A DNA stretch of 64,000 nucleotides from NCBI GenBank assembly GCA_950295325.1, contig OX485807.1:4280501-4344500 (forward strand). The letters are read 5' to 3'. The notes beneath the pieces were generated by a model. The model ran no database searches and was not told the origin of the DNA. It saw nothing but the letters and a program-made list of their open reading frames with translations. Position 1 is the first letter of the stretch; each line of letters begins with the position of its first letter. Of this stretch, positions 1 to 64,000 are shown piece after piece. Both the position numbers and the translations under genes were made by a program. This stretch comes from Polytrichum commune (Eukaryota > Streptophyta > Polytrichopsida > Polytrichales > Polytrichaceae).

Positions 1-506
1 CTAGCATAAAAACTTGATACCTCCTATAAGTTTGTGGTTGATTCATCTTTGTTGATTTGGAATATACTAATTCATGGTTTTTTATAACTAACTCCAACGT
101 CAAGTCAACTTATAATAATAACCTCCCAAGCTACATACTATTGAGGGGCTTTTATGTTGGATGGCTGAGAGGTGCACTCATATACGATAAATCTCTCCTT
201 TTCTTGCTTATGTACAATAGTATAACGTTTAACATATTTAATGACTTGTACACTATTTGCGAAGGGCCTAAACTAGATGCCTAGAGGTCTCAAAGTGGCA
301 TGTTTATTATTTGTCAATATGATACTATCATGTCAACATAAGTAACTTTCTAATGTGAAAAAATATTTACATTATGACATTTAGCATAGCACATTGGGAT
401 TTGGAGATGATAGTTTTGCAGTTTAGTATGCAAAGGGGGAGCTATTCTTAAGCATACCGATACCAAGTGTCAGTTATGTACACGTTGATCAACTTGTAAA
501 CCATAG

Positions 507-690
507 TGTAACATAGGCATACACCTCATAACAAATCGAACACACTCATGCCAAGATATAATTAGTAAACGCACTTGAATGTCAAGTGTCATGAAGCGAC
601 ACTAACGGTGAAGTTGTTGCTCATCAGTATACGTCTCAAAATAGAGTGTGTGACACTAATAACCATGAATGGTGTAGTCCACCGGATTGA
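507..690. repeat. Dispersed repeat A, copy 1
   Basis: This stretch aligns by eye with 29498-29700 in the same orientation. Shared blocks include GTAACATAGGCATA, a block around GTCATGA(A/G)G(C/T)GACAC, and AATGGTGTAG near the end. The copies have diverged by substitutions and small indels. No terminal repeats or coding capacity were recognised, so the class is unknown. It could be part of a larger transposon. Confidence 0.55.
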
Positions 691-2332
691 GTGTAGAGGA
701 GATAAATAGGATTAGTCTGAACCTGCTCCCTGTGTAAATCCTTGCACAATTAGTGCAATGGTCTGCAGTGCATCCAAATAACCGGTGGAGTTTGTGTGTG
801 TCACCATGCTCCGCTGACACCCCAGGGTTGCCGTGAGGATCCCGGCTTGGTTTTGGACTCATATTAAGACAAAATGGGGCAGGCAATTGGTTTACCTGCT
901 GATTTTCCCAAGTCATGGCACAATATGTGTTATTCAAGCGGGAGTCACAGGCGGTGACTCCGAACTTTGTCAAAGCCGGGATGAATTAAATTAGAAAGAC
1001 TAAATCCAAATGAGTATGACACCAGACATCCATCGGAGCCACACCATGCACATATATACACACACAGATAGATAGATATACATTTATATATATTTATATA
1101 CCCATGTAGAGAGAGAGAGGGGGGGGAGAGAGAGATTTGATTGAATCTAGTATGCAATTCCCATAAATTCTATGTTGTCGTTTGCATGAAGCGGTGTTCA
1201 TACCAATTGAAGTGCTTTAAACTAGGCAGATCGACGGACACCTTTGTCATTTCTTTTGGCCAGCTTTTGCAGATATCATTCCGATTGGCTCCCAGTGTGT
1301 AACGAAAGCTTTAGTCGTACAGTGAGTGAAGTTAGTGGCTCACTCTCCTTCTCGCTCGGGAAGTAACGAGGTTGATTTTTAGGTCTTAGATTTAACACCC
1401 GTATGTGACACAACCGGAAAGGCAGCGCATGACTGCGACTCGGTAATTGAACTGAAGCTGGTGTATCGAAGCGATCAATGGGGAGGTGATGTAGTACTGC
1501 GCTTTTGAGGTTGTCGTTCAAAACGGACCATCTGAAGGCATGCAACCTATTTTACAGGTCACGTACATATGTCCCCTGCTGCATGGACCCTGCAGGAGCC
1601 CAAACGCATGAGAGTGAGTTTCACATGTAACTTGGTGATTCTCATATGTATGTATGTATATATGTACAAAGGTTGCAAGCTTTGGGGGGAGAGAGAGAGA
1701 GAAAGGGGGAATTGTCACATATGAGCCCGAGGGTTTCTATTTTAAAGTAAATTTTTAACCCTTAAATTGGGGTCAAGGTTCATGAGTTAACCTAGAGAGC
1801 TTAAACTAGGATGAATCAACAACCAAACTCAAAAGGGCAGATTTTTCATCATTACTTCTTCAGTAGGTGTGGTGTAAACAAATCCATGTTAGGTCATAGT
1901 GGCTCATTCTGGGAGGCGAATCATAGTGAACTCGTTTTTTGATTGTAATATATACGTTTTTTGAATTCTCTATGTTTGTTTAGAGTGTCCTTGAAGAAAA
2001 ATCTCATTTCATTTCATGCACATGCCATGCATGCACGGTTCAGTACGATTCCATATGGAATTTAATTTACTTTTAATTTGATGAAAAGTAATTGTTGAAA
2101 GGAGGGCATTTTTGTATGGAAATTTTGGATGTAAAAACAATCACACCGGGAAAAAAAGGGCAAAAAAAGAGAAGATAACACGAAGGCTTGACATGTTAGT
2201 CATTTCAGCAACCTTGCTTTCCCGACAATGGGTTGAACAAGGATTTAACAAGGATGTAGTATTTGCCAAGTAAAGATGGCACTATTCTATAATGTCCAAA
2301 AAAACCAATTTGACCTTTGTTAACCAAAAAAA

Positions 2333-2605
2333 CAAATTATATAGTAAATAATTATAGCATTGCATGATTCCAAATCATAAATAACCCTAAATACAATATT
2401 GAGTGCAGTTCAACCTAAAAACTTTGAAATAGTATGCAATCCGAAGGTTTTTTTTCTCTTTACTAGATTTGACACATGAATTTCTTTCAAAGACCTCGAA
2501 TCAAACTAATCGAAACCATCTGAGATACTCAGCCCCAAACCTACTTACTAGGGACTCAAGTTTTTCACAGTAGATCGATGAGAGGTACACTCGTCGTATG
2601 TGACG
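2333..2605. repeat. Dispersed repeat B, copy 1
   Basis: The part from about 2410 resembles 32750-32935: an AAACT(T/A)TGAAATA(G/A)TATGCA block, then CAAGTTTTT and GATGAGAGGTA(C/T)ACTCGT. The upstream part (2333-2400, with TATAGCATTG) resembles one arm of the inverted-repeat element at 30199-30430. The two may be pieces of one family. No coding sequence or clear element ends were seen. Confidence 0.4.
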
Positions 2606-2999
2606 ATTCCCTTTCAGCAATGGCAATGTATTATTGACGGGTGCAAGCGTTCGGTGTGAAACTTTGAATCCAATACTTGTAGGAGATTTGATCTCGTAGT
2701 AGGGGGTGTATCCAATGCTAGGGCTTCCCAATGAACTCCAATCGTTGCCGAGTCCCGGCTGGCACAAAAGGGGGTCCGGACATTGGTAGAATTTATGAAG
2801 CAAGTTTCCAAGTTTTGAAAAGTCTGCAAAAGCTTGGTCAATAATAGAAACCCGACTACACTTGAGTAGCTCAAGTTCATCTTGCTATGAAAAGTTGGTG
2901 AGCAGCCGCCGGCCAGCCGGCCAGCTTTCAAGATATGCATCAAGAGGACTCAGGCCATGAAATTTTCTTAACTTGTGCTTGTGGCCTAGAGTAGAGGCA

Positions 3000-3007
3000 C
3001 CCATAAC
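3000..3007. repeat. 8-bp target-site duplication, left (CCCATAAC)
   Basis: CCCATAAC directly precedes the hAT-like element and is repeated perfectly at 3691-3698, directly after it. An 8-bp duplication is the hallmark of hAT superfamily insertion. Confidence 0.8.
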
Positions 3008-3690
3008 CAGTGGTGATTTTTCACAAGGTCCCTAACATGTCCAGGGACATGTTCATAAAAAAATTATTTTCAGTGGACGGGTTCTTAGAAAATGAACCAG
3101 TTTTTGGACGTGTCAAATTCACTTTGGACGGGTTCTAAAAATAGCATTTTAAAAAATAATTTTTTCCCAAAACAAAATGGTACAAATATCAGTTACATCA
3201 TGTCATATATGACATGTGAATATGAGCATAATGCAATCAAACCACTAATACCCAATCAAAATATCAATCTTGAAGTGCTTGATTCACCTGCATACATTAA
3301 TTCATCAACCACAAAATTTAGAATGGGGTGGACTGGAAAGATGAGAATCGATAGCAAAAGAGAGATAATTGACAAACATTGAAGGCATAAATTGTCAAGA
3401 TCCTATTGTTTCCAAGTGCAACCAGTCACATGTCGACATCTTTCGGTTTTTTTGTTTTTTTGTTTTTTCTAAATTTTTACCAAAATTGTAAGAGACTTAT
3501 TTATACCTCTTGCGGGACGGGTTTTTTTCATTTTCAAACCGGTTTTGGGATGGGTTTTTTTTCTTTAACCTTTCCGTGGACGGGTTGGTTTAGAAATTAC
3601 CGGTTTTGGGACTGGGTGCAATTTTTTTTGCCTTTCAATTCAAGGTTTTTGGACATGGACGGGCAAAAACTTTGTGAAAAATCAGCCCTG
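3008..3690. mobile_element. Non-autonomous hAT-type DNA transposon (683 bp)
   Basis: The left end reads CAGTGGTGATTTTTCACAA and the reverse complement of the right end reads CAGGGCTGATTTTTCACAA, giving 19-bp inverted repeats with two mismatches. Both start with CAG as many hAT ends do. The element lies between perfect copies of CCCATAAC. Inside, close variants of the motif GGACGGGTT recur near both ends (around 3075, 3128, 3515, 3548, 3574 and 3655). This arrangement resembles the subterminal transposase-binding repeats of Ac/Ds-like elements. No transposase is encoded, so movement would have needed a related autonomous element. Confidence 0.8.
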
Positions 3691-3698
3691 CCCATAAC
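3691..3698. repeat. 8-bp target-site duplication, right (CCCATAAC)
   Basis: Perfect second copy of the duplication flanking the hAT-type element at 3008-3690. Confidence 0.8.
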
Positions 3699-5381
3699 CG
3701 ATCACTTACTAGATTCTGCACCAGACCAGGAGTAGCATAAGGCGGTGTAAATTTTTCTTTTGGGATGCATTACTGTGAAATTCTGAAGCCCAAAGTTGGT
3801 CCAAACATACTGTCAAATTTTAGAGTCTGCCAAAACCACTCATTCCTCCTCATTTTAGCACTCAAAACTAAGACATGTGTCATGGCACTATTGGTTGCGG
3901 CCTAACCGAATTTTAATCCAAGCTTGATCGAAATTGAGTCCCAACCTAATCGAAATTCCAGTATCCTACAAATTGCTGATGGGGTCCTTATCGGGAATGG
4001 GCGCCGATGGGGTCCTAATCGTGAAGGTTAGGGTTTAGGGTAAGTTGGCCACCTTAGATGGAATTAGCAATAGTCACCCAAAAACCATAAGGAAAACTTG
4101 GATGAATACTTGACTTATATTAATTGTATTTTGAAACTGCCCGTTTTTTTACATGTTATTTTTTGGGCTACCTAATTTTTTTGGTTACTTTAATTAACTA
4201 TTAGGCAAAAACCCACCCAAGCTACTATGAAACTACGGTATGAGTTCAAAAATTTACTTACACAACACTCTTGGTTCAACAATTTACATGATATGGGAAG
4301 TGTATGCAATCAAGCAAGGAGAAAGAGAATTTTGCACTGGGACTTCTTATAATTTTTGCATCTCAACACTTAATTTACAATTTTAAATGACAATCTTCTT
4401 GATTCGTCATTACCAACAAGATAAGTTGATTCATGCATATCTGATGTAAAGTTAAAAGTATCCACAATAAGGCCACACACCGTAGGGCAACTCCTCTGCT
4501 CATTGTAAAACGATTCTCCAAAAAGTAGCTTTTGAAGTTTTTCTTGGGCAATGCCACATGCCATGTAACATCAACAACACTAAATGTAAACCTAACATAA
4601 TTTGTCAAACCATGTAACAAAAAATTGGACATTATAGATATACAATGTTGCAATTACTATCCCTTACTAGGTGATTTTCATCCAATTTTTTTAATCATCC
4701 ATGACTATACTTCATAACACAAATGTTAGGACGTAGAAAATACTAAACGAAAAGTAGACGAACGAAGAGTAAGTTGGGATGACAGTACTTGTAAACATAT
4801 TCATAAGAAGGTGTCATAAGAAAAGTTACCACAGTGACAATGCAATACAATACCGTATGATACTAAATTCCATAGTTACCGTAACCCCACAAAGCTTGGT
4901 ATCATCCTCTCGTTTCCAGATGTGAACCATGGAGTCCGGAGGCTTTGATTTTTGAGGAAATAATGGTACGTGGGCAAGCGAGAGTCGAGTCGAGAGGAGA
5001 GTGGGGACGGAGGAGATCTTCCTCTCTTCATTGGAGTAAAGTAAAGCTATGGAGATCAGCAGAGGAGACTAGAGGATGCTAAGCTAGAATGGAAGGCAGT
5101 GGCACTAGCATGATGCTCTTTGGAATATTTGGTGCTGTGATGGAGTCAGAAGTGCATGTCTTTTGGGGGAAGTGAGGAAGGCAGGGCCATTATGAAGGGA
5201 GATCTTGAGCTCCGCCGGCCAGGCCCAGGCCCAGGCTCACACACAGCAGGCAGGAGCACCAATGACTCCCCCCACCCACCTCATGTTCTATGATGTTCCC
5301 CGCTGCACTTCTCTTCAATAAGGAGTACACATCACCATACATACATACATACATATACATACATGTATATATACACAAACA
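3699..5381. other. Unassigned AT-rich spacer
   Basis: No gene recognised. Two telomere-like units (GGTTAGGGTTTAGGG) occur at about 4025-4040. Overlapping minus-strand frames at 4370-4653 share no known motif and look like chance. A CATA/ATAC microsatellite at about 5336-5377 abuts the next element. Confidence 0.5.
5336..5377. repeat. (ATAC)n / (TA)n microsatellite
   Basis: Seven or so ATAC-type units run into TATATATAC immediately before the left end of the Tigger-like element. TA-rich DNA is the preferred target of Tc1/mariner-pogo transposons. Confidence 0.8.
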
Positions 5382-5994
5382 CAGTCATCTCTCGCTTAAG
5401 TATGCACTTTGAATCGGAGCTGTTGGTGCGCGCTTAGTTGGTAGGTGCGTATTTTACTCATATGGTTTTCTAGACCCTTTGATTCGGTGAATCAGAACGG
5501 GAAACGGATGAAACTTGAGGCAACCCGCTTGACCGAAGCCCAACAATGTGAAATCGTTGCAAAGTTGAGCAAGTGGAATGCGTTGAGGAAGCAGGCGTTG
5601 GGGCGGGAGTATGAAGTCAGTGACGGTGCCAGCCGGATGGTTATGAAAACGATGTGAATTGAAGAAGAACAACCTATCGATGATAAAAACCAGCCTATCG
5701 AGATATTTGTTGAATTTGAAAGTGCTACCGACTTTAGAGGCTTTGAAACTTTATTGTCCTTGACATCGACAACCAACTGCTTTGCTCCGATATTCAAACG
5801 CAAGCTGGACACATGTATGATGGATTGTGGTGATCATTTGAGACGTTTTAGCGAAATGTTAACAAAGTGATAATGAATGTCAAGTGTAAAAAATTAATAC
5901 ATTCATGGTTGTTGACTTTGCATGACATGTACAAACAATAAAGTATGAATATTGATCTTTGTCAAAAAGTTTGCGCACTTAACCGGGATATTAT

Positions 5995-5996
<2 letters not shown>
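5382..5996 (+). mobile_element. Decayed Tigger/pogo-like DNA transposon
   Basis: The left end reads CAGTCATCTCTCGCTTAAGT. The reverse complement of the right end reads CAATAATATCCCGGTTAAGT. They are imperfect terminal inverted repeats sharing the TTAAGT core, and the CAGT start with a TTAA core resembles Tigger/pogo ends. Between them lies the broken reading frame at 5508-5870, whose start resembles the psq-type DNA-binding domain of pogo transposases. At about 615 bp it is far shorter than an autonomous element, so it is probably internally deleted. A clean TA duplication cannot be shown because both ends abut microsatellites. Confidence 0.5.
5508..5870 (+). pseudogene. Pogo/Tigger-like transposase remnant
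   Basis: The frame opens with ATG at 5508 and encodes RLTEAQQCEIVAKLSK, followed by LGREYEVSDGA. This fits the helix-turn-helix psq/CENP-B N-terminal domain of pogo-like transposases (pattern: TEAQ, then a helix, then REYGVS). A TGA at 5655-5657 interrupts it. The same frame then stays open to TGA at 5868 and encodes an acidic stretch with FVEFESATDF and a charged end. The catalytic DDE core is absent, so the two parts look like the head and tail of a transposase left after an internal deletion. Family assignment rests on one short motif region and is moderate. Confidence 0.5.
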
Positions 5997-6025
<29 letters not shown>

Positions 6026-6048
6026 ACACACACACGCACACGCACAAC
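5995..6048. repeat. (TG)n(CG)(TG)n(CA)n palindromic microsatellite
   Basis: A TG run, a short GCGCGCG core, another TG run, then a CA run make an alternating purine-pyrimidine, self-complementary tract. Such DNA can form Z-DNA or a cruciform. It abuts the right end of the Tigger-like element. Confidence 0.8.
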
Positions 6049-6569
6049 TTCAACTAAGAGGAGGTTTAGACTATGGTGAGGAAGTGCAGGGGTCAAGACT
6101 TTTAGGGGAATGGAGCAATATAATTGGCTACGAAATGGGTTTTCTCACTCGCCAGGGTTTACACTACAACCAAGACTTCTCCAGTGGAGAACTTCAAGCA
6201 TGGATAAAAACATGACATGGTTGGTCAACATGGCAAATTTTTGTGCTAGGGGAGTTTTCCGGTGGTCAAGTTGAGTCAAACCCTCAGACAAGAAACTATG
6301 CCTCTAGAGAATTCTAACTTGAGGCATATTTTTAATTGTTTTTCTATCTTGTCCATCATACCAACCGTTGCCTCAAATAACCTTGTGTCAGGCTAAAAGT
6401 CTTGACCGCCTGGTGCACTTCTCCACCACAGTCTAAACCAACCCTAGGGTAGATGCCTCTTAACTGATTGCTTTTCTCAACTATCCCACTTTCTTCAAAC
6501 ATATGAAACACACAATTAGTACAAGATGGTTAGCAAATCCAAATTGATGCCGCAACCACTTTCCTTTTA
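6049..6569. other. Unassigned spacer
   Basis: No gene, tRNA or structured repeat recognised. The plus-strand frame at 5952-6215 runs through the TG/CA microsatellite and is not credible as a protein. Confidence 0.4.
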
Positions 6570-6830
6570 ATTTTTGGATTTCATAAAAATATCTTATCAA
6601 TCATCAAAGTGAAGGATTTTGTGTTCATTAAGTGGTCATATAGGACCCCCCCGCACCACATCCAACGGTTATATTGCATATTGAATCTAGAACAATTATC
6701 ATATTTTGAGCATGTAGTCCAATCTCTTTTAAAGACGAGCCTTTTTGGGGTCCGTTCTTGGAGCCACACCTAACCACATACCAAGTTAACCAAATCAAGC
6801 ATGTCTACCTTGACACATATTGGACCAACT
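6570..6830. repeat. Dispersed repeat C, diverged copy
   Basis: This copy shares the order of blocks seen twice at 59834-60462: a C-run (6646-6652), GAGCATGTAGTCCAATCTCTTT, then GTTCTTGGAGCCACACCTAACCA. It is followed by AAGCATGTCTACC, also found after the second copy there. No coding capacity and no clear ends were seen. A mobile origin is likely but the class is unknown. Confidence 0.6.
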
Positions 6831-9800
6831 TTTATAAAATTTGAGAAAAATAATCTAAGAATTTGGGTACAATTGAAAAGATTCAATTGCACAGAACAAA
6901 CTAAAATATAACTACCAAGGGGGGGATCTCACCCAAGGACCTACGGGAAATCAAGTAATACGGTAGCTGACCCATTCCCAACTAGTTAAGCAATTTAGCA
7001 TATTTGTAATTTAGGTAGTATTTTAAAAATCCTCATGTAGAGAAATAGTGTTAAAAAAGAATTCATATTTTCACATAGTTTACTTTGTAATTACCAATTT
7101 ACTATGGATTTTGAAGTGCATATTCTCTTCGACCTATACTCATGATAAAGGCTACCCTCTTTCCGTTCACGGATTGATTACAAAACTTAGAATCTTTGAT
7201 TCCCCTAATCAATAATCATGACACCTAAACATGCTTGTAATCTAAACCTAGTTGTCATCTTAACCATTAACACTTGGCTAAGTTGGATTTCAACTATGAC
7301 ATGTCATCATTGATTAAAGATTGATATTGTGTTGCAGGGAAATAGGTTAGCGTAAGCTGAGAGACCGGGGTGGTGGTCGGGAATGGGCCGGCTACCTTAG
7401 GGTGAGCTTCCATGTAGGCCACTCACCCACTAGATTCTAGATAATAGTTGGTTGGGATGTTGGCATGTAGATAAGCACAAGCCGCCAACCAACCACTTAT
7501 GGTGGCCTACTTGAATGTGGAGGGTTGTGGACATAGATCGCTATACTTCCATGCCCCCACTAAACCACTTTTTAACCTACAAGTGTTGGTCATTGAAAGA
7601 TTAAAGACCGGTTTAGAAGGAAGAGGTTCTAACCTAGAAGAGAAAGTTAGTGGGTGGGCCCGGATTTGAGAAGATGAGAATAGCTAGTTGGCACATACGA
7701 ACCCTACTCCATCAAATTCCATCTACATTAGGGCATGTTTGTCCTTATTTCCACTAGAATCTAATGGACAAGTAGTGTAAAACGAGTTTTTTCGCTATAG
7801 CCTCGCCGAATTAGGCAATTCTCAAACATTGATGATTTTTATCCGGCCATTAGCCATTGGAAGCCATCCAAAGTAGGATGTAGGGGCAATTGCTGTTACA
7901 AGCGGTTAGGAGCTCTAATTGACTGCCTTTCTTTCTTGACTCTATGAGGAGGAGGTAGGCGAGGAGAAGAGCATACCATTTCCCAAATTAGAAATCAGGT
8001 GTAGTCTCCTTCTTGAAGCAATAGGTTTTTTTGAACCACCAACACTCAGTGATTGAGGTTGGCTGGTTAGTAGGCAGCCCCAACCGAGAAGTTGGTGGGC
8101 TTAGTCATAGTGTTACAGAGCCAAGTGATCCGGACTCTAATTGTTGTTGAACTTTGTCAATAAAATTAAAACGGTGAATACAATGTTATATTTTTGGTGA
8201 TTGTAAGTACAAGCTTATGTAATGTGTGTGTGTGTGTTCATAATAAATTGGAATGTCATTTTGGATGTGTGTTGACAAAGATAATCACGTATAAGTCAAG
8301 TAAGTAATTTGTCAATGAGTATGAAGGAAAGCGAGTGAAGATTGATGTGTAAGACAAAATATGTGAGAAAGATTTGGCGATAGGCCGAAAAAAGAAATAT
8401 GAATAAGAATTTAAAGAGTATTGTCTCTAGATATCAGAGTTGTCAAATACCAGGATGCAGTCAAACCTCTCGAGGGCAATGGCCGATAGGATATGGAATG
8501 ATCACGAAGGCAAGTAGGCTTGAAGAGGTTGTGAAAGCCTTAGGCTAGTTTGATGAAGTGATCCTTAGGGTATTGCTTGAGAGATGTACAAATTTTAGAG
8601 AGAGAAAGAAAAATGGATGAGTTGCCTTAAGAGGGGCGATTGTTTATTCGTCAGTAAGATAAAGAAACCATTCAGCCGAGGGGCTTAATTATATTAAAAA
8701 ATGTCGAGAAGAAATTACCTCGACGAAATGAGATTTTTTTTTAAAAAACATTTGAAAATACTGAATCAATTATAGATGAAAGTCAAATGATGGCTAAAAC
8801 CTTCAGAAAAGTAATCAAAATAACTAAAATATTTAGACGTAAAAGTTTAAAACAAATCTAACCTACACACTTTGAAACAATAATTTATAAGAAGGGTTTA
8901 AGCTCCATCTCTAATACCATTTTTATTGTGACTTCAATCTCAGACCATCTAATTTCCAAATTCTTCCATCATTATATTCTATTTTCTATGATTTTAAATT
9001 CAATCTTCTTCAATCTCCTTTGACTTTAACCAACATTATTATTTATCTGAAAACCCATGATTTAGTTATATTCAATACTTGAAATATTACTATTTAAAAA
9101 TAAAAAGAGATATTATTTCATTTTTACAAAAATTGACATTTTTACAAAAAATAAAATACATTTCATTTCAAAATTAAAAAAAAACTGTTTAAAAAAATTG
9201 AGACCGTTTCATTTTTAAATTAAAAAATATTCTATACAAATTTTAAGAAAATTCGTTTATAATTTATATTTAAAAATTCTTTTAAAAATTCTTTATTGAT
9301 GTCATTATAACAAAGATCTCCCGATAAGCAGGAATAACCATGATGCCAAATATCACTAGCATATCAAGCGTTAACATTGGGATATATGTGACATCTAAAT
9401 CCGGTATATATACATCGTTCACCCTTGATTATTAGTGTACGGTGTCAAGAAGACTGTGGACTATCAAGTAAGCACATGACTTCTCTTCATGGTAGTGTTT
9501 AAGTTTTCAATCTAATATCTTCTTATTTTCTTACATCGTAGTTCTAAATTTGTCTCAATGCTAACTTACTGTACTTTAGATACATATAACTTTCAACTAG
9601 CTCACTCCCTTTATATGAAATTTGATACATTTATTAAATACCTTATAAAGAATTTATAAAAAAAAATTAGCACTAATAGAGCTCTAACCAAGATGATATG
9701 CATGATTTATTAATTCTAATTCATAATATGAATGTTATTTTATAACATCCGGTTACGAAAACTCTCATAACTTCTAAATTTTAAGTCAAATGAACGTCAA

Positions 9801-10139
9801 ATTTTGACACAATAGATAAGTAAGATTAGAAGGTACTTTCAAATTCTTGTAGCCATAGCCATAATATTCTACAAGATTCATATTTTCTAACCTCGCTCTC
9901 CTAGCTGCCTTTGTTTCTAGACACACTTCACTTCATTTTTTTATAATTTTTTCTACATGAAGACGGAAACCTCCAAATTTTGTACATAAATCTTATATCT
10001 CATAAAAAACCTCATCTTAAAATTTTATATGAATTGAAACTCCAATTACCACATAAAAAGATATACACAATGATATTAAAAAATAACGTGCATAAAATAA
10101 ATTATAAAAATACATATATTGATAATATGTAAAACAAAT
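6831..10139. other. AT-rich spacer
   Basis: No gene recognised. 7320-8110 is moderately mixed in composition but has only short, motif-free frames. From about 8700 the DNA becomes extremely A+T-rich with long A and T runs and almost no open frames. A short TG tract lies at 8223-8236. Confidence 0.5.
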
Positions 10140-10480
10140 GATGTGGAATAGATCCATGATATGCGTGTATGACATCTATGATATTTATGAATAATATATA
10201 TGGTATACGTCAATGAAATGTATAAATAATTTGGATGATATGTATGAATAATGTAGATAACTTGCATGAGTTATATAGATAACATATATGGGTAATATAG
10301 ATGATGTGTATGAATGAAGTATATGACATGTATAAGTGATATATATGACATACATTAATGAAGTACATGACATGCATATATGATATAGATAACATACATA
10401 GATAATGTAAATGACATGTATAGTTTTCATAAATATAATATGCAAGGATCTTATAAATGTCATACATAAATGATTTTCAA
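10140..10480. repeat. Degenerate 22-bp minisatellite
   Basis: About 15 imperfect units of 22 bp follow one another, each beginning near GA(C/T)AT(G/A) and ending near ATATAGAT or AAT. Examples are GACATGTATAAGTGATATAT at about 10327 and GACATGCATATATGATATAG at about 10371. One unit near 10200 is shortened to 13 bp. The tyrosine/isoleucine/histidine-rich frames on the minus strand here are by-products of the repeat, not genes. Confidence 0.75.
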
Positions 10481-12120
10481 TTTTTATATATAGATTTAAT
10501 TTTCAATTTTAAACAATATTTTTTCATATTTTTCTTTTTAAAAATAAAATAAAATTCTTTGTTTTTCGATATTAAAATTTTGAAAATTTTGAAAATTTGA
10601 ATTAAAATTATGCTTTATTTTTATAATTATAAATTTTGTTTAGAATTTTAGAAATTTTTTTAAAAATTCCAAATTTTTAAGAGACAATAAAAAAACAATA
10701 AATCTATATATATCAAATCATTATTTTAAAATTTTAAGAAATAGTTAAAAATGTCAAATTATTTTGGTTTATTGTATTTAAATCATTTCTTGTATTGAAA
10801 TTGCTCTCAAATTCATCTATTTTAGTTAACAAATAATATCTAGTTTTTTAAATTGGTTCATTTGTAGATAATTTTGAGTAACAAAAACACTTGATTTCGA
10901 TAGTTTGCCACAATTTGTTGCTAAGTCCAATATTCTTATGTCTTATATATGTAAATAAATTTTGAAGTTTCTAATCCAACAAATTTAATTTTTATAGAAA
11001 TTTACTTTAAATATAAGCAAGAATTCACCCTTGGCTTGAAAACTTGAAAGATGTATGTTTTAATTCAGAATGGTCATTTTTCAGATATACTTTAATATTA
11101 AAAAAAAAATTATCATGTGACATCTTGAATTGACGATACAGTTCATCACTTATTATATTTAATAAAATACAGAATTACATGACAAACAAATGATATAGGA
11201 TCCTTGATTTGAAAGTTCGCTTAGATAATATATTTTTATAGAACGTAGATCCTCGTATTTTTTTAGTTAAATTAAAATGTAATTATTGAATTTAATTCAA
11301 AAATCCTTTGAAATTAGAAAATCCACCTCGAAGGGAACAAATGAGGAGTTTACTTAAAATTATGTAAGAGAAATTGAGGTGACTACCTAAACTATATGAG
11401 GGATGAAGAACATTTCTTCTAGATGGAGCAAATTTTATATTGTCATGTGAAAGATACAATATGTAGAATAAATTTAATCGTCCTAGTTTTTATAATGTAT
11501 ATGCATTATGCTAGTTGTTTGTATCTTTGTAAATTATGAGAATTTTATTTTTCATGTAAGTTTTACATATTGACATAATGAACCATCAATATGGTGACCA
11601 ATAGTCTTCATTGTGATCCCACTTTCCTTCCAATATTTATCCAAATTGCCAAAAAAAAAGAATAATAATTATATTGGATACTTTTAATATTTATTAAAAT
11701 AAGATGGTCCACAATAGTAATCTCGAAAGTGTTTTCATACTTTGACACACTATGAGGTTTGGTACTAATATTTTGGGTAGTTATTCTCTCAACTAGGTTA
11801 TCGAGGAACACGGTGGTCCTTCTTTAAGATGTAATGTTTTCTTTATTCTCCCTACATAACGATTTGAGGAAGTTTTAGCACTTGTGATTGTTCTTCTAGA
11901 GCGTTAATCCATGTATCATTTGGAAACTCTAGAATGAAATTGTGTTCAATGTTATTTGAGATGAGTGGCAAAAGACTTAAGAATTTCTCACAAATACTCT
12001 TAAAGTTGTGCATAAAGACGTTTTTTAAGCCTTTGATAGGACTTGGCGCAGTCATACAAGAATGGCTTATGAGAGCAATCTGGTATTTAATTGGATGTCT
12101 AAAATTTTGTGATGGGTATC
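10481..12120. other. Very AT-rich spacer
   Basis: Long runs of A and T and no recognisable gene. Frames at 11608-12125 are short and motif-free. Base composition shifts sharply towards G+C shortly after 12,121, where the inferred LTR-like element begins. Confidence 0.5.
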
Positions 12121-12901
12121 TGTGAGCCCAAGATTGTGCTCACATGTGGACTTGACTTTAAAAATAGCAAAACCTTAGAATTAACATTTGCTTGAGTTAG
12201 TTAGAAGGATCAAAAAGATTAGAAGCTTCAAAGTTTAGATAGAATTGCATTAAGGGTTTTAAGTCTAGGAATAATTAAAGAAAAACAACCAAAAATAAGT
12301 AAGTAGTTTCATTTGGGGTTTAAGTATGTTAAAGGCCAAGTGGCTAGAGGCCAAGGTTATTGTTCGTTTTGGGGTGGGGGTCCTCTCGAATGTGGGTGAC
12401 GCTCTAGAGGCAGAGAACATGGGATATGGCAGAGGCGCTTCTGGTGTGTGCACCGGACTCCTGGTGTGCGGCTTGCAAGGTTGGGGGATGCTCTCGGAAG
12501 GACGTCGGTGCTCTCGGGTGAGTTGCTAGTGGTAGGGAATGTGCGGAAGGGCAGGGAGAATGTGAGAAGAGTGTGGCGGCCGGAGGTGAGGCCTGGTCGC
12601 AGCTTCAATCTGCGGCTTGGGGAATGTGAGTTTTCAATGACCAGATGTAGGGCGATGAGGTAGAAAGGCGAAGCGAAGGTAGTAGCAGAGGCGGTTTAGA
12701 GAGAGAAAAAACGGTGACCTGCGGAAGGAGCTCTGCTTCGGCAGAACTCCCCTTCAAGCTGAGCGAGATGGAATTGCATAGGATGGAGATGGCTGCTTGA
12801 GGGTGAGCAACTCTATGGGAGTTGTGGAAGCTCCAATGCCGTAGAAGACAAGAGTGTTGGAACATGTGAATTCACAGTGCGGCGAAGGACTGGCGCGGTA
12901 G

Positions 12902-12927
12902 CAGTAAGCTGGGGTGGAGGTAGTGGT
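12902..12927. repeat. LINE target-site duplication, left (26 bp)
   Basis: CAGTAAGCTGGGGTGGAG, then two differing bases, then AGTGGT. It matches 22532-22557 at 24 of 26 positions and marks the 5' boundary of the LINE. Confidence 0.75.
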
Positions 12928-13114
12928 ATCATAGTACCCTCCCAAAAAAAAGATGAGGACGGGGAGAGGGCGGTGCGTTCTTGGAGCGGCCGCAAGAAGC
13001 GGGTGAGATCCGGTTCTTTCAAGAAGCATGCAAGAAGACAATATTTGCATTCAAGATCGATGTATTTAGGATTGAAGTTACTATGACGGAGTTCGTCTTT
13101 ACATTGCGGTTCGA
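12928..13114 (+). promoter_or_regulatory. LINE 5' leader
   Basis: The 187 nt between the 5' target duplication and the ORF1 start contain an A-run at 12943-12951 and a GC-rich patch. LINE promoters are internal, so transcription signals should lie here, but no specific box was identified. The short length leaves open a slight 5' truncation. Confidence 0.4.
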
Positions 13115-15352
13115 ATGACTATCAATCCCGACGATTTGGACTACACACGCCTTGGCGCGGAGGGTGAGAAGCCAACAGTGAGGCGAGTCCAGGTTGAAGT
13201 GAAAGTCACAAGAAACACAGCAATGGGAAGGCAGGCTGCTGGACAATGGCGTCCGCTGGCGTCATCGAATGCACCATCTCTGCCTCACGATAGTAGACCA
13301 TCTGCACCGGTAGGAGAGCCGTCACCTCCAAAACCAGAAGCTCGGTCGATCGACTTGTCCCAGATACTCCCTTCTGACTCTCTCAGTGATCACCAGCTAG
13401 CACCTACGTTGGAATCGCGACACCCATCCGGCCCTGTCCCGGAGAAAGACTTCTTGACAGATGAACCGCGCAAGCTGATTGCAAATATCCCAGATGAGCT
13501 ACTCGCCACTCGTCGATCTACCTGCGCGGCGAAGGCAGAAGTGTCATTACTAGGAAGGATACATGGTAAACATCCCGGGCTAAAAGCTTTAACAGCTTGG
13601 GCTCGGGATACCTTACACCCTTCCCTTTCATTTCTGTCATTAAAGACTAACCACCCGGAAGGAAGAATTCATGCACTTACTCAAACTGATCTCCTTTGTG
13701 ACACGGCAGCCATTTTCTTTTCCAGTTGGAAACCGCACTTTGATGCTAAGGCTCCGCAAGCAGAAGAAAGTCTGGACCACCCAGTATGGGTTCAGATAGT
13801 AGATCTTTGTCAGGTGCTGAGGGAAGAGCCTTTCTTGAAACTTATTGGGGAGCAGATCGGTCAAGTTATCTCGATTGATAACTCGGAGGCATATCGCTCT
13901 AAGCTCTTTGGACCAAGAATTAGGCTGTTAGTTCAAGATTTGCAACAGCTCCCTCAAACAATGGTCATCCCGAGGCTTGATGGGGTAGGCACCATCGAAT
14001 ACAATTTGGAGTATAGCGGCTTACCAAATCAGTGTGGGCGCTGTCGTGGTCATGACCATCTTGTCCGAAATTGTCCGAAGAAATACCCACCTGTGAGAAA
14101 GAAGGAAGTACCTAGCAAAAACAAGATTGGGGTGAACAGGGGTGAGCGAGGCAAGGTTCCTGACGAAGGAGAGATGTTGGGTGATAACCATGAGAAACCG
14201 ATCTCAAACTCTTCAACGAAAGAACCAGAACAAGATCCAACGCGAAATACTCACCCAGTTGTTATGCAGTCAGACAACGTTGATGCTGCCTCAGACACCC
14301 CAGGTAAGCAAGAAACACCTTCATCCCCCGACGCGTTGCTGCAGGTACCTGGCAACACAAGTGGAGATGGTAGTAATCATCAATACCAGCCGGTGCTACC
14401 GTCGGAGGATACCAGTACACTTGTACACAACACCAACAGCAACTCAGCAACTGGGCAGCCTGAATTCAACCTCAACTCGCTACAGCCGGACGACATCAAC
14501 TTCCCGAGGTTGCAGACACCGGTTACAGTACGTCGCAAGACCTCAGAACCAGATCCCTCCCCCAAGAGCAATGAGACACACTTTATCTGGAAGGCACAAC
14601 ATATAACATCCTCAAGCTCTAAGCCCATCGTAGCTGAAGGAGTCAAGGGTAAAGGAAAATTACCATACTCAACTCCTGTCACCCGGCAAGGTTACAGAAC
14701 AGGGAGGCTAGCGGAGGACTTCTGGTCATCCTTAGGGATGCCAAACACTCCACCAACCAATTCCAAGAAGCTCAGAGTGATTCCTTTTCTGACCAAGAAT
14801 CGTCACTTGGAGCAAGCTGAATACCTTGTGGACAGACGAGGGCCCTCGTTTGGTGCTATAGCTTATGTCCACATTGCAGAAGTCCTTGCGGGAATTCCAT
14901 GGACACAAACCCGGGCTAGACAACACGTCGTTGATGAAGTATCACAAATACTTCACAAAAAACTCATCTTCAATAACAACTTTTCCAACCCATTTCAGAG
15001 ATGGAATCAGGGTCAGTGGTATGCGCAATGGGGGCAAGGAGAAGAGGGTGAATCTATCTGTACTCTGTATGTGAGCATAGACGTCCCAGAACAGAAGGTC
15101 AAACCCCGAAAAGGGAACCACATGGGTTGGCGTAAAGAACCAGGAGAAATCTCACTCATTCGCACTCTGCAGACCACTGAAGATATCCACCCAGTAGAAC
15201 AAGACAACGCACACTGGCTAAGGATGGCAGGAAGATTACCCCCTACGCAGACGAAGGAGCTCATGTCTCCTGAGTCCCACAATCGATTTGCGACACTACT
15301 GGATGAGGAGGCTACCTTGGTCCAGCCACAAAACCCACACTCTCTATCATGA
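13115..15352 (+). CDS. LINE ORF1: nucleic-acid-binding Gag-like protein
   Basis: 745 aa, intact. Residues about 130-305 have the pattern of the plant DUF4283 retrotransposon domain (WVQIVDLCQVL, LIGEQIGQVISID, then a conserved arginine/valine-rich strand). A CCHC zinc knuckle follows: C307, C310, H315, C320, in CGRCRGHDHLVRNC. Residues about 330-490 are rich in Ser, Thr, Pro and Asn and are probably disordered. A folded-looking region at about 550-690 (RVIPFLTKNRHL, GIPWTQTRARQHV) was not recognised. ORF1 proteins bind the element RNA to form the ribonucleoprotein needed for retrotransposition. The TGA stop overlaps the ORF2 ATG. Codon use is more balanced than in the surrounding AT-rich DNA. 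Confidence 0.85.
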   Translation: MTINPDDLDYTRLGAEGEKPTVRRVQVEVKVTRNTAMGRQAAGQWRPLASSNAPSLPHDSRPSAPVGEPSPPKPEARSIDLSQILPSDSLSDHQLAPTLESRHPSGPVPEKDFLTDEPRKLIANIPDELLATRRSTCAAKAEVSLLGRIHGKHPGLKALTAWARDTLHPSLSFLSLKTNHPEGRIHALTQTDLLCDTAAIFFSSWKPHFDAKAPQAEESLDHPVWVQIVDLCQVLREEPFLKLIGEQIGQVISIDNSEAYRSKLFGPRIRLLVQDLQQLPQTMVIPRLDGVGTIEYNLEYSGLPNQCGRCRGHDHLVRNCPKKYPPVRKKEVPSKNKIGVNRGERGKVPDEGEMLGDNHEKPISNSSTKEPEQDPTRNTHPVVMQSDNVDAASDTPGKQETPSSPDALLQVPGNTSGDGSNHQYQPVLPSEDTSTLVHNTNSNSATGQPEFNLNSLQPDDINFPRLQTPVTVRRKTSEPDPSPKSNETHFIWKAQHITSSSSKPIVAEGVKGKGKLPYSTPVTRQGYRTGRLAEDFWSSLGMPNTPPTNSKKLRVIPFLTKNRHLEQAEYLVDRRGPSFGAIAYVHIAEVLAGIPWTQTRARQHVVDEVSQILHKKLIFNNNFSNPFQRWNQGQWYAQWGQGEEGESICTLYVSIDVPEQKVKPRKGNHMGWRKEPGEISLIRTLQTTEDIHPVEQDNAHWLRMAGRLPPTQTKELMSPESHNRFATLLDEEATLVQPQNPHSLS

Positions 15353-18300
15353 AGGGAGACCGACTTACAATTGGGACCCAGAACGCTAGAGGCCTGGGCC
15401 AAGGTCTAGCGGGGCGTCGGAAACGCAAAGAATTGAAGATCATCTTCAACAATACCACACCACCCACAGATATTCTTCTGTTACAAGAGACTAAGTTATC
15501 CGAGGATGCGTGTCTTAAACAAGCAAGACACATCGAATTCAGAGGAGGTACAAGCCTATGGAATGAAGGGTCATTCTCGGCACAATCAGACAGGTTCAAG
15601 GGAGGCACAGGTATTGTCCTCTCTGAATGGCTGGCAGCATCCATCACACACCATGGTATTTTATACCCGGGCAGAGCTCAGTATGTGGTAATCAAACTCA
15701 GCTCTCTCTTACACATCGGAATCATTAATGTGTACGCTTTCAGCCACACTGGCCCACGAGCAATGTTGTGGAATCATCTAGCAAACGTTGAACTCCCGGA
15801 GGCTCAATGGATACTAGCCGGGGATTTTAATAACATTGAGCATCCTAGGGATAAGCAAGGGGGATCCACACAAACAACCATGCACACAAGGGAACTGGAA
15901 GCTTGGACGCAACTACTCACCAGATTAGGTGTGCAAGATGCATTCAATTCAGGAGCTTTTTTCAGACGATCGGATAAGGCTTTTACCTGGACGAATGCGC
16001 ACAATGATGAATCCATGATTCAATCACGCATTGATCGCATCTACATCCCAGCTTACATTGAAAGAATTGGGGGAACTACAGAGATCTTACCCACCATACC
16101 AGACATATCTGATCATGCAGGCTATCTGGTCCATTTCAATGATGAAGGAAAATACAAACACCGGCCACACCCCTTCAACAAAGGCTTACTCCAGAACTCG
16201 GAACACAAAGCAGCTCTTCTACAGACCTGGAAAGCAGTGATGGAGGACGAAACCCTGAACACATGGAACCACAAAATGGTCTCAGCCAATAAAGCTATTC
16301 GCCTCAAATCTATGGAGCTCACCAAAACTCAAAAAAAGAAATGGAAAGAGGCTTACCTGGAGCAATTTGATGAAATCATTGCGGCGGAGGAGGAATTACA
16401 ACACAACTGGGGTTCCCGAGAAGCCAGGAATAAATTGAGTGACGCGCAGGTAGTGCTCCATGAAGTGCGTCAACAAAAGTTTGAGTTCCATGAAAGTGCC
16501 ATCCTCTCGAAATGGGCGAGGGTGGGCGATCGGTGTACTAAGGAGTTCTTTGAACACCACACTGGCATCCGACGTCCTACTCTCATCAATCAGATGCAGG
16601 ACGGAGACAAAATCCTCACCTCCCAGAAGGATCTGGAAACACACATTCTCAGATTCTATGAGTCATTGTACACCAAGGATGAGGAAGTGGAACAAAATGT
16701 CAATGCAAGGGACGATTGCTTTCAGTTCATACGACGCACGGTAACAGATGAGCATAATATTGAACTGATGCGGCCACTCACCATGGAAGAAGTTGCAGAA
16801 GCAATTCAACAACTACCGGCAGGAAAATCTCCGGGTGTTGACTCTATCCCGGCTGAATTCTACCATGTGATGTGGGATGACATTGGAGCAGACATATTTA
16901 ATTTTGTTCAAGAGTCAATAACCCAATGCTTTTTGTTGGAAGAATTAAACATCAGCAAAATTGCTTTGCTTCCCAAATCCGAGGATAGGCTTCGGATACA
17001 GAACTACAGACCGATATCGCTACTCAACACCATGTACAAAGTGGTAGCAAAGGTCTACGCCAACCGAATGAAGCCGCTCCTGCACCATTGGATTCTTCCC
17101 TCACAAACAGGGTTCGTACCAAATCGTTGCATTCTGGATAATATATTCTTGGCCTTTGAAGCAATTGCATGGACAAGGGAAAACCAACAGGACCTAAGCA
17201 TGCTTCTATTGGACTTTGAGAAAGCATACGACAGGGTAAATTGGACTTTCCTGAGAGAGGTGATGACGAAGATGGGATTCCATAGCCAATGGATTAACCA
17301 AGTGATGTCACTTAATGAAAACGCCTCTGCATCAGTTATTGTCAATGGGGAGATCTCACAACCCTTTCGCCTTCAACGCTCTGTTCGTCAAGGCTGCCCA
17401 CTTGCTCCATATCTGTTCCTACTCACTGTAGACGTTCTCGGCCAAATGTTACAGCATCCGGGGTGTAGAGTGCAAGGGCTTCGATTACCAGATAACACAA
17501 CTATCACGAACCAAATGTTTGCAGACGATACACTTCTATTACTAGATGGGACCAGAGATAATCTCGACAGGGCGCTAAATGTCATAAACAGGTTTAGTGC
17601 AGCATCGGGAGCGAAATTAAACCTACATAAATCAGTAGGACTTTGGCTGTCCACAAGAGCAAGAGAATGGCAATGGGGGGAAGAAGCTGGCCTAAAATGG
17701 CTGGAAAAAGGAGAAGTTACTCGGTACTTGGGATATCCGTTTGGCATTGATATCCCCCAAAAGGAAAAGGATGCCAGAATGCTCAATCAAATACGCAAAC
17801 ACCTACTGAATTGGTCAACCAACAAACTATCTTTGGCAGGAAGAATCCTAATTGCTAACCAGGTAGTGCTTTCCTCTATATGGTACTTAGCCTCTTGCAC
17901 AGATCTCTCGGGCAAATCTCTCAAGCTAGCAAGAGCAGCAGTGAGAAATTATGTGTGGTCAGGGAAGCGAGATGCAAAAGCAAGAGCCAGGGTTAAATGG
18001 AGCACAGCAGTCTTACCCATTGTCCGAGGCGGCGTGAAGATACTGGACCCGAAGTGGCAGGCCTCGGCACTGCTTGTCAAACTCCTTATCCGTGGACTAT
18101 CTGTAGGGTATGAGCCATGGAAGACGTTAGTCAGATATAGGGTGGCGCAAACAAAACAATCTCGGAGAGGGCGATGGCCAGCGCATGCAAATTGGATAAT
18201 GAACTCAGCCCATCTTGTACAACAGGGCTCTACAATGTGGCAAGGGGTTATGAAGGCCTGGGGTACAATCCAATCGGGATTAGAGCAGCAAGACCCACAA

Positions 18301-20844
18301 AGCTGGTCCGAGATAGCCAAACAACCCCTATTTGGCAACAGGCTCCTGACAAACAACGATGGCATTCAATGGGGCACTGAGTTCCGGACCAACATGAGGT
18401 GGTGGTCTGAAAAGAAATTTCGAACACTACAAGATATAGCTAGAACTGATAGGGAGGGCTGGAAAACCTTTGCTGAACTCCGGCGTTTACGCAGAACTAG
18501 TGTTGCTCCATATCTATATGATAGAGTGGTACGAAGCATCCCCTGGACGGCCAACCCCATGCCTGCTCCTCGCTCAGGAGAATGGGTAGCAGCAAAAGAA
18601 CCGGATGGAACCATCAGCACAGTCTACCACATTCAGAGTATAGATCCATTCGAAGCTAAGGTATACAAAAAAGACCCTTCGGAGCAGCTACACTTAATTG
18701 TCCAGCGACAACTGATTCCAACCCAGCAGATGAGAGAGGTACGGGTTCTTAGATGTGGAGGAAATAAAAGGGTAGTCCTGGACTACAATCCACAAGATGA
18801 AACAGACATCGAACAAACTCTTTGGCTTTGGGGTAATGACTAGGTCAGCAATCTGGAATGGGACCCACGAGAATGGCAATGGCGAAGACTAGGGGTACTC
18901 CCGGACACATCAGTCATGAACTATTCCACTAAAAGGGGGTACCGAATTGCACTCCGACAGAACACACAACCAATGGCCCTGGATACTGAACTTGAAAGGG
19001 AAGGCTTTAATAGTAAAGTACGAGCCAAATTCTTCAATAGAATTTGGCATCCTTTCTTACCTAGGAAAGTATCGGCTATGCAGTGGTTAGTGCTTACCCA
19101 GGGGCTGCCAGTAGGAGAATGGAGAGAAAAGATTGGACTCCCCAGTGACTGTGAGTTATGCACCACACCAATCAAGGAGACACTGCAGCATGCACTCAAG
19201 GACTGTCCACATCTCTGCAGAGTTTGGGAGTTATTTCGGAATACCAGGAAAGCTGCTGGTCTTCCACCATCATACTGCACATGGTTAGATATCAGCCGAG
19301 GGTTGATACACGATCCACCGGGGCCTCAGGTAGAGGAAGAGTTACGATGGGACACCGCGTCAGCCTTCTCGCTAAACGTGGATACTCCATGGGACATTCT
19401 TAGGGCGCAACTCCTCTGGTCCATTTGGTGTCAAAGGGTGGCGCACACATTCAGAGATGACAAATTTCACATAGGAGTAGTCCTTTGGCATGCATGGCGA
19501 AATACAATATATTGTGCTATGGAGGCTTACAAAGAACTCTATAGACACAAGAGAAATGAAGAGAAACGTCAAGAGCTAATCAAATGCTTTCAACAAATAT
19601 GGACGGCGTCAAGTATTTTTGGAAGGCTACAAGGCAATACCATTAAATGGAACGTCACTCCACACCAGGAGTTTCTTCCCAAAGAACTGGGAGCCTGGAC
19701 GGTTTCGCCAATACGCATCAATCGGCTATCCCCCTCCCCAGATATTGAAGCAGAGTTTATGGCCAGGTCTGATTTCCCCGACCTGGTAGATGAGTTCCTG
19801 CGCAATATTGGAAACACCTGGCAGCCCTCCCATGCAAGCAACTCGGAGGACAATCACAGAGATCCTCAGGCCTACCCAGTAGACACACCTTGCAGTACAT
19901 CAGCCACACAGACGCTGAGTGAGCAGAATCATCAGGAAGACTTGAGAGAAGGGTCACTCCACACGGACGAGAATGACACCGCACAAGGGGAGGAGTTGCT
20001 TTCTGAGGAAACTAATAACACTCCCTCTGACTCCAGCCCTATGACCACCTGCTTAGCACCTACAGAAGACACACATCGAGCTACACTACAGGAAAACCGC
20101 AAGGCTGAATCTTCAATGAAACGGGACAAAGAGACACATACCTCTTCAACAGCGAAATTGGAGTCGCGCCCACGGTGCCGTCCGAAGAAACGATGTCCTC
20201 GGAGACTCCATCATCCTATGCGGAGATTCAGGAAGGAACGACTCAGGAATCAACAATCACCTCCACCTGTACTCTCGGAGAATGAAAGGGTGTCGCTGCA
20301 AGCACAACGTGAACCACTTAAGGATGATTGCTCCAGCAGGAAGAGCGAGGCACCACATACAGACAGAGTCAAACCTACCAGCAGACCTAAGAGAAAATGT
20401 CGTTTCGGTCCTAAGGCCAGACAATCACGTGCATCGCAGGGTTACCGAACCCAGAGTCTACACCCCTCTCATCAATGCTCTAAACCCCAGACAAAAGGAA
20501 CTAAAGAGACTATACACGGCCACCAGGGGGAGGTACTCTCACCGCAAAATGGTGAGTTTCGGAGACTCACAGATAAAGTGACCCTTCAGCCAGCCGCGGT
20601 AAGTAAGCGAACGCTTTTCGACTCTTACAAAAACAAGGGCGGGGTTCAAAGAACAGAAGTTAATCCTTCCAAATTCGCAGCCAAACGCCTTGGGATTTCA
20701 AAGGAAGAGTTTGAAGACTCACTGACAAGAGAAATAAACGAACTACTCGCGGAGATTGAAAGCACTCGACTCGAAGCCTTAGATTCGACTGATACAGAGG
20801 TGAAACAAACAACGACATCACAGCTCAGGAGCCCGGTCGACTAA
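15349..20844 (+). pseudogene. LINE ORF2: endonuclease-reverse transcriptase, with in-frame TAG
   Basis: The frame starts with ATG at 15349, inside the ORF1 stop (ATGA). The first 1164 codons encode an APE-type endonuclease (TQNARGL; QETK with E47; NVYAFSH; AGDFNN; SRIDRIYI; SDHA). A reverse transcriptase follows (AGKSPGVDSIPAEFY, NYRPISLLN, LLLDFEKAYDRVNW, RQGCPLAPYLF, and FADD at residues 724-727). A TAG at 18841-18843 interrupts the frame. The same frame then runs on without any shift to 20844, encoding the zf-RVT domain (FFNRIWHPFLPRKVSAMQWL, CELC, HALKDCPHLC) and a long polar tail. The single stop is most simply a point mutation, for example from TGG or CAG. Reading through would give about 1,832 codons. 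The element nicks DNA and primes reverse transcription at the target. Confidence 0.85.
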
Positions 20845-21680
20845 GCAAGGAAGTTCACACCATCACAGGAGAGGCCACGATAGACTACTCCGAACACATT
20901 AAGCAGCAAGACACTCCTTCGCTTCAAGGGGATCACACACTTAAGGGTAGAAATGACCTCGCACGCGACTCAGTAAGGCCTTTAAGTAGAAAGAAGACAA
21001 GGTGTTCTTTTGGGCCTCGGAAACAGAGAGGAAGGGGAAAGGTACGTAACACCTCACCTTCGAGACGAGACTCTCCACCTTCCCCACCTCCTTGCCGTAC
21101 ATCGAAATCTCCTATCGATGATGGGAAGGGGAACCCTTTCGGCAAAGCGACATGCAGGGGGCGGCGGAGTAATAATCCGAGTGGATCTGAGCGGTACTCG
21201 GATCGGATTCCCCAGGTACCAAATCAACAGGATGAGGAGGAGGAGTGGGTGGTTCTTCCGGACAGGCCCACTTTCTTCCACTTCGCTCCTGCGAGACGCT
21301 CTCCGTTCGCTAGGTTTGATAAAAACCTGGTTGAAGAAGTTCGCCCTCAACCTTTTCGCGCAGTACACGAACGTTTGGGGATTTCGGCAGAAGAGTACGA
21401 AGCGCGCCTTGTACAGGAGATTGACAGTGTTTTAGATGAGGGCAGGAGATCCAGAACACAGGAATTAGAAAGAGAAGACATCAACTCTCCTGCGGAGATG
21501 AACTTGCCTCTCACGGTTATGACTAAGGCTGATTGTCTTCGACTCCTTGGTAACCGGGCTCTCACAACTGGGTCGATGCTGGGAATGTATTACTGGGCTG
21601 CCGATCTCGGTTGGGCACGGTACCGATACGATTTCGATCTCAACCGAGACGACACTGATCTTGTTAACGCATTCGACTGA
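20793..21680 (+). pseudogene. LINE ORF2 C-terminal extension, out of frame
   Basis: This frame is open from 20793 to TGA at 21678-21680, lies one base back from the main ORF2 frame and overlaps its end by 52 nt. It carries LSRKKTRCSFGPRKQR and later RLGISAEEYEARLVQEI. These match parts of the preceding ORF2 tail: SRPKRKCRFGPKARQSR and RLGISKEEFEDSLTREI. So the ORF2 tail contains two related modules (a basic RCxFGP motif, a long linker, an acidic helical RLGIS motif), the second separated by a frameshift. The downstream end (MTKADCLRLLGNRALTT) is unique. Function unknown. A single-base indel mutation is more likely than programmed frameshifting, since no classic slippery heptamer was seen. Confidence 0.6.
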
Positions 21681-22531
21681 CCTGCTACTGCTCGTAAGCT
21701 GGGGAGGCTGCACCTGGCACTTCCTGTTCTTACTCTCACCTCGGGTTACGGTTTGGCCCTCAAACCAGGTGCATGGTCGGGGCTTGGGCTCTCCTCACTT
21801 CGGTGTTGCTTCCGGCCTTCTTCGTACTGATGATCCCTGTCATTCTCCTTCCCCTCTTTCCTGGTTTCGGAGGGGGGCACTTGGGCGGGTGTTTCTTCGT
21901 TGATTTTTACTTTGTTGGCTGCTCTGATGACTCTGGGGAGCACTCTGCCTGTCCGGCGCCAGTGGGTGTTTGGTTTCGGGATTTGGTGGGTGAGGCCCTT
22001 CTTCCCTCGGAGACGTCGCTGCGACCCGCCGCGCTTTCTACTGCGGTTTCTTCTTCGTGCTCTGCTTTGATGGTGTGCAGGATGGTGCTTGAACGACTCT
22101 CGTCTTTCGGGACTTGCTTGGTCGTTTTGGGTGCTGTGCCGGCTCCGTTGGGGTGCCGAGTTGGCTCTTGGTCTTCGAGCCCGCTTCGGCTCCTGGTGGC
22201 GGTTCAAGCTCTAGCGATGGTGTTTTCCACGAGGTGTTCCTGCTCCGGCCTGCTGCTGCTGACACGTGGCCTGCGGACGGTGGGCGGTGACCCTCCTCCT
22301 CTCCCGCTCGCTTCCCTATCGTTACCCTCGCGGTTGGGTTGGACGGGTTGGGGAGGGGCTGTTGGGGCCCCGGTGTTGGTAGTTCCTTCGGTTTTTGTTT
22401 GCTTTTGTTAGTTAAGCCTTTTTGGCCCCCGGCCGGCCCTGTTTTCGGGCCTGGTGAACTCTCCCCCCCCCCCCCCTCTGTTGGGGCTTTGTATTTGGTT
22501 TTCTCTCTTTTTAACCTCGGTGAGGTCTTCA
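21681..22531 (+). other. LINE 3' untranslated region, G/T-rich, no poly(A)
   Basis: The plus strand is strikingly rich in T, G and C with few A residues, so several long frames stay open on both strands. None has a recognisable motif and they are treated as compositional artefacts. A 16-bp C run occurs around 22465-22480. The region ends TTTTTAACCTCGGTGAGGTCTTC directly before the 3' target duplication, with no A-tail or tandem simple repeat. Confidence 0.55.
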
Positions 22532-22557
22532 CAGTAAGCTGGGGTGGAGTGAGTGGT
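22532..22557. repeat. LINE target-site duplication, right (26 bp)
   Basis: Second copy of the sequence at 12902-12927, differing at two adjacent bases (GT versus TG). It defines the 3' end of the LINE. Confidence 0.75.
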
Positions 22558-24022
22558 GTGGGCGGCAGTGACGGAGGAGTTCCTGGAGCGAAACGAGAGG
22601 GAAGAAATAAGTTGGGCAGTGGCGGCAGTCACGTGAAGAAGAGACAAGTGGGCGGTAGTGATTGATGCGCTAGTGCCTCAGATTCAAACAACTACAAGGC
22701 CCCTCATGCTCACATGGAGTGCCTAAGAAACTAGGGAGGGGTTGTTTGAATTCAGTGATGAGAGCACGAGATGGCAGTTCTCTCGAACAGTCGTCCGAGC
22801 ATCCCTCTGTAAGCTCTTCAAATTCATGTCTGATGTTAGCATTGGCATTACAGTGTTTCGGATGTCTTTACTGATTCTGAGGCCGAGCGGTGGAAGAGTG
22901 AGCGCCTGGTCTGCCTCTCCACATGCCGCATTGTGCTGAGATGCCTCGTGACGGAGGTATGCAAGCAGTGACACAGTAGATGTCAACATTTGGTTGTTCG
23001 ACAACAACCTGCAACCAAAGACTGCTGCCTCCAGCAGATCTGGGAACTACATCCCAATTGCAGAACTCAATTGAACGTCAAGTCAGCACTTCCAACATCG
23101 TCGACTAAGACCCCCTTGGACTTCGATTTTGAGGTAGAGATTACACCCATAGTCTAATAAAATTCAAAAATGCCTCTGAAGGGGGCAATGCACATTTGTT
23201 TGGCAGCCCTGAGGGCAGATTCTCGGCAACCGTCGGTATCCTAGGGAGGTGCTGATGTTGGTGCGCATGGGAAAGGTGTAACGGAGATAATCCGGTCGGC
23301 TCATGCCGAGGAGGGAATGTTGTTGAGCTGGGGAGTGAAGGCGAAGGTGACAACGCATGCGGCCGCTAATTCCATGTGAGTTGACCCTCAAACAATGGAA
23401 GGAGAAACATGGCTGAATCTCGAATATTGGGACTTGGAAGAGTAACCTGCAATGAATGGGGTTGTGTTCCAATGCCGAATTCTACTGAGAGAGGAGAAGT
23501 CATTGTGGTTGAGGGGAGTCGGGAGAGCTCCAATGCATGGCAGGCCAAGGAAGGAAGGTCCAACAGAGGGGTGGTTGATTGGAGCTAAATGCCGTGCCTG
23601 GAAGTGAGGGGAGCCTGAACTTGGAGTTAGTAGCTAGTGGATGGTAGATGGTAGGAAGTGTTTATTTGGGTGGTGTGAATTGATTACTAGATTTGTAGTG
23701 GAAAGGTTGGCTAAGCCGACTGTTTAACTCGGCATTGGTTTAACCCAATCTTAGGATAACTCATTGTGGTAGGGTTTAGGGTTTAAGTGTGGTGTGTTGA
23801 AGACTTAATAAGTGAGGGTGTTTGGCAATACCCACAAGGGAGAAGAGCATTTCTAAATGCTTGTAACCTTGTTTCATTTTGAGTAAAGTTGTGTGTGTGA
23901 CATTTGTATTGTTGGAGCATTGGTGCCGCGTTCCAATGGCTAAGTAAGGTCAATCAAATACATGTAAGTTGTAGGCTTCCACCCGGACTACGACGCAAAA
24001 GGGTGGAGGTTTAGGGCTGACA
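22558..24022. other. GC-richer host flank 3' of the LINE (LTR-like part)
   Basis: No protein was recognised. The short frames at 22742-22939 and 23164-23472 have no known motif. The last 250 bases resemble the 3' part of a plant LTR and end GGGCTGACA. The matching left part is 12121-12901. See the solo-LTR entry. Confidence 0.4.
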
Positions 24023-24027
24023 ATATC

Positions 24028-27000
24028 ATTACTTGAAATTATCAATTAAGTATATTTGGACAACCCACTTGCCCAAAATTAATGGGATGTGGATTTGTGG
24101 AAACAAAACATCAAACAATAATAACATAATCAACAACACAATAATCATTGTATTTCATGTTCACCAACCACCATATTTGTGTAGTTTTACGATCTAATGT
24201 ATATCATATTGGTGGTTAGAATTGTCCAAAATTCATGCATAAATTCAAATATATTTAAATTCCAGTTTTGAGTCTAGTGGAATCCCTCAAGAATTCCTCT
24301 TGGTTGTATTTCTATTCTCCTAGCAATTGTATTTGTCAATTACACACACAATAAACATAAAATCTAAACTTGCTATGTTGGTGTGGGCTATGCATGAAAC
24401 AAAACAACACAATTTATTACCAATGTAGGTTTTATGGAAGTCACTATCAATTCCAAATGAGCACACTTACAATTTGAATCATCATATAGTTATTATAGCA
24501 ATATTTTAAAGAATATATTATATATATTATATATGTGTGTATATGTATTTATATAACATTAAAATATTATTTGAATATTATTTATTATATCATAATGCAA
24601 CACTGTGATTATTCAAAACTATTCGATTTGTCTTTACTTCAATCATATGTACGTCTAGAACAAACTAGAAAAATTAATCACAATTTTAACTTGATTGGTG
24701 CAAATATTTACAAGATATGAATGGTGGAAATGTGTTTATTAATTGTGAAGGATAATCATGCACATAAAAGAACCAGGATACATTGAGTTGAATTTTTACT
24801 AGTGTCCAATAACTTTATAAATTTCAAACAAAGAGAATTTTGGAGCTACATCAAATTTGTCTACATCACAAAACCAATAATAAATTATGAGTAAAATACT
24901 CATACCTTCTCATACTTTTAGTTAAACATTTTTACCCTTTCATAGTTTTAATTCAACAATCATTCCCATCATACTCAACTATATAGTCATGACCGTTCAT
25001 ATTTTCAATTGAATAGTCATACCCCTTCATGTCTAAATAAGATTATTGTCCATCTTCATATTCTAAGCAAGTTTAAGTGTTTGTCAATCAAAGAGATAAT
25101 GCTAGCCTCTAGGGTTGGCATGAACAAGGGGCACTTCACCTTCATCATACCCATGAGCTCATATATAAGTCTAAAGCGGGTTCACTAAACATGGCATTTG
25201 TCAATCATGTCTTTGAAAATGCATTACCCTGCACTCCTTATGTTTCAACCAAAGATTCATACACCTTTATATTTTGAAATACTCATCCCCCTCATACTTA
25301 CAAGCAACAGTTGTTTCCCACGTGTTTAAAAATCATTAGTGCTAAATATCCTCATATTTGGAGCAATGTGGGTCCTTGCCAATCGTTTTTATGGAAATAT
25401 ACATATTTGAACTTATTGAATTACACCAAGATTGAATCATTAAAATATAAAGAAGGCGTGCATAATTATGGAAGTTGGAAGATACATAGTCGTGCTAGAA
25501 AATGACATGAGCCATGGGCTTGGGTCAAATAAAGTGCACATGTGGCTCAGAACATACTTCTACTTGTGACCTTTTTATGAGAGTTATGGATTTTGCTTCA
25601 TTTATCTATTTTCAAAGACCAACATTTTAGCAACTTTGCACGAGGATTATGGAGATCATTTCACTCATCAATTGTGGAGGACAAAATTTGAATGTTTCTT
25701 ACCTCCTCTAGTCTTCAAGTTCATCCCATGATCTTTTGAACATGAAGCAATGGTGGAACACTTTGCAACTCAACAATTGGGCCTTCACTAAATCATGTCT
25801 CATAATAATTTGTAAACATGCTTATGAAGGAAAAACATATGATCGTAGTTTGTACACTATCCAGATAATGGATTTGTCGAAGAAAAAAAATTTAGTATCA
25901 CATGCCCCCCTCCCCCCTTTAGCTCCTTACAGACACCAATCTTGCCTTGTTTTGTATCTCGTCTAGTTATCAATCTAGTTCAAATACAATTTCTTGAAAG
26001 TTATTCTTGTGTACCCCCAATACCAAAGTCTTCATTTGGACATGTGTTTATCTAGACATTAGAATTGGAATATTTCACAAACATACGCGTTAGGTTTCAT
26101 TATTACAATGTTCTTAGCCCCGAATTACATTACACTACAGATGTGATCCATGTAATAGGTGATCATACGTATATAAAAAATTGCGAGACTTTTATTGTTG
26201 AGTCTCTCGTTTTTGTTGTTAACCCAACTTTAGAGGAATTTGATGAGCATTACCCATTTTGTACAATGCAATCTCCACATATAATCCACAACATTTTTCA
26301 TTCATCTTATCATTTGCATATTTTGCTCTAGTGTAGAGCGACTAACTTGCACATGTGCCATCCTCTGCATAGTCCAAGCCATGCTAGAACAACAGGCAAT
26401 GGCAGGGTGACAGACCACTGCCTTCGAGCACATTGGCTTTGTTGTATATTTAAATTAAAAAATCCTCCCTCCACTCGCATGCTTTGGAATATAATGGGAT
26501 GATCACCAAGGCTGTAGAAACCATGATTTGTGCCACTTATACAACGAGGATCTAGTAGAATACCACCCCCTATTAGTTTATGATTCACTATTCCCAATTG
26601 AATCTCTTTTCGGGGCCTATGATGTTGATTTTGTGGTCAATTTTGCTCAAAAAAATAATTCGTTGAAACACAAAGGGCTCACAACAAAATTTTAAACTTA
26701 CTTAAATGCCCAAATTCTTGGTCAATCACTAAGTTGCATGTACTTATGTAGAATACTGCACTTTTGTAATCAAATTTGTGTTGGACCACATGATAGTTGT
26801 ATATTTTTTAGATCCACTCAAATCCCACGTGGAAATCATAGTTTGGCATCTAAAAAAGAAAAAATTAACTATAAAGCACCTCGAGATATGGGTGAACATT
26901 CATAGCACCTACGGAAGGAGAGGGCGTACAGGAGGAAGGGGAGTATGCAAATGTTGATTACTATCATATAACCTGGTAATTTCCATGCCTAGCTAAAGAA

Positions 27001-27507
27001 TCCCTAAATTAAGATTGAAGACCCTAAATTAATTCAATGTACTTAATTTGAAATGAAGCACCAATCAACTTACAGGGGACAATATCCTACTATCACCTCC
27101 TCAGTATGTATTATGAAACGAAATCCTTGCGATACAAAGAGCCCCATAAGCAGTGTTTGAGGAAAATTTCGGACATAACTGATCAAGATCCAAGTGTTTT
27201 CAAGTCTAACTGGTTACATGTTTACATTTGTTGGTATTTCTTTATTGATTCAAGGTATATTCCATAGATTCCTCTAAAATGATCGGTAACTTTCCTGAGG
27301 CCTTGAACTTCAACTGGTTATTTCTCAAACTCAACTAAGTCATAATCTGTAACTAACGGCAAGTTTCTCCCCGTTCATTGCCCATAAGTTAACTATAAGT
27401 TACCTTATTAGATTGGCTTTAAGATGAGATCAAGGAGGTCGGCTGAGTCAGCCAAGATAGGCCTGCTTTAAAACATCACCATCGACTTTAAAAGGTTACC
27501 ATACAAA
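24028..27507. other. Unassigned AT-rich spacer
   Basis: No gene recognised. A TA-rich microsatellite lies at about 24508-24555. Short plus-strand frames at 25311-26331 have no family motif and no supporting splice pattern. Confidence 0.45.
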
Positions 27508-27942
27508 TCACTCAAATTTTATTTGCTCTTCATCGAGCGTACCCAAGTCGAAGGACAACCCGAGTCCCGTAAGATTATGTGATTGGTCCACAAAGGACAT
27601 GGCATTAGCCACAGTTAACCTTGCCATGTTACGTCTAGGGTTGGGGCTTGGGACGGTGGAGGTGGGACTGTTGCTATCATTGATGGTGTCCCATGTGACC
27701 CGAGTCCTAAGTGGCCAAGCGACCCCGGTCGGTTTTAAATTTTCACCCTTGAGAGGGAATTGGAAACACACCGAGTTTAAGTTACGTGCATTTAAGTTGC
27801 CAAATGATTCGATGGTGATCCGATCCGATCTTTCATAAACGTTCGTGCATGTCACCATGTGCAAGACCTCACTATCTCCGTCCATACCGCACCTTGGAGA
27901 GCTTATTTGATTGAGCCCTTCGCCCTTCTCCGATGATAACAT
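27508..27942 (-). CDS. Hypothetical ORF, 144 codons, doubtful
   Basis: ATG at 27942 to a stop at 27508. The inferred protein has no signal peptide, membrane segment or motif that I recognise. The local DNA is richer in G+C than its surroundings. Composition (many Asn, Ser, Thr and Leu) is compatible with a real protein, but a competing plus-strand frame (27599-27838) covers the same DNA. It may be a transposon remnant or chance. Confidence 0.15.
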   Translation of the reverse strand: MLSSEKGEGLNQISSPRCGMDGDSEVLHMVTCTNVYERSDRITIESFGNLNARNLNSVCFQFPLKGENLKPTGVAWPLRTRVTWDTINDSNSPTSTVPSPNPRRNMARLTVANAMSFVDQSHNLTGLGLSFDLGTLDEEQIKFE

Positions 27943-29497
27943 ATGATGCCCACATGCTTGTCTACGATCTCATCAACGATTTATAGCTTAAGATTACAAT
28001 TTAGATTAAATGGTGTTGGACAAAACGATATGTCTATTGTCGAGGAGCTTATTCTTTTTGTTAGAAGGCACTCGTAGTCATTCTACACACCTGACCAAGG
28101 GCCATGAGAAGAAATGATTTAGGTTATTTTATCATGGTCATTGGTTGGTGATCTAAAGACCATGGCCAAGAGAAATCCATATCACTTTTCAAAAATCTTG
28201 GTCACAAGACACGGTCGTCTTATTTTTTTGCTAAAAGAACTTATTTGGGTTCCCATGTTGTAAAATTTGGGTGACCACCAAACATTATTCATTTATGGAC
28301 ACGTAGGTTTTTAGGTCACTTCTATGTCATTTTCTCATTCATTTCTTGACATGCTGACCCATGGTCACTTTTTATTTTTGGTGACCTTATGTAAATGGAA
28401 GTGGTATTGCCACTCATTTCTCAACCAATGACAAATTTTAGAAAGCAATGGTCATGGTCACAAGTCAACAACATAAACATGCCCTCACATACACTATCAA
28501 GATGAGATATGACTATGGAGTTGTCACATATTGTCATCAGCTAGAGTTTTTATATTCTTTGTCTTTGAGTGGGTATGGTATATTTCCAATAAATAAATAA
28601 ATAAGGTTTCCTATAAAAGCAAGCATTGTAAATGAAGAGGGTCTTCACCCAAATGGCTACTGCATCTTTCCATCAGTTGGGCACTCTATCCTAAGATTAC
28701 CATATGCCAAATAGTTGGTGAAGCATAGTAAACACCAACATGTAGTTAAAAGCCAAGGGAGTGAACTACAACCATTGTGTACAATGTTGATTTTGAACAT
28801 ATGGTCATGCCTTTCATGTGATTGCCAATTTTTACATTGCTGATTTTTTTTGGACAAGTTGGTCAAATTTCAACATGTCTTTTGACACTTAATTTTTCAT
28901 ATTGATGGCTTCATAACCCCTTACTAATTTCTATTTTTAAAAAAATCACAACAACGTGTAAAATAATAGTACAAAGTGAAACAATATGTAATTAACTCAC
29001 TTTCATTATGTAGTTGTCAATGACCTCTATAGCCATTACTATGTGGAAATTGAGATTATGAACTTGTGAGCTTGTATACGAAAAACATCCTTTACTACTG
29101 AGTGTTTCCTAAAATTTGACACCGTAATCTATTTATGCTTCAAATATAGAGCATTATCGAATAAACAACGGTGATTGGAGTTAACCCACTTGCCTTTGAA
29201 TAGCATGTAGAGACACGTGAAATGCAAGCTCAGTAAGTTGTAACCTCCAAAAATGGTTGCAAAGGTGGATGCACTGAACTATGAGCACATTGCATTGACA
29301 ACTCCTAGTGATAAGATGTTTACATGTATTTTGAATTTTCATATGTCAAATGATGGACATTTTGGGATTGATATGTCAAATGACGGGTTGAAGGTTTTGG
29401 CCCTCAGTCTTCGGTCTTTTGACAGATCAGTTGGAGCTAGTGACAGTGACCGTTTGTCAAATGGGTTATGACGGGTTCAAAAAGAAATTGTGATTGT
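27943..29497. other. Unassigned spacer
   Basis: No gene recognised. Repeated short words such as GGTCATGGTCA and TGGTCATTGGTTG around 28,080-28,460 in both orientations suggest a decayed foldback element, but clear ends could not be set. Confidence 0.4.
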
Positions 29498-29700
29498 GTA
29501 ACATAGGCATATACCTCACTGCACGATTGAACATACTCATACAAATATATTAATAAATACACATGAACGCCAAATGTCATGAGGTGACACCAGTAGTGAA
29601 ATTGTTAATCATAATTGTAACCAAACATATGCCTCAAAGTAAGGTAAATGACACTATTATGCATGTGACACTAAATACCATAAATGGTGTAGAATACATA
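29498..29700. repeat. Dispersed repeat A, copy 2
   Basis: Related to 507-690 in the same orientation, with shared GTAACATAGGCATA(T/C)ACCTCA, GTCATGAGGTGACAC and CCATAAATGGTGTAG blocks. Moderately diverged. Confidence 0.55.
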
Positions 29701-30198
29701 GTAAGGAACCCCAACAAACATTATCATGAATTTGTTTTGGGCATAATTTGGGAGATAATATAGGTGAGTGACTAGGTAGGTGCTAGGTTTCCTTCACCAA
29801 ATGCAATTGCTTTCAATCTACGGTCTTTTATTGGATTTGTACTCTAGAATTTATGGTGTCAAATCTTCTCACATCCACTAAATCAGTAAGTAGATCGTAA
29901 GGAGGCCGACACCCACTGGCCTATTACCAAAGTGCCTAATAATATCGAACTTATTAACAAGGTTAATACCAAATCATGTGCAACATTTTTCATGTCGCAC
30001 TATAGTAAACAGGGAGAAATTCAAGCCAACGTAGTTGTTATTCTTACTTCTTTTTATTATCAACTGGTTATTCATTGAAGTGTTTTGGTTATTCTTTGCA
30101 CTTTTACTTAGAATAGTATAATTTTGAAATATTCTTTGGTCCATTTCCTAGAGTGTTGATTCAACGTTGGTAATTTGGGGAAACGAACCATATGTTAT

Positions 30199-30430
30199 GC
30201 AACTACACCAAATATGATATTTAGTGTGACTTACAAGTTGGATTTACACGGTGCTAAATTCTTTTACTATTGAAATAAATTTCTACTAAGTAAAGTTGTC
30301 AATGTCTTCTACTGTCCAAACTACCAATTTAGAATTTGTTGGTAAAATATGATATGTACAGTAAATAGATATAGCATTGTGTAATTTCAAATAGTAAGTC
30401 ACACTAAATATCATATTTAGGGTAGTAGCA
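30199..30430. mobile_element. Foldback/MITE-like element with long inverted arms
   Basis: The left arm contains AAATATGATATTTAGTGTGA followed by CTTAC, and the right arm is its perfect reverse complement (GTAAGTCACACTAAATATC... at about 30394-30420). Weaker complementarity extends to about 65 bp on each side. The whole is about 232 bp with no coding potential, typical of a MITE. No target duplication could be assigned, so the superfamily is open. Confidence 0.6.
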
Positions 30431-32749
30431 GATTTTCTCCGTTCATTGTTGTAATGGCCTTTGGAACAAAATTAACAACACATGATCGGTAAATATGGAC
30501 AAATTACTTGTTCAATAATAATAATACATGAAACAATTGTTTGCGTTATTGATACACGCATAGTGTACAATAAATTATTTAGGGGAAGTATTGAGTTATC
30601 CGGAAAGTCCCTCAAAGTGGTACGAGACCTTCTTTAAGAGAAATTTCTATGAAGAGCTCGGTAGATTGTCATGTATTGGAGCCTATTTTGTGAAAGTTGG
30701 GTGAAACATTTGGGACCTCCTCTTTCCACCTCAAAAAATATGTTAGACTTTAAAGGCGTTAGGGCATGTGCATCCCGCTATCTTAAATCTTAGATTCGGC
30801 CATGCAAGGCTAGCTTGGCCCACCCATCTTAGTAGGATAAGCTAAAAAGCTGGGATTTAATAGCTTGATGGCAACTCTTTGTGTATTATAATGTAAGCAT
30901 TAAGAAAACTTGGGTGACTTGCTGTCAACTCTCATAAACTCAAGGTTTGGGACTAAATTTATACTTTTACGTGCTTTACTTTATTGATGACTCTATTATG
31001 GTGGAACTCATAAGTATACATCATATTTTAAGAAGTAGTGTGACCAAAGCACCATTATAGATGCATGTTTTCATAATGAACAAAATGTGCATGTTACAAG
31101 TACAATGTGCCCTCTATATTTGTAACCTTTGTGTTGGTTAAAATTTCTAATCGGGGGTTTATATAACATATTTACAGCAAGACATGCATTTCACATCTAA
31201 GATTAGTTTTTTATCATTTTTTATTTTAATCACAGGGCCCAACAATAGTATTGCATCTATACAATTTCAATATGGTCAAACTTCATGCATAAGTCTAGAT
31301 TTATTTGAAACCTTGTTCACACCATGCCACACCACATCCTCCAAATTGCACATCATGTGGGAGCAACCAAAAGATTTCATTTTTAAATACTACTGTGCTG
31401 AATGGATGAACATGAAGATGCAAAAGAATATTAAGCAATTTTAAAGTCTTTGCAAAGATCCATTTCTAGATCAACACCAAGCTCATTGATCAAACTTATT
31501 AAAAAACAAACACGTGCTACCAATCATTTTGGGATAGAACTAACAATTAACCCCTAAATGCCTAAGACGCCCAAATGTGCCAAAATAGATGTGTTCTTTT
31601 GTGGTAGTTAATTAGATTTTATCTATATGTTTTGATATTTTAGTATGTGAGGTGATATAAGATGTGGACCCCACAAGCGATTTGTCTTTGCTAGTTGGAC
31701 TAGATGCAAAACTTGGATTTTCCCCTTCCAAAAGCATGTTGATTGGGATATCCATTGTAACCCCCCCCCCCCGCCCCAGTCTGGTTGATTTAGGGGGTTT
31801 AGGGGGTCACATCTCCATCTTATTTTGGAATCTATGAACCAATATTCTATTGAATTTGTCTTTTATTCTTTTGTGCCATATCTACCACTGACATTTGGAT
31901 AGTGAGATTCAAATGTACCTCCATCAAAAAATCGACAATGCCCAATTCCCATGGAAACTACAAGGGCCCTCAAAAATCATTTTGTGGCATTTTGAAAAGT
32001 TGCAAGGTGAATGTAATTGTCATCTTTGGTAAATTTCTAATGTGTACTATTGAACTCAATAAGAAAGTAGCGTGAGAATATAACTTTTTTGACACCTCAT
32101 CACTTAAACTTTAAACATAATAGTTGGAGATACTTAGACAACTAAAACATTTGAGGTACTCCTCCCCTACATGCTCTAGACATCTATATGGTTCGATAAC
32201 TTGGAACTTGCTAATCAAATGTGGTAAAAAAACTTGATAAAGCTTTGATTTTCACATAGGATTTCCCAATGTCATTATAGGGTGGCCAATGGGTAGGCAT
32301 TTAGGGGTTAAACAACACCAAGGGCTTGATGAAGCTTTGGAGACAAGACAAGTGAGCTTTTATTAGATTTTTCTAAATGTGAAAATTAATGCTCAGGGTG
32401 TTTGAAAATTGCTTCTATCTAATCAATTCTAAAAACAATATTTGAAAGCGTAAACCCTTTCCAATCTAGACACAAATGGTATTGATGAATTCCTCTAAAT
32501 GGCCACTCTCGAAGAATATTGCTCCCTTTTATGTTGCACATCATCATTTCATTAGAAAGCATAATAGCAATATTTGCGATTTAGAAACAAATGATCTAAA
32601 AGGAAGAATAGTCACCCTGGGCATTTGAGTAAGATAGTGTAAGATCTAGGTTTACGAATGTAATATACTTTTAGAAGCTCAATACACTAGTGAGTAAACA
32701 AAGAGAGGGATCATTTTATATGAATGTACCTCTCACTCATCCAACTAAA

Positions 32750-32935
32750 AAACTATGAAATAATATGCAGCCCAAAGGTTACTTGACTAGATGATTTGAC
32801 ACCACGATTAGCTATAAAAACCCCAAATTAGTGTATTTGAGTTCATTTGAGATGATTTTGACAACAAACCTATAGTGCGTCAAGTTTTTATGTTGGATTG
32901 ATGAGAGGTATACTCGTATATACTAATTCCCTCCC
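32750..32935. repeat. Dispersed repeat B, copy 2
   Basis: Shares with 2410-2605 the blocks ATGAAATAATATGCAGCC (variant), a CTAGATGATTTGACAC-like block, CAAGTTTTT and GATTGATGAGAGGTATACTCGT. A shorter related piece is at about 140-190. Class unknown. Confidence 0.45.
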
Positions 32936-34846
32936 TCCCTCTCTGCGACTGGACTCACATTAATTAATCGTTTTGTTACCTTGATTGAATCATTCCCTTG
33001 AATATAATCCAAGTCTTAATTGATGCCGTCTTGTTTTAGTATACCTGAACTGATGAGTGGCAGTTGTAAGTATACGGATTAGTACAACAACTGATGAACC
33101 GGCCACCACTACTTACTGAATTATACGTTGACCATTGCATGTTCAACGCTTGCTTGTTGCTTGGAATGGTGAAACCATGTTGCAGTGCATTGTAATTTGT
33201 TGTTGTAGTGGCATTGATGGGCATCAAGCATTTCTCCTTGCTGACTGAAGACTGGAGAGATCACGAGGGTTAAATTATATTTAAATGAATGTTTCACTGC
33301 AGGAGACTAATTATGAGTGCTTCAAACTGAACCCCACACTTTGGCCTGCAGCTCACAATCAAAGGCCAAGTTTCGGTCCGCGAATATTTCTTGGAGTGCG
33401 GGAGTCAAGAGATTAGGAAGCATGGTAGGTGTACGGCTGTTCATATGCATTGACAGTTGATTATATTTGATCCTTAGACATTGAATGGCCCCATGAACAT
33501 TCAGCTCCTTTATTTTCATCTTGAACTCTGACTCGACCACCGTCCGCTAGGTTACACAGATAGTCGTGCCCGCAATATTGATGTTGGAACCACCTTTGTG
33601 ATTATAGTTGTGAGTTACTAGAATACAATATCTAACTCATCTCCAAACTAACATCAATTTCATCAATTTCGACCATAATGATTTATGGATGCCATTTCTT
33701 TTGACACACTAGATGAACAGACGGTTAAGTAAGTAAACCGTCAAAATTGCTCACCCTTCATCTTAGGCTGCAGTGACCATCATGGTCTAACTTACATTCA
33801 CCATGATACTTTAAGATGTAACATGGCAACTATCCTCAGCATGTATATGTGGCACATTGAACGGATGACCATTGCTCCCTTCATTGCACATATAGAATTT
33901 AATCCATTTTGCCTGCAACTTACGAGACTCGTGCATCTTGGAGACATGCCTCAATTTGTAGTACATTTGTGTTTCCCATGATTCGCCTGAAGACCATCTA
34001 GTGAGTAAGAATTTGGCTACTTCTTTGCATTTGATATATACGGATTTTAAGACTAGTGATGTAAAAGCAAATTCACTCTTAGAAAACATACTAAGGAATA
34101 TCTGAGTCTTATGTGGTTGACACTCTCTTCTTCAGCAAACACCTATACTTGAGTGGTATATGACAAAGTTAGTAAATAGGTATGGACATCGAAATGACAT
34201 GTGCAAACAATTGGTTCAATGGTGAACACGGTTGGGAGGATCTAGTGATCGTTTAAAAAGTAAGAAAATCTTCCAAGAATATTTAGTTTGGACGATCTTA
34301 TAACCTTTGCATCTTCAGAAGATATGGAATCTGAAATGACAATCTTTGTAGTTTGCAATTGCTAACCGGGTGAAAATTCCTGAAAATATGTTTGTGGATT
34401 TGCAAGCACTCACAGTAGGGCCTTAACTCATAACCTTGGGTTCCTCAAAAGCTCAGGGAGTGTGCACCAGGTGATGAACTGGGGTTAGTTAATAGCGAGT
34501 CCTTGGCACCTGGGTTGAGGATAATAATAAATAATCACAAATTAGAGCCTCGACGTTGTATTGATTTTTTGTGATGGTTCCTCCCGCCCCCAGTGCCTGC
34601 CCGGCCCGTGTGACGCGACAACGAACTGCCATGGCACACAGTTGGCACAACTCGCCGACCCAGATGTGACCCGGTGATATAGAATTGATATAGATTGGTA
34701 CATGGGAGGCATCACATATCTGATTACTTTTCACGTACCAGTGACAATCCGCACCTCCCATTGGGCTAGTTTGGAAGTAAGGTGTCTCAACCTGTTCAGG
34801 GCGTGTCACAGCACAGCTACAGTTCACAGACCCAGGGTTCGAAATT

Positions 34847-34882
34847 AGAGAGAGAGAGAGAGAAGCTGATAGAGAGAGAGAG
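34847..34882. repeat. (GA)n microsatellite
   Basis: Two GA runs separated by AAGCTGATA. A further GA-rich stretch follows at about 34956-34980. Confidence 0.75.
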
Positions 34883-36022
34883 TGAGGAGTAGGCTAGAAA
34901 TGAGAATAGGCTGTCTACGCTTCAGGTAGTAAGCTTAGTAATAGAAGTGTAGAGTGAAGAGAGAGAGAGAGTGAGAGAGCACGTTGGCAAAGGTAACAAG
35001 GCAGTTGCCTTGAAGGCCACATGAGTGCCTCATGAGTGCACCAGATTCTCGCAAGATCTGCCCTCTTTTACTCGACCACCCATGATCTGCCGACCTCCTC
35101 CGCCGGCACCCTCGACTCATACTTATACCCCCACACCCTCTCCACTCCTGGCACTAACTTACAGTTCTGGAAGGCAGTCACTCAGACAGACAGACAGACA
35201 GGCTTAGACTAACTTCTTCATCATCTGGTTCAACTACTTCAACGAGTGCTAAATCCCCATACCCTGCTAAGTCGAGTACCAGAAGAGCCTGGCGCTAATC
35301 CTCCCCGGCTCTCTGTTGAGTGAGGGAGCCCCAAAAGTAGGAGTTTTGGGTTGTGGGTTAGTGGTGACCAGATTTGGTGGCTTGAGAGGGTGATTCAGGT
35401 GGTAGTTGTGAGAGAAGGTGGTTCGGGATTCTGGATTCTGCAGAGGGAGCTACATTGCTGAATTGGTTGGGAGGTGGCGGTAGTTGATGGTAGTTGACGG
35501 TAGTTTCCGGAATTTGATTTCCATCAGGCTGCTCTCCTTGCCCTTACTGGGTCGGTACAGATGAGATTTAGTTGTGGCTCCTGTGAAGAGTAGAAGCTTG
35601 CGAGATCATGCCTGGTGAGGGAGCCATTTTTATAGAAATGGCTGTGCAAATTTCTGATATGGGTTTGAATATCGTCGTGTGTGAGGGAGCTGCTGGTGTA
35701 GCTGCTAGTTGAGCCAGGGTTCATTTGGAGAGAGTCCAGCATATTGCAGGTCACGCAAGTCAATAGATTCCAGTACATATTATTGCCCTCCCTGCCGACG
35801 ATTACGATATAATTTAGAAATCGTACACGAAAGAGTCATCAAGTTGAAGGATACGATATACCTTGTAGCAAGGATAATTGCAAAGTGACTTCTTTTCCTT
35901 CCTCGACACAGCTACTAGCTAGCTAACAGCCAATATAGCCAAGACCTGGATAGAGTGGAGTGGTTTTCGACAGGTAGACTGATTGTAACTTATATATCCG
36001 AAAACATCATATTATTGCTGCG

Positions 36023-39073
<3,051 letters not shown>

Positions 39074-40109
39074 TCATCATCCTCACCTCACCACTAGTAC
39101 TCATCCCGCATTCTTCACACCTTTGGAAACAGATGGCGACCGTCACCGTAAACGCTAAATTTTCTTTCGCCCGTCGAGAAATTGAGAAGCTTTTTAGATT
39201 TTGGGAGTCCTCTTGCCATGGCTCATGCATCACACACATGTGGAAAACTACTCTTCTCCGAAGGCTGGAGCTTTTTGTTCACTGTAATGTAACCAACCCT
39301 GCTTCTTTCATGGGCGAATCATCATCACTTCCATGTACACCGCATTCGTGATCGATGCGCCTGAGGTTGAATTCTTGTACATAATTCCGACCCAAGGGCT
39401 GTTGAAGATGATGATGCTGCGGCTGTCTATTGACTAGGTTGGGAAGGCTGCCGGAATTTTATTTGTGCTCTGAACGAGAGCTGTGATCTCCTGCTGCGGA
39501 GGAACACATGACTCAGCACCCCAACCAGCATGCCCTACAATTTTGCAGGTCCAACCTATCTACATGGGATCGACGGAGTCCGATCATTGTGATGATGAGC
39601 CAGTGATTTTTTGAATATGCTTAGGAGAGACGATCATGAAGTGTGGAGAGAGGTCCTGGTTTAAGGACTTTCCCACTTGAATGTAGTTGATATTCTTTAC
39701 CCTCTGCTCCCATTGAAGATGGTGTGCAGTAGCTGGATTTCTTGTATTTGTACGTCATATCCTGAATTTACCCTTCAAGGATGGATAATGAGAGAGATGT
39801 TTGATTAAATAGCCCAGCATAACTTCATTATGTGTTGAGTCTCTCCACCATATGAAACATGCCTACCAACATTCTTCTCAGCACATGATTGCTTTCTAAT
39901 GATGAGAATCTGATTTCCTCCCTTCTCTTTAAGAATGTACCCAGGCCCACACTTTAATATCGTAATGATCAAAACTGAGAGCTCCTTTACCTGAGCAACT
40001 ATGATTGCGCACCCTCCCCCAATCATTCAGTCCTCGGTGAAACCCTTGCCGTGAGGGGCTGGAAAATCTACTGAGCCCACACATCTGATATCTTTTGGAG
40101 TGTATATCT
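39074..40109. other. 3' flank of the CKX gene, unassigned
   Basis: Presumed 3' untranslated region and spacer. The short open frames at 39070-39351 overlap what is most likely transcribed but untranslated DNA. No further gene was recognised. Confidence 0.45.
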
Positions 40110-40500
40110 GCTACAGCACCTAACCAACAACACATGACTCCAGCCCCCGAATTCCATCAAAAGGCAATCAATATTCTCTCTCACATAAACTTCCAACCAG
40201 CTGGCGATAGGGTTGGTGCTGGAGTGTACATCCCAATCGATGGAGAATCTGTTTAGGGTTGTTTTCACCGCCTATTCTGGCAAATACACGACAAAACCAC
40301 AGCATGGTGTGAAAGTGAGCCTACAAAGCACCAACGGAGTACCATCCGGCCCTGCAACCCTCATATAATACGTCGAGACAGGAGACACCATCGCAGTCGT
40401 CTTCTACTGCACTAAGTGGGACAGTACTAGCCTTAATTACTTCATTCCACCTGCCGCTCTAGGGTGTCTTTCACATGATGCATGTGTTGTCAACACATAA
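40110..40500 (+). pseudogene. Possible decayed coding sequence, unrecognised
   Basis: One plus-strand frame from about 40110 encodes INFQPAGDRVGAGVYIPIDG up to a TAG at 40254-40256. One base further on, the reading continues as VFTAYSGKYTTKPQHGVKVS, passes one TAA and continues as YVETGDTIAVVFYCTKWDS to about 40499. Residue composition looks protein-like across the breaks, suggesting an old gene or transposon fragment with a frameshift and a stop. I do not recognise the family. Minus-strand frames (40068-40268) overlap the same DNA, so chance is a real alternative. Confidence 0.22.
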
Positions 40501-43500
40501 CCTTAGCTAGTTCACTTCACTTCACCATGCTCCGGCGAGGTCAGACAGGCAGGGCTAACTTATTAGCTCGGCCTGGGGTTATTAACTTCAGTTGTTAGAA
40601 TGTCACAGAACCTGTGAAATGCTTACTGCTGAGGTGAAGCTAACCTAGCCCATGAGCTAAGTTAGTGCAGAGCTTGCCGATTGCGATCGTGCTGCTAACA
40701 TGGCATGAGCCTGCCAAAGCTTTGGGGATTGCTGAGAATCCTTACAGCTGGTCTGCCTCCTTGGATTCATCTCGCTCAAGGTGGGGTGGGGAGTGTCCCT
40801 TCAGAGCTTGACAAAGGCTCTACTTAATTCCCTTCCGTTCCGTTCCCTTCCTATTCCCTAATTCCCACCTCTCCTGATCCCCTTCACCTCACCTCGGCCT
40901 GTAGGAGTCCTGTCTGCACTGTCCCCGCTGATCCCCTAGTTCCCTTGCTTGTTTCGCCGGGCTGCTAGCTGAACTGCTGCCAACTCTGCACCTTATCACC
41001 TGAAGAACCACGTAGGTATCAACCTCAAAACCCGTGACAATATTCTGCCAGTGCGTGGCCATCGCCACCATTCCCACCTGCTCGCACAATCTAACCTTTT
41101 TAACCTCAAACTGCGGGTAAATGTCCCGCCAGTCAAGCACATATGCTAGATACCCACAGGCGCGGTGCCCAAGGAGGTTCCAAATCCATCTCTCTCTGAC
41201 AAGGGGAAATTACACGCACTTCCCACCCTCTGAAATTGCGTTCTCCCTAAGTAACGTTGCTGCCTGGTGATCTGCTCAATATTACAGCAGGACAAGGGGT
41301 GATTAGGAGATGACATGACGGAGGTCATGGCTTATATTTATACCTTGGGAGCATTTAAGAAGTGATTAGTGTTTGATCTTGTTCGATCTCCACTATTGAT
41401 GCCATGTGATCAGTGGTTTCGTTGTCGTTCTGGCCAACCTCATCAGCGAGCAGGTGAACACTTCAAGACACTGCTGCGAGGTTCAAGAGGATCCATAATG
41501 GTTTCAAGTTTCAAGACTAGAGTTCGTTGGCGACAAGGTTGGTGAACTGATCATTAATAGTCAATGTGTCCCAGATTTTCTTTCGCTTTGTCAGCAAAAG
41601 CAAGGGATCTATAACCGGTCCCCAAATAAATAAAATCAAATTTCCTGTTTGTCTCTTCAGTCATTAGCATAAAGGATTAGGCTGTGTCAGCTTTCATTGT
41701 AATCCAACACCTATAACTTTCTGGTCACCTACTTATGAATTTACAGAGCAGGGTCACTCTGAGCACCACGATCTGGCTCCAGGATTGTGGGTGGTAACTG
41801 AAAGTAATATAATCAACTTCAGGGTGTTTTGTACATAGCGTGACTTACTATCTGGACTGAGTTACACATAGCTCTAAAAAAGAAAATTTCGTAGTGTCAT
41901 TGTTTTACCAAGGAAGGATTTTATGATGCAGTGCACACTATAGCTACTTGTAAGTGTAAGTTGTGTTGGTTAAAAGTACAGATTCTTACTAAAAAGTTGT
42001 CGCATTGTAGAAGTTTAAACAGTCACTCACAGTGTTAGATGCTGTTGCAATATTAAGGACAAACCAAATTACTTGATCACCTTCTTCATTTGAAACCACA
42101 GGCACCTAATGATCATGGGCATGAGCTGCATGAAGTTGAGTTGCATGAAGTTGAGTTGCAGGCATGGTCAACAGTAACTACCTAGATCATGATGTTTGGC
42201 CTACCTACATATACACTGGCAGGAGCTATAACCTACAATGGCAGGCGCAGTGAGATCATGGGTGGTTTTGGTCTGACTACTTACACTAGTGGCAGATAAG
42301 TTAGATTAGGTTGATCAGACGAGGAGCATTTCGAAATGCAGGACTAAGATTGTCAAGTTAACTCCTGCAGGCATGTTGTGACCCCAAGTCAGTAAGCTAG
42401 TCTTTACCGTACCCGAGAGGGTCTCATCGTTGCTTTGTTGGGTAATTGAGTAGCTCCCTGCATTACTACTACTACTACTACTACTACAAAACAAGTTTCC
42501 TGCACATGTGTATGGCTCCGATCATGTCAGCTGCCTCTACGCAAATTGTGCGAATCCATATGGGCATTGCTCGCTCGCTAGCTTGCTGCTGTGGTACTTA
42601 CCAATATAAATCTTTGGCGGTAATCCTCTGTGCCCGTCAAGTTTGACCGCACTATTCTATACACATTCCACAAGAATGTTGCAATATTTAACCACTGGCA
42701 TAATTTACTGGGAGATTAGTATATTGGCCCTGCTTTGGCATCACCACAGTCCTCTGCTGCATGCATTAATCACAGGTGATGTGAACTTAATTAGGGTACA
42801 CCCAGTAGCTTGTTGTATGTAACTGCCTTGCTCCAGTTCACACGGTCGTGCCTCGAGGAACAACCCAATTAGTCATGATTGACAAGCGCATGATTAATCT
42901 CTCAAAAGCCGAGCACACTGCCATATCCCAGCAGCTCCCCGCCTTCTGCCTCCTTAGCCCCAAATAAAACTAGTAGTTTATTGTGGCCTGGGGTCACAGT
43001 GGCTGCAAACACAAGCAACCTCTGGTCAATGTTGGCTAGGCCGAGCCACAAGAAGCATATTAACTTACAATCTGCCAACCTCGCACATGATATCTAGGGA
43101 ATAGGGAAAGAGTCACGAAGGGCGCCCCACCCTGTGTGCAGTTAGGTTAGGAATTTGTATCGTACTTCTGTATTTGTACCCTTTATATGCTTGTGGTCGA
43201 ACAACAAGTGCAGTATTTGCTTCTTTCGAGAGTTTGGAGTGAACACAAGATTCTCATATGGGTTCATGGGAACATGTTGGAATTCAATCCTTTGGGCTAT
43301 TGCAAAAGGTATTACATTGGTCCAAAGATCGTTGTAATGTTATTGAGTTGTAGGCTGTTGCATTGTGGGATCGGAAAATTTAGAGGCTTAATGCCCCTTT
43401 TATTCTAGGCCTCCTTGGGAAAAAAATGAAGCATCAAAATTATTCACTTCATTACTTTGAACGGACAAGTAGCTATTGTGGGTTGGACCTTGCCACTTTT

Positions 43501-44000
43501 TCAAAAAGAAATTTTTAAAAAGGTGAATAGTATTGTGCCAGCCAATTGTCCACCGTGACTAGACCCATGTTACTACTGGCACATGCTAGACAAGTCAACC
43601 TAGAATATATTAAAAGTGGCCGAGAATAAAGTCTCAGGTGTTTATTTAGCCAAACAAATTTTACCGTTCATCTTCCTTATAAAGAGGGAGTTGAGCTTAG
43701 TAGTGCTAAGATGATTTAAAGATTTGGGTTATTATATAGCCCAAGGTTTTAAAATAGCCCAATCTTTTGAATTACAATACAACATAATAGAGTATAATGC
43801 AAGCCTAGAGATTAAATCAGTACTAGCTCACTCTTTTGAATCATAATGCGATTATGTGCACGAGGTAATCTTTATAATAGGCACTCCTTTGAGATGGCCT
43901 CCTAAATTGCATGAAATCATATAAATCTAACATGTTGTGCAAGTTGAGCATGAGCCCAATCTTCAATGGCAATCATTAAACTCTGACATGCTTTCTACAA
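40501..44000. other. Unassigned spacer, mixed composition
   Basis: Less AT-rich than the left part of the window, but no gene was recognised. A minus-strand frame at 40889-41140 (83 codons, with DWRDIYPQFEVKKVRLCEQV) looks somewhat protein-like but has no known motif and no convincing partner exons. A (CTA)n microsatellite lies at about 42464-42487. Confidence 0.4.
42464..42487. repeat. (CTA)n microsatellite
   Basis: About eight CTA units in tandem. The poly-tyrosine reading in one frame is a by-product. Confidence 0.85.
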
Positions 44001-44544
44001 GTTACAATGTGCATGGACCATGAAGTTGGACCATGGAAGCTGGCCTTTTTCCATGGTCTGATTTCTTAAAAAATCAATTTACAAAGTCTATGGGCCCCTC
44101 ACTAGGTGTAAACCGAATGTGGTCAAGAGGAATGACCATGCACCAAAAAGTGAATGGGTTGAATTTTTTTTAAATGTGACCAAAAAGGGCAGTTTTGAAA
44201 AAAATTCAAGTTTGACCATTTTTTGTCTTCTATTGTCTTCATCTTCTCTTCCCAAAAAAAATTCACCAAAAATTTATTATAACAACATTTCTTAGCCACG
44301 GGCCCCTGTTTTTCTTCTGATGCCAGAGCACCTCTTTTGTCTCTCCCACCGCCAAACGCATTGGACCGTATCAGTGGATAATGTAGGCCTTAAAAATGTC
44401 TTTTGGGGACCTCAAACTCCATGGTCACTCCAACGTTGTTCCCTTGGTGTAAACCGAAGTGATCCCAGCACGAGTTCAATAGCCAATCACAAATTTTACA
44501 AGGCCTTGGGATGACTTCATGGTCCATGGTGTAAACAACCCCTG
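44001..44544. mobile_element. Probable MITE with imperfect terminal inverted repeats
   Basis: The left end reads GTTACAATGTGCATGGACCA then TGAAGT. The reverse complement of the right end reads GTTTACACCATGGACCATGA then AGT. The shared core is CATGGACCATGAAGT. About 540 bp separate the ends, with no coding potential. The left end has diverged more and no target duplication was found, so class and exact limits are uncertain. Confidence 0.45.
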
Positions 44545-45118
44545 AGGGTTTCATTTTGGAGATGATATCCCCGTCAACTACTTGTTTTCCAAGTGGAAGT
44601 AGACATGAAGATGGACTTTTGGACCTTTAGGCTTCAAGGAGGGATGCACTAAATAAGGATTTTGTGGGGGCGGGCAAAATATTTGGGTTGGGTCGTGTTC
44701 TTTTTCTTGGGATTGCCTAAGGATCGCAAGGAGCAGGTTCTGACCCTCATCCAAGTTCCACCACACTGAGGCGATGCGAACACCTTCCATGTGGTCGTGG
44801 GCAGAGCATATCTCCACCGTCAATTGTATTCTAGCAAATCTAAAGGCTCCTACATTGTCCTAATTCTCTACTTCTCTTTTCTTCAACAAACTCTATAAAA
44901 TTCCAAGTCGGATGGAATTTCCACCTTCACTTTCTTGCAAAGCCGGGGATGAAAAACCCAACCAAACAATCCATCAAAATGGCTATCTTGAGTGTGTGAA
45001 GGCAAGGGAATTCGCACTCCTTTCTTCCAAACACAAGTGCAAAGGGTGTTACCACAATACCCAAACCCTCTACAATGCACATTCATGTGACGCAATTACA
45101 TATAACCAGTTGTGTGAG

Positions 45119-45202
45119 AGGTATTGCGTGGAATTTTAGAGGTTCCCTTAGCATTCCTCAAAGGGAATGCTAAGGAAACTTCTAAAATTCCACACAATAC
45201 CT
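45119..45202. repeat. Near-perfect 39-bp palindrome
   Basis: Arms 45119-45157 and 45164-45202 are reverse complements with three mismatches, separated by only 6 bases (TCAAAG). The arms contain GGAATTTTAGAGGTTCCCTT and its partner. It could be a short foldback transposon or a transcribed hairpin. No target duplication was seen. Confidence 0.85.
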
Positions 45203-46562
45203 CCCATATAATTGGGATGAACAACTAGTTTCTTCATTATGCAAACATTAATTATTCATCCTCTAGAACTTCATTCATCGAAATTATTATTAAGCTACCC
45301 GGATGGGTTTATGTATCATAGGATGGGGCTCTCTAAATGAATGGGTTGTATGTGATATGCCCATGACTACACGCCCTCCATTCGCATTACCTAAGTGACT
45401 TAGATCCAAGTTGGAGGCATGCCCTTACATTGGACCATGGCTCGTAGACTAGGGTTTGGTTAGGAGCTCAATATTGAAGGAAATATCAATCCATTGAGAG
45501 ATATCTCATTCATGAAAAATTATTGACCATGAGGCTGATTGTTTGGATGCATCTTCGCCAAGGATAATTAAGCACTAAATATTAGAAAATTATTGGACAA
45601 TAGTTACATAGAAAGCAACCTTCTATAGTAGCTCCAACAACCACATTATGAATTAAACCTTCCATATGGAGTAAGGGGAGGGGGAGGGGGCATCATATGA
45701 GAGAATATATTTCAAATTGTCTTGTTGTCTAACATGCAAATTGGAAAGTGGCCATCCTCGCACTTACCCATTTTGAATGTTACATGATTGGATTCATTGA
45801 CCTTTACTTCATGAGATGCCATAAAAATAAAAAAATAATTTCTAAAATCATGGAAATTCTTAGCAATGTTTGAATTATAAGAATGGTACCATAAAAAAAC
45901 CAATCTAAAATATAACAATCTCATGTCTACACCAACAAGTTTACAAAAATCAAGATCATTTTGCTCAAATGAAATTCAATTTCCAAATCCGAAAAAGAGA
46001 ACTACTCAAGGTCCCCTCCTCAAACTTCATACATCCCTTAAAATTGTGCCAGACGTTGACTTTTGTTTAATAAGGACAAAATAATGCACTCCTCCATGCG
46101 GAAGGGGTTCATTTTTTTATCATCTAGTAATTTTCACCAACTTTGCCAAATCACAAACGTTTGCCCTTAACTCAATGAAAATGTGACACACACAAGAACA
46201 TCACAAATACTCTCTCTCTTTCTCCCTCCCTCCCTCCCAACCAAGCTTGAGGGGAGCCTTGGGAGGGGGAAAGGCAAAAATTAAAGTTCCTTTCACAAGC
46301 GGCAAGGCTCCAAGTGGATAAAAGTTCCTAAGCAAAATATTGGATGAACATCCCAAGGCACAAACCAACATCCCACTCAACCCAAACAACTGAGAGGATG
46401 GTGACAAAGTCCGCAAGGATCGAGTTAAGTACAAAGACATGGCTTGACCAAAAGATAATCACATCCATGACATGTAACACGACTTCTTAAGTCAGGGTCA
46501 GAGGCTCTAATCAACCAGGCTACAAATGAATTTTAAAAGTAAATCAATTTCTCTCTCCATGC
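45203..46562. other. Unassigned AT-rich spacer
   Basis: No gene recognised. A short CT tract lies at about 46211-46236. Frames at 45712-45924 and 46201-46440 are motif-free. Confidence 0.4.
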
Positions 46563-46710
46563 CATAACATTATTCTGATCCATAACAATGTTATATGTGA
46601 GACTGATAGTATTCCACAAAATATTTCCCATATTATGACTGAATGTGAAACTGTTATATGGATTATTGTTAATCCCACATAACACTGTTACAAATCTGAA
46701 TAATGTTATG
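46563..46710. mobile_element. Small foldback/MITE-like element (148 bp)
   Basis: The left end CATAACATTATTCTGATCCA pairs with the reverse complement of the right end, CATAACATTATTCAGATTTG, and imperfect pairing continues for about 40 bp. The interior repeats AATGTTAT/ATAACATT words. No coding potential and no clear target duplication. Confidence 0.55.
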
Positions 46711-48040
46711 ACATAAACACCGCAATTCATCAAATGGTCTTTGAACTCAAACTCCATCACAACTATGCAAGAGGGGGCAAAATGACCCCTTGCTTGGATA
46801 CTTTGATCACCCATAATATAAAGAAACTCATACCTCTTTGCACCTAATCAATAAACGCTCCGCCATAAACAACACAAACTTGAGGTGAGTCTAACATTTT
46901 TGAGTCTCCCATTCCCTCAAATACCTCGGACAAAACTACTCTACAAAGAACTCATCCTTCCATTGGCTCAAAGTCCAATTAGGCCAAGCTATCGCCATTC
47001 GGACATAGAATTCTCCATTAAAAGGTGGTAATAGCTTGCACACAAAGTGGATTTTCATGTTTTCATTTTTTTTAACCAATATTTATCCCATTTTAAAAAT
47101 CTTATGCATGTCTAACGATGTTGAAGACTTTGACGAAAACTAACATTCATGCTCAATTGTCTCTCAATATTCACCGATGTTCAACTATTCAGATAAACGT
47201 GTATTGTTGCAAATTGCAATCCTACATTTTATAATTTACAGTTGGTCATAAGAGGTAATATCTACACACTTATTGGCCTTTTCATCACAAACTCAAGGAG
47301 GATCCTCAACGTAGCATGTACAGTACCGCGTGGGTGTACAAAAGGGTATTTAATAAAAATTTGGCTTACAAAGTATACATATGGGGATGGGTATTGCTCC
47401 CTTCTTATAAATAAACAAGCCTAATATGAATTAGGGCGGAGAGGTAAGTGCACCCTAAGCCCCTTCCCCACAAGAGGAGTTTATTTGGCATGCAAAGAGG
47501 TGCTAAAATGAGTTTGGTCCCCAATGAACTAATATAGGAAGTTCTTTGTTCAAACCTCCAGACCGACTACAAGCATGCACCAAAAACTTATTGAACATGG
47601 AAAGTTTTGGATGGAAAACAACAAACTCCCAACCAAAACTCCGATTGAATTCAAGGATAGCTCTACTATGCCATTCTTCTTCATCACAATATGGATATGG
47701 AAGAGAATTGAGAATAAGGGTTGTAATGGCATAGTGCAAACGTAAAGCCTTACATGGACTATTAACCTCTTGGTATGTTGAACATATTCAACTTTGTGCA
47801 CCTATTATGGACAATGTACATAAAATCTATCCTACAATGTTCTTAAATTCTAGACGTAAGATGAAATCAATCCTAGATTGTGTTCAATTTAGGTACATGA
47901 CCCTTGCTCTTAACCCCTAGATGCCCACCTATTGGAGGTTGTGAAATGGTTTTGAGGACCCTTATGTGGCACAACAAACTTTGGTGATTTCTTCTTCCAC
48001 ATCTTGTAAGTGAATGATAAATGCCATTGTATAGATGCTT
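46711..48040. other. Unassigned AT-rich spacer
   Basis: No gene, tRNA or structured element recognised. Frames at 47503-47801 overlap on both strands and show no family motif. Confidence 0.4.
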
Positions 48041-48074
48041 AGACCAATGTTGGACCAGTTATAGGTGAACTATA

Positions 48075-48202
48075 ATTGGTATTACAATTTTGATACCCAT
48101 AGATAGGTTGTTTGATGTCATTGTTGATGCATGGTATCAATAGTCAACATCAACAATGGAATCAAACAACCTATCTATGGGTATCAAAATTGTAATACCA
48201 AT
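48075..48202. repeat. 55-bp inverted repeat with 18-base loop
   Basis: Arms 48075-48129 and 48148-48202 are reverse complements with two mismatches and an 18-base loop. The transcript of either strand would fold into a long, almost perfect hairpin. It may be the centre of a larger element: GTTGGACCAG at about 48050 and the reverse complement of CCAATCCAACACT at about 48465 resemble each other. Candidates are a MITE or a small-RNA-producing hairpin. Confidence 0.85.
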
Positions 48203-48594
48203 CAAATATTGATATTTGGTGGGTATGTCAAGGTAAGAGTATCTTTGCATGCCTAAGTTATTATTTGGGTCAATACCATTCTAAAGCATATTAATAGTAG
48301 GGTGATTTTACCCAGGTTTGAAAGTTCTTGCATGGTATATAGACCCGGATGGTATTAAATAGAATTAAAAAAAAACCCGTCAAATATCCATACCCATGCT
48401 TGTCAAAAAATACAAATAAAATCCTCATTATAGATATCCAAATGGTATAAGAAAAAAGACGATACCAATCCAACACTAGTTTAGATCTTGTAGGTGACTT
48501 GTACCTTAGAATATCTCAACCATCCAAGTATTTCCACCTAGGATTTGATACAAAATAACTAAAGAGTGTCCCTAAATGTGAGAATTTTAGACCC

Positions 48595-48602
48595 GTGTTT
48601 CC
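48595..48602. repeat. 8-bp target-site duplication, left (CGTGTTTC)
   Basis: Matches 49011-49018 perfectly and directly abuts the MITE at 48603. Confidence 0.8.
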
Positions 48603-49010
48603 ACGGGTAGATCACTCCATTGTCAAGTTGAACACCACGTGCGACCAAAAAAAATCTTCTTTTGGTAAGTTGCACCACCAAAATGGGTCAAAATTTCATC
48701 AATTTTTTTTCATGAGTAGATATACATAGTACCTATGACATAGGTAAAAGTGGTAACTAAATTTGATGATTTGTTTTTTTCATAAAACATACCGTTTCTA
48801 ACTAGAATGACACATAATTGAACTAAAACATTTATTAAAAAAATGAAGATGACTAAAAATATAAAAAATATAAAAAAAAGATACTATCAATGATTATGTA
48901 TATGTAGAAAAAATATCATAAATTTTAAAATTATATATGGCATGTAATATAGGGGTAGCAAACTTTGTCCGCACGTGGTGTCAACTTGACAATGAAGTGA
49001 CCTCCCCGTG
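48603..49010. mobile_element. hAT-type MITE (408 bp) with about 45-bp TIRs
   Basis: The left end starts CACGGGTAGATCACTCCATT. The reverse complement of the right end starts CACGGGGAGGTCACTTCATT. Both continue with GTCAAGTTG, an ACACCACGTGCG block and more, giving about 45 bp of inverted repeat with few mismatches and a 1-bp indel. Perfect 8-bp copies of CGTGTTTC flank it, which points to the hAT superfamily. The interior is AT-rich and non-coding. High arm similarity and the intact duplication suggest a fairly recent insertion. Confidence 0.82.
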
Positions 49011-49018
49011 CGTGTTTC
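49011..49018. repeat. 8-bp target-site duplication, right (CGTGTTTC)
   Basis: Perfect partner of 48595-48602. Confidence 0.8.
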
Positions 49019-50690
49019 TTTTCAAATTTCATACCTCATGAATCCAAACCAAACAAGCAATGCACCATTAAAAAAAAGTAATGATATTTTCTAACACTTC
49101 AGACTTGTAGATGATCAAATGATCACATTTTGAATTTTTGACAAGTCTTGCTATGTGGATTTGACATTGTCGGATTAGAACCCAATCTTTTGAGAGAGGT
49201 ACATGTGGAATTTAAGATCCAGATCGCAACGGTGGATGTGGCATTAACAACACTCAATTTTTTTTTTTAAATGGATGCAAAATTTTCAAAATCAAAGGGA
49301 GATATGGTGCCCAACAATTAATACTCTCAACCTACTAAACCAACCAACTGGGGAGGAGCAAATACACTAGAAATTCCATCATATGTAAGTTTGAGAAATT
49401 CCCCATGTCTCCTGTCTAGTATGATTTGCAAAAGAAATTCACTTATGGATTCCTAATCTTATAGCATTTAACACACTAAAACATTAAAAAGAAAGAAAGA
49501 AAGAAGAAAACCATAGATCCAATTCTTGGAAGATTCAACAAACTCACAAAAAAAAAACATGCAATTTTGGCACATTGTGGTCCTTAGGGGTTAATGGTTG
49601 TTGCTATTTCTCCCCTTGATAATTATGGGGGCTCCCACACTAATGGCCCCAAATGAAATAAAGGCCCACATTGATTTGGGCATATACAGAGTAGACAAAG
49701 CCATTTCCATCAACTTCAACAATTTCGCGTAAGTGCAAAACATGTGTGACATTGGAGTGGGTTTTCACATGTATGAAAATTGATATTACAACATTTAACA
49801 AAAAACATCACAATTTTTATTTTCAAGTTTTGAAATTACCGTAAATTTCTAAAGGCAAGATTCTCTCCCAACCCATATTCATAGCATAGATTGACTCATT
49901 TCCCATAACTGGGAGACGAAAACTTTAGTATAATCAATCCCCGATTAGTGCCCTTTTCAAGGAACCCAGATCTGTGCCCTTCTAACTTACTTTTTCATCA
50001 CGATGAATGTGATGGTGACATGTGTGAAACTTCACAACTTTTTCCATCACATTAGAAAATGACGGCTACATGTGTGAAACTTCACAACTTTAGGGGATCC
50101 CTATGAATTAAGATTGGAGGATTATCGGAAACGGGTATGTCTACTCTATATCTAGGCACCCCTAAATGCCTAGAGATGATCACCTTTACTTCGATAGTGG
50201 ATTCCCCTTAGATTATTCATGTTCTATTATTTTCTTATAACTAGATCAAATGTTTGGAGCTACGATTGGGAAGAACCGGCAATTAGTTACATATGAACCG
50301 GTTGAGTTTGAGAAATAACCGGTTGAAGTTGGAGACTGCATGAAAATTACCGATCATTTAAAAAATATATATAGAATATACCCATTTTAACAAAGGAAAA
50401 CTGAAGGATGTCAACATGTAACTGGTTGGACTTGCAGACACTAGTATCTCAACCGATCACTGGTTTGGAGAACCACATCACTAGAAACCTAACTTTAAGC
50501 CTATTACAAAGAGGAAGTGAAAATAAAATCATATGAACAAAGATATAAATGGATGTATAGTTTTGGATGTAAGTTGGGTCACCCCCCCCCCCCCAAATGG
50601 GGTCTCTTGGGCCTTCCAGGATTAAGGGCCACATTAATCATGTCCTCAGACACTAATTTATTTAGTAACTTACTAGGTGTTGGTGCTTAA
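49019..50690. other. Unassigned spacer upstream of the methyltransferase gene
   Basis: No gene recognised. A 14-base C run lies at about 50581-50594. The region ends at the telo-box listed next. Confidence 0.4.
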
Positions 50691-50693
50691 CCC

Positions 50694-50711
50694 TTAAACC
50701 CTAAACCCTAG
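50694..50711. promoter_or_regulatory. Telo-box (AAACCCTAA) in the methyltransferase promoter or 5' UTR
   Basis: TTAAACCCTAAACCCTAG contains the plant telo-box AAACCCTAA and lies about 40-55 bases upstream of the predicted ATG (50750). Telo-boxes are common near the start sites of plant genes for ribosomal proteins and other translation factors. That would suit a protein methyltransferase acting on such targets, but the site alone does not prove regulation. Confidence 0.5.
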
Positions 50712-50749
50712 TTCTCAAGCGAAGAGCTTTGGAGCAATGGTTTGTGGCC

Positions 50750-53700
50750 ATGGCGAGGAGGAAGCGCGCTCGGGCGATGGAGATTCGGGAACCCAAAAAG
50801 CACAAATGCGAGAAGCAGAATTTGCAGGTGGAGGTGGAGGAACGGCAGGCTGAAGAGCCCAAGAAAGTGAACCCTTTCCTGCGCTCATGGGCATGGAAAC
50901 GAGAACACAGGTATTGTCACGGTTTTCCTTCGTCGCGCATTTCTCTAGTTCCAGGGCTTCAACACAAGGTAAATCTTCTCCCTAGACTGGGAAAAGGAGC
51001 GCCATCAGAGAGCAAAAAGATGCTAGGGTTGTTAGTTCTATTTCAGAAGGTGCTCTTTATACACTCAGACATACATAATCTACATAATGTAGCGATGAGT
51101 GTTGAATCACACAATGTCCTCTAAGGGAGAAACTTTTGTGTGGTGTTTTACCAACCTAATCAAATTTTATTTTAAGATAGAACTCAAATTAGTTTGGTTT
51201 TTGGGCTGCTGCTCTTATGTAATGATAGTGGTATTTGTGATTAATCTCAGTGATTCTACTATGGATCCTAGTACTTTTCAGAAGGTATAAAGCTTAATGT
51301 CATTCTGTATAATTCTCAATGTTCTAGTAATTTCCCCTTCCATTTGGCTAACTCTTCACAAATCTATTTCGTGATAGGTATTTATATTTTGATCAGTGAG
51401 AAATGTCTGGGCGGATTTCTAAGATGAGTTGGCACTCAGGCAGGAGGATTGACAGTTGAATTAGATTTTTTAAGCCCAGTTGGGTGTCAAGGATCTTATG
51501 TGTTTTTCAAATTACTGTCCAATAAACATATCCTCTGGTTTGGTCCTTATGCCATAATATTGAACAATTACCACATGATCCACAGAATGAGCTCTTGGTG
51601 GCCTGGTATTGCTAAATGGAATCACAAAAAAAATACCAATTAATTAGATCCTGCCCAGATGTACGAGCTAGGGATTGGTGTGCCATTGTGCTGACCGACT
51701 TTTGCTCTTCAAATTCACGCAAGTAAGGCAGAGCATGCTAAAACCAATGCCCCACCCAAAACTGACACCCTAAATTCTTGCTTAATAATTACATATTGAT
51801 TTGAGAATGTCCGCCACCTTAACATCATGCTCCTGTGATGTTTTGGGTCTTTTGCATCAGGATTCAAATAAAGTAGACTTTGGTGTGTTGGAATCCCCTG
51901 TTGATTGTGAATGATAATTATTAAAAGTAAATTGAATCTAACAATAGCATATATACTCAGCGCTTAAAGTGATGGTTTTAGCACCATCTACCTTATGTGG
52001 ATTCTTCACACTCATGGTGATGTAAAGTATGTTGTAATTTTGTTAATTCATATTCTCCAACTTCTACTGATTTGATTTACACAACGAAACTTGTGTGGCA
52101 TTAGCAAATCTATGATGAAGCATCAACAAAAATCGGACCTCCCCTGATCTAGTTATGGTTTTTGGAAGTGAATGTTTGTTGATTCCTAAAATGAACATGT
52201 AGGTCCTCCCAGTTGTGTTTACTATTAAATGTGGAGTATTAAATAACATTTAAAGATAGGGCCTGATCTCTTCTAAACATGTGTCTTCATGGTGTAGTTC
52301 TTTGATCCTCACCGAACTACACACCCATCAAATATAAGTGTCCGATTAAGAAAGTAACTGAATAACACCTACACACCTTATTGTGGAGCAGGCCGGACAG
52401 GGATCGCTTCAGGAACTCATACGAACACAAGATCAAGATAGGGGGAGAGGCACGTACTCTGGTGCTCCATCAAGCTCCCTTTTCTACTACAGGCTTTGCT
52501 TCTACAGGCAGGTAACTAGATCAAAAACTAATGTGGTGGTGTTATGGGTGAATTTTTTAGTTGTTGAAATCTGCAGGAATATATTTTACGCAGATGCAGA
52601 GATGGTAGTAATTGTGAGTCATATACCTGTTCTCGAAGTTTTTATGTGCAATAGGTGTATCTAAATGTGAGCTCCAGATCCTTGCAATGAAGTACATTTT
52701 GATGTGCCCCTTATGAATGTTTGTGCTGCATACCTTATTCAAACACTTGCACTAGCTTTTGTGATAGTTGGGGTTGCGAGTTTCTGCAAGCTAACATGTG
52801 GGTTATTTATCTTCTGATGAATCAAGTTTGCATTGCATTTCTTTATTTTGATCAAACCATCTGATTCTATGGAATTGCCACCTTGCAGTATGGGATAGTG
52901 CAATTGTGTTGGCCAAATTTCTTGAGAAGTGGCCAGAAATAGTGGCTGGAAAGAAATGCATTGAATTGGGAGCAGGCTGTGGTTTAGCAGGTGGGCACTT
53001 CTACTTAGAATTCCAAGTTCATGCATGGTCCAAGTATATCTTGTTTTATCATACTACTGGTCTTGTGGGATAGGGTAGTGCAAGATGATTACCTTATCCA
53101 AATCGAGGTCGTAGACATTTTCCTCATTCTAAAATAAGAAAAAAATAATCTTAAAGTTTTTTTTAAGACAAAATCAATTTCTTCCATATGTTACACGGTG
53201 GGATTATTCAAATAAAAATCAGATAACAAACAAAAAAGTTCTCGATCTGGAACTTCTTTGGATCTCGTATGGATATCAAATCCATTTCCAAAGTGAACAT
53301 TGCCTGTCTTTTTAGATGATCTTGTAGCCCCTCCCCAATTATGATTGAATAGTTAACAAATTTTGAGCATGTAGCTTAATCCCTTCTTCACACATGCCTT
53401 TTTGGGGTAGTGCTAAACCCCTAAATCCTAACCACACATCACTCAAATATTGGTGTTCATTAAAGATAAGTAACCAAATTAGACCCGTCTATATAGTACC
53501 CTGAGCTGTCAATTTGGCTGTTGTTTCCATAGTTTCTCATTCCTGTTTGAAGTGAAAATTTGATCCAAGACAGGTTGCAGTTGAATGTTCAAAGACTTGC
53601 TCAGTCAAGGGAATGAATGCTGAGAGTACTGTCAGCCTTCAAGTCATGATTTGTTGTTCTCACATGGTGCTTCATGTCAGGTATAACAGCAGCTGCAATG

Positions 53701-54117
53701 GGTGCGAAAAAAGTGATTCTCACAGATTATCCTGAAAACATCCCCTTACTTGACAGCAACTGTGTTAGCAACAATCTGACAGAGGTGGCAACAACCATGC
53801 CCTTAATATGGGGTATAGATCCTGACTTAGAAGAGAACGACTGCGATATTATCTTAGGCACAGACATCATGTATTATGATGATGCAGTGAAGCTGTTGCT
53901 TGCCACCTTGCAAAGTCTTTCAGGAAGGCATACCAGGATTTTCTTTGCCTATGGAAGAAACCGGCAGGCGGAGGACGCATTTATGAGAGCCATACAAGAA
54001 TTCAAGTTCAAGTTGAAACATGTTGCAGAGGCAGAACTTGATGATGTATACCAGTGTGAGGATGTAGATGTTTATGAGCTCAATATTAATGAAAGTGAAG
54101 AATGTAGTTTTACATAA
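50750..54117 (+). CDS. METTL21-like (Methyltransf_16) protein methyltransferase, four exons
   Basis: Exons 50750-50910, 52392-52507, 52889-52990 and 53681-54117 give 271 aa. Residues 1-54 are basic and possibly a nuclear signal (ARRKRARA, PKKHK). Then come GFASTVWDSAIVLAKFLE, the SAM-binding motif CIELGAGCGLAG (about 116-127), VILTDYPENI and LGTDIMYYDDAV (the family's acidic post-II motif). These define the METTL21/EEF1A-KMT-type seven-beta-strand lysine methyltransferases; the substrate cannot be told from sequence. Introns 1 and 3 are GT-AG. Intron 2 must start at GC (52508) to keep the frame, because the GT four bases later would shift it. The ATG is the first credible one, preceded by a telo-box. 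Intron 3, and probably intron 1, contain pieces of dispersed repeat C. The four-exon model is inferred by eye. Confidence 0.82.
52295..52370. repeat. Dispersed repeat C fragment in methyltransferase intron 1
   Basis: ACACACCCATCAAATATAAG, then TGTCCGATTAAGA and a GTAACTGAATA block, resemble the segment after the repeat at 60463-60505 (ACCATTCAAATAGAGGTGTC, TGATTAAGA, GGTTACCGAATA). Short and diverged. Confidence 0.4.
53240..53500. repeat. Dispersed repeat C copy in methyltransferase intron 3
   Basis: Carries the family order: CCCCTCCCC, TTTTGAGCATGTAG(C/T), AATCCCTTCTTCACACATG, CCTTTTTGGGGT, CCTAACCACA, then GGTGTTCATTAA and a GTAACCAAAT block. Closest to the copy at 6570-6830 and more distant from 59834-60462. 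Confidence 0.5.
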
Positions 54118-54412
54118 TTTGTGTTCCTACAACTTGTCAAAATGTGCAGGCAGTTTCTTCCAGTATCTGCTTCTCTTTCTGTGTGAACGTCCCAATCTTT
54201 GGTTATCTGCCAACTATGGGACATGGTGAAATAGTGCCAAAAAGACTACTTCGAATACTTCCATCAGTCAAAGGAAACGTTAATTCCGGCTGCTACAACG
54301 ACAAAGTGAGTGGCATTACTATGTACAGATTTACTAAATATAAAGATTGTTTTTCCGTTAGTTTGCATCAATTGATCAGAGTTGATGTGGCTTTAAAACC
54401 ATCAACGATATT

Positions 54413-54485
54413 GCCGTCCTAGCTCAGTTGGTAGAGCGCAAGGCTCTTAACCTTGTGGTCCAGGGTTCGAGCCCCTGGGGTGGCG
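54413..54485 (+). tRNA. tRNA-Lys (anticodon CUU)
   Basis: A 73-nt cloverleaf with acceptor GCCGTCC/GGGTGGC plus discriminator G, D arm GCTC...GAGC, anticodon stem CAAGG/CCTTG with loop CTCTTAA (anticodon CTT at 54446-54448) and T stem CAGGG/CCCTG. No intron is present and CCA is not encoded, as expected for a nuclear gene. The internal A box (TAGCTCAGTTGG) and B box (GGTTCGAGCCC) are intact. A CAA motif at 54403-54405 lies about 10 bases upstream, as is common at plant tRNA start sites. It sits about 300 bases after the methyltransferase stop, on the same strand. Confidence 0.96.
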
Positions 54486-54488
54486 AAC

Positions 54489-54492
54489 TTTT
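54489..54492 (+). terminator. RNA polymerase III terminator (TTTT)
   Basis: Four T residues begin four bases after the tRNA 3' end, the usual position for a polymerase III stop. Four is the minimal length. Confidence 0.6.
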
Positions 54493-54611
54493 GCTGTAGC
54501 AGTACTCACACTGGCAAAGAAATTTGGTAACAATTGTGAAAATTATGATTTTGTATTTTTAATCAAGGATGATATGAAGACAGATCTTTGTGAGGATATG
54601 ATATCAGAGTA

Positions 54612-54763
54612 TCTAGAAGGCAAGGTTTTGTGCAGATTTGTGTGTATATAGAAAGTTTGGGAGCATATAGAAGGTTTGTGTGCGGATTTGTGTGTATATA
54701 GAAAGTATGCGAGTATATAGAAGGTTTGTGTACGGATTTGTGTGTATATAGAAAGTATGCATG
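54612..54763. repeat. 50-bp tandem repeat, about three copies
   Basis: The block GATTTGTGTGTATATAGAAA recurs at 54635, 54685 and 54735 with exactly 50-bp spacing, alternating with a TATAGAAGGTTTGTG block. Near-identical units imply recent expansion. The serine/threonine-rich minus-strand frame (54543-54776) is a by-product. Confidence 0.8.
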
Positions 54764-55478
54764 AATTACGAATCACGAATCATGAATATTGTACTAACTC
54801 AATCGAGTGGTGAATGGGTTGGGTGTGAATCTAGAAATGGACACCAAACCAACATGTGTTGCAAAAGGATTGGACTACATGTTCAAAATGTAGTATAATA
54901 TTTTTCTCGGACTTAAATACCAATTTCATTTCATTTCATTCTAGATGCAGCAGTCTAACATAATATGGAGATCTCATGATTATTTAATACCTCAGAATCT
55001 TAACATCTAAGATGACTAGGATATTCATACAAACTCCAAATATATAAGTTATTGAATAAACTCCGACATGAAGTACATTGAATCATATTGCACTACTCAC
55101 CAGATGTACCACCAACAGGAAAATGGATTTGGAATGAGGAGATGCACCTTTCCAAGTTTTATTGCCATATTGAATCAGCTCTTTCCAGAAGAAGACAACA
55201 CCAATGTGCGTCATTAGTGCCAGTCTAGGTCACGTCACCTCAACAATAACTTTCAAGGTTCTGTATTCGACAGGATATTATGATGGTCCACAGATGCTCA
55301 AATCGTTGGACCAAGTCCACACTTCAGAGCACCTCATAGAGCAGTTACACCTCTGAAGTGGACCACCTAATAAGTTAAATCCATGCCCTAAATGCAAAAA
55401 TTCTCAAATTGGAAGTGGCAATTCTGTTTGTAGAACTTCACCACAACCTTAATAGTGTACACTGCTCGCTAGAACGTC
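54764..55478. other. Spacer and presumed 3' UTR of the APS reductase gene
   Basis: No separate gene seen. The part next to 55479 is presumably the 3' untranslated region of the minus-strand gene. Confidence 0.45.
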
Positions 55479-58400
55479 CTATTGCAATGCTTGCACAAAG
55501 CTCTTCAAAGCATCCACCTCACGATTTTCTGATGGGTACTTGATAATTTGGCTGCTGTTCTTTGGGAAAAACAAAACTGTTGGATAGCTCTGCATCTGCA
55601 GGTTTTGTTGCGCATAGGATTTCTGGTCCTTATCAGCATTGAACTTGGCAACCTGCTCCATCAATTACAAACATTGTCAATTGAGACCTAAGATACAGAA
55701 AATGCAAGACTACAAAATGCAAAACTGATACAATAACTGATGCAAACTTGTGACCTACAATACCAAAGCCAATGTCATTTAGATTTGTTGCATGAGCTTG
55801 AAAGTGGAAGGAGATCTATAGCACTTGCTCTTCAGCTCAAAAAGGTCAAGACGTACCACAACATTTGAGCCAGCAAGCTCCTCTGCAACTGCATTGTATG
55901 AATCATTCATTGCCTGCATCGTGCAATCCCTATGAGTCAGACAATTTCCACAAAGAGAATGGAGCTGCTGCAAGTCTTGGATAGATAATACTTCAAGGGG
56001 CGTTTTCACACAACCACAACCACAACCACAGGAATTGATTGTGGTATGCTTTCTTTGACATCATTCTGAGGGATAAGGTACAATGATGATAACCACAACT
56101 ACTCTTACTTCAACTACAGTACAAGCCATAGTTGAGGGTGGTTGCAGTTTCCTTTCTTTGCTTCTAATTTGTTTGTAGTCACTATGTGGCATCAGGAGAG
56201 AACTTCAATGCCAGAATACGGGAGAGGGTTTACAGGACACAGTTCCTCTTGGACAAACTTTACATTAGTATCCATATATTATTTGTCCACTCCAGACTAC
56301 ACTAATAGGAGGGGCGACAATTGAGATTTAAAAAAAAATCTCTTCAACCATAACTATGCCTTGTGTGCAAACCAATGATATATAAAGTAGTTGTGGTAGA
56401 AGGTATGCTGGGACCACCACCACTCGAGTAATTGTGTGTAAATACTCCTTCAGCCTCTATAATATGCTACTTAAATAACTCATTTATGGACTAAGGAAGC
56501 CTCACCTGACTATATTGGCACCAAGGAGCATATAGAACCACCAGAGTTGACTTTGCACGGTTTTCTCCCTTCACCAAGGTTTCAATATCCCCCCGACTCA
56601 GGGTAACCACGCTTTCACTATTGAAAAGGTCGGCGAATTCAATTTTCTCCCCAACTATACCGGTAGAGTCGTTTGAGTTATCTATGTTACCCTGATAAAC
56701 AATGCACCCCCAACAACAATATTACTCAATCTCCCAAAACAGGAAAAACCTCGAGTCAAAATGACCCTTCATTGGAAGGCCATAGTGTTAGTTGGGCAAT
56801 GAAAGTGCTCCAGATGCAATTCCTGTAACATAACATTATAGATGACTTGAACAGGTTTGATGAAAATATTCTCACAAGCTAGAACTTTCCACCACAAGTA
56901 CTAGTCTGTGATTACCAGAGAAACATACTTTGTGCCAGAAAAAACGCTATCCATCATGAACAGTAACCATATGATTGAAGATCCTCTTGTTACCTTGTGG
57001 AGACCACATTCCTTGGCCTTGGCATCCTCCCACCACCACCGACCCTCTCGCTCATGCTGATTTGGTAGTACAGCCCTTGTGCATGGTTCACAGCCAATCG
57101 ATACATAACCCTACAACCATAAACGCTTCTTAGTTTCACAAGGAAGCCAAAATCGCCAATACCTTTCATGAAGATGCAGATAATGCAATGTATTCCTAAC
57201 CTCGGTGTCTAGCTAGTGCTCCTTTACAGACCACAAGAAATGGTGAACAACAATATGCTTGTGACATAGGAGAGGATTAAACCTGAGAATGAAGAGCATT
57301 GACAGGAACATTCATAGTGCGAAGGAAAGACCACACTGATACTCCAGACACATTCGACAGAGGGTTCCACTTGATCAAACTTCCAGGACCACCGTCCATG
57401 CCCTCAAATGCGGGATCAACCTGGGCACATCCATTCCACATCAGTATAACTAGACACCTGCAACGACTACGCTGACAATAGAGAACTGTCTAAACCACCA
57501 GCACCCAGCCACCACCTACTCAATCATCGGCATACGCTACACGACCTCCAATCAGAAAAAATTGACATGTCTAATCTTGCCACTATACTGAAGAGAGACA
57601 CCAGCAATCACATCATTGCCGCACCTGTACAATTGGGACGTTAGCACGAGTTCCTGGCGACTGATCTTTGCGTTGCCCAGTGATCCAAGCTCGCAAACCC
57701 TTGAGTGCGCGACGAAGTGGCCTCACCTTGCGCACCCTGCAGCACTCTTGATGGCCATCTTCATAAAAGGAGAATAACCCTTTTGTGCGCACTAATTCTT
57801 CTACCTCCGTGGCATCAGGGAACATATATTGAATGTGAATGTTATAGCGTTTCTCTACTTCAGCAAACAATTGCAGAGTTTCAGGATTCAGCCTTCCTGT
57901 TTCCAAGCTAAACACTCGGAAAGGACGACCAGTGAGGTGTGCATACTCGATCAATGCTACATCTTCAGCTCCACTGCAACCAGGAGAGTATGAAGTTAGT
58001 GAAATCACAATGTTGCGAACTGCACCTAAAGATGATAACTGCCAATCACAACCCTCTGATAGTCACTATTAATGCAGGAAGATAAAAACAACTTGATTGG
58101 CTGTGTGTCATGACGAACTGCAAGACTTAACTCTGAGAATTCTTTGTATTCTACACATCGATAATTTGATTCTGGAGTAGGACAACAACATGGAACTCAA
58201 GAGTTCTTCCATTATGTAAGTGTTCGAAATAGTTTCGCCCTCACCTGAAGGCAATTGCAATGTCGGGACCATACAGCGCTAGAGCACGATCCATGATTTC
58301 CAGTGGAGATGCATTATCCAATTCCTCAGCAAGCGTAGGAATGTCAACTTTTGTTTCCGTAATCTCTGCCACAACAAAAGACTCCAGGATTTAAGCCCCT

Positions 58401-59368
58401 CGCATAACTTACAAGAAAACATTGAACTATGTGCAGAATGCCGCTGAAATATTGATGACCTTTATGCCAAGTGCCATAGGCCCTACGTTTCAATGCATTG
58501 GATATGCTGATCAGTACTAAAACGATGACAGTAAATTGTGCATTCATACTTGAGTGTCACGAGTGTCAAATGTATTTGAGCCCATACGAATGCAAAAAGG
58601 TTATCTAGACGCACCAGGTGCCACGATGGCAGCCGCAACAGGGCGAATAGTACTGCGTTCCTGGGAGACTTCAAAATTGGCCCCGAGCGACTTCCTCTGC
58701 ACGGTGAATGAGCTCCCAATTGAGCTTCCGGATGACGACACGCTTCCAAACTTCAGACTATCCTTCCCTTTCAACGACCCTGCTCCACACCAGAACAAAT
58801 GCGATCGTCAGAATATCATCCCCCCAAAGCACGCACACCGCCACAACAAACACACACATTTTTAAAATAAACAAGTTAAAAAAAGCTCCCAAACCAAGAG
58901 AAAGTGAGAAACTGGAACTGCGCTAGCCGGTAAAGAATGGAGTACAATGGCTCGTACACTCCAGTCGAGAAGTAGCATTGCCTCAAAGAACACACACCAC
59001 ACTTCTTCCTTCTCAATTCATCTTCGGAAGTGCAAGGTGCCTTCCAAACCAAACCAAATCAAATCAGTCTCTCCATAACGAGCTCATTCTCTAAAATCCT
59101 CATTACTACACGATCGCCAAAAGTCGCCGTCCAACCAAACCAAGTAACCACAGCGCAAACCGCTTAACTCAAAATTCTCTCCGCGCAAACCTCCCAACCC
59201 GCCAATACAAATACAACCGAGACAGAAAAGGAAAAAAAGACAAGAGACAGAAACCGCACCAGCCGACACCACTGATGAGTGGCGAGACGCCGACGTCGAG
59301 GCCACGGCCGCGGAGGCGGGCACGCGCGTCACCGCTACTGCTGCGTCCATAGCAACCAGCTGCGCCAT
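55479..59368 (-). CDS. APR: Plastid APS reductase (APR) with thioredoxin-like domain, nine exons
   Basis: Minus-strand exons in order: 59260-59368, 58615-58779, 58245-58365, 57625-57973, 57283-57420, 56994-57110, 56506-56691, 55857-55913, 55479-55652. They give 471 aa, close to plant APRs, and all introns are GT-AG. The enzyme reduces adenylyl sulfate to sulfite in plastids, the committed step of sulfate assimilation. Residues 1 to about 90 are Ser/Ala-rich, a chloroplast transit peptide. The reductase domain has [19 protein letters not shown], the Fe-S cysteines C209-C210 ([14 protein letters not shown]) and C301/C304 (IGCEPC), and catalytic C329 (KAKECGLHK). The C-terminal domain (about 355-471) has [23 protein letters not shown] and SYPTVLFFP. 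Its usual CPFC site is C391-Q-Y-S394, so the resolving Cys is lost. The first in-frame ATG (59368) follows an upstream in-frame TAG. Confidence 0.94.
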
Positions 59369-59833
59369 CGGGTACCAAACTCCCAATGACCTACCGAGCT
59401 ACCGAGCTAGTAAGCGCCCGGACGCTGTGATCCCTCCCCTCTTGTGCTTGTGGTGTGCACGGTGGAAGTGGGTGGCGAAGGAAGCGGAGGGGGCGAGATG
59501 GGAGCGTGAGGAGAGATGGGAGTTTGGAGTTGCCCTAGGGTTTTAGTGGCGACGGAGACGCCAGGCTGCCTTTGTAGCAAATGGCTACTAAGTTAGAGTG
59601 TGCTTGGCACAGAGGGGAAGGCGCTACCTCGCTCGCTCAAGCACAAGACGCAGGCACGAGGAGCAGCGAATTGTCTGGTCTGAAGCTTCGCCTGCGATTG
59701 GCGTTGGGTGGGGTGTGGGAGACGGCTTTCAGCCGAAGATTCCTTCACCTCCGCCCTTTTCCTAGGCCTCCAAGGCTTATCCCCAGACCTCCCCCCCCCC
59801 TCCCCTCCACCTCAAGGCACATATATAGATGGG
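59369..59833. other. APS reductase upstream region, G+C-rich
   Basis: Presumed promoter and 5' untranslated region of the minus-strand APR gene. The plus-strand frame at 59581-59901 runs into the tandem repeat and a C-rich tract and shows no domain, so it is not accepted as a gene. Low-complexity C/T runs lie at about 59750-59815. Confidence 0.4.
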
Positions 59834-60462
59834 TCTTGAATGGTTACTTTCTCCAACTATCTCCTCTTCTCCTCGGACACGAAAGTACACACAATTCTTA
59901 GTACGGAATGGCTTGCAAATCCACGTTGAGGCTCTAGCTGCTTTTCTCATGATTTTCGGAGCCCATATGAATATATCGTTCATTCTCTAAGCGAAGAATC
60001 TCGTGCTCTTTGAATGGTTATATACGTATAAACCTCCCCCCTCCTCTCCAATTACGTTGATTGTTGAGTTTGGAATAGCATGTAGTCCAATCTCTTTCAA
60101 ACACGTGTATGTTATGTTGTTGTTCTTGGAGCCACACCTAACCATGTTCTTGAATGGTTACTTTCTCCAACTATCTCTCTTCTCCTCGGACACGAAAGTC
60201 CACACGATTCTTAGTACGGAATGGCTTGCAAATCCACATTGAGGTTCTAGCCGCTTTTCTCATGATTTTCGGAGCCCGTATGAATATATCGTTCATTCTC
60301 AAAGCGAAGAATCTCGTGCTCTTTGAATGGTTATACATGTATAAACCTCCCCCCCCCCCCCCACAATTACATTGATTGTTGAGTTTGGAATAGCATGTAG
60401 TCCAATCTCTTTCAAACATGTGTATATTATGTTGTTGTTCTTGGAGCCACACCTAACCATGT
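59834..60462. repeat. Tandem duplication of a 314-bp unit (dispersed repeat C)
   Basis: 59834-60147 and 60148-60462 are near-identical direct copies differing by scattered substitutions and the length of a C run (CCCCCCTCCTC in copy 1, 15 Cs in copy 2). Each contains TCTCGTGCTCTTTGAATGGT, GGAATAGCATGTAGTCCAAT and GTTCTTGGAGCCACACCTAA. Diverged single copies occur at 6570-6830 and 53240-53500. No protein-coding capacity. Confidence 0.88.
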
Positions 60463-61984
60463 ACCATTCAAATAGAGGTGTCTGATTAAGATAGGTTACC
60501 GAATAAGGCATGTCTACCATACTTGCATGGGTACCTTCCCTTTCAAAGGTTGTTTACACTACGGGACGTTTTAGATGGGGATCCAAGGAGGAGGAGGATC
60601 CAACAACTAGAGTATTGGCTAAGAGGTGTAAATTGGACCGAAGGCCTTTAGATGAGGGTCCGAGACCAAGAAGAGGTCATGTAAGGTGTCTCCTACATGG
60701 CATTGTTTTGGAGGGGAACATTAATGATCTTAACCAAGAAATGAAGTTCAAAGGGGAGAGTACATGTTTTGGAGAAACCATTTTGGAAAGTAGGGACCAA
60801 GGGGGGGGGTCCAGTTCAAGGGTTTAATTTTTGCCTTGAATCGCTTTAAATTGGACCCTAAAAGCAAGTCCACTCGTTGTTGTATCAACTTAACAATCCT
60901 CCCTCATCCATCCACTTGTTGCATTTGCGGATGTGGATCCAAAGCATTCTCCCACAAGATGCCGTATCCATATTCCCATTTAGGGAGAGGAAACACTTTT
61001 TGAATTTCACGTCGTCTTGCAAAAAGACGTGATATTGAAGCGTCCTATACTATTTTAGATAAATGACGCACTTTTCATGTGGAAATGAGTCACATTAAGG
61101 TAAATGAATCACCCTTAGGCACAAATTTGAGGGAATTAAGGGCATTGATAGCTCGTCTCATTATGTTTTGTGGTGGTTGTAGACAGGCTCATTTGTTGGA
61201 AAATGTTGATTATGATATCCATTTTCCACAAATATTTGTGAATATGACAATGGGTGACAATCCTCACCGCAATTTTTTGAACATTATATGCATCTTTCAT
61301 TAGCATCAATGTTTTGTTATGTGGATATGGCAATGGATGGGTGGTTGTGGAAAATAATAATAATAAATGTTAAGCACAACCATGACCACCCTTTCGGTAT
61401 CCATGACCTCACTCCTTTGCATGGTTAGTCATCCTTGGAGTGGTTGTTCATGCTCATGTGGCATCACTACAGAGTTTCATGGCCAAGGTCCAAGGAGAAA
61501 ATTGAAGAGGCTAGCACTTTAACATTACGATATGAGGCCAACAAGGATATATGGCTTTAATCTCTTCTCAAGTCCAAGATCTAAGCCAATGATAGATTAC
61601 GATTTAGAGAATCGACTCCACCATCAAACACAACCCATGGATTCGCACAAAACATGTGTGAATGAAAATATACAAATAAATAAAAACGTAGTTGTGGTCG
61701 ATTATTATGACCATGACTACTACGACCACCTTTGGCTGACTTTTGCACCTGTCTTCCAAAATCATCACCACAAGGCTTAACCTCGTCTTTTTGTAGAGCT
61801 CATTAATAACATTTTCTTTCAATGCACATGGGTGGTTCCTATAACATGCAAGCCCTTTGGGTTTCCCATCGGACCATTTACAGTGTAATTATACTTTTAA
61901 TAATAATAAAAATCTACCATGTTCATATGCACACAGTAACCCTACAAAAACAAATACCACTCTTCAAATCATTATACTTAACAC
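60463..61984. other. Unassigned spacer
   Basis: The 105-codon plus frame at 60510-60827 is Arg/Glu/Gly-rich and unrecognised. No reliable gene, tRNA or element ends were found. Confidence 0.4.
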
Positions 61985-62295
61985 TTTTGTTCATGCTCGT
62001 CCTAAACAAATGGCAATTATAATTTAAAGCTTGCTCCAACGCAACTCCAAGACCACCCACATAAAAGGTACATATGTCCTTGTTGCACCACTGATTAAGG
62101 ACTAATTATGTTAAGTTATCTCGAAGTTTTGCAGTTGCATTTTTGTTCATGCTCGTCCTAAACAAATGGCAATTAGAATTTAAAGCTTGCTCCAACGCAA
62201 CTCCAAGACCACCCACATAAAAGGTACATATGTCCTTGTTGCACCGCCGATTAAGGACTAATTATGTTAAGTTATCTCGAAGTTTTGCAGTTGCA
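61985..62295. repeat. 156-bp tandem duplication
   Basis: 61985-62140 and 62141-62295 are direct repeats differing at only a few positions (for example ATTATAAT versus ATTAGAAT, and CCACTGATT versus CCGCCGATT). Very recent duplication of anonymous DNA. Confidence 0.9.
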
Positions 62296-63358
62296 CCGAG
62301 CTAAGCAAGAGCTAGCACTAGCTAAGGATAACACAACATGCCTCATCCTTAACCGTTCATGGGAGGAGAGTTAAACTTAACTAGACTACTTATGTGCCCG
62401 AAGTTTATATTAATAGGATTTAATACTTGAGAATGATAGGGTTTTGGACAACCCATGCCAAGAAGTAGAATTTAGCGCTAGTTAAGCTAATTGGCAATGT
62501 CACCTCACAAACAAAAATTAACAATATTCAAGCAATTATTATCTTTGGCACTCCTTAGCATTGGTTATGTCTAACCGGTGGTGCAACATGGGCCTTAGAA
62601 ATAATACATATGTGCCAAGTAGGTGTGAAAGACCAATATTTGATGGTAAATAGTCAATAAAAAGTAGTGAGTGGTTGTAATAGATGTGAGATATTGGGTT
62701 TGAAAGAAAAATGTGAAATACCCTTATCAAATTTTGTTTCATAGGTTGACGTGACAAACATGCGAAGTGTTCTTATAATAGCTTGATAACCAGGTTGCTT
62801 CTATACACAACCATCACTTTCTCGAATCAATTGATGTCAATCTCATCAAGAACACTTTGTTGGGCCACATTGTGAGACCAAATCCACCACCCTTAAGCGT
62901 CCTAGTCCGGGTGATGACTTTGAGAATCACATTTATCTATCACAACATGGAACCATATGCAAGGTGATTTTCATGTTTAAATGAACATGCATTGTCTCAC
63001 TCATTGTACTTTATTAATGTTGGCCTCTTGGCTTGTGCTAGAGTTGGCTTTCTCAAGAGTCCAACCCGCGGCTTTAGCCGCACATGCCCTCAATGATTTT
63101 CCCCTTGCATACTTTGACCCAACCTCCTTTGTCTTCCCCTCGCGGAAGTCCTCCACCTTCTCCATTACTTGTGCATTTGATTTATTTAATAGAGAGGATA
63201 CAAGCGTTAAAAAACGCTATTTCCCATAATCAATCCTAAGTGCAATTACTTATGAAACCCACACGTGCCTCCACCTAACCTAATGTGGCCAACTACTTAT
63301 CTATAAACTAATATAGTCTAATATAGTCTATAAACTAATGTAATAATATAAACTAATC
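62296..63358. other. Unassigned spacer
   Basis: No gene recognised. Small direct repeats (CTAATATAGT) occur around 63307-63330, close to the minisatellite. Confidence 0.4.
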
Positions 63359-63781
63359 AGTCACAACCACAGCTAACTAGCTGCCTCCAATGCAGTCGCA
63401 ACCACAGCTAACTAGCTGCCTCCAATGCAGTCGCAACCACAGCTAACCAGCTGCCTCCGATGCAGTCGCAGCCGCAGTTAACCAGTTGCCTCTTGATACA
63501 GTCCCGGCCACAGCTAACCAGCTGCCTCCAATGCAATCACAACCGCAGTTAACCAGTTGCCTCTTGATACAGTCCCGGCCACAGCTAACCAGCTGCCTCC
63601 AATGCACTCACAACCACAGCTAACCAGCTGCCTCCAATGCAATCACAACCACAGCTAACCAGCTGCCTCCAATGCAATCACAACCACAGCTAACCAGCTG
63701 CCTCCAATGCAGTCGCAACCACAGCTAACCAGCTGCCTCCGATGCAGTCGCAACCGCAGTTAACCAGTTGCCTCTTGATAC
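63359..63781. repeat. 35/36-bp minisatellite, 12 units
   Basis: Twelve head-to-tail units cover 423 bp: nine of 35 bp and three of 36 bp. All share CCACAGCTAACCAGCTGCCT or its variant CCGCAGTTAACCAGTTGCCT. The 36-bp units (4th, 6th and 12th) end TTGATAC in place of CAATGC. Units 4-5 and 6-7 form a repeated 71-bp pair, and units 3-4 resemble 11-12, showing higher-order duplication. The motif contains the palindromic core CAGCTG. Non-coding, since 35 is not a multiple of three. Confidence 0.93.
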
Positions 63782-64000
63782 AGTCTCCCCTAGCCGCTAA
63801 TCGAGCATTTCCCTAAGTCTTTGTTTTCGATCCTTTACTAATGAATTAATCTAACCCACTAATTCCACTAAATAACTACCTAATCCCCACATGTTGTCTC
63901 AAGCTCTAAGAGCTCACTCCACTTGAGAGGAATTGAGAGAGAGAACTTAACTAATTAAATTCACTAAAAACTAATGTCCTACACGCGTAGCTCAAGCTTT
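63782..64000. other. Unassigned window end
   Basis: AT-rich spacer without recognisable features up to the window edge. Confidence 0.4.

Follow-up and report, generated by a model that had tools for sequence, protein, structure and literature searches.

APS reductase (APR) is described as the rate-limiting step of plant sulfate assimilation, and its plant forms are said to carry, as a rule, seven conserved cysteines, of which the redox domain contributes two (PMC9426629). The window analysed here, a stretch of 64,000 nucleotides of Polytrichum commune DNA, holds an APR gene in which the second of these two residues is a serine, and the question is how such an enzyme would receive its electrons. 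We propose that the gene is an intact nuclear one, that its product is a plastid-type Fe-S APR which is naturally monothiol (WCQYS) and that the enzyme would work via glutathione. To this reading as a whole we give about an even chance.

Gene structure and splice models

The APR gene lies on the minus strand and runs from its ATG at 59368 to the end of the stop codon at 55479. A first-pass annotation of this DNA had given the same limits, and they proved correct: both the ATG and the stop were located, and nine exons were joined into a protein of 471 residues (Table 1). The eight introns are all GT-AG and are 172 to 592 bases long. No frameshift, stop, frame or splice defect was found in the 1,416 coding bases. 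Two choices, three bases apart, are open at each of three sites (the exon 2 acceptor, the exon 8 donor and the exon 9 acceptor), and every alternative choice (58782, 55860 and 55655, respectively) makes a difference of one residue in the protein. There are eight open gene models, with 470 to 473 residues, and WCQYS was present in all eight. The model chosen aligns gap-free to the AtAPR1 redox domain, and across the exon 8-9 junction at least one other model matches it in length. A tblastn search of the window revealed no second copy of the gene, returning the nine exons and one match at E 2.8.

Ser, Ala, Val and Thr account for 50 of the first 88 residues, among which there are four acidic residues and nine Lys or Arg. 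With this Ser/Ala-rich, basic N-terminus, the presequence may target the protein to the plastid.

Table 1. Exons and redox motif of the APR gene, in positions of the window
Feature	Residues	Position	Strand	Remarks
APR exon 1	1-36	59260..59368	minus	start ATG, N-terminal presequence
APR exon 2	37-91	58615..58779	minus	second open acceptor 3 bases upstream, 58782
APR exon 3	92-131	58245..58365	minus	PAPS_reduct domain begins here (Pfam PF01507)
APR exon 4	132-248	57625..57973	minus	first Fe-S pair C209-C210; aligned to bacterial APR 2GOY
APR exon 5	249-294	57283..57420	minus	
APR exon 6	295-333	56994..57110	minus	Fe-S pair C301/C304 and catalytic C329 (KECGLH)
APR exon 7	334-395	56506..56691	minus	linker and start of redox domain; ends WCQYSQ; donor CAG/GTGAGG
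CQYS motif	391-394	56509..56520	minus	C391 TGC, Q392 CAA, Y393 TAT, S394 AGT
APR exon 8	396-414	55857..55913	minus	alternative open donor 55860
APR exon 9	415-471 and stop	55479..55652	minus	cis-Pro loop SYP 436-438, PSE 454-456; alternative open acceptor 55655

Surroundings of the gene

Several repeats were observed upstream of the APR gene. About 313-315 bases are tandemly duplicated at 59864-60462, in two register families that are each 94% identical; this duplication lies 5' of the start codon at a distance of roughly 0.5 to 1.1 kb, and the promoter may lie there. Further upstream are a 156-base tandem duplication with 98% matches (61985-62295) and a 35-base repeat in about 12 copies (63358-63774). 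On the other side, a partial Methyltransf_16 (lysine methyltransferase) gene on the plus strand (53650-54117) is convergent with the APR gene. The stretch 54412-54760 holds a tRNA-Lys (CTT) gene and, within about 140 bases after it, 2.8 copies of a 50-base repeat; the two could form a short element of tRNA origin instead of an ordinary tRNA gene. With Rfam at gathering thresholds, a search of the whole window gave a single tRNA and no other hit.

Farther away on the plus strand, a LINE-like element (13076-20844) carries a DUF4283 ORF, an ORF with endonuclease and reverse transcriptase, and a zf-RVT ORF; since its open frames are long, the element is perhaps young. Exons of a cytokinin dehydrogenase were found at 36885-39073, also on the plus strand, with FAD_binding_4 at 36885-37463 and Cytokin-bind at 38699-39073. 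The ORF at 35978-36640, which matched no Pfam family, may be the first exon of that gene. Together with the plant-type APR, these cytokinin dehydrogenase domains mark the host as a plant from its genes.

Family identity and domain content

The predicted protein scored 698.3 bits against TIGR00424, the NCBIfam equivalog for plant-type APS reductase (cut-off 553.2 bits), with residues 21-470 aligned to positions 16-463 of the 464 in the model. Pfam PAPS_reduct (PF01507) matched residues 127-307 with 165.3 bits, and Pfam Thioredoxin (PF00085) matched residues 378-468, which form the fused C-terminal thioredoxin-fold domain. By sequence, the best solved relatives were the bacterial APR 2GOY, which we take to be the Pseudomonas APS reductase, for the reductase domain and AtAPR1 (5YRY, residues 359-467) for the redox domain. 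Both putative 4Fe-4S cysteine pairs, C209-C210 and C301/C304, were found in the patterns CCxxRR/K and GCxPCT, which are given as the Fe-S cysteine-pair pattern in PMC2275785, and the catalytic cysteine C329 was present in KECGLH. With C391, these make up the full set of six cysteines, against the usual seven, and the redox domain has CQYS in the place of a CxxC. By architecture and family score the predicted protein is a complete plant-type APR, and the first-pass annotation was right to describe it as a full APR with every Fe-S and catalytic cysteine. Since seven cysteines are said to be present "usually" (PMC9426629), we class the protein as an APR variant; if CxxC is held to be strictly defining, it is APR-like in every other tested respect.

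Three other identities were considered and rejected. APRL proteins are generally defined by the absence of the reductase domain, and that domain is present here. The protein matched 4BWV, presumably the moss APR-B protein, with an E value of 1.3e-11. An APR-B identity was rejected since the present protein has the full set of four Fe-S cysteines. In Physcomitrella and Selaginella, APR-B is likewise a plant APS reductase whose cofactor set is not the standard one, but it is without the Fe-S cysteines (PMC2275785), whereas the present protein keeps all four and passes TIGR00424. A monothiol class I glutaredoxin domain of the GrxS12 type was not indicated either, as the sequence models matching the redox domain were Thioredoxin, PDI, Thioredoxin_7 and OST3/OST6 (the last two under the Pfam cut-off) and included no glutaredoxin model. 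The absence of such a model leaves unaffected the proposal that the domain works like GrxS12.

Relatives were collected with a longer query seeded by peptides of this protein, which gave 115 matching stretches and 83 relatives; 80 of the 83 were analysed, and all 80 were bacterial, although a set chosen in this way does not amount to a survey of bacteria. Like 2GOY, these loci share the reductase domain with the protein, and both cysteine pairs and ECGxH were present in every one. Unlike the present protein, none of the 80 has a fused redox domain, no tblastn or phmmer match to that domain being found in them at E 1 or better. Viral contigs gave no further plant APR, as none of nine pattern matches of the redox-domain query and not the single match of the longer query was confirmed. 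Among genome contigs, none of 25 was confirmed by alignment of the redox domain, and the analysed relatives from the longer query were the bacterial ones described above. The plant APRs used for comparison consist of one Arabidopsis redox domain and one family model. A weak sequence match of the redox domain (E about 5e-6) was to the thioredoxin-fold domain of ERp44, whose motif we take to be CxxS. ERp44 is an endoplasmic reticulum protein that forms mixed disulfides with its clients.

The CQYS motif

The redox motif reads W390-C391-Q392-Y393-S394, with S394 encoded by AGT at 56511-56509. The CxxS noted in the first reading of this DNA is thus present in the predicted protein, as C391 and S394; the motif had been placed at the end of exon 6, and it actually finishes one codon short of the end of exon 7 of nine. 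C391 is the sole cysteine of the redox domain.

AtAPR1 (At4g04610), like this protein, consists of a reductase domain and a C-terminal thioredoxin-fold domain, and the two were compared over the AtAPR1 redox domain (5YRY). The alignment covered 109 residues with no gaps, 65 of which were identical. AtAPR1 has WCPFC, and three of the five loop residues differ in this protein. The serine that had been pointed out as a change from CPFC to CQYS is confirmed in the predicted protein, but it is not the sole change in the loop. Eleven glutathione-contact positions were taken from PMC6827007, and seven of them are identical to AtAPR1 (W390, C391, S436, P438, P454, S455 and E456). The four changed positions are P to Q, F to Y and C to S in the motif, and F to Y before the cis-Pro, so that outside the motif five of six contacts are identical and one is changed from Phe to Tyr. 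Since three of the four changes fall inside the motif, a retuned site or relaxed selection fits better than one base error.

To what extent the serine is unusual was judged from single-residue variants of the C-terminal 178 residues, scored against TIGR00424 (baseline 273.5 bits). The score rose to 278.2 with S394C and fell to 268.7 with either C391S or C329S, while Q392P and Y393F gave 274.6 and 275.1. At position 394 Cys is thus preferred over Ser by 4.7 bits, compared with 4.8 bits at C391 and C329, in a model that does not display its share of non-seed plants. The Pfam Thioredoxin score increased from 49.0 to 56.5 with S394C. Position 394 is, in these models, strongly a cysteine.

A proposed monothiol glutathione mechanism

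Formation of an S-sulfocysteine on the catalytic cysteine is the accepted first step of plant APR (PMC9426629). In the mechanism that we propose, C329 would take the sulfo group from APS to give the S-sulfocysteine. Either glutathione or C391 would then attack it, and sulfite would depart. In the third step the resulting mixed disulfide, C329-SG or C329-C391, would be cleared with C391 as the only thiol of the redox domain, and further glutathione would reduce C391-SG. Glutathione could come first, with C391 deglutathionylating the catalytic cysteine, or C391 could come first, with glutathione resolving the disulfide; either order would require only glutathione and one thiol. This protein has no internal CxxC disulfide such as other plant APRs form, so glutathione would take over the resolving role of the missing cysteine. 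In monothiol glutathione chemistry the first cysteine suffices. Sulfite release in plant APR is reported to use glutathione and the CxxC cysteines, and which attacks first, glutathione or the first CxxC cysteine, is debated (PMC9426629).

Several observations are in line with this mechanism. A number of eukaryotic glutaredoxins are as active or more active once their second cysteine is removed, and the plastid GrxS12 (WCSYS) reduces glutathionylated proteins (PMC3866529). In the HEDS assay the second cysteine of dithiol glutaredoxins is dispensable for numerous isoforms (PMC5707495). When assayed in PMC3528435, free S-sulfocysteine took no more than 1 min to form a mixed disulfide with glutathione. 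GrxS12 resembles the present protein in its WCxYS site and is likewise plastidial and glutathione-linked, and its Brassicaceae paralog GrxC5 (WCSYC) provides a natural Cys/Ser difference at the second position; GrxS12 differs in being a free-standing glutaredoxin with one more cysteine, to which no resolving role is ascribed (PMC3866529). The earlier statement that a CxxS site can do monothiol chemistry fits this literature, though glutaredoxins with a natural CxxS site are as a rule inactive when tested in the standard assay (PMC5707495).

Other observations run against the mechanism. Yeast Grx2 and E. coli Grx1 and Grx3 became less active when their second cysteine was removed (PMC3866529). 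The monothiol Grx4 did not reduce S-sulfocysteine, in an assay with thioredoxin reductase and not glutathione; the other redox enzymes tested were better than glutathione alone on this substrate, and glutathione was non-essential for its reduction in E. coli (PMC3528435). The CxxC cysteines of APR have been called mandatory (PMC9426629), and three of the five motif-loop residues are changed from AtAPR1. Since the redox domain has a thioredoxin fold, the glutaredoxin precedents may not transfer to it. On balance, our analysis favours a monothiol glutathione mechanism, as in the plastid GrxS12, over a different reductant. It is our inference that the gene yields an active protein which works with glutathione in the order of steps proposed.

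Alternative explanations

A serious competitor to this reading, which we nevertheless think less likely, is an enzyme that is impaired or serves as a backup. Loss of the second cysteine would then strongly cut the activity, the flux would be carried by another APR copy or by the Fe-S-free APR-B of non-seed plants, and the gene may be under relaxed selection or be one weak allele. We regard this rival as serious because of the inactivity that natural CxxS glutaredoxins usually show in the standard assay and because one natural substitution nearly abolishes the activity of Arabidopsis APR2. In the Arabidopsis accession Shahdara, a change of Ala to Glu near the active centre of APR2 lowers the affinity for the reductant (PMC3400089), and this APR2 is 99.8% inactive while the plants still live (PMC10837017). 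Physcomitrella, Selaginella and Marchantia are reported to have APR-B (PMC2275785), which could share the load if the host has it too. The altered loop and the description of the CxxC cysteines as mandatory (PMC9426629) point the same way. Against an impaired enzyme, the gene carries no frameshift or stop, its splice sites are unbroken, TIGR00424 scores the protein as an ordinary member of the family, and W390, C391 and most contact positions are kept.

It is considerably less probable that C329 is served, directly or via C391, by another reductant such as a thioredoxin of the plastid or a separate glutaredoxin. An APR trimmed to its reductase domain loses activity, which is restored by addition of thioredoxin (PMC6827007), and bacterial APRs work without a fused domain, all 80 loci ending within 17 residues after ECGxH. 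However, AtAPR1 has the same residue at five of the six glutathione contacts outside the motif, which gives no hint that the use of glutathione has been abandoned. The first-pass annotation had taken the motif to suggest a different reductant or regulation in this lineage. We do not follow it, as glutathione can serve a monothiol site and these contacts are kept; that the feature is shared across a lineage is without support.

A sequencing or assembly error at 56511, the first base of the AGT codon, is very improbable. Although AGT is one base away from a Cys codon, the position is outside any homopolymer, the two motif residues just before it are changed from CPFC as well, in a manner that one error does not explain, and the 1,416 coding bases show no frame or splice defect. 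Least probable of all is a real transcript that uses other splice sites and thereby restores a cysteine, a check that had been set for the motif: among 35 open exon 7-8 joinings (single-intron, with GT or GC donors, over a limited range and with micro-exons left out), 26 have a CxxC of some kind, all of it from retained intron-7 sequence, and none, the annotated one included, has WCxxC or restores the cysteine in register.

Significance

In open-licence full-text literature, no description of a full-length CxxS APR was found among the matches listed, which is weak evidence of novelty, and passages from papers that contain both "phosphosulfate reductase" and "CXXS" described no CxxS APR.

A natural enzyme in which the second cysteine is replaced and every other recognised part is kept is a ready-made test of the way in which the fused redox domain hands electrons from glutathione to the S-sulfocysteine, a point still under debate (PMC9426629). 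Should the CQYS enzyme prove active with glutathione, plant APR could do without the internal CxxC disulfide; should it prove inactive, some other route must exist in the plant. We also consider, tentatively and as a rather doubtful extension, that a whole plant lineage may have a monothiol APR as its working assimilatory enzyme, in which the second cysteine would be dispensable, glutathione would clear the S-sulfocysteine and the response to oxidation would be altered by loss of the disulfide. If true, this would have a direct bearing on which nucleophile attacks first in plant APR, a matter of debate.
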